A stretch of 64,000 bases of DNA. It comes from Oscillatoria sp. CS-180. GTDB lineage: Bacteria; Cyanobacteriota; Cyanobacteriia; Phormidesmidales; Phormidesmidaceae. The stretch is from assembly GCF_028330965.1 (NCBI RefSeq), contig NZ_JAQMUB010000101.1, positions 62,001-126,000 on the forward strand, read 5' to 3'. A program made the translations under genes and the position numbers. A model generated the notes under the pieces. The model worked only from the letters and a program-made list of their open reading frames with translations, was not told where the DNA came from and searched no databases. This document shows positions 1 to 64,000 of this stretch, piece by piece; the stretch's first letter is position 1, and the number at the start of each line of letters is the position of its first letter.

Positions 1-1
1 G

Positions 2-316
2 GGTGCTTATCAAGAGCAGGCGTTGGCAGCGACCAATCCTCGCATCTGGTTAGAAGATTTGTCGATTGGTCTAGGTGTCTGGCAGGGAGAGTTTGCAGGG
101 GTGCCCGGAGAGTGGCTGCGGTGGTGTGATGCTGTAGGGGACTGGTTGCTGACGGACACCGAAGCTGAGCGCATCGCCAAAGAACAGGCCCAACAGCAGG
201 CTGAACTGGAAGGACAGCGTGCCAGGGCTGAACAGCAAGCTAAAGAACAGGCTCAACGGCGGGCAGATCAGTTGGCTGCAAGGCTGCGATCGCTCGGCAT
301 CGATCCGGATGCTTGA
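2..316 (+). CDS. Uma2-family (DUF820) protein, C-terminal end
   Basis: Only the last 104 codons are in the window; the reading frame is open to the left edge, so the true start lies upstream. The piece reads as the end of the restriction-endonuclease-like Uma2/DUF820 family, which is greatly expanded in cyanobacteria. It has the strand motif LGLGVWQGEF, then the acidic/aromatic stretch around WLRWCDA, then a Gln/Ala/Glu-rich coiled coil of about 45 residues ending LRSLGIDPDA, a common ending in this family. The catalytic core is outside the window, so activity cannot be judged. The cellular role of the family is unsettled; nuclease activity is inferred from fold. Confidence 0.85.
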   Translation, partial: GAYQEQALAATNPRIWLEDLSIGLGVWQGEFAGVPGEWLRWCDAVGDWLLTDTEAERIAKEQAQQQAELEGQRARAEQQAKEQAQRRADQLAARLRSLGIDPDA

Positions 317-380
317 CCCCCATCGGGCTGTCTTGATCGGTCTTTTGCTATTCTCCTACCGTTCGCCATGGGTCTGATCT

Positions 381-1052
381 ATGAACACGCCGCCGCCTTT
401 TCAAAATCCTGAACTCTTTCAGCAGGCCATGACCCATAAGTCCTATGCAAAGGAATACCCTAATGCGGGCAGCGACAATGAACGTCTGGAATTTTTAGGC
501 GATGCCATACTGACTTTCCTCTGTGGCGAATTCTTGTTTGCCCGATATCCTGAAAAATCAGAAGGTGAATTAACTCCGCTCCGGGCTTCCTTAGTAGATG
601 CGACACAGCTGGGTAAGTTTGCTCAACAGCTTTGTCTGCAAAAAGATTTGCGATTAGGTAGAGGGGTGGAAGGCAGCGGTGGGCGTCAGAACGCGCGCCT
701 TCTGAGTAGTGCCTTTGAAGCGATGGTTGGTGCTTACTTTTTAGATCAGCGATCGCGCATAGACCCTGTCAGAAAGGTCGTGTTTCCTTTATTTGAATCC
801 GTGGTTGAATTGCTCGCTGATCCAACGCATAACATTAACGAAAAAAGTGCCTTACAGGAATGGGCTTTAGCCCAGGTGTTGCCCATTCCAACCTATATCA
901 TCGTGACTGAAGCAGGCCCTGATCACGCTAAAGAATTCACTGCCGAAGTTTGGATCGATACGACAATGTATGGGCAGGGCAAAGGGCGACGCAAACAGGA
1001 TGCTGAAAAAGCCGCAGCCCGGGATGCTCTACGCCGGCTGGGTTTGCTGTAG
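381..1052 (+). CDS. rnc: Ribonuclease III
   Basis: Double-strand-specific endoribonuclease that processes rRNA precursors and other structured RNAs. The 223-residue length is normal. The signature NERLEFLGDAIL starts at residue 33 and supplies the acidic residues E34, E37 and D41. E61 lies in SEGELTPLRA, and E113 is in SSAFEAMVGAYFLD. The position that is Asp in the E. coli DxxE pair (D114) is Ser110 here. A double-stranded RNA-binding domain fills about residues 150-223 (NEKSALQEWA to KAAARDALRRL). The gene starts at the ATG 64 bases after the Uma2-type gene; no strong Shine-Dalgarno is visible. A hairpin follows the stop codon. Confidence 0.96.
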   Translation: MNTPPPFQNPELFQQAMTHKSYAKEYPNAGSDNERLEFLGDAILTFLCGEFLFARYPEKSEGELTPLRASLVDATQLGKFAQQLCLQKDLRLGRGVEGSGGRQNARLLSSAFEAMVGAYFLDQRSRIDPVRKVVFPLFESVVELLADPTHNINEKSALQEWALAQVLPIPTYIIVTEAGPDHAKEFTAEVWIDTTMYGQGKGRRKQDAEKAAARDALRRLGLL

Positions 1053-1082
1053 GAATGCGGTAATATAGCGATCCTATTTGAG

Positions 1083-1119
1083 TTTTGAATCAGGTTTTCT
1101 TTGGGAATCTGATTCAAAA
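1083..1119. terminator. Hairpin between convergent genes
   Basis: An 11-bp perfect stem (TTTTGAATCAG at 1083-1093 and CTGATTCAAAA at 1109-1119) with a 15-base loop lies between rnc and the convergent TPR gene. Neither strand has a proper U-run just after the stem, so termination is likely from position but not proven. Confidence 0.5.
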
Positions 1120-1261
1120 AGCCTTTTCATTCCCGAAAATTATCTGGCTAAGTGTCCCCAATATAGCCCTATGTAGCTTGGTCAAGTACATCTCAGTGTT
1201 TTCAGGAAGCAGGGAATAGGATTGATGCCAGTGCGTGCCGCTATGAATGGCTAAAGCTGTC

Positions 1262-3397
1262 TCATAGCTGCCGCCAAATTTCAGGAAGCCATGCAGCAGG
1301 CACCTGACTTAATGAGCGCTGCTGTGCTTCAATTCCTAAATAACGAGCTTGTAGGTGTAGATTTCTCACTAATGCTTGGAAAGCCGTTTCCATCGTCACG
1401 GCTTCTGTCGCCTGCCAGCCCACTAGTGCTCTGATGTAGTGGAGAGTGGCATTGGTGAGCAAAGGCTCTTGAGCAACTGCATTAGGAGCCAGGGCGATCG
1501 CCAGTTGATCATACACAACGCCTACACTATGGTGAGTTGCCCACAAATCGAAGCTGAGATGTCCAGACCGTTCGCGATCTGCTGCGAGGATAGCTGCATC
1601 ATAAGCTGCGATCGCCTGTTGCCAAGCCGCCTGCTGCTCAGTAGACCGCTCTTCACAATGACCCCCTAAATCCCAATAGGCTGTACCGAGATTGTTATGC
1701 GTGGCGGCACATCCCCCTGGGTCAGTGTCTAGGGTGCGATACGCCAAAGCGGTACGATAAGCCTGAATGGCCTGTTCTAGAAGGAAAACGGGGCGCTCAT
1801 GACGGGAGAGGCTCCAGAGTGCAATCCCCAAATTGTTTTGTAGCTGAGCGTAGGTCTGCGGCGACTGTTGTGGATGGGAGTGTCGAAGCGCTTCCTGATA
1901 GGCTGCGATCGCCCGATGTAAATGATTGGCTTCCTGAGTATGCTGCGCCAAGCTCCAATAGGCTGTTCCAAGATGAGTCTGTAAGGTCGCGTATTCGTCT
2001 GGGACAGCTTCTACAGGGGCATATTGCAGGGCGCGATGGAATGCACGAACGGCTTTTCCTAGATAAAGCACCGGGTCCTGATGACCGGCTAATAGGCTGT
2101 ACACGCTACCTGAGTTGCTGTGGATACGATTCAAGACCCCTGCGTCAGTGCCTGGATGAATAGGAGAAATCGCGGCCTCATACAGTTCGCTACTTTGCAA
2201 CAGTCGCTGCAGATAGCTTTCAATATCCCTAGCTTGCTGTGCCCAAAGCCAATAAAGGCTCCCCAGGTCGTTGAGTACCTCGGTGCGCTGCGGCGTAGTG
2301 GGTCGATGGGGTTGTAGTTGCTCGTATTGCTGGATGGCCGCTTCCAAGGTAGCTGGGCTGTGGTCTCCCGCCTGCACGCGATCGCGCAGTTCATAGGCGA
2401 TCGCCCAATCGTCCTGATCCGTCACTTGAATCTGTCGGTAAGCCACCTCCGAAGGGATGTCCTGGGGAGGCGGGATAACCTCGATGTCAATCGGCTCTTC
2501 ACCAAACTCCTCAACGGCAGCAGCGGCAGCAGGAATGGTGATATTCGTCGTTGAGCCAGAGTCCGTAGCGCCATCACTGGATGAGGGCGAGTGGGGTGAA
2601 GTTCCGGTGGCTTCAAATTCCGTCAAGTCTGCTTGCAATCGCTGCCACAAATCATCAGACATGACCGGAAGCGTATCGCCTGTGTCAGACTGTGGAGGTG
2701 TATCGGCAGTTTCTAGTTCTCCTTCCCCTGGAATCGCAGGCACCGCAGTTCCTCTGGGGGCCGTTGCCAAATCGGTGTGATGTTCAGTGGAGGGGGGTGG
2801 CGGTGCCTCGGGGGCAGGTTTACCCAAGAACTGCCAACGCCGAACGGGAGAAAACGCCGCTTGGTAGGACTGCTCATCCCCAATTGCTGAAATAGGCGTG
2901 GGTTCTCCCATGAACTCAAAAACGTTTTGGCATAGTTCCGGCACCTCTCGCCGAATCTGCTTCAGCCAAGGCCGTGATATCCAGACGAGTAAACTGCATC
3001 CCAACTGCTTCCACAGGGGAAGTAAATGGTGAAGGGAACGAAGAAATTGGTATTGAGCGTCTGATCCCTGGTAGGTCAGCCGCTCAATGCCTAGAATCTG
3101 TAACAGCGGTGACCCAGTGGACGCTGCCTGATGGGCCCAATCGCGAATTTGCCGAACTAGGTCGGGGTTTTTGACATCCAGGATGAGTTGGGTTGAGGCG
3201 ATCGCAGTTTCCCCTTGTAGACTCTCTTCCAATGTGGCTGCAAGCTGTCGCTGCAGGGGCAAGTCGTCACAGGTGGCCAGCCAAATTTGATGCGGCGGAA
3301 TAGCCTGAACCGCATCCTGGAGCTGTCGATAGGTCTCTTGATTGTGTCCAGGCAGAATTTGCGAATTGATAGGAAGCACAGGTGCAGCGATGACCAC
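1262..3397 (-). CDS. TPR-repeat protein, cyanobacterial, unknown function
   Basis: 711 residues from a GTG start. The N-terminal 190 residues form a compact domain that looks like a degenerate P-loop/AAA fold (strands such as QIWLATCD, STQLILDVKN, GCSLLVWISRPWL) but has no Walker A motif. A Pro/Ser/Thr-rich linker follows at about 195-330. From about 340 to the end there are repeated 40-45-residue helical pairs with TPR spacing: NDLGSLYWLWAQQ, NSGSVYSLL, THLGTAYWSLAQ, NNLGIALWSLSR, NNLGTAYWDLGG. TPRs bind proteins, so a scaffold role is likely; the partner is unknown. It is the last gene of a minus-strand run after the receiver-DUF3685 gene (116-base gap). No specific function can be given. 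Confidence 0.85.
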   Translation of the reverse strand: MVIAAPVLPINSQILPGHNQETYRQLQDAVQAIPPHQIWLATCDDLPLQRQLAATLEESLQGETAIASTQLILDVKNPDLVRQIRDWAHQAASTGSPLLQILGIERLTYQGSDAQYQFLRSLHHLLPLWKQLGCSLLVWISRPWLKQIRREVPELCQNVFEFMGEPTPISAIGDEQSYQAAFSPVRRWQFLGKPAPEAPPPPSTEHHTDLATAPRGTAVPAIPGEGELETADTPPQSDTGDTLPVMSDDLWQRLQADLTEFEATGTSPHSPSSSDGATDSGSTTNITIPAAAAAVEEFGEEPIDIEVIPPPQDIPSEVAYRQIQVTDQDDWAIAYELRDRVQAGDHSPATLEAAIQQYEQLQPHRPTTPQRTEVLNDLGSLYWLWAQQARDIESYLQRLLQSSELYEAAISPIHPGTDAGVLNRIHSNSGSVYSLLAGHQDPVLYLGKAVRAFHRALQYAPVEAVPDEYATLQTHLGTAYWSLAQHTQEANHLHRAIAAYQEALRHSHPQQSPQTYAQLQNNLGIALWSLSRHERPVFLLEQAIQAYRTALAYRTLDTDPGGCAATHNNLGTAYWDLGGHCEERSTEQQAAWQQAIAAYDAAILAADRERSGHLSFDLWATHHSVGVVYDQLAIALAPNAVAQEPLLTNATLHYIRALVGWQATEAVTMETAFQALVRNLHLQARYLGIEAQQRSLSQVPAAWLPEIWRQL

Positions 3398-3513
3398 AGC
3401 GATCTCGATTGGTAGAACTCTATCTTAATTCTCCTGATCCCCTATTGCTTTCAGGACAGAACTGTGGCGATTTCGCGATCGCCTCAAAGTTCTGCAACAG
3501 CATGTTTCATCTA

Positions 3514-5337
3514 TCATGTTTCGTCGCGCTGGCGTTGGCGAAAACGAATCTCCTGCCAGGTGCTGCCAACACCTTTGACAATGCCTCGTCCCACCAGACC
3601 AATACCGCGCCCAATCACCTCTGTCAGCACAAACACAACGCTGCTGCCGACTAGGGAAATCGTGGAACGGAGACGTGGCGCGATCGCGTCTCGGGCTTCT
3701 AATGCCAATGTCACTGCATATTGGACGCCTGACAGGGAGGCCAATTCCTCTTGCCGAGGGGCATAAATGGTATGGGTACGAATGCCTTCGGGGGTTAGCG
3801 CAAAGAGACGATAGTTACTCTCAAACATGGCTTTGGGTTCATTCACTAAAGTATCCATGCGATAGCGCCAAGAGAGATCATTGCGAAAGCGAGTAATATC
3901 GCGAGTGGAGATGATACGACGCTGGTAGAGGCTTCGTTTCAAGGCTTCCACATCGGGGTATCGATTCAAGACAGGCTGTATGACTGCGCAGGCAATTTGA
4001 ATCAGTAGATTTTCCAGCAAAAACTGACTGCGCCTAAGCGCTTCTGGTGTCGTAGCGAGATAGGATGCTCCTTCAATTTCTAAAGGGGACTGAAACAGCA
4101 AATGTGACAGCAGGCTGGGTACTTCGGGAATACCTAACAAAATTTCTGCCTGAACGGTTGCAGCATCCTGCTGTAAGACTGCTGCCATAGGCCGCTCTAG
4201 CCCGTCCACAGGTGGCGTGTAGTACCGTCCAAAGAAATCGACGATGACGGCTTCCCATAGATCATGCAAAAAAATGGGTGTTTTGGTGTCCAACTGTCCG
4301 GGTAAAACGGCTGCCTGTTGCAGATCATCGAGTAATGTCTCGAAAGTACTTAAGACGGTGTAGAGCAGCTCACGGGATTTGTCAGACCGTAGAATGTCAA
4401 TTTCTAATGGGATGCTACTGCGATTGTCTAAGGGAAACTGGAGCTTGCGAAAGACTGCTTCACAGACTCGCGATCGCACATCTCCGACGGGAACGGGCAT
4501 GGGGGTTCTGAGACGGGCGATCGCTCCTCCGGCAGTGCGAGTTGCGGTAGCCGGTAATTCTGCTGCGGTGCGGGCAGATATACTCTCAGGTGCCGTTAGG
4601 GCGCTGGTGGCCGTGATGAATTCGTCATCGGATTGAGGTATCTTCTGTCCCTCTTGGGGAAGTGGCAAGATCTGTTGAATCAACCAGCGGGCAGCCCGCA
4701 ACTCTCGATATTTACCTGCCAGCACTAGCCGATACCAATAGGGCAATCGACGACGGGAAGCAAGCTGTTCAATAGCTGCCATTTCCTCATCGATTTGTTC
4801 TAAAGAGGTGCGATACAGGTAAGCGACCGGGCCTTCGGTCCGTTCCGGTAGCGCAATATCCTCAGTGCTGCCGACCCTGCTCGGTGGTGAACTCACAGCT
4901 GTCTGCTGAATGAGACGAGCTAGGTCACGGACAGACAGACCTCTTAGGCCAAAACGGTCAGCCCCCATCTGTTTGGCCGCTTCCCGTAGGACCGGATCAC
5001 CCTGGATGCTCAGGACCAGCACCGCTAAGTTGGGAAATTGTTGTTTGATGGTCGCGCACAGCTGTAATCCAGGCATCTGGTTAGGATCGCCTTGCCCTAA
5101 TCCCAAGTCCAAGATGACGACATCAACGGTTGGCGCTACCTCTGAAGTGCCTGCATCGGTTGCACTTGCGGTTGCTGCTGACTGCAAATCAGTGAGCTGA
5201 GTCAGCGCTGCTTCACTGCTAGATGCTTCTCCAATAACGTTGAACTCCTGGCGCTGCTCTAGCCAAATGCGGAGCCCTAAGCGAAAGACAGGATCTTCAT
5301 CCACTAAAAACAAGTTCAGAGTAGATGCCATTGTCAT
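3514..5337 (-). CDS. Receiver domain plus DUF3685 protein
   Basis: 607 residues. Residues 6-150 form a response-regulator receiver domain: acidic pocket D13/E14, candidate phospho-acceptor D77 in VVILDLGLG, and S110. The usual conserved Lys near the end is Arg132 (GADRFGLRG), and there is a roughly 20-residue Ala/Thr/Ser insertion before the phospho-acceptor strand. The rest (about 170-600) matches my recollection of DUF3685, a family restricted to cyanobacteria and plastid-bearing eukaryotes, with hydrophobic C-terminal segments. Its ATG overlaps the stop of the upstream gene by one base (TAATG), so the two are translationally coupled. Function is unknown. It is named from the domain order, not from experiment. 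Confidence 0.85.
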   Translation of the reverse strand: MTMASTLNLFLVDEDPVFRLGLRIWLEQRQEFNVIGEASSSEAALTQLTDLQSAATASATDAGTSEVAPTVDVVILDLGLGQGDPNQMPGLQLCATIKQQFPNLAVLVLSIQGDPVLREAAKQMGADRFGLRGLSVRDLARLIQQTAVSSPPSRVGSTEDIALPERTEGPVAYLYRTSLEQIDEEMAAIEQLASRRRLPYWYRLVLAGKYRELRAARWLIQQILPLPQEGQKIPQSDDEFITATSALTAPESISARTAAELPATATRTAGGAIARLRTPMPVPVGDVRSRVCEAVFRKLQFPLDNRSSIPLEIDILRSDKSRELLYTVLSTFETLLDDLQQAAVLPGQLDTKTPIFLHDLWEAVIVDFFGRYYTPPVDGLERPMAAVLQQDAATVQAEILLGIPEVPSLLSHLLFQSPLEIEGASYLATTPEALRRSQFLLENLLIQIACAVIQPVLNRYPDVEALKRSLYQRRIISTRDITRFRNDLSWRYRMDTLVNEPKAMFESNYRLFALTPEGIRTHTIYAPRQEELASLSGVQYAVTLALEARDAIAPRLRSTISLVGSSVVFVLTEVIGRGIGLVGRGIVKGVGSTWQEIRFRQRQRDET

Positions 5338-7211
5338 TATTCACTCGGGAAATTATCGGAGGTAGGAGGGGGCGGTTGGTTTATGGGTTCAGAACTGGGA
5401 GGAGCTGTATCGTCTGGGGGCGGTGAATCAGTTTCTGGCTGTCGAACGGCTTCTTGCTGTCGAGCGGCCTCGGCCTCCTGTGCCCAAATGTAGGCTCTCT
5501 CGGCTTCCCAAAGACCAATGGCATTGCGAGCCTCGTTATACAATGCCCGACCTGGCGCAATTTGAGCAGCCACATTGATTGCCGCCGTCAGTGATCCCTC
5601 ATAGGCCAGCGATTTGGCTTCTTCCAAAATCGGGCTGTCCTCTTCGACCTGAATGGTGTGAGTCCAGTCTTGAATCATGGCTTGGGCTTGCTCATAGAGC
5701 GCCCGATCATCCTGAATTTGCTGCGCCACGGTCACAGCTTCCCTGAGTTTGTCGTCTGCGGCAAGTTGATTCGCCTCATTTAGGATGGGTTGATCTTGAA
5801 TGACTTCAATTTGGTTGAGCCAATCCGCGATCGCCGTTTGTGCCTCAATTCTCAGAGCGCGTCCCAACGCCACATTCCGTGCTTCGGCAATGGCAGCTTG
5901 TAAGGCTGGAATGGTGCTCTTGCGAGCCAGGGCATTCGCCCGAGCTAAGAAGGGACGATCTTCAATGCGCTCGACTTCGTTTTCCCAGTGAGCAATCAGC
6001 GTTTGAGCCTGTAGTCGACGCGGGCGTTCTAAATCGACTGACCACGCAAGCTGAGTAGCATAGTCATAAGCCCAACCCTGTCGCAGACTTGCAACTCCTG
6101 AAGCGAACTGTAGCGTACGTAAATCTTCTAAGTCGGCTTTCCAGCCTTGCATCGACTGTTGAGCGGCCCCATAAAAAGTGCTCTCGACCGGAATCTTTTC
6201 TGCTGCCCGAATGGCTTCCATCAGCTTGAATAGCTGTAGATAGCTGGGTTGATCCTGCTGGGCTTCAGTGGCTAAACGATTGGCGTGGCTGAACTTAATC
6301 AAATCTTGTGCTTCGGGAGCCAAGTTGGGATCGGGGGGGACTTTTTGGACTGCGGCGATCGCCCCTTCAACATCCCCCAACTCCCACCGTTGAAAGCTGT
6401 AGAGCAAAAGATTTTGGCTCCAACGATCAATATCGTCCTGGGCATCGTTCCACGCTCGGCTAGTCAGGTTGACTCGCTGGGCAATTACTAAAGCCTGACC
6501 AATGTTGTCCGGATCGCCCGTGTTTGCCAGCCCCCGTGCCTGTTCAATTTGTGCCCAAGCTGTCGATTCTCGTTGTTTTGCCTGCTTCAGTGCATTGTGG
6601 CGATCGCTCAACCAATAGTCGCTTGATAGCAATTTGAGCTGCTGTAAACCCTCTTCAGCAACGCCCCAATCGCGGGCAGCGATCGCCTGCTCAACAGAGT
6701 TTTCAATTGCTTGTCCCTGCTTCCATTCCTGTTGCCAATTCCAAATGGCGGCTTGAGCTTGCTGTCGCAGGGGGGTGTCAAGCGGGATTTGTCCAGCCCA
6801 ACCTACTGCTGTGGCCAAATCGCCCTCATGCATTTTCTCAGTCGCTTTTTTGAGCAATCGCTCTGAAGACTCTACGAGAACGGGGTAGGTTTCTACATGG
6901 AGAGGATGCGATTCAGCAAATCGAGTCGTGAGCTGAATCGCATGAATTAGCTTTTTAGCACTACCGGTCTGCATCGCCGTTTGGGCGCAAATAAGGCGAT
7001 TGCTATCAGAACTGGAGACGGTAACATCTTCGCAATCAGGAAGCGGCGGAATACGGGTCAACCAAGTCATGGCCCAGATACCCATAACACCTGACCCGAC
7101 CATCAGGCCGCTCCAAAACAGCGGCCAAAACCAACCCAGCGGCACCCGCACCTTAACGCGAGGTCGCTCTGATAGTGAAGAGGAGTTTGGCGTAGCAGAT
7201 GATCGAGCCAT
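5337..7211 (-). CDS. Membrane-anchored protein with tandem helical repeats
   Basis: 624 residues from the ATG reading MARSSATPNSS. A longer GTG-started frame reaches into a dispersed repeat upstream and is not preferred. One transmembrane helix lies near residues 25-48 (GWFWPLFWSGLMVGSGVMG). A long Ala/Gln/Trp-rich helical region follows, in which a unit of about 48 residues recurs at least three times near the C-terminus: D(R/Q/S)PxLxxA, then GRALxxEA or DRALYEQA, then IxDW. The tail is Pro/Ser/Thr-rich. It is probably anchored in the membrane with a soluble helical arm. It is the first gene of the three-gene minus-strand unit and overlaps the next start. Function is not recognised. Confidence 0.8.
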   Translation of the reverse strand: MARSSATPNSSSLSERPRVKVRVPLGWFWPLFWSGLMVGSGVMGIWAMTWLTRIPPLPDCEDVTVSSSDSNRLICAQTAMQTGSAKKLIHAIQLTTRFAESHPLHVETYPVLVESSERLLKKATEKMHEGDLATAVGWAGQIPLDTPLRQQAQAAIWNWQQEWKQGQAIENSVEQAIAARDWGVAEEGLQQLKLLSSDYWLSDRHNALKQAKQRESTAWAQIEQARGLANTGDPDNIGQALVIAQRVNLTSRAWNDAQDDIDRWSQNLLLYSFQRWELGDVEGAIAAVQKVPPDPNLAPEAQDLIKFSHANRLATEAQQDQPSYLQLFKLMEAIRAAEKIPVESTFYGAAQQSMQGWKADLEDLRTLQFASGVASLRQGWAYDYATQLAWSVDLERPRRLQAQTLIAHWENEVERIEDRPFLARANALARKSTIPALQAAIAEARNVALGRALRIEAQTAIADWLNQIEVIQDQPILNEANQLAADDKLREAVTVAQQIQDDRALYEQAQAMIQDWTHTIQVEEDSPILEEAKSLAYEGSLTAAINVAAQIAPGRALYNEARNAIGLWEAERAYIWAQEAEAARQQEAVRQPETDSPPPDDTAPPSSEPINQPPPPTSDNFPSE

Positions 7212-7564
7212 AGACAGGTAGAAACGCGGATACCGTCTAGTATAGAGCTGGCGTACTAATTCAGGGCGGCTTAAGTGTAGCCTTAGCCCTCTAGGCTGGT
7301 GCACTCAATAGTATCCAGGTGCTTAGCCCATAACCCAATGGCTCGCCGTCTTGTCCTAACGGAACCGGCGATGGCTATAAACTCAGGCCGGAAAACTGAA
7401 ACATTCCTTTTCCAGGTGTGGAAATTGAATGAATTGGATGAATTAAACGCTGCAATATCCTGTCAGGTCTGAAAATGTGCTGATATTGTAGAGTACTTTT
7501 CAAAATTACACAGGCTGTTGTGCAAAGTCTTCAACTTGTTGACAAGGCGTAAGTTTTCGAACCT
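7212..7564. other. Intergenic region between divergent genes
   Basis: A 353-base spacer between the minus-strand membrane-protein gene and the plus-strand pentapeptide gene. It holds one copy of the dispersed TATAGC-type repeat (7276-7380). The remaining part before 7565 is AT-rich and must carry both promoters; I could not pick convincing -35/-10 pairs. Confidence 0.6.
7276..7380 (+). repeat. Dispersed short repeat, family 1, copy A
   Basis: About 105 bp. It shares blocks GGCTAGTGCAC-like, ATCC(A/G)GGTGCTTAG, GGCTCGCCGTCTTG(T/C)CCTAA and GATGGCTATAA with the copy at 39319-39425. It lies between genes and carries no reading frame. Confidence 0.85.
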
Positions 7565-8317
7565 ATGAAACACCGTATTAGCAGGGCGATCGCTGGAATA
7601 TTGATCGGCCAGTGTGGCCTATGGTTCCTTGTAGCAACCAGTGGATTAGCCGAAAACCCCAACGATTTACGTGAGTTCTTGATCTCAAGACGCTGTACGG
7701 GCTGCGATTTGCAAGGTTCTGTGCTGTCAGGCATGTCCCTCTCGGGTGCGTCCTTGGAAAGATCTAACCTGCAAGGGGCTGACCTCCAAGAAGTCGTTCT
7801 AATTGATGCCTTTTTGCAAGGCGTAGACCTGACTCAGGCCAATCTCGAAGATGCCTCTTTGGGTAGAGCAGACTTAACCGATGCCATTCTGCAAGATAGT
7901 CAATTAATGGGCGCTAGCTTAATTGGGGCCACATTCATTAGAGCCGATCTAAGCGGTGCTGATTTAAGCGAAGCGATCGCCCATGACGCGCTATTTACCG
8001 AAGCCAATTTAGTCGGAGCAACGCTCTCGGGAGTCGGCTTGGTGCAAGCCAATTTTGGTCGCGCTAATCTCAACCAGACCAACTTAGAAGCCGCTGATCT
8101 CGAAAGTGCTTATCTCATTCGTGCGAACTTCAGTAACGCCAATTTAATAGGAGCAGACCTTTCCAATGCTCGACTTGTCCGCGCCAACTTAGATGGTGCC
8201 AATCTTACGGATGCTGATTTATCCGACGCCAAAATCACTAGAGCTACCTTTGAATCAGCAATTTTCTGCCGAACAACAATGCCCGACGGTACTCAAAATA
8301 ATCAAAATTGCCCATGA
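7565..8317 (+). CDS. Exported pentapeptide-repeat protein
   Basis: 250 residues. A Sec signal peptide (MKHRISRAIAGILIGQCGLW, probable cleavage after GLA near residue 29) is followed by a short linker with the CTGC motif that often precedes these repeats in cyanobacteria. About 35 pentapeptide repeats of the A(D/N)LxX type follow, without interruption, to residue 240. Such repeats fold as a right-handed beta-helix. Location should be periplasm or thylakoid lumen. The molecular role of lumenal pentapeptide proteins is not established. It is a single gene, transcribed away from the membrane-protein operon. Confidence 0.9.
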   Translation: MKHRISRAIAGILIGQCGLWFLVATSGLAENPNDLREFLISRRCTGCDLQGSVLSGMSLSGASLERSNLQGADLQEVVLIDAFLQGVDLTQANLEDASLGRADLTDAILQDSQLMGASLIGATFIRADLSGADLSEAIAHDALFTEANLVGATLSGVGLVQANFGRANLNQTNLEAADLESAYLIRANFSNANLIGADLSNARLVRANLDGANLTDADLSDAKITRATFESAIFCRTTMPDGTQNNQNCP

Positions 8318-8331
8318 CATTCTTCTGACCT

Positions 8332-8399
8332 GAGGGGATTTCCAGGACAGCATTGACCGCTGGTAGGGTGTCATTAACGCAGCGCAACGCCTACAGCCA
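8332..8399 (+). repeat. Dispersed short repeat, family 2, copy 1
   Basis: About 68 bp; begins AGGGGAT and contains TTGACCG and GGTGTCATTA. A second copy lies at 16538-16608 with the same blocks in the same order. The inner part (taacgcagcgcaacgccta) resembles the very common cyanobacterial GTGCGTTACG-type palindromic repeat. Confidence 0.7.
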
Positions 8400-8495
8400 A
8401 GGTTTGTGTTTTCAGGCATGTCCCTAATCGTTATTCCTGTATCTTTTGTCTGCGTCTTCGACCCAATTCTGCCTTAGCGTTGATGGCTTAGAACA

Positions 8496-8723
8496 ATGAA
8501 CCATTTCATTTTTTGGATGCTCGGATTTGGGACGCTGTGGGCAGGACTGAAGCTATTTGATGATGAGGTCCTGCTCATCGTGACTCTAATTGTTGGATCC
8601 GTGCTGGTGCTAGCAGGTCTGATCTCTGCGCCTGTCGGTCTACAAATTGGTATTGAAGTGGCACTGATCATTGCCGTATTCCACATTTGTATGGAATGCA
8701 TTGAGCGGGGCGATCGCTCGTAA
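8496..8723 (+). CDS. Small membrane protein, two helices
   Basis: 75 residues, nearly all hydrophobic: helices at about 3-20 (FIFWMLGFGTLWAGLKLF), 25-46 and 48-66, with a short charged tail ending ERGDRS. It starts at the ATG at 8496. No domain is recognised. Composition and codon use look like a real gene of the host rather than a chance frame. It lies between the pentapeptide gene and the thioredoxin-like gene and is probably transcribed alone. Function unknown. Confidence 0.65.
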   Translation: MNHFIFWMLGFGTLWAGLKLFDDEVLLIVTLIVGSVLVLAGLISAPVGLQIGIEVALIIAVFHICMECIERGDRS

Positions 8724-8830
8724 TAACCCCCTTTTGAGATACCTAACTGCATCCGCTTTGATCCATCTGTCGATGTTGAACTTGGTAGGATAGCAGTACC
8801 TACATAGAGACGCATTGAGGGATTTCCATC

Positions 8831-9415
8831 ATGGTTATGGTCAGTTCGACGATGTTGGAGCTGGGCACTGCTGCGCCAGATTTTTCGCTGCCTGAAGTCG
8901 TTTCAGGCAATACGATTTCACTGAGCACGTTTGATGGGAAATCAGCTCTGCTCATCATGTTTATCTGTGAGCACTGTCCTTTTGTGAAGCACGTTCAAGA
9001 CGAGCTAGCCCAACTCGGCAAAGACTACGTTCCGAAGAATGTCGGCGTTCTGGCTATCAGTGCTAACAGTGTGCAAACCCATCCTCAAGATGGTCCTGAA
9101 CAGCTCAAGGGTATGGCTCAAAAGCTGGGTTTCAACTTCCCCTACTGCTACGACGAAAGTCAAGACACTGCAAAAGCCTACACTGCCGCCTGTACGCCTG
9201 ACTTTTTTGTTTTTGATGGCGATCGCAAGCTGGTTTATCGCGGTCAGCTTGACGACAGTCGTCCTGGTAACGATGTTCCTGTGACGGGTCAAGATCTCCG
9301 AGTAGCGCTGGATACAGTGCTGGCAGGCAAGTCGGTTGGCCCTGATCAAAAGCCCAGTATTGGCTGCAATATCAAATGGACGCCTGGCAACGAGCCTGAG
9401 TACTTTGGTGCCTAG
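8831..9415 (+). CDS. Thioredoxin-like (AhpC/TSA-type) protein
   Basis: 194 residues, cytoplasmic (no signal peptide). A thioredoxin fold of the peroxiredoxin/ResA type starts at APDFSLPEV. The active-site CxxC is C46-E-H-C49 in MFICEHCPFVKHV. The cis-proline loop is ACTPDFFVFD, and a late extra Cys occurs in SIGCNIKWTPG. The family includes thiol-disulfide oxidoreductases and peroxiredoxin-like proteins in many cyanobacteria; substrate is unknown. ATG at 8831 follows GAGGG about 12 bases upstream; the second ATG two codons in is an equally possible start. Confidence 0.9.
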   Translation: MVMVSSTMLELGTAAPDFSLPEVVSGNTISLSTFDGKSALLIMFICEHCPFVKHVQDELAQLGKDYVPKNVGVLAISANSVQTHPQDGPEQLKGMAQKLGFNFPYCYDESQDTAKAYTAACTPDFFVFDGDRKLVYRGQLDDSRPGNDVPVTGQDLRVALDTVLAGKSVGPDQKPSIGCNIKWTPGNEPEYFGA

Positions 9416-9453
9416 CTACAAAAAATAGCTTGTAGGCGTAGGGATTGGCGTTT

Positions 9454-9957
9454 ATGCGATCGCACCAATGTCCTGCTGCACGTCACCCGTTAAAGCTATG
9501 TGCCACGTTGGTACAAAATCCAATGAACTTGGGAGCACTGTGTCGCACGGCGGAGGTTTTTGGCCTTGAGCAGTTGGTTCTGCCGTCGCTGAAATGGGCA
9601 GAAGATCAAGAATTCCGTAAATTAGCGGTATCGGCCCATCAGTGGCAGCCCATGACAGAATGTTCGGTCGATCAGCTGTCGCACTGGATGTCGCAGCAGC
9701 AGCACCAAGGAATGTCGATTATTGCGTTGTGTCGTCATAACCAAGCGATACCGCTGCCTAAATTCTTGTTCCCAAAACGAAGCGTGCTGCTATTGGGACG
9801 AGAGCTGACCGGAATACCCGAAGCGCTGATCGCTCAATGCAATGCCGTTGTCGAAATTCCACAATATGGTCAGGTTGATTCTCTGAATGTTGCTGTGGCA
9901 GCAGCGATCGCGATCTACGCCTATCTCAGTCAGTACGGCGATATGGCAACAGAATGA
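9454..9957 (+). CDS. SpoU/TrmH-family RNA 2'-O-methyltransferase
   Basis: 167 residues from the ATG at 9454. It transfers a methyl group from S-adenosylmethionine to a ribose 2'-hydroxyl of tRNA or rRNA. All three SPOUT motifs are present: motif 1 NPMNLGALCRTAEVFGL, motif 2 LLLGRELTGIP, motif 3 IPQYGQVDSLNVAVAAAIAIY, which forms the knot that binds the cofactor. It is a short, catalytic-domain-only form, like TrmH/TrmL proteins; which RNA position it modifies cannot be told. It starts 38 bases after the thioredoxin-like gene and may share its transcript. Confidence 0.92.
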   Translation: MRSHQCPAARHPLKLCATLVQNPMNLGALCRTAEVFGLEQLVLPSLKWAEDQEFRKLAVSAHQWQPMTECSVDQLSHWMSQQQHQGMSIIALCRHNQAIPLPKFLFPKRSVLLLGRELTGIPEALIAQCNAVVEIPQYGQVDSLNVAVAAAIAIYAYLSQYGDMATE

Positions 9958-10124
9958 GGACTGGAAAATGAACGGAAGAGTTGCTTTCTCCCATCTTTCT
10001 CAGCCAAACCTTAGACAAATCGACTCCTCCTCAGGGTTCTTTCAGGCGATCGCACAAGCATTTTCAAGAACGTCGGTGAGGATAGCTATGAACAGTTGAG
10101 TTCACCCTTTAAGGAAATATCCCC

Positions 10125-10589
10125 ATGAAACGATTGGTTCTGGCTACCTTGACGACTGCTACTTTGGGCCTCGCACTTACAACGGGTGCCAATGCTCTCA
10201 AACCAGTTGAATTTTCTTCCCTAACCAACAACATCACCACCGAAAACGCGGTTCAGCTTGCTGGGGCAACGGGACAGTTTGTGACTGTTGATCAAGCCAA
10301 AGCAACAACAGGTACCGCTGACATCGTGACTGAAAACGGACAAAATTACATCGTCTTTTCTGATGCCTTTAGCACGGCGACAGGCCCCGATGTGCAAGTA
10401 GTTCTCTACAACGCTGATGAGGTTCCTGTCAGTATTGACGAAGCCGATTACACTGTCCTGGCTGACTTGCAGAGCTTTGAGGGCGGTCAGGAGTATCTGA
10501 TCCCTAGCAATATTGATATTAATGATTATGAGGCCGTTGCTATTTGGTGCCGCGAGTTTAATGTCACCTTTGGATATGCACCGTTGTAG
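10125..10589 (+). CDS. Exported DM13-domain protein
   Basis: 154 residues. A clear signal peptide, MKRLVLATLTTATLGLALTT, ends at ANA (about residue 24). Residues 45-150 are a DM13 domain: GTADIV, YIVFSDAFSTATGPDVQVVLY, and the conserved cysteine strand VAIWCREFNVTFGYA near the C-terminus. DM13 domains have been proposed to carry redox or electron-transfer cytochrome-b561-linked functions; that is family inference only. Expected location is periplasm or lumen. AAGGA upstream of the ATG supports this start. A hairpin terminator follows, shared with the convergent yqeY gene. Confidence 0.9.
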   Translation: MKRLVLATLTTATLGLALTTGANALKPVEFSSLTNNITTENAVQLAGATGQFVTVDQAKATTGTADIVTENGQNYIVFSDAFSTATGPDVQVVLYNADEVPVSIDEADYTVLADLQSFEGGQEYLIPSNIDINDYEAVAIWCREFNVTFGYAPL

Positions 10590-10621
10590 GGGGAACGCTT
10601 ACTGACCTTTGACAGACAAGT

Positions 10622-10658
10622 CAGGGTAGAGCTTATGGTTCGCTGAGTCTCTACCCTG
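10622..10658. terminator. Terminator between convergent genes
   Basis: Perfect 10-bp stem CAGGGTAGAG (10622-10631) and CTCTACCCTG (10649-10658) with a 17-base loop, placed between the DM13 gene and the convergent yqeY gene. U-run is weak on both strands. Confidence 0.6.
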
Positions 10659-10664
10659 GTGACG

Positions 10665-11123
10665 TTATCCAGCTAATTTGGACTTCACAAGGGCTTGAAC
10701 TTTAGCCCCATCTGCTTTTCCCTTCAGCTCTTTCATGGCCGGTCCCATCACCTTGCCCATATCTTTAGCTGAAGATGCGCCTGTTTTGGCAATGACATCA
10801 TCAATCACAGCTTCAACTTCTGCATCGGAGAGCTGAGCCGGCAGATACTCCTCAATGATTACAAGTTCAGCCGCTTCTTTGTCCGCAAGATCTTCGCGGT
10901 TAGCGTCGGTGTATTGAGTCATGGCATCTTTGCGCTGCTTTGCCAGTCGAGTAAGGACTTCTAACTCCTGCGTTTCAGTCAGTCCGTCCTGACCTTTTCC
11001 ACGAGCAGTACTTTCTTCCTCAAGGATGACTTTTTTGATGCTGCGAACCGTTTCCAGCCGAACTTTATCTTTGGCTTTCATCGCGGTTTTGATATCTTCA
11101 CTGATGCGATCTTTGAGGCTCAT
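10665..11123 (-). CDS. yqeY: GatB/YqeY domain protein
   Basis: 152 residues from MSLKDRISEDIKTAMKAKDK, which aligns with the usual YqeY start. A frame nine residues longer, with an ATG at 11150, also exists. The YqeY fold (about 147 residues) is related to the tRNA-binding tail of GatB/GatE amidotransferases, with motifs VRSIKKVILEEE, EEYLPAQLSDAEVEA and AKDMGKVMGPAMKELKGKADG. It is proposed to interact with tRNA or aminoacyl-tRNA; no reaction is established. Single gene, convergent with the DM13 gene. Confidence 0.92.
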   Translation of the reverse strand: MSLKDRISEDIKTAMKAKDKVRLETVRSIKKVILEEESTARGKGQDGLTETQELEVLTRLAKQRKDAMTQYTDANREDLADKEAAELVIIEEYLPAQLSDAEVEAVIDDVIAKTGASSAKDMGKVMGPAMKELKGKADGAKVQALVKSKLAG

Positions 11124-11349
11124 GGTTTTGTCTATGTAACGACGTGCCATGACCTATCCTAGCGATCGCCGTTCCCCATCGTCTACAGTGCATTGATTCG
11201 GACGTGAGTAACCCCACTCCTGCGCTGTGATGGTCACGGTATATCGTATTGCTATGGTCTCTTTGATGCATAGCTTTTGCCGTTTTCTCCTCACGGAACT
11301 GACGACAGCTACAACGGACCGCGTCGCTAGATTGGTGTATTTTCTACCC

Positions 11350-13116
11350 ATGGCATCTTCTCATCCGCTTCAGCGCCTACTGCACTACAGTCGCAAATAT
11401 CGCCGTGATGTGTGGTTGGCCAGCCTTTGCTCTGTGCTCAATCGAGTTTTTGATTTAGCCCCCCCAGTACTGATTGGTCTGGCGGTTGATGTTGTCGTCC
11501 AGCAGGAAACCTCATGGATTGCCAGTTTGGGCGTGACCAGCATTCGAGGTCAGCTCCTGGTATTAACGGCGCTGACGATTGTCACTTGGGGCTTAGAGTC
11601 GGCTTTTCAATATACCTACGCAGTGTTATGGCGTAACTTGGCGCAAAGGATGCAGCGGGATCTGCGGGTGGACGCCTATTCTCACCTGCAAGATTTGGAC
11701 TTGGCTTACTTTGAGGACCGCAGCAGCGGAGAGCTGATGTCTGTGTTGAATGATGACATTAATCAGCTAGAGCGTTTTTTAGACGTGGGGGCGACCGAAG
11801 TTTTGCAGGTCGCAACCAGCATTCTTTTGATTGGTGGTGCTTTCTGGATCCTCGCTCCGGCGGTGGCTTGGATGGCGGTCCTGCCAATGCCGTTTATCGT
11901 GTGGGGTGCGATCACGTTTCAAAAATTTCTAGCGCCCCGCTATGTGACGGTTCGTGAGCGGGTTGGGGTGCTCAATGGTCGCTTATCGAATAATTTGTCT
12001 GGGATCCTCACCATCAAAAGCTTTACTGCGGAGACCTATGAGACAGAACGAGTGCGAGAGGAAAGCGAAGCCTACCGTCTCAGCAATCGTCACGCGATCG
12101 CCCTCAGTGCCGCGTACATTCCGCTTATTCGCATTCTGATTTTAATTGGCTTCACGGCCACACTCATTGGAGGGGGTTTCATGGCTGTTGAAGGGCGACT
12201 GGCTGTAGGAACTTACAGCGTCTTGGTTTTCCTCACCCAGCGTCTGTTGTGGCCTCTAACCCGACTAGGCAACACCCTAGATCAATATCAGCGGGCGATG
12301 GCTTCCACCCATCGCGTGATGGACTTATTGGATACCCCCATTACACTACAGCCGGGTCAGCGTCGTCTCCCGGTCAGCAATGTTCGAGGCAAGGTTGCTT
12401 TTGAAGACGTCACATTTGCATACAGCAGTCATACGCCAGTTGTCGAACACCTGACGCTCAAAATTCCGCCCGGCAATACTGTCGCGGTTGTTGGGGCAAC
12501 TGGGTCAGGTAAAAGCACGCTAGTGAAGCTGCTGCTTCGCCTCTATGAAGTCAACCAGGGGCGCATCACGCTGGATGGAATTGATGTGAGAGAGCTAGCA
12601 TCGCAAGATCTGCGGCGGGCAATTGGGTTGGTGAGCCAAGATGTTTTTCTTTTCCACGGCACGGTTACTGACAACATCGCCTACGGCACCTTTACGGATG
12701 ACGGTGCGGCAATTGAGCAGGCAGCGCGGATTGCGGAAGCCCATGATTTCATCGTTCAGCTGCCCCAGGGCTATGACACCATCGTTGGCGAGCGAGGACA
12801 AAAACTGTCGGGTGGACAGCGGCAACGGCTAGCGATCGCCCGCGCCATTCTTAAGGATCCGCCCATCCTAGTGCTGGATGAAGCGACTTCTGCGGTGGAT
12901 AATGAAACTGAAGCTGCTATTCAGCGATCGCTAGAAAAAATTACGCAAAATCGCACGACAATCGCGATCGCCCATCGCCTCTCAACAATTCGTAACGCTG
13001 ATCGCATCTACGTCATGGATCAAGGGCAGCTAGTGGAATGGGGCACTCACGAAGCCCTACTTGAGCGACAGGGAATCTACGCTGGACTATGGCGAGTACA
13101 AATGGGTCTGAAGTGA
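11350..13116 (+). CDS. ABC exporter, fused permease and ATPase
   Basis: 588 residues from the ATG reading [18 protein letters not shown]. The frame is open further upstream to 11227, but that extension is not hydrophobic or family-like. Six transmembrane helices lie in residues 20-310. The nucleotide-binding domain follows: Walker [10 protein letters not shown] near 382, signature LSGGQRQR near 486, Walker [11 protein letters not shown] near 507, then the H-loop IAIAHRLST. It is a half-transporter of the MsbA/LmrA type and should work as a homodimer in the inner membrane, exporting a lipid or hydrophobic compound. Substrate cannot be read from sequence. Confidence 0.93.
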
Positions 13117-13157
13117 ATACTTTTTTCAGAATTGGTGGACAAACCCTTGATTTTATT

Positions 13158-13171
13158 GGTACTCTTGTTCT
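13158..13171 (+). promoter_or_regulatory. LexA (SOS) box upstream of lexA
   Basis: GGTACTCTTGTTCT fits the cyanobacterial LexA-box consensus RGTACNNNDGTWCB at every position, as I recall that consensus. It sits 32 bases before the lexA ATG, where a repressor would block the promoter. Confidence 0.7.
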
Positions 13172-13203
13172 GTTACCTATAAGCTGAGTCTAGGAAGGCG
13201 GCA

Positions 13204-13812
13204 ATGGAAGCGCTTACTGATGCCCAACAAGAGCTTTATGATTGGCTCGTTGACTACATCCGGACGAATCAGCATTCCCCCTCAATTCGGCAAATGATGC
13301 GGGCAATGTCTTTAAAGTCACCAGCCCCCATTCAAAGTCGGCTTGACCATCTACGGCGGAAGGGCTATATCGAATGGACTGAGGGCCAAGCCAGAACCAT
13401 TCGCATTTTGCAAGACACGCAAGGCGTTCCTATCTACGGTACAATCGCGGCTGGTTATGTCAATATTGCGTCTCAATCAGCGGCAGAGACAGAACATTTA
13501 AACTTTGCTGGATTGCCCATCAAATCGGGTGACTATGCGCTGCGGGTAACTGGAGACAGCATGATTGAAGCCATGATCAGCGATGGAGACATGGTGATTA
13601 TGCGTCCTGTCCAAGACCCTCAAAAGATTCGCCAGGGCACGATCATTGCAGCTCGTGTGCCGGATGGAATGACGCTGAAGTATTTTCATCGCGATGACAA
13701 TCTGATTAAGTTGACTCCTGCCAACCCTAACTATCCCGTTCAGGAATTTCCTGCCGAAGAGGTTCAAGTTCAGGGTAAGTTGATTGGAGTCTGGCGTGAT
13801 TTTCTGGACTAA
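13204..13812 (+). CDS. lexA: LexA repressor, self-cleaving type
   Basis: 202 residues. The N-terminal winged-helix DNA-binding domain (residues 1-68) has the recognition region SIRQMMRAMSLKS. The C-terminal S24 peptidase domain keeps every residue needed for self-cleavage: scissile bond A83-G84 in YGTIAAGYV, nucleophile S119 in GDSMIEAM, and general base K159 in DGMTLKYF. The published Synechocystis PCC 6803 LexA is described as departing from this pattern and from SOS control; this one looks canonical. With a LexA box just upstream, autoregulation of an SOS response is likely. Confidence 0.95.
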   Translation: MEALTDAQQELYDWLVDYIRTNQHSPSIRQMMRAMSLKSPAPIQSRLDHLRRKGYIEWTEGQARTIRILQDTQGVPIYGTIAAGYVNIASQSAAETEHLNFAGLPIKSGDYALRVTGDSMIEAMISDGDMVIMRPVQDPQKIRQGTIIAARVPDGMTLKYFHRDDNLIKLTPANPNYPVQEFPAEEVQVQGKLIGVWRDFLD

Positions 13813-14089
13813 AGAATGTTGTGCTACTGCCTGGAGCCGGTTGCTGACCCCGTACAGAGTGCCTATAGATATTGGCAAATACTGGCGTCAGCAACGCTGT
13901 AGCGCTAACAGTCTTAAATTCTCTTGAATCCCAAGCTGCTGCATATTGCTTGAGTCCTGATCCCTCGCAACCGTTCCACTTCCTAACGGAATCTCAAGAA
14001 AGACACCCTAGAGTAATACACTATTCACGGGCTAAAGTGCGCTGAGTGTTCTCTATCGGGAGATGCCAGTGCGAGGTGAAAGGGAGTTT

Positions 14090-15814
14090 ATGAAATCTCG
14101 TACCTTTTATTCAGCGATCGCGCTAGTCGCAGGTCTGCTTATTTTTGTCGGCATAGGCGGGTTTTGGGGATTAACGATGCAAAATCCTCGTGCTCTCTTA
14201 TCTAAAGGTGGTCAAGAAATTCCCGAAGCAGCTCAGTTTGTGCCACGACAGGCTCCGGCGATGATTTCGCTGCTAGCCCGTCCTGATCGCCTTTGGCAGC
14301 TTAGGCAAGTATTGACTCCCTCCAACCGTCGCTTTGCTGCCCGTGAGGAATGGCAGTCTTTAGAGCAAGCCCTAGAGTCAGCAACAGGGTGGGATTATGA
14401 TACGGATCTTCGTCCTTGGCTGGATGAAGAGGTAACGTTTGCTGTAACCACAACTGATTTAGACCGAGATGAGACGAATGGTTTGCAAGCAGGCTATCTC
14501 GCTGTTTTAAGCTGTCGAGATGTGGAGGCTGCACGTGAAGCCCTGCATGTTCTTTGGCAAAAGCGGGCTGCAACAGGCCGCAATTTAGTTTTTGAAACCG
14601 TTTCTAGTGTTCCGCTAATCTATGACCGGAAACCTACGGATGCCGTCTATCGGGGTGTTGAAGCGCTAAATCTGGAGAATCCTGCGCTTCAGTCTCTAGC
14701 GTCTGCAATCGTTGGCGATCGTGCTGTTCTATTAGCCAATGATCCGCAGGTTCTACGGCAGGCGATCACGACTTATCAGGCCCCTGACATTAGTTTGGCT
14801 AAGGCTTCAAACTATCGTGAATCGATTAAAACGCTGCCGTCTAAACGTATTGGCTGGCTCTATGCCAACGTTCCTAACCTACTGGCTTGGCTGGGATTGG
14901 AAGATGCTGGACAGTTCAATGGGGCTGTGACTGAGACTCCAAGGGCTAACTTTGTCTTTGTATCCCTCAGAGCTTTCTCATCAGGTTTGTTGGGAGACAC
15001 GGCGATCGCTGCTGCTCCGGGCAAAACCTTTGAATTCAATCGTCCATCGACTCAGACGGCAACTTCAGCCCTAAGTCTTTTGCCTGAGGAAACCCTCTTT
15101 GCTACATCAGGAACGAACTTTTCTCAACTGCTAGAAGACATTGATGAGAATATTGGCGGCTATAGCATAACGCAGCGATCGCTCCAGGCTCTTTTATCGT
15201 CCTTCTCTTTACCGGGCGCAGCCCCTTCAGCTAGTCTGTTAGCTTCGCTTCAAGGAGAATATGCGCTGGGTACTTTGCCAGACAGGCCGACGACTTGGTT
15301 ACTAGTCTCGAAATCTCAGGAAGAGATGCCCTTTGCATCGATTGATACCTTTGCCGAGGCGCAAGGAATTAATGTGAACCATGTGCAGCTGGACAACCAA
15401 GACCTGACGACCTGGACACGCTTTTCCATATCACGCACTAGTCCTCAAAGTCCAATGCAGTTGATGACGCAATTAGTGGGTGTGCACACAACTATCGATG
15501 GCTATGAAGTCCTGTCAACATCGCTTTCAGGTCTTCAGCAAATTTTGCAAAGTCTTGATGGAGATGCGCTCTCTGATCAACCAGCGTTTACCGGTTTAAT
15601 TGAGGAGTTAGGTCCGTCCAAGGGCGCGTTTACTTATATCAACTGGCCTGATTTAGCGCCCTCTTTGCTGAAGCAATTTGCTTGGCTACGGGCAATTGAG
15701 CAAGCAGGGCAACCCTTGACGTCTCATTTAGGGCCAATCGTTTTTCAGGCAAACGGCAGCAGTCAATCTTTGCAGGAAGGGAGTATTGCTATTAAGCTTC
15801 TGGAAAATTCATAA
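14090..15814 (+). CDS. DUF3352 protein, membrane-anchored
   Basis: 574 residues. The ATG at 14090 is chosen because AAAGGGAG lies just upstream. One N-terminal transmembrane helix (TFYSAIALVAGLLIFVGIGG) is followed by a soluble domain of about 540 residues. FVPRQAPAMISLLARPDRLW and the repeated strands around LPEETLFATSGTNFSQLL mark DUF3352, a family frequent in cyanobacteria. It should face the periplasm or lumen, attached by the N-terminal anchor. No catalytic motif is evident and no function is known for the family. A hairpin follows at 15930-15964. Confidence 0.88.
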   Translation: MKSRTFYSAIALVAGLLIFVGIGGFWGLTMQNPRALLSKGGQEIPEAAQFVPRQAPAMISLLARPDRLWQLRQVLTPSNRRFAAREEWQSLEQALESATGWDYDTDLRPWLDEEVTFAVTTTDLDRDETNGLQAGYLAVLSCRDVEAAREALHVLWQKRAATGRNLVFETVSSVPLIYDRKPTDAVYRGVEALNLENPALQSLASAIVGDRAVLLANDPQVLRQAITTYQAPDISLAKASNYRESIKTLPSKRIGWLYANVPNLLAWLGLEDAGQFNGAVTETPRANFVFVSLRAFSSGLLGDTAIAAAPGKTFEFNRPSTQTATSALSLLPEETLFATSGTNFSQLLEDIDENIGGYSITQRSLQALLSSFSLPGAAPSASLLASLQGEYALGTLPDRPTTWLLVSKSQEEMPFASIDTFAEAQGINVNHVQLDNQDLTTWTRFSISRTSPQSPMQLMTQLVGVHTTIDGYEVLSTSLSGLQQILQSLDGDALSDQPAFTGLIEELGPSKGAFTYINWPDLAPSLLKQFAWLRAIEQAGQPLTSHLGPIVFQANGSSQSLQEGSIAIKLLENS

Positions 15815-15929
15815 GAATTTCCTAGTATCTATATCGAGACTTGTATTTAGAAGCAAAAGGGCAATCTACAAATGGGTATCTTTTGATCAGTAGAGTACCG
15901 GATACGCCACCTGCATGTTTGTTACACCG

Positions 15930-15964
15930 CACCGTTCGCTAGAGAGCATAGCTCTAGAACGGTG
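15930..15964 (+). terminator. Possible terminator hairpin after DUF3352 gene
   Basis: Two stacked stems, CACCGTT/AACGGTG and CTAGAG/CTCTAG, with a two-base bulge and a 7-base loop. No U-run follows, so a regulatory or processing role in the 297-base spacer ahead of the STAS gene is also possible. The rest of this spacer shows nothing else I can support. Confidence 0.45.
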
Positions 15965-16111
15965 TCCGTCTCGATGTCACTAGAGTGTCTATCGCTCTTT
16001 TCTAGGACAAGTTGACGATGATAGGGCAAACAGCAGGAGGGGTGAAATTACTCTCAGCAACGGTTATCCATAGATTTTTGTTCGACTAATCAACCAACTA
16101 ATGAGGACTTT

Positions 16112-16444
16112 ATGAAATCTGATATCAGAATTATTGAACCCTCCGGTATCTTAGATGGCACTCAAGGTGAGTCTTTTCGTCAAGAGGTTGATGACGCCAT
16201 CGCTGACGGTGCAGATATGGTTCTCATCGATCTGAAGAACGTTACGTTTGTTGACAGTTCGGGCTTAGGGATTCTGGTGGTGGTTTTGAAAAAAGTTCGA
16301 GCCGCTCAGAAAGAGATGTATTTCTGCTCAATCAATGATCAGGTGAGAATGCTGTTTGAACTGACCAGCATGGATCGGGTCTTTGAAGTCTTGCCAAACC
16401 GAATAGCGTTTGAAGAGAAGATGACTAGTCTATCTAGCGTCTAG
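16112..16444 (+). CDS. STAS-domain anti-sigma factor antagonist
   Basis: 110 residues, one SpoIIAA-like STAS domain. The phosphorylatable serine is in VTFVDSSGLGILVVVLK. A protein like this binds or releases an anti-sigma kinase according to its phosphorylation state. ATG follows TGAGGAC at good distance. A GHKL anti-sigma kinase that could be its partner is coded at 58054, but the two genes are far apart and pairing is only a guess. It is single-gene, closed by a strong terminator. Confidence 0.92.
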   Translation: MKSDIRIIEPSGILDGTQGESFRQEVDDAIADGADMVLIDLKNVTFVDSSGLGILVVVLKKVRAAQKEMYFCSINDQVRMLFELTSMDRVFEVLPNRIAFEEKMTSLSSV

Positions 16445-16471
16445 CTGCCTAAAGAAGACCTCCTAAGTTGC

Positions 16472-16522
16472 AAAGATCCCTTGTAGACACACAACATCTC
16501 CCTGTGTCCACGAGGGATCTTT
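16472..16522 (+). terminator. Rho-independent terminator after STAS gene
   Basis: Stem AAAGATCCCT (16472-16481) pairs with AGGGATCTTT (16513-16522), with an inner GACACA/TGTGTC stem, ending in TTTGT. Confidence 0.8.
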
Positions 16523-16537
16523 GTCATATATAGCTTT

Positions 16538-16608
16538 AGGGGATCTTCAGGAAAGAATTGACCGTTAGTATGGTGTCATTAGCACAGTGTAATGCACCAT
16601 AGCCAGGT
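16538..16608 (+). repeat. Dispersed short repeat, family 2, copy 2
   Basis: Shares AGGGGAT, TTGACCG and GGTGTCATTA blocks with 8332-8399. It is immediately preceded by TATAGCTTTAGG, the same left end as repeat family 1, so the two families may share ends. Confidence 0.65.
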
Positions 16609-16724
16609 ATTTTTATGATTGAGAATCTTCTAAGCTGTTTGGATTGCATTTCCTGTTGTGTTGTGGGTGCCGTTTTGTTGTTGGAGCTAGGGGTCAGTCT
16701 GCAACAGCAACCAGTGGCAAGCAC

Positions 16725-16958
16725 TCAAGAATCCGTTTCGAAAGGAACCCGCTCCAGGTAGGCAATATCGACTAAAAAAGAACCCTGCTCAAACTTGATA
16801 GTCCAGTAGCTGCTTGGCTTTTGTTCCATGACGATTCCCTCAGCTCCGACTGGAATCAGGTCTCCTGGACGCAACATGGGCATGGTGTCAGCGGTTTTAA
16901 AGTAAGGTGGCTGAGAAGCAAGACGAACGCGATCGCCAATAATAAAAGCAGCACTCAT
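16725..16958 (-). CDS. sipA: SipA, NblS-interacting protein (DUF3148)
   Basis: 77 residues, an SH3-like beta-barrel. The conserved stretch runs from IGDRVRLASQPPYFKTADTM through PMLRPGDLI and GAEGIV to YWTIKFEQGSFLVDIAYLE. In Synechococcus and Synechocystis, SipA binds the histidine kinase NblS (Hik33), which controls responses to high light and nutrient stress including phycobilisome breakdown. Length is typical. It is divergent from glnN across 740 bases; its role beside the nitrogen gene is not necessarily linked. Confidence 0.88.
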   Translation of the reverse strand: MSAAFIIGDRVRLASQPPYFKTADTMPMLRPGDLIPVGAEGIVMEQKPSSYWTIKFEQGSFLVDIAYLERVPFETDS

Positions 16959-17698
16959 AGTTCAACAGCACGAGCATGGGTAACTATCACCCTATCTCAA
17001 AAGCGAGGGAGCCATGACAAAAATGATGATGCGTTGCTCGATAGCCTGGTGTTGCAAACTCATGGTTCATCTTGAAGATCGCGTGGGTTAATCTCCATCG
17101 ATGAGGAAGACGTGATTTGCCCGAGTCAAGATTGTAAAACCACGAAAACAAATAATCTTTGCAAGTATCCCCTTGTTGTGTAGTTCTGAGTACAGTAACC
17201 AAGGTTTCTTTGTTGCAATATACCCTCATTCAAGCCAAACCTTGAGTTACTCCAATTGTCTTAGGCGTTGCTAGCTTTCAGTTTGAGTGTCCGCTTCTGG
17301 AAAGAGGCTGCTCTTGAAGCAGTAGAGTTTCCATGAGAGGGCAACTTTGAAGTTGGTGACGCCCATTTTTTCACAAACACTCTAAATTTTTGCCTAACAG
17401 AATGTACGTGGCTGAATTAAACGGTTGAACGGTCTCGACAGTCAACTCAGCATGACCCCCTTTAATTTCCCTAGCCTAGACGACTGTAGGCGTGACCCTC
17501 GGTGAAGAGACGTTAATCATCCCGCTGATCAGCAACGCTAAAGCATGCAGGCCCAGCTCAGTTGTTTATCTTGTTGGGAACTGCACTTTGTCCAACTGTT
17601 TTGGCCTCAGCTTTCAAACAAAATTGGTATATTTGCCAGCCGTTTTGATGGACTGGTTTCAGTAATATCAGTCAGGCAAACCCCATAGGATTGAAGTT
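16959..17698. other. Long spacer between sipA and glnN
   Basis: A 740-base spacer without a credible gene. It contains one perfect GTA-N8-TAC palindrome at 17180-17193. The last 470 bases before glnN would be a long leader if transcription begins near that site. I looked for the glutamine-sensing glnA RNA motif and did not find its conserved core by eye. Confidence 0.6.
17180..17193. promoter_or_regulatory. Candidate NtcA binding site
   Basis: GTAGTTCTGAGTAC is a perfect GTA-N8-TAC, the site of the nitrogen regulator NtcA. A TACCCT (TAN3T) box follows on the plus strand 27 bases downstream, slightly further than the usual 22-23. It lies 505 bases before glnN and 221 bases before sipA. Confidence 0.5.
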
Positions 17699-19873
17699 AT
17701 GACTAGCAACTCCGCCAGGTTACAGGCAATCTATGAGATCACAAATCGATCTCCAATGCCAGTTGAACCTGTAGAACGTCTGGAAAACATTTGGGCTGAG
17801 AACGTTTTTGATCTCAGCGCAATGCAGGCTAGTTTGCCCAAGGCAGTCTTCAAGTCGATCAAGAAGACCATCATGGCTGGCGAAAAACTCGATCCATCGA
17901 TTGCCGACACGGTTGCTACAGCTATGCGGGATTGGGCGATCGCCAAGGGGGCGCTTTACTATGCTCACGTGTTTTACCCTATGACAAACCTCACCGCAGA
18001 AAAACACGATGGGTTTATTTCTCCTCAAGGCGATGGCAGCGTCATTTCGGAGTTTGCAGGGAAAGTTTTGGTGCAGGGAGAACCTGACGGCTCTTCTTTT
18101 CCCAATGGTGGCATTCGGGACACTTTTGAAGCGCGGGGCTACACCGCTTGGGATGTGACAAGTCCGGCCTACATTATGGAAACGGACAATGGGTCTACCC
18201 TCTGCATCCCAACTGTTTTTGTCTCTTGGACAGGGGAAGCACTAGATAAGAAAGTGCCGCTTCTGCGTTCCATTGCTGCGATGGATAAGGCTGCGACTAA
18301 AGTCTTGAAGCTGTTGGGTTATGACGACGTTGCTCACGTCAACTCTAGCTGTGGGGCTGAGCAGGAGTATTTTTTAATTGATGCTAATTTTGCTAGTCAG
18401 CGGCCTGATTTGCTTCTGGCTGGGCGCACCCTGTTTGGCAAAGCCCCTGCTAAAGGTCAACAGTTTGACGATCACTACTTTGGCGCCATTCCTGAGCGCG
18501 TTCAGGTATTTATGCAGGACGTCGAGAATACTCTCTACAAGCTAGGCATTCCTGCTAAGACACGTCACAACGAAGTCGCTCCAGGACAGTTTGAGATTGC
18601 TCCTTATTTCGAAGCGGCTAACGTCGCGAGTGATCACCAGCAGATGATTATGACCGTGCTCAAGCATAAGGCTAAGAAGCATGGGTTTGTCTGTTTGCTG
18701 CATGAGAAGCCGTTTGCCGGAATTAACGGTTCTGGCAAACACGTCAACTGGTCGGTGGGCAACTCGACTCAAGGTAATCTGCTGGATCCGGGTGACTCCC
18801 CTCATGAAAATGCGCAGTTCTTGGTATTCTGTGGCGCTGTTATTCGAGGCGTTCACAAGTATGGGCCACTCATGCGGGCTGCGATCGCTACGGCCAGCAA
18901 CGATCACCGTCTCGGCGCGAACGAAGCCCCTCCCGCCATTATGTCGGTCTACTTGGGAACCCAGCTTGAAGAAGTCTTCGAGCAGATCAAGACGGGGACG
19001 GTCACCGAGTCTAAGCAAAAAGGGGTGATGGATTTGGGTGTGGATGTGCTACCCACGTTGACGAAAGATGCGGGCGATCGCAACCGCACATCTCCTTTTG
19101 CCTTTACAGGAAATCGCTTTGAATTCCGAGCCGTTGGTTCCAGTCAGTCGGTTTCAGGTCCGCTAATCGTTCTCAACACTATGCTGGCCGATTCCTTGGA
19201 CTGGATGAGCAATCGTCTGGACGGTGAACTGTCCGGTGGGGCAGACCTAAACACTGCCATCCTCACTGTTTTGAAGGAAGTCATGCAAGAACATGGTGCT
19301 GTTGTCTTCGGCGGCAATGGCTATTCCGAAGAATGGCACAAGATGGCGGTTGAAGAACGAGGCCTTGCAAATTTGCCGACGACTGCTGACGCATTACCTG
19401 TTCTCAAAGAGGAATACATTGAAGACCTCTTTCAGAAAACCGGTGTACTCACTTCAGTTGAGCTGGAAAGTCGCTTTGAGGTTTACGCTGAGCAATACAT
19501 CTTGTCGATTGAGGTCGAAGCCAAGCTTGTGATTGATATGGCGAAAACTCAGATTTATCCAGCCGCGATCGATTATCTGTCACAGTTATCCGAGACTATT
19601 GCCAGTCTGTCCAATCTGGGTGTCACCCTCAATCAAGGTAGCGCTGAGACAGTGGTCAACTTGGCAAATGCAGTTATGGAAGCAACAGGTAAGCTGAGTA
19701 CCGCTTTGGAAAAGCATGATTTTGCAGATACTGAAGCTCACATGATGTACTGTGCAACCACCCTCCGTCCTTTAATGGATGAAGTACGCGAGTCTGCCGA
19801 TGCTTTAGAAGGTGAGATTGCTGACAGCTTCTGGCCGCTGCCGACTTACCAAGAGATGCTCTTCATTAAATAA
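17699..19873 (+). CDS. glnN: Glutamine synthetase type III
   Basis: 724 residues, the size of GSIII (dodecameric, unlike the 470-residue GSI). It makes glutamine from glutamate, ammonia and ATP. The conserved GSIII start [20 protein letters not shown], the active-site segments [29 protein letters not shown] and [16 protein letters not shown], and the latch region [16 protein letters not shown] are all present. In cyanobacteria GlnN is induced in nitrogen starvation, often via NtcA, and helps recovery. It is a single gene with a long upstream spacer and its own terminator. Confidence 0.97.
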
Positions 19874-19901
19874 GTCAGGAAATAGGTCAGGCCTTACACA
19901 A

Positions 19902-19933
19902 TTAAATCCGGCTGGGACCCTAGCCGGATTTAA
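19902..19933 (+). terminator. Terminator after glnN
   Basis: Perfect 12-bp stem TTAAATCCGGCT / AGCCGGATTTAA with an 8-base loop, 29 bases after the glnN stop codon. The U-run lies within the descending arm (ATTTAA). Confidence 0.75.
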
Positions 19934-19944
19934 CGTTTCCATCA

Positions 19945-20015
19945 GACAAAAGGGCGAGCCATTTGGCTATGGGCCAAGCACCCGAATGCTATTGGGGCAT
20001 AAGCCTGGTAGCCTG
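19945..20015 (-). repeat. Dispersed short repeat, family 1, inverted partial copy
   Basis: The reverse complement shares GGCTCGCC, TTGGCCCATAG-like and GGGTGCTTGG blocks with copies at 7276 and 39319, in the same order. Neither terminal TATAGC end is clear, so it looks truncated or diverged. Confidence 0.6.
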
Positions 20016-20126
20016 CCAATTTTGCAATTGTGAGTGAGCTATCCCTGCAAGTGTTGCGACAGACAATACGTTGCTCTGAGAGCTTGACGCTGCACTAGTT
20101 GGCTGAAGCCATGTTGGGTTCAGATT

Positions 20127-22496
20127 CTAAACCGTAACGCGCTCTTCAAAGCGCCCTTGACTTACGTAGTGCTGAAAACCGTTTGTGAAGAGTCCCGCTT
20201 GAACGGCTGCATCCACGTCAGGATTCAAGGCTAGATAGCTGGCCTCGTTGTACAGCGAGCTGGGTGGTCTTCCTTCATTCTGTCCGAACTGAACAAAGTG
20301 TTCAAATCCGTCGCTTATGAAGCCACCGCCAACTGCCGCTGCCACATCAGGATTATTTTGCAGATAGAACACCTCGTCATACAGCAAAGGAGCGGATAGT
20401 CGATTTTCTAGCGTTCCGCGCTCGATGTAATGTTCAAAGGCACTCTGGAAAGCGCCTGCTTCAATGGCAGCGGCAACGTCAGGATTATTGATCAGGTAGT
20501 CTGCTTGATTAAAATCGCTGCTAGGATTGCGGCCTTCTGTATGGCCCACGGTGAGAAAATGCTGAAGGCCGCTGATAATGCCTCCGTCGATAATGCCCTG
20601 TATGACATCTGGATTATTCTCCAAGTAGAAGACTTCGCTGTAGAGCAGACTAGGATGACGCCCTTCCAGCAGCCCAAACTCAATAAAGTGCTGATAGCCA
20701 GAGCTGAAAAAGCCACCGGAGATGGCGATCGCCACATCAGGGTATTGCAGCCGATAAAGCGTCTCATCAAAGAACTTCGTGAGCGGCAAGCTGTCCACTT
20801 CATCGGTGGGGATGACGGCATCTGGATTTTGGTAGCGCAAAAACTGTTGGTAATCGAAAACAGTGTCAACTGGAATGTCTACAAGGGGATTGGGTCCCGG
20901 GACGGCGCTAGGAACGCCGTCAGATGAACCAAAAACGACATACGCTACCCCAGCGGAAGCACTCACAAATCCCAGAAGTTCCGCTGCTGGATTGCCAATC
21001 ACAATATCTGGAACCCCATCACCGTTAACATCGCCGCCGCCATCGACGCGACCGCTGGCACCATCTATCAACGGGCTAATTCCTAGACCATCCCCGTCAA
21101 ATTCATCGAAGCCATTGAACACCAGACCATCAGCAGCGGCTAAGTTTCTGAGATCTAGGCTAGCCGTCGTGTTGCCCGCCCGTCCGTAAACGACGTAGGT
21201 TCGACCGACGTCGGCCTTGTCTCCAGCGTCTCCTCTGGGCGAAACGATCGCCACATCGTCGATGCCATCCTGATTAAAATCACCGATGCCGCTAACCGCA
21301 GAACCAGCCGCATCGGCGGAGAAGTTCAGTCCTTCTCGGCCCGTTTCCCCTGAAATGACCAATCCGTTGCTGCCGTTCAAATCATCGCGGGTTAGTCTCA
21401 CGGGCATACTGCCGCTTTGTCCAAAAACAATATAGGCTTGTCCTACGCCTGACCGATCTTCAAAGTCGGCGTTACGAGCACCGATAATCAAATCCATCAG
21501 ACCATCATTGTTGAAATCACCTGCGCCATCTAGGGAAGACCCTACTCGCGAGCTGTTGGCCAAATTGTTGGCTTCGAAAACAAATCCGTTGCTGCCGTTC
21601 AGCGTTGTTAGGTCGAACTGCGAGGGTAGATTTGCCCCTCCGTATACGACGTACACTCGTCCTCCAAGAACGATACTGGCTGGATCTGAACCCCCAATAG
21701 GGACCTGAATACGGGCATCTGGGGCCGCGATCGCAAAATCATCAAATCCATCGCCGTTAAAATCGCCTAGATTCCGAACGGTGGTGCCAGCAAAATCGTC
21801 TGTGACCCCGGATAAAACAACGCCTTGGGCAGGCGTTAACTGAGCCAAGTTAATACGGCTAGGTTGAATGCCCGCTTGACCATACAGCAGATAGACACGG
21901 TTATTGTCAGGGGCACCTACCAGATAGTCATCGATGCCGTCACCATTCACATCTCCCGCGCCGCTGACGGATGAACCTGAGCGATCGCCCTCCGCACCGT
22001 CCAGTGCAAACCCTGTTGAGCCATCTAAAGTCTCAACGTTCAGCACCCTGAGAAACGGCTGATTACCGGGCCGTCCAAATACGACAAAACTTTGTCCTGA
22101 GGGATTGAAACCGCCTGCTGGGTTGGCCGCAATGTCTCCCAAGATCAAGTCATTAATGCCGTCGCCGTTGATATCACCTGCACTGCTGACTGAAAAACCA
22201 AGCTTGATACTGCCAGAGCCGCCCGTGATTGTCAGGCGGTCCGTTCCTAAATCGGTGTTGGATGGTAATAAGGCGCTCGGAACGCTGCCGTTCTGACCGA
22301 ACACGATTTGAACAGACGGGTCGGCGCTGCTGCCTACTGAGGCGGGTGCACCGAAGGCAACATCGTCAATTCCATCACCGTTGATGTCTGCGAGAATGCT
22401 AACAGCGGTTCCGACTAATTCCTGACGAGTGACGCCCGTAAATCCAAATCCATTGGAACCATTCAGGTCTTCCAAATTCACTTCAACCTGGGCCAC
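20127..22496 (-). CDS. FG-GAP beta-propeller protein with NPDV repeats
   Basis: 789 residues from a GTG with AAGGAG eight bases upstream; a longer ATG frame to 22583 lacks such a site. Seven FG-GAP repeats (for example GDVNGDGIDDYLVGAP, GDFNGDGFDDFAIAAP) match the seven blades of an integrin-alpha-like propeller; the DxNxDGxxD loops should bind calcium. After a linker, five repeats of about 45 residues follow (YLxxNPDVAxA...GxxHYxxxGxxEGRxP), seen in other cyanobacterial surface and calcium-binding proteins. No N-terminal signal peptide is present; secretion by a type I system is possible but not shown. Probable extracellular adhesin or surface protein. Confidence 0.88.
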   Translation of the reverse strand: MAQVEVNLEDLNGSNGFGFTGVTRQELVGTAVSILADINGDGIDDVAFGAPASVGSSADPSVQIVFGQNGSVPSALLPSNTDLGTDRLTITGGSGSIKLGFSVSSAGDINGDGINDLILGDIAANPAGGFNPSGQSFVVFGRPGNQPFLRVLNVETLDGSTGFALDGAEGDRSGSSVSGAGDVNGDGIDDYLVGAPDNNRVYLLYGQAGIQPSRINLAQLTPAQGVVLSGVTDDFAGTTVRNLGDFNGDGFDDFAIAAPDARIQVPIGGSDPASIVLGGRVYVVYGGANLPSQFDLTTLNGSNGFVFEANNLANSSRVGSSLDGAGDFNNDGLMDLIIGARNADFEDRSGVGQAYIVFGQSGSMPVRLTRDDLNGSNGLVISGETGREGLNFSADAAGSAVSGIGDFNQDGIDDVAIVSPRGDAGDKADVGRTYVVYGRAGNTTASLDLRNLAAADGLVFNGFDEFDGDGLGISPLIDGASGRVDGGGDVNGDGVPDIVIGNPAAELLGFVSASAGVAYVVFGSSDGVPSAVPGPNPLVDIPVDTVFDYQQFLRYQNPDAVIPTDEVDSLPLTKFFDETLYRLQYPDVAIAISGGFFSSGYQHFIEFGLLEGRHPSLLYSEVFYLENNPDVIQGIIDGGIISGLQHFLTVGHTEGRNPSSDFNQADYLINNPDVAAAIEAGAFQSAFEHYIERGTLENRLSAPLLYDEVFYLQNNPDVAAAVGGGFISDGFEHFVQFGQNEGRPPSSLYNEASYLALNPDVDAAVQAGLFTNGFQHYVSQGRFEERVTV

Positions 22497-22874
22497 GATA
22501 GGTCTCCTTAAGTCATCAAATTGATTGGCGGGGGCAAACCTATGCATTACAGAGGTCATGTCCTGGCCTTCGGGTCGCATCATGACTTTTTGATGAAAAA
22601 GAAGTCAGTCGGATAAGTCGGATGAAAAGTCGGATTATCTTGATTCCTGGTGTTTGCTAGGTTGCCAATTCGAACTGTGAATTCAGAATTGTTATGGCCT
22701 GGCAGAATCCAGACAAATGAGCTGGCTGGAAATGATAATGAGATCTGGCGACAGATGTGCAAATGTTGATGAATGGCTGTCAAGCGACCGAAACTTTATC
22801 AGCACTGTTTTCTTTTTTGAGTTTCCTTGTGCGACTGCCCACGATGGCCGTGTACCTACCGCCCTAAGTTGGTT

Positions 22875-25800
22875 ATGACTTTTGAAGAAGCTTTAAAGAT
22901 GCTGGAAACGCTTTGGAAAAGTGCGCATGGGCGATCGCTGACGTCTTTGGAACGAAGCATCCTGGAAGTGGCTTGGCATCAGGAAAGCTACGTTAGCTTA
23001 TCGGAGCGACTCTATCTAACTGAGGGACACATTAAAGATACGGCGGCTGATTTGTGGAAGGGGTTATCAGTCGTTTTGGATCTCAAAATTACGAAGCGGA
23101 CGCTTCGGAGTTCTATAGAGCAAGCCTTGAACCACAGCGCACTGTCGTCTCTATCACGAGAATTGGCAGTGCCAAGTGATAGTCCGTCCCTGACGTTTGG
23201 AGCGATGTCTATCGATTGGGCTGACGCGCCGGATGTCAGTCTCTTTTTAGGACGTCAAGCGGAACTTCAAATACTGGAGCATTGGATAGTGCAGGATCGC
23301 TGTCGAGTTGTTGCCCTGACGGGGATCGGCGGCATTGGCAAAACAGCATTGGCAGCTCAACTCGGCCATCGTATCCAAGAGCAGTTTGAATTTGTGATTT
23401 GGCGATCGCTCCTCAATGCGCCGCCGCTGTCTGATGTCCTACAGGCTCTCATTGGATTGATTTCTGGACAGGATGAGATAGCTATCCCGGTCTCTTTTGA
23501 CGATCAACTGTTGATGCTCTTGAAGTATCTGCGCCAGCATCGCTGTTTGATGATTCTGGACAATGTAGAAACGGTGTTAGCGGCTGGACCTACGGGCACT
23601 TATCGGTCTGGATACGAGGACTACGATCAGCTTTTTCGACGGTTGGGCGAAACAACCCACAAAAGCTGTTTGATGTTGACCAGTCGCGAAAAACCACCCG
23701 CGATCGCCCGGTTAGAAGGTCCCCACAAAACCGTCCGCAGTTTGGAAGTGACGGGACTCAAAGTTGCTTCTGGACAGCAGATCGTTCAGGCGTTTGGCCT
23801 CTTCACGGCTGAAGAGACTGACTGGACGGCGTTGGTACAGCTCTATCAAGGACATCCCCTCGCATTGGAGTTGGCGGCTAAACACATTGAAGCAGTGTTT
23901 TTTGGTGACGTCGCTGCCTTTCTAAACACTGGCAAACCTATTTTCGGGGATATCCAGACCTTACTGGATTGGCATATGCAGCGGCTATCTGATGCTGAAA
24001 CTGAGCTGCTCTATTGGTTAGCGATTCATCGAGAGGCGCTGTCCCTAGCGGAAATGAGACGCGATATCTTGTCCCGTCAACGTCAGGCTGTCTTGCCGAT
24101 GACGTTACAATCCCTCAATCAGCATTTGTCATTGATCAAATCCCACCAGCGTTTTGCTCTACAGCCCGTAATCTTGGAACACGTCACTGAATGTTGGGTC
24201 CAGCAAGCGATCGCAGCCCTACTCAACGGCGACCTCATAGCCCTTGATGACTATGCACTCTTGACAACGACGGCAAAAGACTATGTTCAGGCCGCTCAAC
24301 GGCAGCTCATGCTGCAAGCCGTGTGCGATCAACTTCTGGAAATCTTAGGCTCTGCCGCTCATATCAAAGCTCGGATTTATCAGCTGTTTGCTGACTTGCG
24401 CGAACATCCCACGCTGACAGGGTATGGCGCTGGCAACCTACTCAATGTGCTCTGCCAGTTGAATACCACAGTTGATCCCTGCGATTGTTCACAGTTAACC
24501 CTGCGTCATGTCTATCTACAAGGCATGACGCTCACTCAGGTTGATTTCTCTGCTAGCCATTTTCATGACGCTATTTTTACGCAAGCCTTTGGCGATACAA
24601 CTGCGACAGCTTTTAGTGCTAATGGCGATTGGCTGGCTACGGCACATTCGAATAATGAAATTCATCTTTTTCAAGTTGAGGATGGTCAGCTGCGTCGTAT
24701 CTTCTTGAATGCAGGTGCTTTGTGGGTATGGAGTTTGCGCTTTGTTGATAGCGATCGCTTGATTATCAGCACGGGGGCTAACAAAACGATTCGATTTTGG
24801 AACGTGGAAACAGGGCAGTGCGAAAAGGTGCTGCAAGACGACGGGTTCCTTGCCTGCACAGCAACGGTCGATGGACCAGAGAGGCATCAGCTCATCAGCA
24901 GTCATGATGATGGCTACATCCGCTTCTGGGATTTGACGACTCAAACCTGTCAGCGGAAGCTGGAGAGTCATCGCGGGTGGACGTGGTCGTTGACAATATC
25001 GCCGGATGGTCAGTCTTTGCTGGCGGGGGGAGCAAAAACGCTGCTGCTGCTAGATATCGAAACGGGAGAGTGTCTCCGGACGTTCGAAGGACACCAGGCT
25101 GCCGTCAAAACCGCTCTGTTTGGGCGTGATAATGTCATCATCAGTGGCAGTGATGACGGCTGCGTCAAGGTTTGGAGCCTTCACACAGGGGCCTGTTTGT
25201 GGACGCTTGGACCCTATGCAGAACCAGCCCAGGCGATCGCCGTGGATGCGACTAGCGATCGCCTGTTTATCGGCGTTGCAGGGGCACTCCGCTGTTGGGA
25301 TCTCGGTACTCAGACTTGTCTATGGACGCTCCAAGCCGCTGTGCCTCCATTCGAATCGCTCAGTTTTCATCCTGCAACCCACCGTTTAGTCAGTGGGCAC
25401 AACCATCAACTTCTTAAACTTTGGGATGTTAGTAGTCAGCACTGTTTGCGAACCTGGCAGGGATATCACCACGTCACGCTGGGAATAGCCTTTGATACCA
25501 GCGGCGACTTTTTGCTGACTGGACACAACGGGGTTGTCAGGCTCTGGGACGTTAAATCCGCAGCGTGTCTACAAACGTGTCACGGTCACCAACATTTGGT
25601 TTGGAACGTTGCTTTTCATCCCAATGGAGAACAGCTTATTAGCTGTAGCAGCGATGGCACCTTGAAATTTTGGGATCGAGCAACGGGTGCCTGTTTGAAA
25701 ACCTTTGCGACATCAGAATATCTGTGGTGTATGGCCGTGAGTCCTGATGGTCAGTGGCTTGCGGCAGGAAGCCAGACGGGGCGTATCTTCCTGCTGAATC

Positions 25801-26426
25801 TGCTTGAAGGAACAACCTTAAAATGTTTTGCTGAACAACCCAGTTGGATTTTGTCGCTAGCCTTTAGCCCTGATAATCAAACGTTGGTCAGCGGTCACGA
25901 GGCAGGCGCCTTTCAATTGTGGGATATCCAAAGCCGGATTTGCTGCCAGACATTTCAGAGTACCGTCCAGGCGTTTGACGTTGCTTTCAGTCCTGATGGA
26001 GTGATTCTGGCGGGTACGGTTGAAGACACAGTTCATTTTTGGGATGTCGATACTGGAGAGTTGCGATCAGTGCTCAGAGACGATGGCAGGAGATTTCACT
26101 GTATCCGCTTCACCCCTGATGGCAAGCGATTCATCACGGGCGATTACAGTCGCTCCGTTAAACTGTGGGACTTGCAAACGATGGAGTGCTTGCATACCCA
26201 TAATGATTACTCAACGGTTGTGGGAGCTATAGCGCTCAACCCTAATTGGGATGGTTTCGTGACTAATACTGATCGCCAAACGGTACAGATGCGCTCAGTC
26301 AAAACAGGGAAGGTGACTAAGGCGTTTAAGATTCCTGGTCCCTATGAAGGGACGCAAATTGCAGGTATCCAAGGCGTCACTTCAGCGCAAATAGCAGCGC
26401 TCCAATCGCTAGGGGCGATCGCATAA
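22875..26426 (+). CDS. STAND NTPase: HTH, NB-ARC, WD40 repeats
   Basis: 1,183 residues from the ATG reading MTFEEALKMLETLWKSAHG. Residues 1-95 look like the helical HTH domain that I recall heading vWA-MoxR-associated cyanobacterial proteins (SLTSLERSILEVAWHQESY, YLTEGHIKDTAADLWKGL). The NB-ARC switch ATPase has Walker A GIGGIGKTALA near 150, Walker B CLMILDNVETV and a sensor SREKPP. A short pentapeptide-like strip (about 540-570) leads into some 13-14 WD40 repeats to about residue 1150, many ending in (L/F)WD. STAND proteins oligomerise on ligand binding; no separate effector domain (nuclease, protease, TIR) is visible. Role may be signalling or defence. It is divergent from the FG-GAP gene. 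Confidence 0.9.
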   Translation: MTFEEALKMLETLWKSAHGRSLTSLERSILEVAWHQESYVSLSERLYLTEGHIKDTAADLWKGLSVVLDLKITKRTLRSSIEQALNHSALSSLSRELAVPSDSPSLTFGAMSIDWADAPDVSLFLGRQAELQILEHWIVQDRCRVVALTGIGGIGKTALAAQLGHRIQEQFEFVIWRSLLNAPPLSDVLQALIGLISGQDEIAIPVSFDDQLLMLLKYLRQHRCLMILDNVETVLAAGPTGTYRSGYEDYDQLFRRLGETTHKSCLMLTSREKPPAIARLEGPHKTVRSLEVTGLKVASGQQIVQAFGLFTAEETDWTALVQLYQGHPLALELAAKHIEAVFFGDVAAFLNTGKPIFGDIQTLLDWHMQRLSDAETELLYWLAIHREALSLAEMRRDILSRQRQAVLPMTLQSLNQHLSLIKSHQRFALQPVILEHVTECWVQQAIAALLNGDLIALDDYALLTTTAKDYVQAAQRQLMLQAVCDQLLEILGSAAHIKARIYQLFADLREHPTLTGYGAGNLLNVLCQLNTTVDPCDCSQLTLRHVYLQGMTLTQVDFSASHFHDAIFTQAFGDTTATAFSANGDWLATAHSNNEIHLFQVEDGQLRRIFLNAGALWVWSLRFVDSDRLIISTGANKTIRFWNVETGQCEKVLQDDGFLACTATVDGPERHQLISSHDDGYIRFWDLTTQTCQRKLESHRGWTWSLTISPDGQSLLAGGAKTLLLLDIETGECLRTFEGHQAAVKTALFGRDNVIISGSDDGCVKVWSLHTGACLWTLGPYAEPAQAIAVDATSDRLFIGVAGALRCWDLGTQTCLWTLQAAVPPFESLSFHPATHRLVSGHNHQLLKLWDVSSQHCLRTWQGYHHVTLGIAFDTSGDFLLTGHNGVVRLWDVKSAACLQTCHGHQHLVWNVAFHPNGEQLISCSSDGTLKFWDRATGACLKTFATSEYLWCMAVSPDGQWLAAGSQTGRIFLLNLLEGTTLKCFAEQPSWILSLAFSPDNQTLVSGHEAGAFQLWDIQSRICCQTFQSTVQAFDVAFSPDGVILAGTVEDTVHFWDVDTGELRSVLRDDGRRFHCIRFTPDGKRFITGDYSRSVKLWDLQTMECLHTHNDYSTVVGAIALNPNWDGFVTNTDRQTVQMRSVKTGKVTKAFKIPGPYEGTQIAGIQGVTSAQIAALQSLGAIA

Positions 26427-26652
26427 AACCGTGGGTTGACGAAAACATCTGAATGCAATGAACGCAACGGCTACTTATTGTTTTCGTCAATACGGATCAA
26501 TATGAGGCGATATTGATAAGGATAAATACTTAATTGAATTGAGATTCATAAACTCTTTATACGCCATTATTACGGTCTACACACAGATTTGGGTTCAATG
26601 TTAGTAAGGGAAAAGTTAGTCCCCTTAGATAGCAAAAGGGAGTTCAAGCCCA

Positions 26653-27468
26653 ATGCGTGCTCTAGCCTATATTTCTTTTAGTAGCATTTTTGCACTCATT
26701 ACTTATGGTGCCATTCAGCATGATGCTACTGATCTAACGGTTGATCTCCAGCCTGATCCTGGACAGGAAGTTGCCCCAACGGAAGCTTCCACTACGGAAT
26801 TGGCTTCTTTTGTCTCATCGCAGGCAGAGACTTCTCTCCAACCTGAAGTACAGGAACGGCAGCCGCGCTTAGGCCGCTCCGATGCGACTCGGACACGAGA
26901 ATTTCGTTCGTTGTCCTCATTATCCCGTACACAGCAGCTAGATCCCACTCAGCGATCGCAGCTTGCCCATATAGTCGCGCCACCGCCGCCGCCCACTGGC
27001 AACATTAGCTTGCAAATAGCCCCCAATCGGTCCAGTACGGCTGTCCTGCCGCCGCATCCTGATTCCCTTCCCGCTGAGACAACGCCGCCTTTGCCCGAGA
27101 CCTCAGAAGTGCCTACGGATGGTGCTGCTGAGATAGACTCTTTGGCAGAACGTTCTCCAGTTCCTCCGGCGGCTTCGATACAAAATAATCCAAGTTCATC
27201 CAATCCTGAAGAGACCGAACCATCCCCATTTAGCAATATCTCACTCAATACTGACGAGCCACTGCTCCCCCGAACGGATATTGACGTCACAGCTCACCCC
27301 ACAATGTCCACTGTGACGCCATTACCCTTCCAGAATGAACAACCAAGCTTGGAAGATACTCATCTGAACACAAGTCCTGAACCCGCGATGCCTCAGTTTT
27401 CTGAGCCGTCTCTCTCGACTGACCTTTTGCAGTCCCAGCTGTCAGACGCATCGACTAATACTTTGTAG
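26653..27468 (+). CDS. Exported disordered protein, unknown
   Basis: 271 residues. A hydrophobic N-terminus (MRALAYISFSSIFALITYGA) is a signal peptide or single anchor. The rest is Pro/Ser/Thr/Glu/Gln-rich with no predicted fold: PPPPPTG, DSLPAETTPPLPETSE, SNPEETEPSPFSN. AAAGGGAG lies about 11 bases before the ATG, supporting a real gene. No domain is recognised. It could be a surface linker or part of a larger envelope complex. It lies downstream of the STAND gene after a 226-base gap in which I see nothing else. Confidence 0.65.
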   Translation: MRALAYISFSSIFALITYGAIQHDATDLTVDLQPDPGQEVAPTEASTTELASFVSSQAETSLQPEVQERQPRLGRSDATRTREFRSLSSLSRTQQLDPTQRSQLAHIVAPPPPPTGNISLQIAPNRSSTAVLPPHPDSLPAETTPPLPETSEVPTDGAAEIDSLAERSPVPPAASIQNNPSSSNPEETEPSPFSNISLNTDEPLLPRTDIDVTAHPTMSTVTPLPFQNEQPSLEDTHLNTSPEPAMPQFSEPSLSTDLLQSQLSDASTNTL

Positions 27469-27525
27469 AGTCAATACAATCATGAGCACTCATCATTGGG
27501 TTAACGAGTGTAGGGACTTTGCAGG

Positions 27526-27657
27526 GTTATCATTCGGCCTGCGACCGCCAACGATATTGAACAGTGGCTCAATCTAGAATGTGCTCTTTGGGACAGTATG
27601 TCTGTATTTGAGCATCTTGAACAAATCATGCAATTAACGGCAAGGCAATCTCGCTAG
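27526..27657 (+). pseudogene. GNAT acetyltransferase N-terminal remnant
   Basis: A 43-codon open stretch reads VIIRPATANDIEQWLNLECA and on through LWDSMSVFEHLEQ to a TAG stop. This matches the start of aminoglycoside 6'-acetyltransferase-like GNAT proteins (IRPATxxDLxxWxxLRxALW...EHxxEI). There is no ATG, and the acetyl-CoA-binding region is absent. It overlaps the 3' end of the convergent alpha/beta hydrolase gene by four bases. It is best read as a truncated relic. Confidence 0.65.
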
Positions 27658-28571
27658 GTAAGCTTGGAAAGGTTCAACACCCACTCTCGCATCAGTAGAT
27701 TGACCTGTTGGGGGACTTCATCGTGGGGACAATGTCCAGCATTCAAAAAGTGCTCAGTCAAGTTGGGATAATACTGACGAAACTTTTCATTGCGCTGGCG
27801 AGCACCCATCCAAGGATCGCCTTCACCCCAGATTAGTAATAAAGGGGCCTGCATACGACCTAGTAGAAGGTCTACGGTATCGCCTTTGGGTGAACTAAAG
27901 ACAGACGCAAAAACCTTAGCCGCTCCAGGATCATTCGAAGGACGACGAATGTCTTCGATGAGCTGATCGGTAATGACGGTCTGGTCGACATAGACCTGCT
28001 TTAAGGTTCTCCGAATATTGGATGGTTGACGCACATATTGAAACAAGAGCCAGCTGGGAAGGGGCTGTAGTAAAAGATTTTGAATCGTTTGGCGAATTGC
28101 TTTTTGAAACGGACTGGTTTGAGGTGTAGAAGCGGGTGTTTCTTCAAAGGATCCTGCACTGTTTAGTAAAATAACGCCAGCAACCGAGTCAGGATAGTCA
28201 GCTGCGACGCAGAGACTAGCGTACCCGCCTAGAGAATTGCCCGCTAGCACAGCAGGTTGACCAATGACCGTTTGAATAAAATCGTGCAGCTGATCTCGCC
28301 ACAGATTTGGGCTGTAGATTCTGTCTGGTTTGGCAGAGCGACCAAACCCCAGTAAATCGATCGCCCAAACTTCAAAGTCATCTTTCAGACCGTGAATGTT
28401 CTTGCGCCAGTGATCAGTAGACGCTCCAAATCCATGGATGAGTAGTAAAGGTGGACGACCGCTTTTGGCTGCACCCGCTTTGACATAGTAAATCGGGTTG
28501 CCTTGCCAATCCCAAAACTCGCCGGGGAGAGACGCCACGCTGTGAATGCTAGATGCGATCGCTGTCGTCAT
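27654..28571 (-). CDS. Alpha/beta hydrolase
   Basis: 305 residues. The fold elements are in order: LLLIHGFGAS (oxyanion loop), AIDLLGFGRS, nucleophile elbow GNSLGG with S113, catalytic Asp in LIWGEGDPW, and catalytic His in NAGHCPHDEVP. It belongs with the cyanobacterial and plastid hydrolases near haloalkane dehalogenase and MhpC/BphD-like enzymes. Substrate is unknown; no signal peptide. Single gene; the upstream spacer to the next divergent gene is about 298 bases and shows nothing I can support. Confidence 0.92.
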   Translation of the reverse strand: MTTAIASSIHSVASLPGEFWDWQGNPIYYVKAGAAKSGRPPLLLIHGFGASTDHWRKNIHGLKDDFEVWAIDLLGFGRSAKPDRIYSPNLWRDQLHDFIQTVIGQPAVLAGNSLGGYASLCVAADYPDSVAGVILLNSAGSFEETPASTPQTSPFQKAIRQTIQNLLLQPLPSWLLFQYVRQPSNIRRTLKQVYVDQTVITDQLIEDIRRPSNDPGAAKVFASVFSSPKGDTVDLLLGRMQAPLLLIWGEGDPWMGARQRNEKFRQYYPNLTEHFLNAGHCPHDEVPQQVNLLMREWVLNLSKLT

Positions 28572-28869
28572 AATTTATTCAGCAATGTAACGAAAACTAT
28601 ACACATCTTAGCGAATGCGGTGATCTCATTTCTGACCTATCAGGCTCTATGGATACATGAAAAGTAGAAGAGCCAAAGAAACGCCAGGATGAGGAGCAGG
28701 GGATTGGAGACGGAATCAGCAGCCGTCAAGGCATCACGGAAAGGCATCGATGTTTAATATGCTGCAAACTCTTGCGATCGCTGAAGAAAAGGTACTTAGC
28801 AGTCTATCCTCACAACAGAGACAGTGTTGTTCAGCACTGTCCAACCCGAATCTGTGAGTCCCAAGGCTA

Positions 28870-30303
28870 ATGTCTGCGCTTTCTCGCCCTAAGAAACGTC
28901 GCCCTCTAACAAGAACTACCTCCCTCTGGTTTGAGCGTATGGTGGCAATCATCGCTCTGCTCAATCTCATCCTGGTGCTATTTGACGTCAGCTACATTCG
29001 ATTTCGTGATTTCTATCTGCGATTTTTCCCGGAACTCACCACTCAATACGGTGAGCTATTTAAGGGGATTGAACCTGAGCGTACAACCGAAAACTATTTA
29101 GAAACCATCGACACCTTGAGAGAGCAAGTGGCTCAGACAGGGCTTTCATCGGTTCAAGCCGAGAGCCTGCTGGAGGAGGTGCGAGAACAAAGTACGGCAA
29201 TTATTGACGAGAATCCCTTTCAAATTGCCGATAAGTCCGGCACCTTAGAGCGGATCAAAAACTTGATGCGCGATCGCATTGGTGTTGATTCGTCTAAAGC
29301 TGCCTTTAATACCTTTTGGAGTGAAGACTACCTGACCCAGGCGGGATGGTCTCAAGAGATTGAATTTTTTAGCGGTGAGGTTATTCCACTGCTAGAAACC
29401 AACTATTTCCGGGGGATTAGTGAAGATGGCTCACCTCAGGACGATTTTTGGCGGCTTGACATTTGGTTTGTGCTCTTCATGGCGCTGGAACTGCTAGCTC
29501 GAACCTTCTATATCAGCCGCCGATATAAAAACTACACTTGGCTGGATGCCGTCTTGCTGCGCTGGTACGATCTCATCTTCTTTCTTCCCTTCTGGAGATG
29601 GCTCAGAATCATTCCCGTGACCATTCGCCTCAATCAGTCTCAGCTAGTCAACTTAGTGCCGCTCAGAAATCGAGTCAATCGCATCTTCATTGCTAACTTT
29701 GCTGTTGAGCTGACTGAAATTGTTGTTTTACGGATCATCGATCAGATTCAACGACTGATTCAAGATGGGAGTGTTTCTGAGTGGCTTTTGCAAACGACGA
29801 CTAGTCAGCGATACATCGATATCAATGGTGTTAATGAGATTGAGGCGATTACTAACAGCCTGACAACCTTAGTGGTTTACAAAGTGTTGCCAAACGTTAA
29901 GCCGGAGCTTGATGCTCTGCTCCAGCACAATATCGTCAAAGCCTTCGAGCAGGCACCTGGCTATCAGGGCTTTCGTGGTATTCCAGGTATTGGCGATTTA
30001 CCGGAACAAATTGCTCAGCAGATTGTTAGTCAAACTTCAGAGAATCTCTACAGTGTGCTAACGGGGTCTTTGGAGGACGAGAAAGCTGCTGAGCTGACCC
30101 AACAGCTGATTGAAAAGATGGGTGAGCAATTGCGGGTTGAAATCCAGCAAAATCAGACGGTTGATAACCTTGAAAATTGGACTGTGGCTTTATTAGAAGA
30201 GATCAAAATCAACTATGTCAAACGGCTTTCAATAGCCGATGCTGATCGGCTGCGGGAAGAGAATTATAAGCTTTACGACATCACTCAAGTTCGCCAGCGG
30301 TAA
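28870..30303 (+). CDS. Conserved cyanobacterial membrane protein
   Basis: 477 residues. A transmembrane helix near 22-42 (MVAIIALLNLILVLFDVSYI), a soluble segment of about 150 residues (FFPELTTQYGELF, LEEVREQS), a helix near 196-213 (IWFVLFMALELLARTF) and another near 235-255 (WYDLIFFLPFWRWLRIIPVT) with an Arg-rich end reminiscent of a channel S4 region. There is no pore motif, so ion-channel function is not supported. The C-terminal 220 residues are soluble and helical. Not recognised as a named family. Confidence 0.8.
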   Translation: MSALSRPKKRRPLTRTTSLWFERMVAIIALLNLILVLFDVSYIRFRDFYLRFFPELTTQYGELFKGIEPERTTENYLETIDTLREQVAQTGLSSVQAESLLEEVREQSTAIIDENPFQIADKSGTLERIKNLMRDRIGVDSSKAAFNTFWSEDYLTQAGWSQEIEFFSGEVIPLLETNYFRGISEDGSPQDDFWRLDIWFVLFMALELLARTFYISRRYKNYTWLDAVLLRWYDLIFFLPFWRWLRIIPVTIRLNQSQLVNLVPLRNRVNRIFIANFAVELTEIVVLRIIDQIQRLIQDGSVSEWLLQTTTSQRYIDINGVNEIEAITNSLTTLVVYKVLPNVKPELDALLQHNIVKAFEQAPGYQGFRGIPGIGDLPEQIAQQIVSQTSENLYSVLTGSLEDEKAAELTQQLIEKMGEQLRVEIQQNQTVDNLENWTVALLEEIKINYVKRLSIADADRLREENYKLYDITQVRQR

Positions 30304-30416
30304 TTGTCAAGAGTCCGCCAGCGTTACTCAGACTGTCTGTCGCAATATGCGCTAACATGGTTAGCCGAGCAGATCGAGACCGCTTCTGCTCCTTCCTGAT
30401 TCTGAACGTTCTAAGG

Positions 30417-30443
30417 AAGTGGGCATGACACCCCACTTTTTTT
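30417..30443 (+). terminator. Intrinsic terminator or attenuator before rimP
   Basis: Stem AAGTGGG / CCCACTT with an 8-base loop, then TTTTT. It ends 13 bases before the rimP ATG. It either ends transcription of the upstream membrane-protein gene or attenuates the rimP-nusA-infB operon within its leader. Confidence 0.7.
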
Positions 30444-30456
30444 ATTGGAGTTTTAT

Positions 30457-30927
30457 ATGGTTCATCCTCTCATCCCGAAAGTCTTAGACTTGGCGGCTCC
30501 GGTAGCGGAGCATCTTGGGCTGGATGTGGTGGATGCCGTCTTTCAGACTAATCATTCGCCACCTATATTGCGAATTGATGTGCGCAACTCTCAGGCAGAA
30601 GATACGAGTCTTCAAGATTGTGAACAGATGAGTCAAGCTCTGGAAACCATTCTCGACGAGACAAACTTGATTCCGGATGCCTATGTCTTAGAGGTTTCTA
30701 GTCCTGGTATTTCATCAGAGCTAACATCTGAACGCGATTTTCTGGTTTTTAAGGGATTTATGGTGGAGATACAGCTAGCTGAGGCTTACAAAAACCGTCA
30801 GACCTGGCTAGGGCAGCTTTTAAAGCGTGATGATGACTATGTTTATCTCAGCCAGAAAGGAAAGCCTACAAAATTACCACGAGAGTTGGTCCAGACTGTT
30901 CAACTGAGCGATCGCGCTCCCGAGTAG
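30457..30927 (+). CDS. rimP: Ribosome maturation factor RimP
   Basis: 156 residues from ATG, with TTGGAG seven bases upstream. RimP helps assemble the 30S subunit by aiding S12 and other 3'-domain or 5'-domain steps. The N-terminal alpha/beta domain (VLDLAAPVAEHLGLDVVDAVF, ILRIDVRN, YVLEVSSPGI) and C-terminal SH3-like domain (YVYLSQKG) are both present. First gene of the conserved rimP-nusA-ylxR-infB cluster. It starts immediately after a terminator-like hairpin, so its own expression is the regulated step to consider. Confidence 0.95.
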   Translation: MVHPLIPKVLDLAAPVAEHLGLDVVDAVFQTNHSPPILRIDVRNSQAEDTSLQDCEQMSQALETILDETNLIPDAYVLEVSSPGISSELTSERDFLVFKGFMVEIQLAEAYKNRQTWLGQLLKRDDDYVYLSQKGKPTKLPRELVQTVQLSDRAPE

Positions 30928-31010
30928 TAGCGCCCTAATCGTTTATTTATCTTTTTATTGTCTTATTTGTTGCGATCGCAATCCTTTTTCAAAGGGAGTC
31001 AAATCAACCG

Positions 31011-32543
31011 ATGTCTTTAGTTAACCTACCGAATTTAAAAGAACTGATCGATAGCATCAGCCGAGAACGCAACTTGCCCAAATATGCCGTTGAAAATGCC
31101 CTTAGAGAAGCTTTATTAAAGGGTTATGAACGTTTTCGCCGAACGCAACGCCTGGTAGACGGTAATCATTTTGATGAAGGTTATTTTGATAACTTTGACA
31201 TTGAATTAGATGTCGAATACGAAGATGATCAGGGCTTTCGGGTGTTAGCAACAAAGACCATTGTTGAAGAAATTGAAAACGCCGACCATCAAATCGCTTT
31301 AGCAGAAGTTTTGGAAGTTGCTCCAGAAGCTCAGGTTGGCGACACCGTGGTCTTGGATGTGACACCAGAGCAAAAAGACTTTGGACGCATGGCCGCGATA
31401 CAGACAAAGCAGGTCCTAGCTCAAAAGCTGCGAGATCAACAGCGGAAGCTAATTCAGGAAGAGTTCCAGGATTTGGAAGGCAGCGTTTTGACGTCTACTG
31501 TGCAGCGATTTGAGCGTCAATCTGTCATTATGACAGTCAGTAGCGGAACCGGACAGCCCGAGGTCGAAGCAGAATTGCTGAAGCGTGACCAACTCCCTAA
31601 CGATAACTATCGTCCTAATTCTAAGTTCCGAGTTGTTCTCAAGAAGGTGTCAGAAGGCTCTCATCGGGGTCCTCAGCTCTTAGTTTCTCGGGCTGATGCG
31701 GCGCTTGTGGTGGAGCTTTTCTCGAACGAAGTCCCTGAAATTGAAGACGAAATTGTTCGGATAGTTGCCGTCGCTAGGGAAGCAAATCCCCCTTCTCGCT
31801 CAGTGGGTCCCCGTACTAAAATTGCAGTAGACACGGCTGAACGAGATGTCGATCCAGTCGGCGCCTGCATTGGTGCTCGTGGATCGCGAATTCAAGCTGT
31901 GGTCAGCGAACTAAGAGGGGAGAAAATAGACGTCATTCGCTATTCTCTAGATCCGGCAACTTATATTGCTAATGCTCTCAGTCCTGCACGGGTGGATGAG
32001 GTTCGGCTTATGAACCCTGAAGAGCGACAGGCCCATGTGCTTGTTCCAGAGGACCAGCTGAGCCTAGCCATTGGAAAAGAGGGGCAAAATGTTCGCTTAG
32101 CAGCCAAACTTACCGGATGGAAGATTGACATCAAAGACACCGCTAAGTATGACTATGCCGAGGAAGATCGCAAAATAGCCGATCAGATCGCGGCTCGTCA
32201 AGCCGAAGAGGAAGCTCGTCACGCTGAAGAGGAGGCTCGCTTGGCGGCGGAAGCTGCTCTCATGGAAGAACTCAAGCGGAAGTATCCCATTGCAGAGGAC
32301 TTTGAAGATGAGGAAGAGGCGGCAGCAGTACTAGGTGAGGAGGCACTAGAAGCATCCGATGAAGCTGAAGTACCTGCTGCTTCTGACTCGGTCTCTGCTG
32401 AACCTTTAGCCGATGAAGAAGCGCTCTCTGATGTAGATGAAGCGGATAATAGCGCATCTGATAATGACTTCACTGAAGTTCCTGAAGAGAGCGATGACCT
32501 AGAGAATCAACTTGAAGCTGAAGCCCTTTCAGAGGAGGAATAG
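31011..32543 (+). CDS. nusA: Transcription factor NusA
   Basis: 510 residues. NusA binds RNA polymerase and controls pausing, termination and antitermination. Domains in order: N-terminal RNAP-binding region (1-130), S1 (about 135-205), KH1 and KH2 (about 215-365; [20 protein letters not shown] and [19 protein letters not shown]). The last 130 residues are a Glu/Ala/Asp-rich low-complexity tail, a feature of cyanobacterial NusA rather than the two AR repeats of E. coli. It lies 83 bases after rimP, before ylxR. Confidence 0.97.
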
Positions 32544-32561
32544 TTTTCAAACGTTAACATC

Positions 32562-32837
32562 ATGAAACCTAACTTTCGACGCTGTGTCAGCTGTCGAGCG
32601 ATCGCCCCAAAAGAGGCTTTGTGGCGGGTTGTCCGCGTTTATCCGAGCCGGACAGTACAATTAGATAAGGGGATGGGGCGTTCGGCCTATTTATGTCCAA
32701 ACGCCAATTGTCTCAAAGCTGCTCAAAAGAAGAATCGATTGGGCCGAGCGTTGAGAGCGCCTGTACACGAAAGTGTGTATGAGCAACTCTGGCAGCGGTT
32801 AGATACCATGCCAACGGAGTCTAAAAAGTCTCCCTGA
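32562..32837 (+). CDS. ylxR: YlxR-family RNA-binding protein (DUF448)
   Basis: 91 residues. The motif RRCVSCRAIAPKEALWRVVR, the GMGRSAYLCP loop and CLKAAQKKNRLGRALR are the YlxR hallmarks, with the CxxC and late Cys that may bind metal. It is nearly always found between nusA and infB, as here (18 bases after nusA). A role with RNase P or in transcription has been reported for homologues; the exact job in cyanobacteria is not established. Confidence 0.94.
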   Translation: MKPNFRRCVSCRAIAPKEALWRVVRVYPSRTVQLDKGMGRSAYLCPNANCLKAAQKKNRLGRALRAPVHESVYEQLWQRLDTMPTESKKSP

Positions 32838-33109
32838 TCAGCAGATGAGGGGACTCTAGCTTAAAACATTCCCGATATCTACCAGACTCATGGCTGATTG
32901 CGCTATGGTTAGGGTTTGGTAAAGTAGTGCTCCGCCTAAAAAGCACGCAATGATCTAGAGCCAATTTAATGAGGTTTTAGGTCTTGTAAGCCTGGTTTTG
33001 ATAGCTCAAGGTTTGATATTGTGGCAGTCTGCTACAACACGTGAATGTAGGTTTGTCTAGCAAAGCAGGTTTGTCTTATGAGATAGCAGTATTGACGAGG
33101 GAGATTTGG

Positions 33110-36085
33110 ATGAACAACGGCAAAGTCAGAATATACGAATTATCGAAGGATCTCGGTTTGGAAAATAAGGATATTCTGACCGTTTGTGAACGATTGGGGA
33201 TTTCGGCGAAAAGCCACAGTAGTACAATTACGGATGATGACGCATTGCGAATTCGAAACGAGGTCAAACAAACGTCTGGAAAATTGTTGAATAAGCCATC
33301 TAAGCCTTCTCCGCCTCGCCCCCGCAAACCAAACGCCACTGCCAAGGAAACGCCTCGTCCTGCTAAGAAGCAGCAGATTCTGGAAATCCGCAGGCATCGT
33401 CCTAAGCCTGCGAAGGCGCCTATACCTCCTAAGTCGGAGACTGCTAGCACGGCTGATGTACAGTCCCCAGCACCTTCTGACTTAGCAGCATCTCCGAGTC
33501 GGCCTGAGGCGTCCAGATCTTCGGCACCACTCCCGAAACCGAAGCTGAAGCGACCAGGCTCACCTGAGCCTTCCGAGTCTGCTGCGCTACAGTCGCCGGA
33601 CGCTAGCCCAGAGATTGCTTCACCGACCAGTCCCGTTGTTGAAGACAGTTCAGATAAGGGGGGTGTGGAGCTGATTCAGCCGCCTGCTCGCCCATCTAAA
33701 CCAGAGAGGCCAACGCGCCCTGTCTTGAAAAAGCGCGATCGCGCCGATTCGGATAGACGAGATAGTGACGCACCTCGTCAACCTCGTATTGAAATTCGAG
33801 AAATTGATGAAGATGAGGATAATACTCCTCAGCTCAAGCCTAAGCCTGAGTTGCGGCGCCCTCGCCCCAAACGCTCTGATGCGGTTGAAAGTGATGATAC
33901 TCAAGACAGCGAAGAGACGGCTGTTCCTAGTGGCGGCGTCACTGAAGAGCCGATTCTACGCCGTCCCTCTCCTCCTCGTCAGAAGCGTAAAAATAAGGAG
34001 CGTGAAGAGGAAGAGCAAGAGCAACAGAAGACAACAAAATCCAAGAACAAGCGTCGCAGTCATGATCTGCTGAAGGATGATGATGAAGATATCTTGGCGG
34101 ATTTGGATGAAGTCACTGGAGATGGCAGTGACAGCAGTGCCACTGCTGCCCTCAGTATGTCTTTGGCTAGACCCCCTAAACCCAAGTCTAAGGCGAGTCC
34201 TAAGCCACCGAGTACATCCAAGACTCAGAAACCACAGCAGCGCGATAGCAGTCGCAATCAGCGACGCGATCGCCGCAATCAACCAGAAGAGCAAGAGCGG
34301 CCTGAAATCATAACCCTGACGGGCGGTTTATCAGTGCATGAACTGGCTAACCTGATCATGGTGCCTGAGACTGAAATTATTAAGCTGCTCTTTTTCAAAG
34401 GAATTGCGACCAACATCAACCAAACGCTTGATCTAGAAACTGCCAAGATGGTGGCCGAAGAGTTCGAAATTTTGGTTGAAACTGCCGAAGAGGAATCTGA
34501 GGCGAAGAAAGTCACTGAGATGTTGGACGTAGCTGACTTAGAAAATCTGTCTCAGCGTCCACCTGTTGTGACCATCATGGGTCACGTTGACCACGGTAAG
34601 ACCACGCTGCTGGATTCGATTCGGAAAACCAAAGTTGCTCAAGGGGAAGCTGGAGGGATTACGCAGCATATTGGTGCGTATCACGTTGATGTTGAGCATG
34701 ATGGCCAGAACCAGCAAATTGTCTTCCTTGATACGCCGGGCCACGAAGCCTTTACGGCCATGCGCGCGAGGGGTGCCAGGGTAACTGACATTGCGATTCT
34801 CGTAGTCGCTGCCGATGATGGCGTCCGACCTCAAACCATTGAGGCCATCAGTCATGCTAAGGCGGCTGAAGTGCCCATCGTCGTTGCGGTGAACAAAATT
34901 GATAAGGAAACAGCCCAGCCTGACCGCGTCAAGCAAGAGCTGATGGAACATGGTCTAGTTCCGGAGGAATGGGGTGGTGAAACCATCATGGTTCCGGTTA
35001 GCGCCATCAACGGCGACAATCTCGATACGCTGCTTGAGATGCTGCTGCTGGTGTCTGAAGTTGAAGACTTGAACGCCAACCCTGACCGTCTAGCCCGAGG
35101 CACAGTGATTGAGGCCAACCTTGATAAATCTCGGGGTCCAGTGGCTTCGCTGCTGGTTCAAAACGGCACCTTGCGAGTCGGCGACAGCATTGTGGCAGGT
35201 TCTGTCTTTGGTAAGGTGCGGGCTATGATCGACGATCGCGGCGATCGGGTAAACGAGGCAACGCCTTCCTTTGCCGTTGAGGTGCTGGGTCTCAATGATG
35301 TTCCGGCTGCTGGAGATGAGTTTGAAGTCTTTGCGGACGAGCGTGCAGCCCGTAGCATTGCCGATTCTCGTTCTGATGAACAGCGCCGTTCTCGTCTGCA
35401 GCAGGCTATGGCTTCTCGGCGAGTGACACTGAGCAGCTTGTCAGCTCAAGCGCAAGAGGGTGACCTCAAAGAGCTGAACATTATCCTAAAGGCCGATGTG
35501 CAGGGATCTGTCGAGGCCATCTTGGCGGCACTGCAACAGCTGCCTCAAAATGAGGTGCAAATTCGGGTTCTTTTGGGTGCTCCCGGAGAGATCAGCGAAA
35601 CTGACGTCGATTTGGCGGCTGCTAGTGGGGCGGTCCTCATTGGTTTCAATACCACGCTGGCCCCAGGTGCTCGTCAGGCGGCTGATCGTCAGGGTGTTGA
35701 TGTTCGTGACTACGACATCATCTATAACCTGTTAGACGACATTCAAGGGGCGATGGAAGGTTTGCTGGAACCCGAACTAGTCGAAGAGCCTCTTGGCGAA
35801 GTCGAAGTCCGAGCAGTTTTCCCTGTCCGAAGAGGCTCTGTGGCGGGTTGCTATGTGCTGTCGGGTAAGGTTACTCGTAACTGCCGTATTCGGGTCAATC
35901 GTGGCAGCGAAGTTGTTTATGAAGGCAACTTAGATTCTCTTAAGCGCATGAAGGACGATGTCAAAGAGGTGGCATCGGGCTTCGAATGTGGTATCGGTGT
36001 AGACAACTTCAACGGTTGGAAAGAAGGCGATATTATTCGAGCCTTCAAGCTGGTTACCCAACGCCGTAAGCTGTCGCCTGTTTAA
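33110..36085 (+). CDS. infB: Translation initiation factor IF-2
   Basis: 991 residues from [25 protein letters not shown] lies just upstream. The frame extends 23 codons further but without a start site. IF-2 places initiator tRNA on the 30S subunit with GTP. The N-terminal 440 residues hold the IF2-N helical domain and a long Lys/Pro/Arg/Asp-rich linker. The G domain begins near 485 with GHVDHGKTT (491), DTPGHEAF and NKID. The C-terminal beta-barrels and tRNA-binding domain complete it. Long N-terminal low-complexity linker is normal for cyanobacteria. A 270-base spacer separates it from ylxR. Confidence 0.97.
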
Positions 36086-36093
36086 TTAAAACC

Positions 36094-37308
36094 ATGAAAC
36101 TTCCCCGCCGCGATCCTTACCTATGGATACATCTAGCTGGTTTAGCGACTGTTCCTATCTGGTTAGACATCTGTTTGGCAGGTTTAGCGGTGGGGGATCC
36201 GGTGGTCCCGCCTTGGCTGGAGCTAACGACGCTGGGATGGCTTGGTACCGTCCCTATTCTCTGGATGCAGCTCCAGCGACCTTTTTATGTCTTCAGCGTG
36301 CCAGGATTGGCAGTGCGTCCCGATAAGCTGGGCGAAGACCGTCGTCGTTTGCTGTCTTTGCAGCGCACTTGGGTGACGCGCCTGTGGGTTGTCTTGAGTG
36401 CGATCGCCCTTTTTTATATTCTTTTCTGGCTCTATCGCTTAGCGCCCATTGCCGCTAGCATGACGCCCTTTGCTGAGCAATCCAGAACGACGGGATGGCT
36501 GATCTGCGCAGTTGCCTTTTTCTTGGCCAACTTGTTTGTCCAAGTTCCAGCAACCGTGGTTCCGCTGCTGCTGACTGCTCCAGAGACAATTGAAACGACT
36601 ACACCATATGATGCTGCGGCCATTCTCAACGGGTTTACGGTCGTAGGGCTACGGGTCGGTCGTCTCCTTCCTGACTGGAATGTCTCTGTTGCCGATGATG
36701 TGATGCCCGCTATTGATGAGGTCTCCCAAGCGGCCTCGTTAGCTCCAGACGCGGTGGTTCTAACAGACTTGGTAGAGGAGATGCCCATAACTTCAGTAGC
36801 AGCAGAAGGCCCTTCCGCAACAGCTGCAAAGAGAGCCGAGGACGGACCAAGTATTTCATCGACCGGATCAGAAGCTATACCAGCTCACTCGTCAGATGCT
36901 GTCCTTACTCAATCTCCTTTAGCAGCCTCTGAGCAAGCCGTAGCGAAACCCAGTGCTGACCCTGTTGCAGTCGCTCGTTCCTTACCAAGCCTACATTCCC
37001 TGAGCACTTCATCTCACGTAAACGACGCAGAGACGGATACACCATCAGAGGCTGAAAAGTTACATCAAAACGGGTTGGATCAGAGCACTGATGCTACCAT
37101 GCCAGTCCCCCCTGACCATGCCGAAGCAGTTCCTCAGCAACACGAATTGTCTGATACTAAGTCAGTCGCAAGGGGAGAAGCAGGTTCTTCAAAATCCGAA
37201 AGTATATCTGTGGTGCAGTCCCCTGCATCCTTAGGAACAGACGCAATAACCTCAGTAACCGACACAACCTCACAGGAGACTTGCGAAAACTCGTGCGACC
37301 ATGCGTAG
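36094..37308 (+). CDS. Low-complexity-tail membrane protein
   Basis: 404 residues, starting eight bases after infB and so probably in its operon. The first 220 residues contain about four transmembrane helices (LWIHLAGLATVPIWLDICLA, LTTLGWLGTVPILWMQL, TRLWVVLSAIALFYILFWLY, WLICAVAFFLANLFVQVPA) and a conserved segment YDAAAILNGFTVVGLRVGRLLPDW. The remaining 180 residues are Ser/Ala/Glu/Asp-rich and probably disordered. A gene of this type behind infB is, as I recall, conserved in cyanobacteria. Function is unknown. Confidence 0.82.
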   Translation: MKLPRRDPYLWIHLAGLATVPIWLDICLAGLAVGDPVVPPWLELTTLGWLGTVPILWMQLQRPFYVFSVPGLAVRPDKLGEDRRRLLSLQRTWVTRLWVVLSAIALFYILFWLYRLAPIAASMTPFAEQSRTTGWLICAVAFFLANLFVQVPATVVPLLLTAPETIETTTPYDAAAILNGFTVVGLRVGRLLPDWNVSVADDVMPAIDEVSQAASLAPDAVVLTDLVEEMPITSVAAEGPSATAAKRAEDGPSISSTGSEAIPAHSSDAVLTQSPLAASEQAVAKPSADPVAVARSLPSLHSLSTSSHVNDAETDTPSEAEKLHQNGLDQSTDATMPVPPDHAEAVPQQHELSDTKSVARGEAGSSKSESISVVQSPASLGTDAITSVTDTTSQETCENSCDHA

Positions 37309-37509
37309 AAAGCCAATGAGTTGAATAGAAAGAAACCTTGGCAAATTCTTGAATGATAGCGCTAAACCAAGCGAAAGTGTGGCTGTTTGCACAGCAGGGT
37401 TACAAGTGTCTGAGCTATCCTTGAACTGTTTTGAGAAGTTTAACTGTGTAAACATTGATATCAATGGTTTCTCAGAAATTCTTCTGTTCTTTCACTTATG
37501 GAAGCGTAT

Positions 37510-37707
37510 ATGGCTAGACTTACTTCAATACCAGTACGCGATGCCTCTGAAGACAACGAAATTTGGGCCAATCTCAGGGAAGCGATCGCCAACAGTTCAG
37601 GTTTCGAGAGCTGGCAACAGCAAAAGAAATGCTCCTCTGATACTCTATCCCTGGATACACAAGTCCGTCTTTATCTGCGAGAAACCTTGGAAACGTTAGC
37701 CTACTAA
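37510..37707 (+). CDS. Small conserved cyanobacterial protein
   Basis: 65 residues from the ATG reading MARLTSIPVRDASEDNEIWA; another in-frame ATG lies four codons earlier. Ends with TQVRLYLRETLETLAY, a motif I recall as conserved in short cyanobacterial proteins of this size. No domain assignment. It is charged, soluble and helical. No obvious operon partner; a different-frame longer ORF from 37349 is not credible. Confidence 0.75.
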   Translation: MARLTSIPVRDASEDNEIWANLREAIANSSGFESWQQQKKCSSDTLSLDTQVRLYLRETLETLAY

Positions 37708-38079
37708 TTTAGGTCTGAAGGGTTTCTAAAGCAGAAACTTAAACTCAACCCAGTCCTTATCCTGCAACGTAGGGCCATAGAGCCTTCACCAGTTCCGGAA
37801 CAAGAGGGCTACAGATTTATCTATCACCGGATGAGTACGACCTAACCTTTTAACGTTGTGTTAGCAAGCGAGTAAGTTTCCTTGCTTTGTAAATTTCACG
37901 TATAGTCGTCTGACATGATTTCTGGGGCTAGAAAGCTTTTTGGACCGGATTTCCCTAGGAAAGTCCGGTCCAAGCTCCAAATAGGCCACTATGGTTTAAT
38001 CCCGAATATTTCATCAAAGCAATAGCCATCGATGCTATAACGATCCGGATAAAATCGTAAAGCCTAAGCAGACAAAACC
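37708..38079. other. Intergenic region with strong hairpin
   Basis: 372 bases between convergent genes. The only strong structure is the hairpin at 37940-37973. No tRNA, small RNA signature or reading frame was convincing. Confidence 0.5.
37940..37973. terminator. Long stable hairpin between convergent genes
   Basis: Stem TTGGACCGGATTTCC (37940-37954) pairs with GGAAAGTCCGGTCCAA (37958-37973) with one bulged G and a CTA loop; total about 15 pairs. T-run precedes it rather than follows it on the plus strand, so it is not a textbook terminator. Confidence 0.5.
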
Positions 38080-38379
38080 TTAGTTATCAAACGCTTGTTG
38101 TGGTTCTGGCAAGGTTTGCACATAGGCATAGACATCTTCGCTGTTGAAGCGATACGGGTCTGATTGCGCCACACTGACTGCTCTGTCCATGTAAACCACG
38201 TAATGGTTCATCAAAAAGTAGACCGCCATCATCGCTACAGCCGAAGAAGCGACTAGAAAGCCAGCCAGCATAAAAGAAAATTCCTGGCTCTTGACAGCCT
38301 GGTCCATCAGGCGCAAAGCCCAAACAACCAAGGCGACAACAACAATTACTATCAAGAGCAACATAAATAAGCCTGTCAC
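38080..38379 (-). CDS. Small membrane protein
   Basis: 99 residues if started at GTG 38379; an ATG five codons in (MLLLIVIVVVALVVWALRL) is an equal option. Two transmembrane helices, about 4-24 and 36-58 (FMLAGFLVASSAVAMMAVYF), and a soluble C-terminal tail ending PEPQQAFDN. No family recognised. It is upstream of nothing obvious; convergent with the short gene at 37510. Confidence 0.7.
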   Translation of the reverse strand: MTGLFMLLLIVIVVVALVVWALRLMDQAVKSQEFSFMLAGFLVASSAVAMMAVYFLMNHYVVYMDRAVSVAQSDPYRFNSEDVYAYVQTLPEPQQAFDN

Positions 38380-38435
38380 TTCTAGATAAGGTTAACCTTA
38401 GTGTAACGTACTGTAACAGAGTTTTAATACTTTCG

Positions 38436-39215
38436 TTATGTTTCAGAGGCAGGACGAGTAGGAATGTTGTGTCCGGCTAAATAGGTTTTGACTTCGGCGA
38501 CGGTTAGCTGTCCATAGTGCAAAAGTGAGGCTAATAGAGCTGCTTCGGCGCCTCCTGTCGTCAGGGCTTCGTAAATGTGCTGACAGTTTCCCGCCCCGCC
38601 GGATGCGATAACAGGTACTGAAACCCGATCCGCGATCGCTCGGGTCAACTCCAAGTCATAGCCAGCCTGAGTTCCATCTGCATCCATGCTGGTAATCAGC
38701 AGCTCTCCTGCTCCCCGGCGAGCCATCTCGACAGCCCAGTCTATGGCGTCTAGTCCTGTGTTTTGACGACCCCCTCGAACATACACATCCCACCCAACAG
38801 AATCAGCATCCTGACGCTTGCGAGCATCGATCGCGACCACGATGCACTGATTGCCAAAGCGATCGCTAGCTCGATCAATCAAATCCGGCTGTCGCACTGC
38901 GGCTGAGTTAATGCTCACTTTGTCGGCCCCAGCTCTTAACAACTGTTTAATTTGCTCTAAGGAATGAATTCCGCCCCCTACCGTCAAGGGGATAAAAACT
39001 TGGTCAGCTGTACGATATACCACGTCGAAGAGAATGTTCCGGTCTTCATGAGTTGCCGTGATGTCTAGAAAGACCAGCTCATCAGCACCGGCTTCGTTAT
39101 AAGCCTGGGCTAGTTCAACCGGATCGCCAGCATCTCGCAAATCGACAAAATTAACCCCTTTGACAACGCGCCCTGCATTGACATCCAGACAGGGAAGAAT
39201 TCGCTTCGCCAACAT
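38436..39215 (-). CDS. hisF: Imidazole glycerol phosphate synthase HisF
   Basis: 259 residues, a TIM barrel that with HisH makes imidazole-glycerol phosphate and AICAR in histidine synthesis. Catalytic D11 ([13 protein letters not shown]) and the second Asp in VVAIDARK are present, along with phosphate-binding loops TVGGGIHS and VIASGGAG. Length normal. HisH is not in the window. An ATG is used; no operon partners nearby. Confidence 0.97.
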
Positions 39216-39318
39216 AACGTCTCACCTTCAGTTGATCCACGACGAGTATCTGCATTTTCGCTATTCACCATAGACCAGGATGGCGCAAGACGCTGATAAA
39301 CTGTGGATTGGTTTGGAT

Positions 39319-39425
39319 TTATAGCTTTAGTCGTCTAGGCTAGTGCACCCAGTCGCATCCGGGTGCTTAGTGTAGTGGTTAGGTGGCTCGCCGTCTTGCC
39401 CTAATGGAATTGACGATGGCTATAA
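39319..39425 (+). repeat. Dispersed short repeat, family 1, copy B
   Basis: 107 bp, the cleanest copy. Ends are TTATAGCTTTAGTCGTC and GACGATGGCTATAA, imperfect inverted repeats of each other. The inner part carries GCATCCGGGTGCTTAG and GGCTCGCCGTCTTGCCCTAA. No coding capacity. Confidence 0.85.
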
Positions 39426-39468
39426 CTCTTTGTTGAGCAGTTCAAAATTTCAGGTGGTTAGGTTGGGC

Positions 39469-39669
39469 ATGGCCTTAGAAATCGGACAGAAAGTAAAAGT
39501 TTGCCGTTTACGCGATCGCGTTTCCAAGGATCTTGTTTCGCGACTGGGCAAATCGGGCGTAGTCCGTCAATTTAAAATGGTGGATGGAAGTGGGGTAGGC
39601 GTTGTTGTTACGTTTGACGATGATGACTACACCACCTGGTTCTTTGAAGACGAACTGTCTCCACAGTAG
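39469..39669 (+). CDS. petP: Cytochrome b6f subunit PetP (DUF2862)
   Basis: 66 residues from the ATG reading MALEIGQKVKVCRLRDRVSK. SH3-like protein of the DUF2862 family; conserved GKSGVVRQFKMVDGSGVGVV and TTWFFEDEL. PetP is a peripheral subunit of the cytochrome b6f complex in cyanobacteria and red algae, affecting electron flow. A longer frame from 39430 runs back into the repeat end and is not preferred. Followed after 19 bases by the Get3d-like gene. Confidence 0.88.
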   Translation: MALEIGQKVKVCRLRDRVSKDLVSRLGKSGVVRQFKMVDGSGVGVVVTFDDDDYTTWFFEDELSPQ

Positions 39670-39688
39670 GTAGATAGAGAGAAAACTG

Positions 39689-40786
39689 GTGCCTCAAATT
39701 TTGACTTTTCTTGGGCAATCGCGTAGCGCCTGCGCGGTTGCATCTGTCGCGTTTGCCCGTCAGCTTGCCCAGCAGGGAACCCGTGTTCTTTGGGTAACTC
39801 AAGATAGTGGACCATTGCCTAACAGGCTGTGGAACAACTCATTGTCAACGGAAGTACAGTCAGTTGGAACGAATCTTTCGGTGCTGCAACTGCAGTCCGC
39901 CGTTCTGCTGGAAAAGAGTTGGGATATTGTCAAAGCTCTGGAAGCGCAATATCTCAGAGATCCTTTATTGAAGCAGGTCTTTGGCCAAGAACTCGTGCTT
40001 CTGCCCGGCATGGATGATGCTCTGACCCTAGATGCCATTAGAACGCTCTATGATTCCCAAGCGTATGACTGTATCGTCTTTGACGGATTGTCTGGCAAGG
40101 CAATCCTGCGAATGTGGGGCTTACCTGAGCAGATGGATTGGTATGTCCGTCGTTTTCAGAAGGTTTTGGCAGAGTCAGAACTGGCAAGGACACTGTCTCC
40201 CTTTATTCAACCCGTTGCCGGAGCAGTCTTGAATATCAGTGGGAGTCAGGAATCGATTAATCAGCCCGTCCAGCAGGCTAGAAGCTTCTTAGATGCTGGA
40301 CGAATGGTTGTGCAATCTGCCGATCATCTGCTGGGTTTTCTGGTGACGACTGATGGGCCTGCCGATGCTGAAACGACTCGCTATCTATGGGGCAGCTCTC
40401 AGCAGATTGGCCTAACAGTAGGAGGAGCGATCGCCTACGGCCCTTCGTCTGCCGACTGGTCGGAGCAGACTTTTAGCCCTCTCCCCTTAAGCCCCATGCC
40501 TGCTCTAAGTGGCGACGATTGGACACCGCTGGTAGATGCTGTTCCTTCCCTAACGGCAGCAACGCAGAATGCACCTGCTCCGGTTGTGGTGAACGAGTTG
40601 GAGAAACAAGTTAAGCTCTTCCTACCCGGTTTCACCAAAGCCGATGTTAACCTCACACAATATGGTCCTGAAGTGACCGTGACGGCTGGAGACCAGAGGC
40701 GCAACCTTTTTCTGCCCAGTGCCCTCAAAAATCGTTCCGTGCAGGGAGCTAAATTTCAAGATGACTATCTCATCTTGTCTTTCTAG
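39689..40786 (+). CDS. Get3d-like protein, degenerate P-loop
   Basis: 365 residues from GTG. The order, ArsA/Get3-type ATPase fold then a C-terminal alpha-crystallin-like domain (from about 300: KLFLPGFTKADVNLTQYGPE to LPSALKNRSVQGAKF), matches the Get3d group described for cyanobacteria and plastids. The P-loop, which should read like GKGGxGKT/RT, is GQSRSACAV at residues 9-17 (LTFLGQSRSACAVASVAF) and lacks both lysines. Nucleotide hydrolysis is therefore doubtful. Other switch elements (VTQDSG, IVFDGLSG) are partly kept. It sits 19 bases after petP. Confidence 0.83.
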   Translation: MPQILTFLGQSRSACAVASVAFARQLAQQGTRVLWVTQDSGPLPNRLWNNSLSTEVQSVGTNLSVLQLQSAVLLEKSWDIVKALEAQYLRDPLLKQVFGQELVLLPGMDDALTLDAIRTLYDSQAYDCIVFDGLSGKAILRMWGLPEQMDWYVRRFQKVLAESELARTLSPFIQPVAGAVLNISGSQESINQPVQQARSFLDAGRMVVQSADHLLGFLVTTDGPADAETTRYLWGSSQQIGLTVGGAIAYGPSSADWSEQTFSPLPLSPMPALSGDDWTPLVDAVPSLTAATQNAPAPVVVNELEKQVKLFLPGFTKADVNLTQYGPEVTVTAGDQRRNLFLPSALKNRSVQGAKFQDDYLILSF

Positions 40787-40893
40787 CTGCTTTGACTCAA
40801 AACGTTATCAGGCTGACATCTTGTCAGGAATGAAGCTTTCATAATGAAGCGGCTTTCATGCTTTAAGTCACTAGGTTAATTATCGGAGACGTT

Positions 40894-41892
40894 ATGGCTG
40901 ATCCAGTATCAGAGACCCCTAATAAAGGTTCTGAGGCTGCCAAAGGTGGTAAGACTCGTCAACTTTTAGGGATGAAGGGGGCTGAGGCAGGCGAAACGTC
41001 TATTTGGAAAATTCGCCTCCAGCTCATGAAGCCGATCACCTGGATTCCACTCATCTGGGGTGTGGTTTGTGGTGCGGCTTCCTCAGGCAACTTCGTCTGG
41101 AGCGTAGAGTATGTGCTGCTCTCAGCGGCTTGCATGCTCCTGTCCGGGCCTCTGTTGACAGGCTATACTCAAACCCTCAACGATTTTTATGATCGCGAAA
41201 TCGACGCTATCAACGAACCCTATCGGCCCATTCCTTCGGGCGCCATTTCCATTCCTCAAGTGGTCACCCAGATCGGGGTTCTTTTGTTGTCTGGCGTTGC
41301 CGTTGCCTATGCGTTAGACCAATGGGCAGGGCATAATTTTCCGACGATTACTGCGATCGCCATTGGCGGCTCATTCCTGTCCTACATCTACTCGGCTCCT
41401 CCCCTCAAGCTAAAGCAGAACGGCTGGTTGGGGAACTATGCGTTGGGTGCTAGCTACATTGCCTTGCCTTGGTGGGCAGGTCACGCCCTGTTTGGTGATT
41501 TAAACCTGACCATCGTGTTATTGACGCTGTTCTACAGCTTGGCAGGTTTGGGCATCGCCATTGTCAATGATTTCAAGAGCGTGGAAGGCGATCGACAATT
41601 AGGATTGAAGTCATTACCTGTCATGTTTGGTGTGACAACCGCTGCGTGGATCTGCGTCTTGATGATTGATGTTTTTCAAGGCGGAGTGGCGGCTTACTTG
41701 ATGGCGATCCATCAGAACCTCTATGCGGTGCTGTTGGTTTTGCTGATTATTCCGCAAATTACCTTTCAGGACATGTATTTTCTGCGAAATCCTTTAGAAA
41801 ACGATGTCAAATATCAGGCAAGTGCTCAGCCTTTTCTGGTTTTTGGCATGTTAGTGACGGCACTGGCATTGGGACAGTCTGCCCTCGTTTGA
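40894..41892 (+). CDS. chlG: Chlorophyll synthase
   Basis: 332 residues, UbiA prenyltransferase superfamily, about nine transmembrane helices. It esterifies chlorophyllide with phytyl or geranylgeranyl diphosphate, the last step of chlorophyll synthesis, in the thylakoid. The first Asp-rich motif NDFYDREIDAINEPYRPIPSG-type segment begins near residue 95, the second is NDFKSVEGDRQLGLKSLPV near 223. Whether the pigment is chlorophyll a or d cannot be told. It lies downstream of the Get3d-like gene by 107 bases. Confidence 0.97.
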   Translation: MADPVSETPNKGSEAAKGGKTRQLLGMKGAEAGETSIWKIRLQLMKPITWIPLIWGVVCGAASSGNFVWSVEYVLLSAACMLLSGPLLTGYTQTLNDFYDREIDAINEPYRPIPSGAISIPQVVTQIGVLLLSGVAVAYALDQWAGHNFPTITAIAIGGSFLSYIYSAPPLKLKQNGWLGNYALGASYIALPWWAGHALFGDLNLTIVLLTLFYSLAGLGIAIVNDFKSVEGDRQLGLKSLPVMFGVTTAAWICVLMIDVFQGGVAAYLMAIHQNLYAVLLVLLIIPQITFQDMYFLRNPLENDVKYQASAQPFLVFGMLVTALALGQSALV

Positions 41893-42038
41893 AGACATCA
41901 GGTGAGCACTACGAATCAAACAGGTCTGCAATTAAAAGTCCAGCAAACAGCTTTCTATCACCCTAGTCTCTGGTATAGAGTTAGCTGAAGTGGTGAAAAC
42001 GTTGACCGAGCTAAAACAAAGAGGAGTAGGTATCGGTT

Positions 42039-44450
42039 GTGGCTAATACATTTGTGAGACGGTTTAAGAATTTATTCACCGACTCAAGAAAAAAGCGAAG
42101 ACGGCTACAAGTACCTAGCCATTTAGCGGCTGGCTCTTCCACAACACCCGCCGGAGCAGTCTACTCGCCCGAATCGGACCATTCATCGCCAACTCGTCGT
42201 CAACTTCCTCCCCGCCGACCCTTATACTATCGCCCTCTGTTTTGGGTTGTATTAGCTGCTGGGGCGTTGAGTTCAGCGGGTATCAGCAAGGGCTATCGTG
42301 TCTGGCATTCGACTGAAGCTGAGCTACCCCCTGTTTCAAGTCTGAAAACCTTTGAACGTCAGGGCACCATTACAATTCGGTCGGCTGACAATGCGGTGTT
42401 GCAAAAAATCGGTCCTGCAACGCGGCAAAAGCTGACGTATGAAGAAATTCCAGACACGCTAGTCGAGGCCTTCATTGCATCAGAAGACCGAAGATTTTAT
42501 GATCACAGCGGTTTAGATGTGCAAGGTATTGCTCGGGCCATGCTGTCCAACATCCGCCAGCGAGATGTGGTGGAAGGCGCTAGCACCATTACCCAACAGC
42601 TCGCCAGAATTGCATTTCTCGACCAGGAACGGAGTTTTCAGCGGAAAGCTCGTGAAGCTTTGCTAGCCCTCAAAATTGAAGAGGAATACAATAAAGCCGA
42701 AATTATTGAGCGCTACCTCAACTTGGTGTATTTGGGAGCAGGCGCTTATGGCGTTGCCGATGCTGCCTGGGTGTATTTCGGTAAACCCGTTGACGATCTC
42801 ACCGTATCTGAAGCAGCGCTCATTGCCGGTATGGCTCCAGCGCCGAGCGTTTATTCGCCTCTGGTCGATCCTCAAGCCGCCAGGGTGCAGCGTGATACTG
42901 TGGTTCGCCGCATGTTAGAGAATGGCAAGATTAGCCAGTCTGAGGCGAATACGGCTCTGTCGGCAGAAATTGCAACTACTCCCAATGAGCCCAAGTTTCT
43001 CTACAGTAACTTTCCCTATTTCACGATTTACATTCAAAAGCAGCTCAGCGAAATTTTGGAGCCTGAGGTCATCGAATCCGGTGGCTTAGTGGTTGAGACA
43101 ACGCTGAATACTGATTGGCAGCGCAAAGCTCAAGAAACGATCAATGAAACGGTGGCAACGGTTGGCAGCCGCCAGAGATTTAGTCAAGCTTCATTGGTAG
43201 CGGTCGATCCTCGCAATGGTGAAATTAAGGCCATTATTGGGGGCACCGACTTTAACGACAGTCAATTTAACCGAGCGACGCAAGCTCTGCGACAGCCTGG
43301 TTCAACATTCAAGACGTTCGTCTACACGACTGCGATCGCAGCGGGCTTCTCTCCTTACAAGAGCTATACCGATGCCAAATTTGTTGTGGATGGATATGAA
43401 CCTAAGAACTACGGCGAAACCTACAGCGGTGATGTTTCCATGCGTCAAGCGCTGACGTCCTCCGTCAATATTGTCGCTGTCAAGGTTTTGATAGATGTTG
43501 GCTTTGAGCCTGTGATTGCCATGGCTCAGCGTATGGGCATTGAATCTGAGCTGTTACCCACTTACTCCTTGGCACTGGGGGCATCGGAAGTGACTTTGTT
43601 AGAGCTAACCAGTGCCTATGGCACGCTGGCTAGACAGGGTCGGCATCATCCGGTTCATGGCATTCGTCGTGTTCTAGATAGCTCCGGCAACGTTATTTAT
43701 GAAATCGACAACTCTCCAACCCAAGCCGTAGACGAAACGACTGCTGCCATCATGACTTGGATGTTGAGAGGCGTTGTCGAAGGCGGTACAGGGCGTAGGG
43801 CCTATGTTGGTCGGCCTGTTGCAGGCAAAACAGGCACCTCTGAAAACGATCGCGATCTTTGGTTTGTTGGCTACATTCCACAGCTTGTGGTTGGTGTCTG
43901 GTTAGGCAATGACGACAACAGTCGCACCTGGGGAGCGAGTAGTTCCGCAGCTGCTACTTGGGGAGATTTTGTTGCCAAATTGACGGACGAGATTCCTGAA
44001 GAAGATTTTCCGCCTTTACCTCAACTCGCAGGCCGCAAAGGTAGCATTGAGGCCCAGCCAGTCAAGCCTGGCAAAGTAACGGCAGCTAGGGCGTCTAGCA
44101 GTCAAGATAGAGGTGTGGAGGCAGAGTCTGACGGCTCTGCTGATAGCGGTGGTTCGGTCGAAGCGGCCAGCAGTGCTCCAGAGGCAGCTCCAGAGAACTC
44201 CGCAGAACCTGTGCAGCGTTCTCGGGAAGCGGCTCCAGCTCCTGCTCCCATTGCTGAACCTGAACCCTCCCCAGCGCCTGAACCTGAACCCGTTTCCGAA
44301 CCGGCTCCTATTCCAGAGCCAACTCCAGCACCGGTAGCTGAAGAGCCGCCTGCTCCAGCAGCCCCTGCCCCCGAACCCGCTCCGGCTCCGGCTCCGGCTC
44401 CAGCCCCCGCTCCGGTTTCAGAACCCGCTCCGGCTTCAGAGTCAGAATAG
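42039..44450 (+). CDS. Class A penicillin-binding protein (PBP1A type)
   Basis: 803 residues from GTG with GAGGAG at about 11 bases. Makes and crosslinks peptidoglycan. Domains: transmembrane helix near 66-90; GT51 glycosyltransferase (EDRRFYDHSG, near 148; GASTITQQLAR); transpeptidase with STFK (near 421), SSVN, and KTGTS (near 597). After about residue 660 there is a roughly 130-residue tail rich in Pro, Ala, Glu and Ser (repeated PAPAP and EPEP), probably a flexible periplasmic extension. Single gene. Confidence 0.95.
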   Translation: MANTFVRRFKNLFTDSRKKRRRLQVPSHLAAGSSTTPAGAVYSPESDHSSPTRRQLPPRRPLYYRPLFWVVLAAGALSSAGISKGYRVWHSTEAELPPVSSLKTFERQGTITIRSADNAVLQKIGPATRQKLTYEEIPDTLVEAFIASEDRRFYDHSGLDVQGIARAMLSNIRQRDVVEGASTITQQLARIAFLDQERSFQRKAREALLALKIEEEYNKAEIIERYLNLVYLGAGAYGVADAAWVYFGKPVDDLTVSEAALIAGMAPAPSVYSPLVDPQAARVQRDTVVRRMLENGKISQSEANTALSAEIATTPNEPKFLYSNFPYFTIYIQKQLSEILEPEVIESGGLVVETTLNTDWQRKAQETINETVATVGSRQRFSQASLVAVDPRNGEIKAIIGGTDFNDSQFNRATQALRQPGSTFKTFVYTTAIAAGFSPYKSYTDAKFVVDGYEPKNYGETYSGDVSMRQALTSSVNIVAVKVLIDVGFEPVIAMAQRMGIESELLPTYSLALGASEVTLLELTSAYGTLARQGRHHPVHGIRRVLDSSGNVIYEIDNSPTQAVDETTAAIMTWMLRGVVEGGTGRRAYVGRPVAGKTGTSENDRDLWFVGYIPQLVVGVWLGNDDNSRTWGASSSAAATWGDFVAKLTDEIPEEDFPPLPQLAGRKGSIEAQPVKPGKVTAARASSSQDRGVEAESDGSADSGGSVEAASSAPEAAPENSAEPVQRSREAAPAPAPIAEPEPSPAPEPEPVSEPAPIPEPTPAPVAEEPPAPAAPAPEPAPAPAPAPAPAPVSEPAPASESE

Positions 44451-44500
44451 GCTGAAACGGTCCCTAATTAATGCGTCGGGCTAGCACATACCTCGTTGGC

Positions 44501-46921
44501 TTACTTCTTCTCCCACTGCCGCTTGAGGCGCTCAATCCGTTCCATAAGGCTTTCGTTAGACATCCGTGTTCCTAGCCGTTCAACCAGAAGAGGGAATGCG
44601 ATCGGAGAGGGACGAGACGTTGCTTTCCATATCACCTGCAGCTGTCCCAACCGTTCTAACGTTTGAGCTAAACGGTGGGATTCCAGTTGCTCTTGCAGAA
44701 CTTCTCGCTCAGCCTGCTTGAGCAATAAATTGTCTGGTTCATACTTGCTAAAAACTTCGTAAAGCAGTGAAGAACTAACCTGTAACTGTGAGGATGTTTT
44801 GCGAGATCCTGGATACCCCTTGAAGACTAATCCTGCTACTTGAGCAACCCCGCGAAATTTACGCTGAGTCAGTTCTGATATGTTGAGACTGGCTTTAATA
44901 TCTGCTTCTAAATTCTCTAAGCTGAAAAATTCATCGGCAAAAAGTTCCTCAAAAGGATAACCCTTAGGAGCGAGAATTTCGAAGCCATAGTCATTTACCG
45001 AAATTGTAAAGGTCGTGTTTTGCTGCCGGGCAAAACGATACCCCCATAAGAAACCCAACCCTTCATGGACAAAACGCCCCTCGAAGGGAAATACATAAAA
45101 ATGCTGACCCTCGCGAGTTTTACAACATTCCACTAGCAGCTCATCCGCTGTTGGAATATAAGAAAGACGGTCTTGTGCTTCTAAGATGGGAGCAATGCAC
45201 TGGACTTCACGATTCCAATGCTCAGGTTGTCGAATCAGCTCAACCTCTTGCCTAAGGTGAGTACTGAGAGTGTCAGAAATAGCAAGCTGTCCGCCTCCCC
45301 AAGTGGGGGTGACCGTGGACTGGCGACGTGTATTTTTGACATACACCACCATGTCCTTCATTTGAAAAAATTCAAGCTGGCGCCCGGCGAAGAAAAACAC
45401 GTCTCCCGGTTTGAGGCGAGAGACAAAATTTTCCTCAACCGTTCCAATTTCACGGCGATTGGTGTAGACGATTTTGACAGCCTGGTTGCCTGTAATCGTG
45501 CCAATGCTCATACGGTGCATGCGCGTGATCTTGCTATCTGAAACGCGGTACTGTCCTTCTTCAAATATCAGCTTTTGATAGCGAGGATAAGCGCCCAGAC
45601 ATTTGCCACCTTTTTCGACAAATTCTAAGATCCAGCCAAATTCTTCGTCCGTCAGTTGTTGATAGCTTACGGTCTGTCGGACAGCTGCAAGGGTGATTTG
45701 AGGATCAAAGCCGTCCCCACAAGCGATCGTGACTAAATGCTGCACGAGGACATCATAGGGTTTGCTACGGGGATGTCGAGTCTCGATCGCCCCTGCCTCT
45801 AACCCCCGCCGGAAAGCAGAAATTTCCAGTAACTCTAGTGCGTTTGTGGGTAAGAAAAAAACCTCTGAAGTTCCCTCTGGAACGTGAGCTGATCGCCCAG
45901 CTCGCTGCAGCAATCGAGCAATATTCTTGGCACTTCCAATTTGGACAACCCGCTCAACAGGTTGGAAATCAACGCCTAAATCCAAAGAGGAGGTACACAC
46001 AACCCATTTGATGTCCCCCGACTTGACACCCGCCTCGATCGCTTCTCGTTCCTTCACATCAATTGAGCCATGATGTAAAGCAATCTGATGCTCATGCTCT
46101 GGCACAGCAAACTGCAATGCTTGAAACCATCGCTCTGCCTGATTGCGAGTGTTCGTAAAGATCAGCGTTGATTTGTCAATATCCAGGGCTTTGACCAACT
46201 CTTCAAACATCCGTAGTCCTAAATGGCCCGCCCAAGGAAAGCTATCTACCGACTCAGGTAAGATGCTTTGAATCACAGTCTCGCGCTTCAGGTTAGACCG
46301 TACGATAACGGGCTTTGTCTCTAGGCCAACGGCTGTGTGAGCGGCTTCAGCTAAGTTGCCAAGCGTCGCGGATACAGCCCAAGTGCGGAGGTTAGGAGCG
46401 AATTGGCGCAATTGTGACAAACACAATTCTGCTTGGGTGCCTCGTTTAGAGCTCATCAGCTCATGCCATTCATCTAACACCACACAGCGCAAAGCCTGAA
46501 ATCGTTTTTTCCCCTCTTTGTAAGACAGCAAGACCGATAACGACTCAGGTGTTGTGATCAACACATCCGGCATTTTTTTTAGCTGTCGAGTTTTTTGGGA
46601 TGACCGGGTATCACCAGTTCGTGATTCCACTCGAATGCCCCAATCCATGTCCTGAATAGGACGACAAATCGACTGCTCAATATCTCGTGACAAGGCTCGT
46701 AAGGGCGTGATGTAAAGGAGCTGGAGTCCTGCGCCAGGAGTCTCTACTATTTCTGCCAGGGGACCCATGACTGCAGCATAGGTTTTACCAGAGCCTGTCG
46801 GTACCTGAATGAGACCACTGAGACCCGAGAGATAAGCTTCCCATGTCTGCTGTTGAAAGCTGAGAGGATGCCAGCCTTGCTGCGTAAACCATTGAATGAT
46901 GGGAGTGAGTCGAGTATTCAT
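44501..46921 (-). CDS. Lhr-type (ligase-associated) DEXH-box helicase
   Basis: 806 residues from MNTRLTPIIQ; a frame 12 codons longer exists. Superfamily 2 helicase: Walker A VPTGSGKT (residues 40-47), DEXH box VVLDEWHEL (near 150), motif III SATLG, and motif VI LLQRAGRSAHVP (QRAGRSAH). The C-terminal region is the conserved Lhr extension. In many bacteria this form sits in a DNA-repair cluster with a phosphoesterase, an ATP-dependent ligase and an exonuclease; none of them is adjacent here. Probably DNA repair or recombination. Confidence 0.9.
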   Translation of the reverse strand: MNTRLTPIIQWFTQQGWHPLSFQQQTWEAYLSGLSGLIQVPTGSGKTYAAVMGPLAEIVETPGAGLQLLYITPLRALSRDIEQSICRPIQDMDWGIRVESRTGDTRSSQKTRQLKKMPDVLITTPESLSVLLSYKEGKKRFQALRCVVLDEWHELMSSKRGTQAELCLSQLRQFAPNLRTWAVSATLGNLAEAAHTAVGLETKPVIVRSNLKRETVIQSILPESVDSFPWAGHLGLRMFEELVKALDIDKSTLIFTNTRNQAERWFQALQFAVPEHEHQIALHHGSIDVKEREAIEAGVKSGDIKWVVCTSSLDLGVDFQPVERVVQIGSAKNIARLLQRAGRSAHVPEGTSEVFFLPTNALELLEISAFRRGLEAGAIETRHPRSKPYDVLVQHLVTIACGDGFDPQITLAAVRQTVSYQQLTDEEFGWILEFVEKGGKCLGAYPRYQKLIFEEGQYRVSDSKITRMHRMSIGTITGNQAVKIVYTNRREIGTVEENFVSRLKPGDVFFFAGRQLEFFQMKDMVVYVKNTRRQSTVTPTWGGGQLAISDTLSTHLRQEVELIRQPEHWNREVQCIAPILEAQDRLSYIPTADELLVECCKTREGQHFYVFPFEGRFVHEGLGFLWGYRFARQQNTTFTISVNDYGFEILAPKGYPFEELFADEFFSLENLEADIKASLNISELTQRKFRGVAQVAGLVFKGYPGSRKTSSQLQVSSSLLYEVFSKYEPDNLLLKQAEREVLQEQLESHRLAQTLERLGQLQVIWKATSRPSPIAFPLLVERLGTRMSNESLMERIERLKRQWEKK

Positions 46922-46996
46922 ACACCCATCATTACGGATGTCATTCAGCGAAAGCAAAAGTTTTCTATCTCACTACCGCCCAAATCTTGTCTGCTT

Positions 46997-47821
46997 TCAC
47001 GTCTGTTCTACATTGGGCAGTTCACCAAAGATCTGATCAGAAAGTTGCTTAAGCTCAGCATCAGCCTCAAATATTGCCTGAAACTGAGGATTACTCACGT
47101 AGTGGTGAAAGCGGGTCAGCACATTCATGTGGGTTGCCTGACCGCGCAACCCCTGGCCATCAAAAGAACTTCCACCACCGTGGTGACTGACTTCACGAAG
47201 ACCGTGGTCTGTGAATTCGAGTCCCAGTTGGTGAGCTAGGTTTTGACGATAAGTCTGGTCAGAAAACCATTGATTGAAACTAACGAGGATCTTAGGTGAG
47301 TTGATCAAGTTGCTTTTTCCGACAAACTCGTAGGCGTAGCGCTTCCAAAGTTCGATAACGCTTGGTGTGACAGGGGTATGTCGCTTCATCCAGCTAGCGA
47401 AGGTATTGTAGGGGTCCCGCAGAATCACAACGGTGTAGTCTTCACGGCTGTTTCCGATGTAGTCAGCCAGTGCGCTTTTATCCGCTTCGATATCAGAAAG
47501 GGGCTGATTCTCATAAGAAAAAATGAATAATTCCTTGCTGACAAGTGCACCTTTGATATCTCTTTCCTTAGGCCAATAAGGAAAGTTTGGATAAGCAATC
47601 CCCCAGTTTTGATGCCATGGATTTGTACCTGGAAAAGCGCCGTTGATAAAGCACGTTTTACGATGCTCTTGGGCAATCATCCAGTTAATAACAGCATGAT
47701 TACCCGATCGCTGAATTCCGCAAAATCGAATCAGCTTTTGATTAATGGGTAAACCCAGCTTAGTTCTGATTGTTCGTGCTTTTGTTCCTAAGGCATAGGA
47801 AACTTTTTGAGAAATTTTCAT
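46997..47821 (-). CDS. Sulfotransferase-family protein
   Basis: 274 residues. A PAPS-dependent sulfotransferase-type P-loop fold: 5'-phosphosulfate loop CGIQRSGNHAVINWM (replacing the usual GxPRSGTT) near residue 34, and 3'-phosphate motif VVILRDPYNTFASWM near 150. Acceptor is unknown, probably a polysaccharide or a surface glycan. Lower GC and gaps around it suggest an accessory gene. Convergent with nothing; upstream is the tmRNA region. Confidence 0.82.
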   Translation of the reverse strand: MKISQKVSYALGTKARTIRTKLGLPINQKLIRFCGIQRSGNHAVINWMIAQEHRKTCFINGAFPGTNPWHQNWGIAYPNFPYWPKERDIKGALVSKELFIFSYENQPLSDIEADKSALADYIGNSREDYTVVILRDPYNTFASWMKRHTPVTPSVIELWKRYAYEFVGKSNLINSPKILVSFNQWFSDQTYRQNLAHQLGLEFTDHGLREVSHHGGGSSFDGQGLRGQATHMNVLTRFHHYVSNPQFQAIFEADAELKQLSDQIFGELPNVEQT

Positions 47822-47988
47822 AGAAATTTCTGATTTCTATCAGAGAGATTATAGATGCCTTAAACTTGAGCAAAGGTTGCCCAAATCTTTATCTAGAATT
47901 AGGTTTCTCTATAGGTATAAAGATAATCTTAAGAGCTTTTGAGCTTGATTTGTGCTGCGCCCACAGTATTGAAAACTAGAAAGATAAC

Positions 47989-48011
47989 AAAAAAGCCAGC
48001 TTTAAGCTGGC
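47989..48011 (-). terminator. Intrinsic terminator, minus strand
   Basis: Reading the minus strand, GCCAGC-TTAAA-GCTGGC is followed by TTTTTTG. It closes the transcript of the 59-codon gene at 48031-48210. Confidence 0.85.
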
Positions 48012-48030
48012 ATAGAAGTTGTAACAGGTA

Positions 48031-48210
48031 TTAAGGATTAGAGTGCTCACCAGGTTTATAAGTCTTCGTCCAACATCTTTCTAAATGTGCTAGACGGTGG
48101 TAGTGCTGAAATGTCCAAGGATTAAGCCTGGTTTTGTAATGAGAGCTAAAAACAGGTTGTTTTAGGTAAGCCCAAAACGGAAATTTTAGAGAGTCATGTC
48201 GAGGATTCAT
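48031..48210 (-). CDS. Small unlisted gene, 59 residues
   Basis: A 59-codon frame from ATG to TAA just below usual length cut-offs. It starts MNPRHDSLKFPFWAYLKQPV and continues with FSSHYKTRLNPWTFQHYHRL and AHLERCWTKTYKPGEHSNP. It is rich in Trp, Tyr, His and Arg, has no transmembrane helix, and is not a low-complexity sequence. It is followed 20 bases later by an intrinsic terminator on the same strand, while a separate terminator ends ssrA upstream, so it is its own transcription unit. No strong Shine-Dalgarno: GAGG is 12 bases or more before ATG. Function not recognised. Confidence 0.6.
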   Translation of the reverse strand: MNPRHDSLKFPFWAYLKQPVFSSHYKTRLNPWTFQHYHRLAHLERCWTKTYKPGEHSNP

Positions 48211-48314
48211 GACAAATAGAAAACCTCAATTTTTACAGTAGAGATAATGGCCTTATCACTGCCGCATCGACCATGAACGACAGCGCTGTGTATCTCAGTA
48301 TAAACATGCCCAAA

Positions 48315-48343
48315 ATCTAGAGTTCGCCCAACAAACTCTAGAT
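48315..48343 (-). terminator. Terminator of ssrA
   Basis: On the minus strand ATCTAGAGTT-TGTTGGGCG-AACTCTAGAT is a perfect 10-bp stem followed by TTTTG, 40 bases after the tmRNA end. Confidence 0.8.
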
Positions 48344-48382
48344 GAAGTAATTTTCAATAAAGAACAATAAAGTTCATAAAAA

Positions 48383-48765
48383 TGGAGCCGACGGGAGTCG
48401 AACCCGTGTCCGTTTCGAGTAGTAACACTCCATTCATTCACAGACTTAGCCTATCTCACCCTCTAGGCGGGAATCGCTAATTATCCCTAGCGATGGGATT
48501 CTCTAGTAGAGTCTTAGCCTGAAGAACCACCAGAGAGATTCTTCAGGAGCATCCGTTGGGGTTTGTCCATGATCCTTAACGGAGTCAAATCACAGACGCT
48601 CGTCAAGTGTTTTGATTAAGCAGCAACAGGTGCAGCTTTACGAGCAAAAGGAACGATGTTGTTCGCAGTTACGTTTGTTTTGAGCCTGGATTTACGAGAG
48701 TAGACTCCCTCTCGGTCTGCATCACAAAGTGACTTTCGTCAAAACGTCGAAACCGTTACGGCCCC
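48383..48765 (-). ncRNA. ssrA: Transfer-messenger RNA (tmRNA)
   Basis: One-piece tmRNA of about 383 bases. The 5' end GGGGCCGTAACGGTTTCGACG and the 3' end with GGTTCGACTCCCGTCGGCTCC form the tRNA-like acceptor (GGGGCCG with CGGCTCC) and the T-arm. The tag reading frame at 48616-48666 encodes ANNIVPFARKAAPVAA, then TAA. tmRNA rescues stalled ribosomes and marks the incomplete protein for degradation. CCA is not encoded. The coordinates of both ends are from base pairing, so accurate within about one base. Confidence 0.97.
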
Positions 48766-49130
48766 TTGTTTGATCTCTAGATTAGCGTATCAAAGACGAA
48801 ACTGGGTGAGGTTTTCCTGATCTACACAATTGGATCGATATCGAAGGAAATGCTCACTGTTAGGTGGAATCAGTGCTTAACGGGCGATCGCTTATCTCGG
48901 ATTATCGAACCCATAACCTTTCACAAACCCAAATGTGTTCATTCTTACCTATAATGTTTACTTAACGATTGCCAAAGATCTCTTAGCGATTTGGGTTGAG
49001 TGCCCGGAGTTCTGAGGCACAGTTGAGCAAGCTCCGATGATTAAGACTAGCTGTTAGGGGAACATGATTACTGTTCCGAGCTAGCTGCTCTTAAAGATGT
49101 TTAGATGCCAAAGCAGGAAGAGGTTGACGC
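48766..49130. other. Spacer before the repeat-protein gene
   Basis: 365 bases. A small palindrome GGAACA-TGATTAC-TGTTCC (about 49059-49077) lies in the likely leader of the gene at 49131, and the ssrA promoter must lie at its left end. Nothing else identified. Confidence 0.4.
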
Positions 49131-49568
49131 ATGGCTACTCAGAACGAAGCAACAAACGAGCAACCCACCGCTAAGTCCAGCAGTGGGTCAACAACCAAGA
49201 AAACGACGACGAGTAAGACAACTCAGTCTAAGAACAGCATTGTTAAAGCAGATGAGAAGGACAACGGCGAAGTTGTATTCGTTTTAGACGATTCTACTCG
49301 TATTGCGCCAACTGAGTATCTGCCCAACCACCGCCCCATTGCTCTAAGCGAGTTTACGGTTGTCGGTAGCTTGGATATGGCCGGCGATCGCCCCATCATG
49401 GCGAATGGGTTTGAGGTTGCGACCACTGATTTGCTACCTGGACATCGTCCCGTAGCAGTCAGCACCCTTCCTATTTCTGATCTCAACTTCCTACCGGGTA
49501 ATCGTCCTATTGCATCGAACGACGTCGTTGATCCAACCCCTTCTATTTTGATGGGCTATCTTGACTAA
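49131..49568 (+). CDS. Cyanobacterial RPI-repeat protein, unknown
   Basis: 145 residues. The first 45 are Thr/Ser/Lys-rich and disordered. The rest is four units of about 18-20 residues centred on LPNHRPIALSEFTVVGS, MAGDRPIMANGFEV, LPGHRPVAVSTLPI and LPGNRPIASNDVV, ending LMGYLD. Each unit has the core (G/N)(H/D/N)RP(I/V). I recall proteins of this pattern as widespread in cyanobacteria with no function known. GGAAGAGG precedes the ATG. It is convergent with rpmA across a perfect palindrome. Confidence 0.82.
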   Translation: MATQNEATNEQPTAKSSSGSTTKKTTTSKTTQSKNSIVKADEKDNGEVVFVLDDSTRIAPTEYLPNHRPIALSEFTVVGSLDMAGDRPIMANGFEVATTDLLPGHRPVAVSTLPISDLNFLPGNRPIASNDVVDPTPSILMGYLD

Positions 49569-49620
49569 ATTCAGCGTAATGGAGATCGCAGGTTAGATTG
49601 CTTGCCATTTTTGAAGAATT

Positions 49621-49660
49621 ACCAAAAGAGGATGCTGACTAGTCAGCATCCTCTTTTGGT
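49621..49660. terminator. Bidirectional terminator, perfect 40-bp palindrome
   Basis: A perfect 40-bp inverted repeat with no spacer (left half ACCAAAAGAGGATGCTGACT). The arms contain AAAAGAGG and CCTCTTTT, giving a U-run for both directions, between the convergent genes at 49131 and rpmA. Confidence 0.85.
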
Positions 49661-49694
49661 TCGATGAATTGGTACGCTATTCAACTAAACGCCT

Positions 49695-49955
49695 CTAAGC
49701 CTGAACGGGATAGACGCTCACCTTTTTACGACTTTTACCTTTGCGTTCGAAAGTAACAATACCATCAACCATTGCAAACAGAGTGTCGTCACCACCGCGA
49801 CCAACGTTATTGCCGGGATGGAACTTGGTTCCTCGCTGGCGAACGAGAATGCTGCCAGCCGTTACTGCCTGGCCACCGTAACGCTTAACGCCTAATCTTT
49901 TAGCATTAGAGTCGCGACCGTTTCGGGTACTACCAGTTCCTTTCTTGTGAGCCAT
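49695..49955 (-). CDS. rpmA: Ribosomal protein L27
   Basis: 86 residues. The conserved N-terminus with [20 protein letters not shown], the loop [20 protein letters not shown] and the end [14 protein letters not shown] identify bL27, next to the peptidyl-transferase centre of the 50S subunit. It is second gene of rplU-rpmA, 39 bases after rplU. Confidence 0.98.
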
Positions 49956-49994
49956 ACTGTTCTCCTGTTACTGAAATTGTCAGATACGTTCGGT

Positions 49995-50453
49995 CTATTC
50001 TTCTTCGGAAGTGACTTCACTGCTAGTCTCTTCTGTCTGATCAGCAGGGGCAGCGCCTTGCTCTGATGCTGTTGCTGGAACGGTTGCTTCCTGAGAAGAC
50101 GAAGACGTATCGCTAGCCTCACCCATCAAGACTTCACCGTTGACGCTAATAGCATCAATCATTAAGCGTGTTAGCTCTTGGCGATGTCCCCGCTTCTTAC
50201 GGGTTTTTTTCTTGGGCTTCATCTTATAAACGATGATTTTGCGCCCTCTCAGATGACGCATTACGGTGCCCGAAACCGTTGCTCCCTCGACTAAAGGCTG
50301 ACCCACCATGGACTCGCCATCGTGAGAGACAAATAAAACTTTGTCGATAGTCACCGAGCTATCTTCTTCAACTGGGAGACGATCTAAGTCATAAAATCGC
50401 CCAGTCTCGACTCGAAACTGCTTTCCACTAGCTTCGATAATTGCGTAAGTCAT
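49995..50453 (-). CDS. rplU: Ribosomal protein L21 with acidic tail
   Basis: 152 residues; bL21 usually has about 103. The core is normal: [29 protein letters not shown]-like strand, [23 protein letters not shown]. The extra residues at the end (from about 115) are Ser/Glu/Thr/Ala-rich and end TSEEE. Such tails occur in cyanobacterial L21. Pairs with rpmA. Confidence 0.97.
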
Positions 50454-50500
50454 TTACTTTCCTCGCGATCGCCGTACAGGCACAGCAACGCTGCTTTGAG

Positions 50501-50557
50501 TATAGCTTTAGCCAGAGGACTGATCGTCTTGTCCTGGTAGAGTTAACGACCGCTATA
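50501..50557 (+). repeat. Dispersed short repeat, family 1, copy D (short)
   Basis: 57 bp; starts TATAGCTTTAG, contains GATCGTCTTGTCCTGG, ends CGCTATA. It is an internally deleted version of the copy at 39319. Confidence 0.65.
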
Positions 50558-50727
50558 AAACCTGGTCCGAGCGTATTTATAGACGAAACTTCATTTTGTT
50601 CTAAAAAGAGTAATGCTGTCAACCTGTGCAGTAGACGAAATCAATGATTTGACGGCACTCGACGCAAATCTTCCTGACAAGGGAGCGATTGGCGTGTCAA
50701 AGAAAACATGCTGCAAAGGTATTTGCC

Positions 50728-51933
50728 ATGGCTGTCGAAGCGTGTTTACTACTGGTGCAATCGCTGATGGGGGAATGCGATACGCCTATTCCTAATGTGG
50801 AGAGCCCTGTTGCACCCATTGAAGCTCAGAAGATAGTCGATCATTTTGATGTTGAGGCAACTGTCTCGGAGGCGATTGCCCCGGCTGATCCCGCAAAGGC
50901 ACCACAATTTGGGCTGCTTTGTCGTCATGCGGAGAGTCAACCTGATCAAAGCTGTGAAACCTCCTCTCTAGGTCAGAACAGACAGGTCGCTTCTCGTCCG
51001 ATGGCGTCCTCTCGTGACACCGTATCAACTCAAGTCGAATTAAGACCTTCTCAGGAAAACCAATCTGCCGCTTCAACGACCTCGGCATCCATCACCACTC
51101 CGGTTACGCTTGATGTTCCTCGGCCTTCCCGTTCTGTGCCGATGCCTGCGTTGCACACCCCTCAATTTAGTGCCCCTGCTGAAGTTGCTGCACTACCCTC
51201 TAGGCCGTATGGCACAAGAATTCGACCACAAGGTCCTGCTTCAGGGCCGCAGCTTTATCGTCAGCGGCAGTTAGCTCTGCAATCTGGACGCTCCTACACG
51301 CGACTATTGCCTAACGAGTATGTTGAACAGTGGAGTCGCGCGACTCGACAGCCCACCTATCAAGAATGGCAGCGATTGCTAGTGCAGGAAGCTCGGTCAA
51401 TTGCCGGTGGTCAAGGTAATAATCGCTTAGAGGTGGTTGTGGGGGATTCTTTTGGTCTTTGGTTGCCGCCGGAGATGTTGCCCCGCGATCGCCTTTGGCT
51501 CAACCAAAGCATTTCAGGAGACACCACCGCTGGTATTGTCCAACGGCTGTCTGCCTTTGCGAATACTCGCCCCACAACTATCCATGTCTTAGCCGGAGCT
51601 AATGATCTGAAGAACGGTGTCCCGGAAGGGCATATTGTCCGCAATCTTCAGCAAATTGTGCAGCGATTGAGGCAACAGCATCCCCAAAGTCGAATTGTTG
51701 TCTACTCAGTGCTGCCAACTCGTCGCGCGGATATTGCCAACGAGCGGGTGCGATCGCTCAATGCCCGCATTTCCCGACTGACTCAACAAAACCGGGTGGA
51801 ATTTCGCAACGTTCATCCTCGTTTTCAAGATGAACACGGTAACCTTCGGGCCGAACTGACCACTGACGGACTGCACTTGAATGCTGAAGGATATGCTCTT
51901 TGGCAGCGAGCGATCTTAGCTGGAATCTGGTGA
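50728..51933 (+). CDS. SGNH/GDSL-type hydrolase with long linker
   Basis: 401 residues from the ATG reading MAVEACLLLVQSLMGE with AAAGG upstream; a longer frame from 50689 is possible. Residues 1-200 are Pro/Ser/Gln-rich linker. The catalytic domain (about 240-401) has the SGNH blocks: GDSF (Ser), GD in SISGDTTAG, GAND (Asn), and DGLHLN (Asp/His). An ester is the likely substrate (acyl or acetyl groups on lipid or polysaccharide). The first residues are hydrophobic and could be a short anchor. Single gene. Confidence 0.88.
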   Translation: MAVEACLLLVQSLMGECDTPIPNVESPVAPIEAQKIVDHFDVEATVSEAIAPADPAKAPQFGLLCRHAESQPDQSCETSSLGQNRQVASRPMASSRDTVSTQVELRPSQENQSAASTTSASITTPVTLDVPRPSRSVPMPALHTPQFSAPAEVAALPSRPYGTRIRPQGPASGPQLYRQRQLALQSGRSYTRLLPNEYVEQWSRATRQPTYQEWQRLLVQEARSIAGGQGNNRLEVVVGDSFGLWLPPEMLPRDRLWLNQSISGDTTAGIVQRLSAFANTRPTTIHVLAGANDLKNGVPEGHIVRNLQQIVQRLRQQHPQSRIVVYSVLPTRRADIANERVRSLNARISRLTQQNRVEFRNVHPRFQDEHGNLRAELTTDGLHLNAEGYALWQRAILAGIW

Positions 51934-52064
51934 CGAGAGGAGTTTTAAGGTCTCAGCTTCGTGTTGTGAATGAGTTTCCTAGCGATCATTCAGACTTCAG
52001 GTTTGTGGACTGCTCAGCTAACAACCTTCAGATATAGACGGGTCTGGCAGAATGATGCTGAAGG

Positions 52065-54395
52065 ATGAGCAAGGCTAGGAAAATGCAGGGGACGATCGCA
52101 TCTGACCGTTTGACGATACTAGCGGACATTCGGGCCAGTTTACGGGAAGGTCAGCAGGCCCTAGCAGACTGGACGGGTGGTCCATTAGCAGTATCTGCTG
52201 TGCCCGGAGCAGGCAAATCTACGGGGATGGCTGCGGGAGCGGCCATCGCGATCGTCCGGCATGGATTAAGCGCCAAGCACCAGCTTATTCTTGTGACCTT
52301 TACGCGCTCTGCGGCGGCCAATCTCAAGGCAAAAGTTCAGCGATACCTAAGAGAGCTACAGTTTCCCCTAAGCAGTTTTGTCGTCTATACGCTGCACGGG
52401 TTGGCGTTGACGATCGCTACTCGCAATCCAGACCTATCGGGGATCAGCTTAGATACCCTGACACTGCTGACACCGACTCAGAACAATCGCTTGATTCGAA
52501 CCTGCGTGGAACGGTGGATCGCTGAGAATTCCTCCCTTTATCAACAGCTTATTGAAGGTCGTCAGTTTGATGGTGAAGAGACTGAGCGTTTACGGCGCCA
52601 ATCTACCTTAAGAACAGAAATTTTGCCGAATTTGGCAACAACTGTTATTCATGAGGCCAAAAGTTCTGGGATGCTGCCTCCAGCGCTCGCTACTCTGGCG
52701 GAGTCAGTGACTCGTTCTTTAACCGATGATGTGCAGGACTACGACGTTCTCAACATGGCCGCAGGGCTATATGACCAGTATCAAACGCTGCTAGAGCAAC
52801 GTCAGCTCATCGACTACGACGACATGATTTTGGCGGCACTACGAGTTCTGGAGTCGGAAGAAGCCAGACAATTTTGGCAGGGACGAGTATTTGCCATTTT
52901 TGAAGATGAGGCTCAGGATTCTTCCCCTCTGCAAACTCGATTGTTAGAAACCCTGGCAGCCGCTGCCGACGATCCCCATCGGCCTCTGAACTTAGTCAGA
53001 GTAGGCGATCCCAATCAAGCTATCAACTCGACCTTCACGCCAGCAGACCCCGTTTTCTTTAATCAGTTTTGCGATCGCGCCCAGCGTCAGCAGCGTTTGG
53101 TTGTGATGGATCAGGCAGGCCGTAGCAGCGATGTCATCATGATGGCTGCCAATACTCTTTTGCGGTGGGTCAATCAATCCGGTTTGGCCGGTGACATAGT
53201 GCCGTTTCGCCCGCAACAGATTCATCCAGTTCCGCCTGATGATCCGCAATTGAATGCCAATCCACCTGCCCTTGGCGGTGGTGTTGAGTTCTATCGGCCT
53301 GACACTGTGACAGACAGCGTGCGGCAAATCGCTGAGCGATCACTGGCCATGTTCACAGACGATCCCAACCTGAGCCAAGCGATTTTGGTCAGAGAAAATC
53401 GCCAGAATCGGTTTATCAGCCAATTGTTGAAAGATCCAGACACTCTAGGCATCGATTTGCTAAGTACTGGTCTCCGCATTTACGACGTTGGCGAGCAGGA
53501 TCGCCAGACCCATGTGCCCTCTGAAATGCTGACTATTTTGCAATTCATTGAGCGACCCCACTCTCCTGATCGCATGAAGTCGGTCCTACGGGTCTTGGTT
53601 GATCGTCAGCGTATTCCAACTCAGGATCTCAACGTCTTGGCAAAGCAGCCTGAACAGTTCCTCTATCCAGGACCGTTGGATCCCCTCCTTGGAACAGCCG
53701 CCGCAGAACAGGCTCGGCGGCTGTGTACCGGGCTATTGCGATCGCGCTTTGAACTACCGCCCTATCACTTAATTCCTTTTGCAGGATTGACCTTGGGATA
53801 TAACCAGAGCGAGTTGGCGACCGCTGATAAATTGGCTGCCCGGCTTGCTCAGCAAACGCGGGAAGAAAATACCCTGCAGATGATGATTCGAGTACTGCAA
53901 GACATTGTCGGTTCAGAGCGATTCGAGGCCGTTGACACAGAGGATCGAGATGATCGCTACACTCGGCGTGGTCAGCTCACCATCATGACCATGCATAAGG
54001 CCAAAGGACTGGATTGGGATGCTGTGTTTTTGCCCTTTTTGCACGAGCGCACCATTCCAGGCAATCTTTGGATCCCCCCTCAGCAAACGTTTTTAGGCGA
54101 TTTTGGCTTGCCAGAAGTTGCTCGTGCTCAAATTCGTGCCGAAACCCACGCCGAACATAAGCCTGCACCGATCCCCGACCTGTTCACCGCCTGGCAGCAG
54201 GCCAAGAATTTGAAAACTGCTGAAGAGTTTCGCCTGCTCTATGTCGCCATGACCCGCGCAAAGCGACTGCTGTGGATGTCTGCGGCACAGACCGCTCCCT
54301 TCAGCTGGAGCAATCCCGAAAACCTGGCAGATGCTGCTCCCTGTCCCGCTATACCTGTGGTGATGAAGGGCATAAGGCAGGACATCGAGGAATAG
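52065..54395 (+). CDS. UvrD/PcrA-like superfamily 1 helicase
   Basis: 776 residues. Walker A AVPGAGKST (residues 45-53), motif II FEDEAQDSSPLQ, motif III VGDPNQAI, motif V TIMTMHKAKGLDWDAVFLP and motif VI LLYVAMTRAKRLLWM define the ATP-dependent DNA helicase fold. It unwinds DNA in repair or replication. It is shorter and more diverged than classical UvrD. ATG at 52065 is used; a second ATG lies six codons in. Confidence 0.93.
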   Translation: MSKARKMQGTIASDRLTILADIRASLREGQQALADWTGGPLAVSAVPGAGKSTGMAAGAAIAIVRHGLSAKHQLILVTFTRSAAANLKAKVQRYLRELQFPLSSFVVYTLHGLALTIATRNPDLSGISLDTLTLLTPTQNNRLIRTCVERWIAENSSLYQQLIEGRQFDGEETERLRRQSTLRTEILPNLATTVIHEAKSSGMLPPALATLAESVTRSLTDDVQDYDVLNMAAGLYDQYQTLLEQRQLIDYDDMILAALRVLESEEARQFWQGRVFAIFEDEAQDSSPLQTRLLETLAAAADDPHRPLNLVRVGDPNQAINSTFTPADPVFFNQFCDRAQRQQRLVVMDQAGRSSDVIMMAANTLLRWVNQSGLAGDIVPFRPQQIHPVPPDDPQLNANPPALGGGVEFYRPDTVTDSVRQIAERSLAMFTDDPNLSQAILVRENRQNRFISQLLKDPDTLGIDLLSTGLRIYDVGEQDRQTHVPSEMLTILQFIERPHSPDRMKSVLRVLVDRQRIPTQDLNVLAKQPEQFLYPGPLDPLLGTAAAEQARRLCTGLLRSRFELPPYHLIPFAGLTLGYNQSELATADKLAARLAQQTREENTLQMMIRVLQDIVGSERFEAVDTEDRDDRYTRRGQLTIMTMHKAKGLDWDAVFLPFLHERTIPGNLWIPPQQTFLGDFGLPEVARAQIRAETHAEHKPAPIPDLFTAWQQAKNLKTAEEFRLLYVAMTRAKRLLWMSAAQTAPFSWSNPENLADAAPCPAIPVVMKGIRQDIEE

Positions 54396-54660
54396 ACTCC
54401 TTGCCTGTTAGCAGCGTTTTCCATGATCCGGTTTTATTTACATCAGGGACTGTAGCTGTTGCCAGTTCCATTAGGACAAGATGGATAACTCTTCGACAAG
54501 TACACCCTCCTCCCCACTGCCGCCTCCTGCCTCCCTTCTCCCCACTCCCCATCTCCTTAACTCCCTCACCCCCGCCTTCCTAGATCCAATCGAGCGTGAC
54601 CGGAATTTTCCAGAATGGCGCATCCTTTAAGAAATGGCATGTCATCAAGATTGGACGGTT
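54396..54660. other. Spacer with pyrimidine-rich tract
   Basis: 265 bases between the helicase and the M42 gene. At 54502-54580 about 79 bases are nearly all C and T (tcctccccactgcc-type units), similar to degenerate tandem pyrimidine repeats of cyanobacteria. No gene. Confidence 0.6.
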
Positions 54661-55701
54661 ATGGCTAACACATCCTATGACGCTCTTTACGAAACGATTG
54701 GCGAGCTGGTTATGTGTCATTCTCCGAGCGGCATGGAGCAGGCAATCAATGCTGATCTGGTAGCACGGTTGAAAACGTTGGGAGTGGAGCATTGGCTAGA
54801 TGAAGCGGATAACGTAGTTGCCAAAATTCCGGGGACTGGTGAGGGCGCGATCGCGATTACCGCTCATAAAGATGAGATCGGCGGCATTGTTAAAGCGATC
54901 GAACCTAACGGACGGCTTGCGGTGCGGCGTTTAGGGGGGTCGTTTCCCTGGATTTATGGTGAAGGCGTTGTTGATATTTTGGGGGATCACGAAACGATCC
55001 CTGGAGTTTTGTCCTTTGGATCGCGACACGTTTCCCATGAGTCGGCCCAAAAGATTCAGCAGGAAGGAAAGGCTGTGACCTGGGAATCCGCATGGGTTGA
55101 GACCAAACGCCCCCTGAAATCTCTGGTTGCGGCAGGAGTTCGTGCAGGGACTCGTATCGTGGTGGGGAAGCAACGCAAACAGCCTTGTCGTTTAGGAGAT
55201 TACATGGCTAGTTACACGCTAGACAATAAGGCGTCTATTGCTATCTTGCTGGCCTTAGCAGAACGACTCAAGGTACCGCAAAAGACCGTTTATCTAGTGT
55301 TTTCAGCCAAAGAAGAGGTCGGCGCTATCGGTGCTTTGTACTTTAGTAATCGTCAAAAATTGGATAGTTTAATTGCTTTAGAAATCTGCCCACTATCCAA
55401 GGAGTATGCCATTCAAGCTGGGGAGATACCTGTTTTGCTATCCCAAGATAAGTATGGTTTGTATGACGAAACCCTCAATCAACAGCTCTTGCAAGCAGCT
55501 CAGGTTAAGGGGATTCCTGTTCAACAAGCCGTGATTACCGGATTTGGTAGTGACGGCTCCATTGCAATGACCTTCGGACATGTGCCAAAGGCGGCCTGTC
55601 TGAGTTTTCCGACAGACAATACCCATGGCTATGAGATTGCTCATTTGGGAGCGATCGCTCACTGCATCGATATTTTGGAACAATACTGTAACGACCTATA
55701 A
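54661..55701 (+). CDS. M42-family metallopeptidase
   Basis: 346 residues from MANTSYDALYETIGELVMCH. Two-metal aminopeptidase fold: TAHKDEIG (H69, D71), bridging Asp in YTLDNKASI, catalytic Glu and metal-binding Glu in SAKEEVGAIG, Glu in LEICPL and His at the end near TDNTHGYE. M42 enzymes include glutamyl aminopeptidases, deblocking peptidases and proteins first called endoglucanases. It releases amino acids from peptides in the cytoplasm. Confidence 0.92.
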   Translation: MANTSYDALYETIGELVMCHSPSGMEQAINADLVARLKTLGVEHWLDEADNVVAKIPGTGEGAIAITAHKDEIGGIVKAIEPNGRLAVRRLGGSFPWIYGEGVVDILGDHETIPGVLSFGSRHVSHESAQKIQQEGKAVTWESAWVETKRPLKSLVAAGVRAGTRIVVGKQRKQPCRLGDYMASYTLDNKASIAILLALAERLKVPQKTVYLVFSAKEEVGAIGALYFSNRQKLDSLIALEICPLSKEYAIQAGEIPVLLSQDKYGLYDETLNQQLLQAAQVKGIPVQQAVITGFGSDGSIAMTFGHVPKAACLSFPTDNTHGYEIAHLGAIAHCIDILEQYCNDL

Positions 55702-55884
55702 CGCCGTGACAGTAGGGTAGACAGCAGGTCTTTAAAATGGAGGGATGAGGAGATCATCCTAGAAAGCGAAAGTTCGCGTTTAGCTCCGAATTCAAACGTC
55801 TGCCGATATCAGACGGTATTGAGCGACGTTTTCTGAGTTTTGCCTGTTCTCCCGACATATCCATTTCAATACGGAGATCTGAAG

Positions 55885-56376
55885 ATGGCCCAGACAGTTG
55901 CTGACGTCATGACTCGGGATTTGCTGATGGTGAATCCTGAAACTTCCCTTCAAGAGGCGATTCAGTTGCTTGCAAAAAACCGTATTAGTGGTTTGCCTGT
56001 GGTTACGCAAGCCGGGGATCTAGTCGGCATTTTGTCTGAAGCTGATTTAATGTGGCAAGTGACTGGTGCACCGCTGCCCGCCTACATCATGCTTTTGGAC
56101 AGTGTGATTTATCTAGAAAATCCTAGTCGCTACAGTGAGGAGGTTCACAAGGCGCTGGGCCAAACGGTGTCAGAGGTGATGAGCCGGGATCAGGTTGCAA
56201 CAATCAAACCAGACGCTTCACTCAAAGAAGCCGCTCAATTAATGCATCAAAAAAAGGTGACAAGACTGCCTGTTCTAGACACCTCTGGGACTTTGGTCGG
56301 GATTCTGACCCAGGGCGATATTGTGCGATCGCTGGCAGAAAGTTATCAAGATATCTCCGCTGACATGGCAGGATGA
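55885..56376 (+). CDS. Two-CBS-domain protein
   Basis: 163 residues from MAQTVADVMTRDLLM with GGAG at good spacing. CBS1 spans about residues 5-60 (TSLQEAIQLLAKNRISGLPV, LVGILSEADLM); CBS2 spans about 95-155 (DASLKEAAQLMHQKKVTRLPV, LVGILTQGDIVRSL). Such pairs bind adenine nucleotides and regulate partners. The middle loop (ITGAPLPAYIMLLDSVIYLEN-type segment) is typical of cyanobacterial and plastid CBSX-like proteins. nblB begins 68 bases later and may share its transcript. Confidence 0.93.
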   Translation: MAQTVADVMTRDLLMVNPETSLQEAIQLLAKNRISGLPVVTQAGDLVGILSEADLMWQVTGAPLPAYIMLLDSVIYLENPSRYSEEVHKALGQTVSEVMSRDQVATIKPDASLKEAAQLMHQKKVTRLPVLDTSGTLVGILTQGDIVRSLAESYQDISADMAG

Positions 56377-56444
56377 AGGAATGATTGTTTTGTTTGAAGA
56401 AGCGATCGCAGCCCTCACAATTATTGACGACCGAGGCTTTCGTT

Positions 56445-57104
56445 ATGAGTCCTACACCTAATCAGGTTAAGCAGCTAATCGAATCTTCTGATTTAGGAGA
56501 GCGTTTACGAGGCGTGAACCAGGCGCGAGATTTAGATCCTGCCGATTCTTTTGGTTTGATTGTCACGGCCTGTAAGGACGATAGCCCTCGGGTACGATAT
56601 GCTGCCATGAGTCAAATGGACACAATCGGTAATCACAACCGTCAACAGACGCTGGACCTCTTACGAGATGCTCTATTGAATGATCCCGAAGCCGACGTGC
56701 AATCTGCTGCTGCTGATGCGTTGGGGGGATTGCAGATGACCGAAGCGTTTGAAGATTTGCGATCAGTTTACGAAACGACAGAGGAGTGGCTACTCAAGTT
56801 CAGCATCATTGCTGCTTTAGGTGAGATGGGTGATGCTCGCGCTTTTGACATGCTGGCTTCTGCAATTGAATCGGATATCACCCTAGTGTCCACTGCGGCA
56901 ATTGGTTCCCTTGGGGAACTAGGTGATCCCAGAGCGGTCCCTTTACTTTTGCCCTATGTTGATGCTGATGACTGGCAAGTGCGCCATCGAGTAACGCAAG
57001 CGCTCGGTCAGTTTGATTCTCCTCAAGCGAAAGCAGCACTAGAGAAGCTCAGTCAGGATACATCAGCAACCGTTGCTGATGCTGCCAAGCGGCACATTCC
57101 ATAG
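56445..57104 (+). CDS. nblB: Phycobilisome degradation protein NblB
   Basis: 219 residues from MSPTPNQVKQLIESSDLGER. HEAT-like repeats throughout, for example SPRVRYAAMSQMDTIG, DVQSAAADALGGLQ, LVSTAAIGSLGELGDPRAVPLL and WQVRHRVTQALGQFDSPQAK, related to phycocyanobilin lyases (CpcE family). NblB is needed for phycobilisome breakdown under nutrient starvation in Synechococcus. The family also includes lyases; assignment to NblB rather than a lyase comes from length and the N-terminal motif. Confidence 0.88.
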   Translation: MSPTPNQVKQLIESSDLGERLRGVNQARDLDPADSFGLIVTACKDDSPRVRYAAMSQMDTIGNHNRQQTLDLLRDALLNDPEADVQSAAADALGGLQMTEAFEDLRSVYETTEEWLLKFSIIAALGEMGDARAFDMLASAIESDITLVSTAAIGSLGELGDPRAVPLLLPYVDADDWQVRHRVTQALGQFDSPQAKAALEKLSQDTSATVADAAKRHIP

Positions 57105-57473
57105 TGCTTGGGATATTTCAGTTAACTGAGGTACTGATAAGTAGATTTCATACCGCATCGGAACTTAGCGTTGGGGGTACAGCGCTACTAACACGTCGTC
57201 TTTGGACATCGACAAGCGTTTAGAGTGGGGCATGTCTTAACCTACTTCTCTCGTCCTTCAATTTGAGGAAAGAGGGTTGGGAGAGAGCAGGGCCATGCAG
57301 AGGACTGGCAAACATGACACGCCCGCTTGAAGCGTTTTGCTCACCTTTGGATATTTAGATATAAGGATTTCCTAATACTGTCATTGTTGTGATTAAGAGC
57401 CAAAAGCCATGATTTGCATCAATCGCCTCACAGGTCCGAAATAGCAATAGTGGGTTGACTAAAAAAAGTCGAG

Positions 57474-57506
57474 AATTTAGTCCTCATACCCTGTAAGGAC
57501 TAAATT
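57474..57506 (+). terminator. Hairpin in spacer after nblB
   Basis: Perfect 11-bp stem AATTTAGTCCT / AGGACTAAATT with an 11-base loop, followed by TTGCG. It lies 370 bases after nblB and may close an unseen transcript. Confidence 0.4.
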
Positions 57507-57849
57507 TGCGCTCTGTTTAATGAGACAAGCCGCAGCTCATAAACAGCTCTATCGGACAATCTTCTAACTCTGAAAAGGCGTTAAAGTGACCTTAATATAA
57601 CTTATAGAAGATTTAAGAAAAACACATAAGTAGCTCTAAACCGTCTCTGTTTTCCTCAATAAAAAGTGCCCAAGCTATACAGGTTGTCGCCAAGACCTAT
57701 TTTTCATTGACCTGTTGTTAATAGTGTTGGTCCAGTTAGAGGGTGCTATTCAAGTTACTCGTTTCAGAGAACCGTATAAGTACTGAAAAGCTGATTTTGA
57801 TCAAAACCTATTGATTAATAAGTAACCTGGAATTATCAGTGATATAGGC

Positions 57850-57876
57850 TTTACAGAGAGATTCTCTTGATATAAT
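57850..57876 (+). promoter_or_regulatory. Possible sigma-70 promoter for anti-sigma gene
   Basis: TTTACA then a 15-base gap then a perfect TATAAT. The gap is shorter than the usual 16-18, so this is tentative. It lies about 178 bases before the GTG of the next gene. Confidence 0.35.
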
Positions 57877-58053
57877 CAGATATGAGATGAGAAATTACGT
57901 CGCAAGATTTTGGGTGTAAGCATCAACATTGCTAGGGATCTCTGCTTTTTTGGTTCTCTATATTCAATTCACTTCAAAAGCAATAGACTCCTGGCCGACA
58001 AAAAATTAAAGACTTTAACCGTAAGTTATTGTTAATTCTCTGGAGGATATCCA

Positions 58054-58500
58054 GTGGTAGCTCTATTCCAGTCCTCTATCAAAGAGCATTGGGGCAGTTT
58101 GAGCTTTGTTTCAACGCTGTATCTTTGCCCGGTACTTGACCGATTGATGGCTCAAGTACCGGAACGATGGCAACCAGAAGTGCGTTTGGGTTTACAAGAA
58201 GCGCTGGTCAATGCTGTTAAACATGGCAACAATCTTGATCCCCATAAGGTGATCTCTGTTCGCTACAAAACCGCAGGGAATCAATACTGGTGGATTATTG
58301 AAGATGAGGGTCATGGCTTCGATATCGATGACTGCTGTGATTCTTGTACAGATAAAAGCAATGACTCTACGCGCGACTGTGGCCGTGGGCTCTTCATTTT
58401 GCACCAAATTTTTGATGAAGTGAAATGGGCACGCGGTGGGCGCGAGCTTCATCTCTGTAAACGAGTTCATCGATGGTTTGGAATTCCCAGGGTATGCTAG
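58054..58500 (+). CDS. Anti-sigma regulatory factor (GHKL kinase)
   Basis: 148 residues from GTG, with GGAGGA ten bases before. A stand-alone HATPase_c domain of the RsbW/SpoIIAB type: N box EALVNAVKHGN, G1 DEGHGFD and G2 GRGLFILHQI. Such proteins bind a sigma factor and phosphorylate a STAS antagonist. The loop between G1 and G2 carries an unusual cluster of Cys (DDCCDSC). STAS partner not adjacent; one is at 16112. Confidence 0.93.
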   Translation: MVALFQSSIKEHWGSLSFVSTLYLCPVLDRLMAQVPERWQPEVRLGLQEALVNAVKHGNNLDPHKVISVRYKTAGNQYWWIIEDEGHGFDIDDCCDSCTDKSNDSTRDCGRGLFILHQIFDEVKWARGGRELHLCKRVHRWFGIPRVC

Positions 58501-58519
58501 ATTGCCTTGCTGGCAGCTG

Positions 58520-58783
58520 CTATTTTCTGTGGGTTGGACAAGGAGGGGCTGTGAGACTCCGATCTAGCCAGCCCACAGCTTGTTGTAATCGAACCAAAGC
58601 TTCTTGCGATTCGTCTTTGAGTAAATAAACGAGTGCAGCCGCCACTTGCTCTTGGGCACGGATGTTGCGATTGCGATTAAGTCGGTGCCAATCTTGAGGC
58701 TTGATGGCTAGTCGCGATGCGATCGCCTGAGCCAATTCAACATCACTCAACGTATCAATAGGGACTGGAGTTTGAGAATTCAT
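58520..58783 (-). CDS. Small conserved cyanobacterial protein (DUF6439-like)
   Basis: 87 residues. Helical: LSDVELAQAIASRLAIKPQD WHRLNRNR-type region, then AAALVYLLKDESQEALVRLQ and QAVGWLDRSLTAPPCPTH. The end SLTAPPCP is distinctive. I recall this as DUF6439 of cyanobacteria and plants, but cannot verify here. Convergent with the anti-sigma gene. Confidence 0.72.
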   Translation of the reverse strand: MNSQTPVPIDTLSDVELAQAIASRLAIKPQDWHRLNRNRNIRAQEQVAAALVYLLKDESQEALVRLQQAVGWLDRSLTAPPCPTHRK

Positions 58784-58838
58784 GCGGGATCTATCCTAAT
58801 GCCGTTATGATGAGCGCTACTTCTACTCTATTGTGCTT

Positions 58839-59243
58839 ATGAATCGCCGATTGCGGCGCCTGCGAGTTCGCCGTTCTCAATCTATTGGGGATCATCAGCA
58901 GATTCTGGGTGCGTTTAGTCCGTCATCGCCGGATGAGGACTGGTCCACTTTTGATGCCCATCTTAGCCAATTAGAGACCTCAGTAGAGATCCTAAGGCAG
59001 CGCTTTGAACAAATGCGGGCAGCTCAGGAGCAGCAGCGTGAGATTGAGCAGCAGCTCCAAAATTCTGATTTAAAGGCAGACGAGATTCAGCAGTTGAAGC
59101 AGCGTCTAGAAGAGCTAGAGATGCAGTTTGAAAGCCAGCTCTTTGACTGGGGATCGCTGCGCGAGCCGTTTTGGCAAGCAGTGCGTTTCGGTGGACTGGG
59201 GATCATTCTAGGTTGGATTTTAAGAGGAATCGCCAGTCGTTAG
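58839..59243 (+). CDS. Coiled-coil protein with C-terminal membrane segment
   Basis: 134 residues from MNRRLRRLRVRRSQS; a GTG two codons earlier is also possible. A basic N-terminus, a coiled coil from about 45 to 105 (RQRFEQMRAAQEQQREIEQQ, LKQRLEELEMQF), and a hydrophobic end, VRFGGLGIILGWILRGIASR, which is likely an anchor or amphipathic helix. Family not recognised. Precedes asnS by 71 bases. Confidence 0.7.
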   Translation: MNRRLRRLRVRRSQSIGDHQQILGAFSPSSPDEDWSTFDAHLSQLETSVEILRQRFEQMRAAQEQQREIEQQLQNSDLKADEIQQLKQRLEELEMQFESQLFDWGSLREPFWQAVRFGGLGIILGWILRGIASR

Positions 59244-59314
59244 TGATTTAACCTCAGCTGCGTTACCGTAGCTTTAACAGTTTTCTGCTTATTCGTTTCT
59301 GCAATTTCGTAATC

Positions 59315-60703
59315 ATGGCGACAACACGCATTTCAGACCTCCTCAAGACAGGACAACCCGATGATTCGGTGACCATCCAGGGTTGGGTCCGTACCAAGAG
59401 AGCACAAAAGGCGCTGTGCTTTATCAATATCAATGATGGCTCTTGTATGAGTGGGTTGCAGGTGGTCGCTGATGCAGAGACTCAGGACTATGATGCCGTT
59501 GTTGCCCAAATCACAACTGGGTCATCTGTGAAAATTACAGGCACCCTGGTTGAGTCACCTGCGAAAGGTCAACGCATTGAGTTGAAAGCTTCGGGGATCA
59601 CGATCTTTGGTGATGCTGACGAAACGTATCCATTGCAGAAGAAACGCCATAGTTTTGAGTTTCTCAGAACAATTGGTCATCTGCGATCACGCACCAATAC
59701 GCTGGGAGCCGTCTTTCGTGTGCGGAACGTTTGTGCCCAAGCCGTACATCAGTTTTTTCGCGATCGCAATTTTCTGTGGGTCCACACCCCCATTCTGACT
59801 GCCAGCGACTGTGAGGGGGCTGGCGAAATGTTTACAGTCACTAGTCTGAATTTGAACCAGCCGCCGCTTTCTGACGACAAAGCGATCGATGCTGAACAAG
59901 ATTTTTTTGGAAAGCGAGCCTATCTGACAGTGAGCGGTCAGCTTGAAGCCGAAATCATGGCAATGGCCTTCACCAATGTTTATACCTTTGGTCCCACTTT
60001 TAGAGCTGAGAATTCCAATACCTCTCGTCACCTGGCTGAGTTTTGGATGATCGAACCCGAGATGGCCTTCTGTGATCTCATGGGCAACATGGATCTGGCT
60101 GAAGATTTCCTCAAATATATTTTCCGTGCGGTTCTCGATCAGTGCGAAGACGATATGGCGTTCTTTAATCAGCGCATTGACGACACCGTATTGGCAACCG
60201 CAGAGAACATTATCGACAATGAATTTGCCAGAATTTCCTACACCGAAGCCGTTGACTTGCTGCTGAAAGCCGATAAGAAATTTGAGTTTCCAGTGGAATG
60301 GGGCATCGATTTACAGTCAGAGCACGAGCGATATTTAGCGGAAGACCTGTTTAAGAAGCCAGTCATTGTTAGCGACTACCCAGCAGCTATTAAAGCCTTC
60401 TACATGCGGTTGAATGACGACCAAAAAACTGTGGCGGCAATGGATGTCCTTGCTCCCAAGGTTGGCGAAATTATTGGGGGCTCTCAACGAGAAGAGCGAC
60501 TTGACGTCTTAGAAACCCGAATTGATGAGGCTGGTTTACCACGAGATGCCTATTGGTGGTATTTGGATTTACGACGCTACGGAACGGTTCCCCATGCTGG
60601 TTTTGGATTAGGATTTGAGCGCTTGATTCAATTCATGACGGGTATGGGAAACATTCGAGACGTCATTCCGTTTCCTCGAACACCTGACAACATTGATTTC
60701 TAA
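59315..60703 (+). CDS. asnS: Asparaginyl-tRNA synthetase
   Basis: 462 residues. Charges tRNA-Asn with asparagine. N-terminal OB-fold anticodon-binding domain ([20 protein letters not shown]); class II core with motif 2 [20 protein letters not shown] and motif 3 [20 protein letters not shown]. Length is normal. Single gene. Confidence 0.97.
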
Positions 60704-61407
60704 AGGTCACGGTAAATTCTTTCTTGAAGATCCCTTTCAATAGGGGCTTGATGTAAAAACTACATGGAAGCCATGCGGTTTTGTCCTTATACAAAGAACT
60801 TTGTAACTAAGCACACTAAATGCATGGACTAGCCTCAGTATTTTGCTTGTGACGGTTTTGATAAGACGGCTAAGTCATTGGTTCGTCTCAATGGCTGCTG
60901 GTGTAGGCGATATCGTGAGGCAAAGTGCAAAAGCCTTCAGCCTTGAGTGAATTGCTTAGACGGTAAGTTAATTAAATTTTTTGTTGTATTCCTTGTAGCC
61001 AAACTCCGCATACCAATTCGATCTGCTAAGTGGGGCTTGTCAACGCTGGAGTTTGGGAAAGATACTGTGTCCTTGAAGACTCTTCATCTGTCAGCGCAGG
61101 CTACCGTTTCACGATATGTCTTGATTTTGGTGAAGTTGTTGAATGCTGTGTCAAGGTTTTTCGGTATTGGCAAGCCAATCGTTTGAGGACCAGAGCTCAC
61201 ATTTTGTATAAGGTATAGCTTTAATCGTTTAAGCTAGCGCATTAAGTAGCACCCCCTGTGCTGGGCAGCTTGTTGTCTGCCCTAATAGCACTCACGGCGG
61301 CTATGCATTCTATTTAGACAAACCCTCAGGCAGACCATCCCTACAGACTAAAGCTCAGTAGAGCTTGTTGACGGTTACGCTCACCAAATTTGGGTCAATG
61401 AGACAAC
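60704..61407. other. 704-base spacer between asnS and SulP gene
   Basis: Contains the family 1 repeat copy at 61214-61305. Short frames at 60947-61218 are not family-like and have poor start sites. Nothing else can be supported. Confidence 0.55.
61214..61305 (+). repeat. Dispersed short repeat, family 1, copy C
   Basis: About 92 bp; starts TATAGCTTTAATCG, keeps AAGCTAGCGCA and GTCTGCCCTAATAG, and ends GGCGGCTATG. More diverged than the copies at 7276 and 39319. Confidence 0.7.
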
Positions 61408-63129
61408 ATGCAACTAATTAACCGCGTTAAGTTTGGCAGTAATTTGCGAGGTGACTTATTTGGGGGGTTAACAGCTGCCATTGTTGCCCTGCCATTAGCC
61501 CTTGCCTTTGGCGTCGCTTCAGGGGCTGGGGCGATCGCGGGGCTTTATGGGGCTATCTTTACAGGCTTTTTTGCCGCGCTGTTTGGGGGGACGCCTTCTC
61601 AAGTGTCTGGCCCGACTGGACCGATGACTGTGGTGATGGCGACTGTGTTTGCCAAGCTGATTGCCGAAAATCCTGAAAGTGGTATGGCCATGGCTTTCAC
61701 AGCGGTGATGCTGAGTGGCGTCTTTCAGATTCTCTTTGGCCTACTGCGGCTGGGGCAGTTCATTACTTTGATGCCCTATACCGTAATCTCAGGCTTTATG
61801 TCGGGTATCGGGATCATCATTATCGATCTGCAACTGGCTCCGTTACTAGGCCATCCTGCTCAGAGTGATGTCGTTGTGGGGTTACAAAAATTACCTGAGG
61901 CTTTGGCTAATCCCAATCCAGCTGCTGCGGGATTAGGCATTTTGACCCTAGTTATTGTATTCGGCTGGTCTGGCAGATTGGCCCGAATCGTACCATCACC
62001 ACTGGTGGCCTTGATTGTGTGCACTGCGATCTCAGCTTTAGTTTTTCCTGATAGCACTATTCCGCGCATTGGTGAGATTCCTCAAGGGTTTCCTGAATTG
62101 CAATGGCCACAGCTCAACCTCAATCAGGTGAAGGATATCGTGGGCTATGGATTAATGCTGGCAACTTTGGGGGCGATCGACTCGCTTCTGACATCCCTAG
62201 TTGCTGACAATATTACTCGCACTCGTCACGATTCTGAACAGGAACTAATCGGTCAGGGGATTGGTAACTTGATGTCGGGATTGTTTGGTGGGCTACCCGG
62301 CGCAGGAGCCACGATGCGGACCGTCATTAATGTGCAGGCAGGTGGACGGACAGCCCTTTCAGGCATGTTTCATGCTCTGGTCTTGTTGTGCATTGTTTTA
62401 TGGGCAGGTGGGATCACCGCTCAAATTCCCCATGCGGTGCTGGCAGGAATCTTGATTAAGGTGGGGATCAAGATTATTGATTGGGGGTTTTTGTGGCGAG
62501 TTTGCCAGGTTTCGATGCGAGCTGCGATCGTCACCTATGGCGTTCTCGTTTTGACCGTTTTTGTAGACTTGATTACAGCAGTTGTGGTTGGTGCCTTCGT
62601 TGCTAACATGCTTACCATCCACCGTCTTACCAGCATTCAAGTTGAGCAGATTCGAGCGATCGCTCATCCAGATGATGATCCCAAGGTTATTTTGACTCCT
62701 GAGGAACGGCATCTACTGCATCAGGGTCAGGGGCGCATCGTCTTGATTCAAATGAGTGGTCCTATCAGCTATGGCGCAGCGAGAACGATCGCCTATCACA
62801 TGGGTCGAAACTACGATGCCTTGATTCTTGACCTGAGTGATGTTCCATTAGTCGGCGTCACGGCATCACTGACGATCGCAGCTGAAATTGAAGCGGCTCG
62901 GCGTCGGCAGCAGGGCGGAATTTTTATTGTGGGAGCCAGTAGCAAGGTCCAGGAACGCTTACGACGATTTCGTGTGCGTGATGTTTTGACTACAGGGAAG
63001 TTTATTCCTGATCGCCGGACTGCGTTGACAGCTGCCCTGACCCTGATCAATGCCGCAACGTTCTCTCAAGGGCCAGCAGGGCAGCCAGCCGTCGATTCAT
63101 TTAGAAGTCAAATCAGAGTGCCTAACTAA
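61408..63129 (+). CDS. SulP-family transporter, BicA-like
   Basis: 573 residues. About 12-14 transmembrane helices then a cytoplasmic STAS domain from about 440. The N-terminus (RGDLFGGLTAAIVALPLALA) and the motif SGPTGPMTVVMA closely follow BicA, the sodium-dependent bicarbonate transporter of Synechococcus PCC 7002, and the pocket segment GAIDSLLTSLVAD aligns with GCIDALLTSVVAD there. SulP relatives can instead carry sulfate, so bicarbonate is the favoured but not proven substrate. STAS includes LDLSDVPLVGVTASL. Confidence 0.88.
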   Translation: MQLINRVKFGSNLRGDLFGGLTAAIVALPLALAFGVASGAGAIAGLYGAIFTGFFAALFGGTPSQVSGPTGPMTVVMATVFAKLIAENPESGMAMAFTAVMLSGVFQILFGLLRLGQFITLMPYTVISGFMSGIGIIIIDLQLAPLLGHPAQSDVVVGLQKLPEALANPNPAAAGLGILTLVIVFGWSGRLARIVPSPLVALIVCTAISALVFPDSTIPRIGEIPQGFPELQWPQLNLNQVKDIVGYGLMLATLGAIDSLLTSLVADNITRTRHDSEQELIGQGIGNLMSGLFGGLPGAGATMRTVINVQAGGRTALSGMFHALVLLCIVLWAGGITAQIPHAVLAGILIKVGIKIIDWGFLWRVCQVSMRAAIVTYGVLVLTVFVDLITAVVVGAFVANMLTIHRLTSIQVEQIRAIAHPDDDPKVILTPEERHLLHQGQGRIVLIQMSGPISYGAARTIAYHMGRNYDALILDLSDVPLVGVTASLTIAAEIEAARRRQQGGIFIVGASSKVQERLRRFRVRDVLTTGKFIPDRRTALTAALTLINAATFSQGPAGQPAVDSFRSQIRVPN

Positions 63130-63252
63130 TTGATAGACTGAGCTAACGGTGATGTCTTCTGCCCAAGTGTTTTGGGGATTAACCGCTATGGTGATGGCAT
63201 TGAAGCCAACGGGTAATTAGGCTTGAAGCTGTCCTATTAAGACCTGATTGTT

Positions 63253-63281
63253 GTGTGGGGTCGCATATTGCGTCCCTACAC
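63253..63281. repeat. Palindromic repeat element (GTAGGG type)
   Basis: GTGTGGGGTCGCA-TAT-TGCGTCCCTACAC folds into a 12-13 bp stem with one mismatch and a 3-base loop; the sequence (TAGGGACGCAATATGCG) is a well-known kind of cyanobacterial dispersed palindrome. Confidence 0.65.
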
Positions 63282-63357
63282 GGCTATTGAATTGTCTGTA
63301 CTCAGGTGGATAAGCTTTCCCAATATTTTGAATGGTGAGCCTATTTCTGTCGTAGTG

Positions 63358-63378
63358 TCCTAGAGGGCTAAGGCTATA
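63358..63378 (-). repeat. Fragment of family 1 repeat
   Basis: The reverse complement begins TATAGCCTTAGCCCTCTAGG, 20 bases nearly identical to the left end of the copy at 7276, then diverges. Confidence 0.45.
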
Positions 63379-63381
63379 TCT

Positions 63382-64000
63382 TCAAAACTGATAGGTTTTC
63401 TTCAACAGGTGTTCGACTTGGTCAGACATGATGGGTTTAGAAAAGAGATAGCCCTGTCCATATTCACAATGCAGCGTCTGCAACCATTCCAGCTGTTGTG
63501 GTGTTTCAATACCTTCGGCGATCGCCTTCAGCTCCAGCAAGTTACTTAATCCAACGATGGACTCCGCGATCGTCTGGTTTCTCAATGTAGGTTCTTCTGG
63601 GCTGACAAAAGTCCGGTCGATTTTGAGGGAATCCACGGGCAACTGATGCAGATAGCTGAGTGAAGAATAGCCTGTACCAAAGTCGTCAATGCTAATCTTA
63701 AAGCCCATTGATTGCACCTGATTGAGTAGAGAACTGGTGGCGTCAATGTTTTCGACGAGTAAGCTCTCGGTAATTTCCAGCGTGAGGCAGTGCGGCTTAA
63801 TTTGTGTCTGAGTGAGGACCTTATTGAGCTGAGGAATTAGGACCGATTCTCGGAGCTGCTTGACTGAAAGGTTGACCGTCAACTTCAAATCTTCAAAATT
63901 AGGAACCTGAGATTGCCACGCTGCTACCTGCTGACAAGCGGTTAGCAAAACCCATTCGCCCACTGGAATGATCAGGTCGGTTTCTTCGACGACATCAATA
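63382..64000 (-). CDS. EAL-domain protein, C-terminal part
   Basis: The frame is open to the right edge, so the start lies outside. The 205 visible residues are the second part of an EAL domain: IIPVGEWVL, NLSVKQLRE, ITESLL, DDFGTGYSSLSYL, LKIDRTFV, AIAEGIETPQQ and GQGYLFSKP. Metal- and substrate-binding motifs from ITES through DDFGTGYS, KIDRTF and EGIE are intact, so this half of the cyclic-di-GMP phosphodiesterase active site is complete. The EAL motif itself and any upstream GGDEF or sensor domains are off-window. Confidence 0.93.
   Translation of the reverse strand, partial: IDVVEETDLIIPVGEWVLLTACQQVAAWQSQVPNFEDLKLTVNLSVKQLRESVLIPQLNKVLTQTQIKPHCLTLEITESLLVENIDATSSLLNQVQSMGFKISIDDFGTGYSSLSYLHQLPVDSLKIDRTFVSPEEPTLRNQTIAESIVGLSNLLELKAIAEGIETPQQLEWLQTLHCEYGQGYLFSKPIMSDQVEHLLKKTYQF

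Follow-up and report, generated by a model that had tools for sequence, protein, structure and literature searches.

The stretch of DNA analysed here, referred to as the window, covers 64,000 nucleotides of a contig of the cyanobacterium Oscillatoria sp. CS-180. Its minus strand carries ssrA and, downstream of it, a small gene of 59 codons with a putative promoter element upstream and an intrinsic terminator behind its stop (Table 1). The frame runs from an ATG to a TAA and encodes a basic protein of 59 amino acids (pI 9.9) that belongs to a group of mini-proteins defined here as the LERCW family.

Table 1. Features of the small-gene locus in the window, and the fusion proteins of the same family found in other genomes
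Feature	Position in the window	Strand	Basis
ssrA (tmRNA, tag ANNIVPFARKAAPVAA), same-strand neighbour upstream	48383..48765	(-)	
Hairpin (CTAGAGTT, loop, AACTCTAG) in the spacer between the promoter element and ssrA; weak T run	48317..48341	(-)	genus alignment
Conserved element read as an extended -10 promoter, TGTTTATACT	48297..48306	(-)	spacer alignment, motif scan
59-codon protein-coding gene, LERCW mini-protein family member (MNPRHDSLKFPFWAYLKQPVF...LERCWTKTYKPGEHSNP)	48031..48210	(-)	homologues, alignment, dN/dS, tree
Intrinsic terminator of the small gene (GCCAGCTTAAAGCTGGC then TTTTTTGTT)	47995..48011	(-)	terminator scan; 19 bases past the stop
DUF4278-LERCW fusions: L200, L204, L205, L226, L227, L229, L231, L236, L238, L241, L242, L265			

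The length of the frame was rejected as proof of a gene, since an ATG frame at least as long turns up in 133 of 1000 dinucleotide-shuffled versions of the spacer (13%). A chance frame is excluded by conservation. Indeed, a protein search of whole genomes finds open-frame homologues in 45 of 59 relatives, and a profile search finds them in 171 of the 291 genomes of the class, the other 120 being without the gene. All five other genomes of the genus carry a homologue with an intact frame (60-67% identity), and the best match (69%) is L010, from a sister genus. The Nei-Gojobori dN/dS ratio is about 0.05-0.2 in pairs with usable dS; in particular, pairwise dN is 0.014-0.24 against a dS of 0.09-1.3 in unsaturated pairs, as in L013/L015 (dN 0.05, dS 0.97) and L019/L020 (dN 0.018, dS 0.335). 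The sole broken copy linked to ssrA, L036 (G014:C74), belongs to another genus and has a single-base deletion beside an A run, before AAAAATGCTGG; the remainder of its coding sequence is readable in the shifted frame, and the deletion may be an assembly error. The idea that the frame is not a gene, having arisen by chance or belonging to a non-coding RNA downstream of ssrA, can draw on the 13% of shuffles and is already refuted by the class-wide conservation of the protein at a dN/dS well below 1, which leaves it a negligible probability. The first-pass annotation had proposed a real small gene beside ssrA, not due to chance, and had pointed to homologues, dN/dS and disruptions in close relatives as the checks; the homologues and the dN/dS agree with it, the frame is uninterrupted in the five genus genomes and in most of the taxonomic family, and a conserved promoter element lies upstream. 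That the frame is a real gene is therefore close to certain.

Two residues, Gln18 and Cys46, never vary across 71 aligned sequences, and F10, P11, W13, L16, P19, F21, P31, F34, L43 and E44 hardly do, giving the family pattern FPLWxYLxQPxF - NPxxFW - LERCW. The window protein has all the elements by which we define the family, namely the FPLWxYLxQP helix, NPxxFW, LERCW and the invariant Q18 and C46. In the AlphaFold2 model (core pLDDT about 90, pTM 0.56) a short helix (residues 12-16) is packed on a 20-residue helix (31-50) that ends in LERCW. Foldseek searches of the PDB with two models returned no match at E<=10, and the window protein has no match in Pfam, NCBIfam, PHROGs or PDB sequences. 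Weak matches to MG010, LST1 and DUF2709, each involving one or two members only, were judged to be chance. None of these searches pointed to a relative of known function, by structure or by sequence. The family is very probably one for which no curated model exists.

Alignment of the spacers between ssrA and the small gene brought out the motif TGNNTATACT, which is present in 28 of 30 ssrA-linked loci of the window's taxonomic family (25 of 27 linked loci, plus three loci whose contigs do not reach ssrA). All 68 unlinked loci lack it; chance alone would give 0.7 occurrences over the 71 loci scanned. Its distance to the ATG is mostly 88-115 nt. This distance is kept in L019, L022, L032, L034 and L130, despite a grown spacer on the ssrA side, and the motif can thus be assigned to the small gene. 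Judged by its letters, it would be an extended -10 promoter, with a predicted transcription start at about 48290 and a leader of about 80 nt. It is accordingly highly likely that the small gene has a promoter of its own.

At the other end of the gene, the same-strand terminator that had been claimed about 20 bases past the stop is confirmed as a perfect hairpin, GCCAGCTTAAAGCTGGC, followed by six T. A similar GCCAGC...GCTGGC-T6 hairpin lies downstream of the orthologues L010, L013, L014 and L015, and no such hairpin was found downstream of L011 and L012. The first-pass annotation had also placed a second terminator towards ssrA, and this stands in part: the hairpin is there and is kept in the genus alignment, but its T run (ATTTTGG) is weak and the terminator scan did not list it. 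It is probably the terminator of ssrA.

On every contig of the window's family that has ssrA in range, the small gene follows downstream of it, on the same strand and at a distance of 160-580 bp. The exception is genus g13, in which no ssrA occurs within 5 kb and the convergent neighbour, CHAT-domain-like by eye, stays. The linkage is also present in two genomes of family f24 (L124 and L131). In a tree of the family, built on few alignment columns and with most deep forks unresolved, the ssrA-linked genes cluster, with 3 label changes versus 24.9 in shuffles. The linkage is an old local arrangement. Orthologues outside the window's family have various neighbours, among them the genes for sulfite reductase and zeta-carotene desaturase, dnaE, and genes resembling Coq4 and RodZ; apart from Coq4, these were assigned by eye. 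Since these relatives sit elsewhere and the gene has its own promoter, ssrA is probably merely a neighbour. A search for literature on a cyanobacterial gene downstream of ssrA found nothing relevant; the synteny offers a simple means to find and annotate the orthologue. A 145-aa ORF divergent from ssrA (49131-49568, plus strand) is kept on that side of ssrA in 24 loci; it has repeated LPGHRP/LPNHRP motifs and no Pfam match.

In a phylum-wide sample all solid matches fall within the same class, and one match outside it is weak (E 2.8e-4). The genomes without the gene include those of family f2 (1.7-1.9 Mb). Genomes hold multiple divergent paralogues, and the neighbours of members that are not beside ssrA are diverse. 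Longer paralogues of 70-116 aa repeat the LERCW-like helix end and adjoin genes of transport and stress, assigned by eye (RND pump, Na+/H+ antiporter, HlyD/ABC, iron permease, UspA). Five paralogues of 100-116 aa (L055, L062, L064, L066, L068) have two or three LERCW-like motifs and adjoin RND efflux pump and Na+/H+ antiporter genes. A phage or plasmid origin was also considered, and no match was found.

The clearest clue to function comes from family f39, in which the domain is present in 27 of 27 genomes. Besides standalone copies, 12 proteins in 10 of these genomes fuse the LERCW domain to DUF4278 or to its YRG repeat, with the layouts DUF4278-LERCW-YRG or LERCW-YRG; the DUF4278 (PF14105) match of L200 has an E value of 1e-11. 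A glutamine riboswitch (RF01739) lies directly upstream of eight fusions, at 55-59 bits for a cut-off of 35, and a ninth is seen by motif, for a total of 9 of 12. Typical gifB-like genes with the same riboswitch share genomes with the fusions, and gifB-like or other DUF4278 genes with a glutamine riboswitch occur in f39 as well as in the window's own genome. The fusions are apparently undescribed members of the glutamine-responsive gene set. In IF17, the glutamine synthetase inactivating factor encoded by gifB (PMC6316151), DUF4278 represents the N-terminal part, and the glutamine riboswitch switches on synthesis (PMC6316151, PMC11288750). Being fused to DUF4278 behind this riboswitch, the LERCW domain of f39 sits where the glutamine synthetase-inhibiting tail would be. 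As IF17 can inhibit without its DUF4278 part (PMC6316151), the fusion speaks for a shared regulation and not for a shared target.

The link to nitrogen rests on these fusions, which so far come from f39 alone, because neither a glutamine riboswitch nor an NtcA-type site was found at the window gene, and standalone genes have NtcA-type sites upstream no more often than chance predicts (7 of 100, expected 7.3). Standalone members likewise have no glutamine riboswitch above chance. A second type of DUF4278 tail, VFDSMAAARRxLLQE...RRSLERR, different from the IF7-like tail, occurs in L212 (in the window's own genome, C70:50341), L251, L253 and L259, with a glutamine riboswitch in L212 and L259; it is possibly another effector module on the DUF4278 chassis.

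Collectively, we read the locus as a gene transcribed on its own, and its product as a basic, helical protein of 59 residues from a cyanobacterial family not described before; we infer this protein to be of the small-protein regulator kind. With the mechanism included, the probability of this statement is roughly 0.45. As to the mechanism, the small protein would act by binding to a partner protein, for which an enzyme or complex of central nitrogen or carbon metabolism is the most likely candidate. The contact would be made via the short FPLWxYLxQP helix and the long helix ending in LERCW, and binding would alter the activity or stability of the partner, as with the glutamine synthetase inactivating factors. 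The ssrA-linked form would be made from its own promoter, and the DUF4278 fusions when glutamine is plentiful. A role as a protein-binding metabolic regulator is favoured tentatively, at somewhat less than even odds; the best clue to it, though not a proof, is the f39 fusions with the domain in place of the inhibitory tail. A rather more doubtful extension is that the LERCW domain represents a new class of exchangeable modules by which small proteins inhibit cyanobacterial nitrogen/carbon metabolism. It would either stand by itself under its own promoter (next to ssrA in one lineage) or be carried by a DUF4278 chassis under a glutamine riboswitch, and its LERCW helix would be a docking motif also employed by the nif-linked Asr1405 family.

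Among the alternatives, the least improbable is that the protein serves a photosynthetic or respiratory complex, as a small accessory subunit or as an assembly factor. Its FPLWxYL helix would then rest on the membrane or within a groove of a protein, and its LERCW end would contact a cofactor protein. Small basic aromatic-rich proteins are common in photosystems, and the strictly invariant Cys and Gln, together with the near confinement of the family to one class (apart from the single weak match elsewhere in the phylum), are consistent with this. We consider it unlikely, given that the gene is missing from two-fifths of the class genomes (120 of 291), f2 included, that genomes have several divergent paralogues, and that fusions under glutamine control are ill-suited to a structural subunit.

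A protein tied functionally to ssrA, acting in trans-translation or as a Clp adaptor, for instance in the delivery of tagged proteins, is suggested by the same-strand linkage conserved through the window's family and in the two f24 genomes. It is quite improbable: orthologues lie away from ssrA in other families as well as in one genus of the window's own, the CHAT-domain-like neighbour stays where ssrA does not, ssrA is near-universal and the small gene is not, and the gene has its own promoter and paralogues near unrelated genes. Even less probable is a role in a toxin-antitoxin or stress system, as a toxin or a membrane-active peptide, for which the small size and the neighbours of the paralogues (RND pumps, antiporters, iron permease, stress genes) could be adduced; the gene has no partner gene and no antisense RNA call, and it occupies a single stable chromosomal locus with vertical descent and no phage or plasmid copies.

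The reading as a small-protein regulator adds to the cyanobacterial small proteins a class-wide family of 50-60 residues that is invisible to curated models, in a group of which several tested members proved to control key enzymes. The fusions behind glutamine riboswitches further predict a role of the domain in the glutamine-sensing response, where the glutamine synthetase inactivator IF17 has a shown role.

Other small cyanobacterial proteins offer terms of comparison. AtpTheta/Norf1, CP12, PirA and AcnSP bind enzymes or complexes (PMC5126843, PMC9241938 and general knowledge) and can be likened to the LERCW family by the mode of action proposed for it, although no curated model matched the family. 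NirP1 regulates an enzyme by binding and has one invariant Cys and conserved Trp (PMC10907346). However, NirP1 has 76-86 aa, three invariant Trp, four predicted strands and an NtcA site (PMC10907346), whereas the LERCW family has 50-61 aa, a helical model and only Gln18 and Cys46 invariant.

The small proteins of NF045598 (Asr1405/Asl0597), of which asr1405 belongs to a nitrogen-fixation gene group (PMC2821919, PMC5862535), also end in a helix with LExCW. Profile comparison aligns the terminal 14 columns only, at a probability of 81%, a short match that was noticed after the fact. The remainder of NF045598, RWxxYxRLQELxIPCxC..., has no counterpart in the LERCW family, the window protein scores below the curated cut-off (35 bits), and the true members in its own genome are three other loci (L183, L184, L185), so that both kinds exist there as separate genes. 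LERCW as a genome-wide motif was also tried and rejected: of 14 tryptophan-ending places read in that genome, those that fall in a small protein and have LExCW close to the C-terminus belong to the window protein and the three Asr1405-family proteins, the rest being chance-looking frames or unrelated longer proteins. The LExCW end common to both families could be a docking motif that they share, or a coincidence.

A close parallel is also offered by IF17 (GifB), which consists of DUF4278 and an IF7-like tail and is, like the window protein, a small basic cyanobacterial protein. The LERCW domain has no recognisable IF7-like tail, and the window gene differs from IF7/IF17 in its lack of DUF4278 (no Pfam match), riboswitch and NtcA-type site. 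Within the LERCW family DUF4278 occurs in the f39 fusions only, and it is these fusions that share with IF17 both the DUF4278 N-terminus and the glutamine-riboswitch leader.
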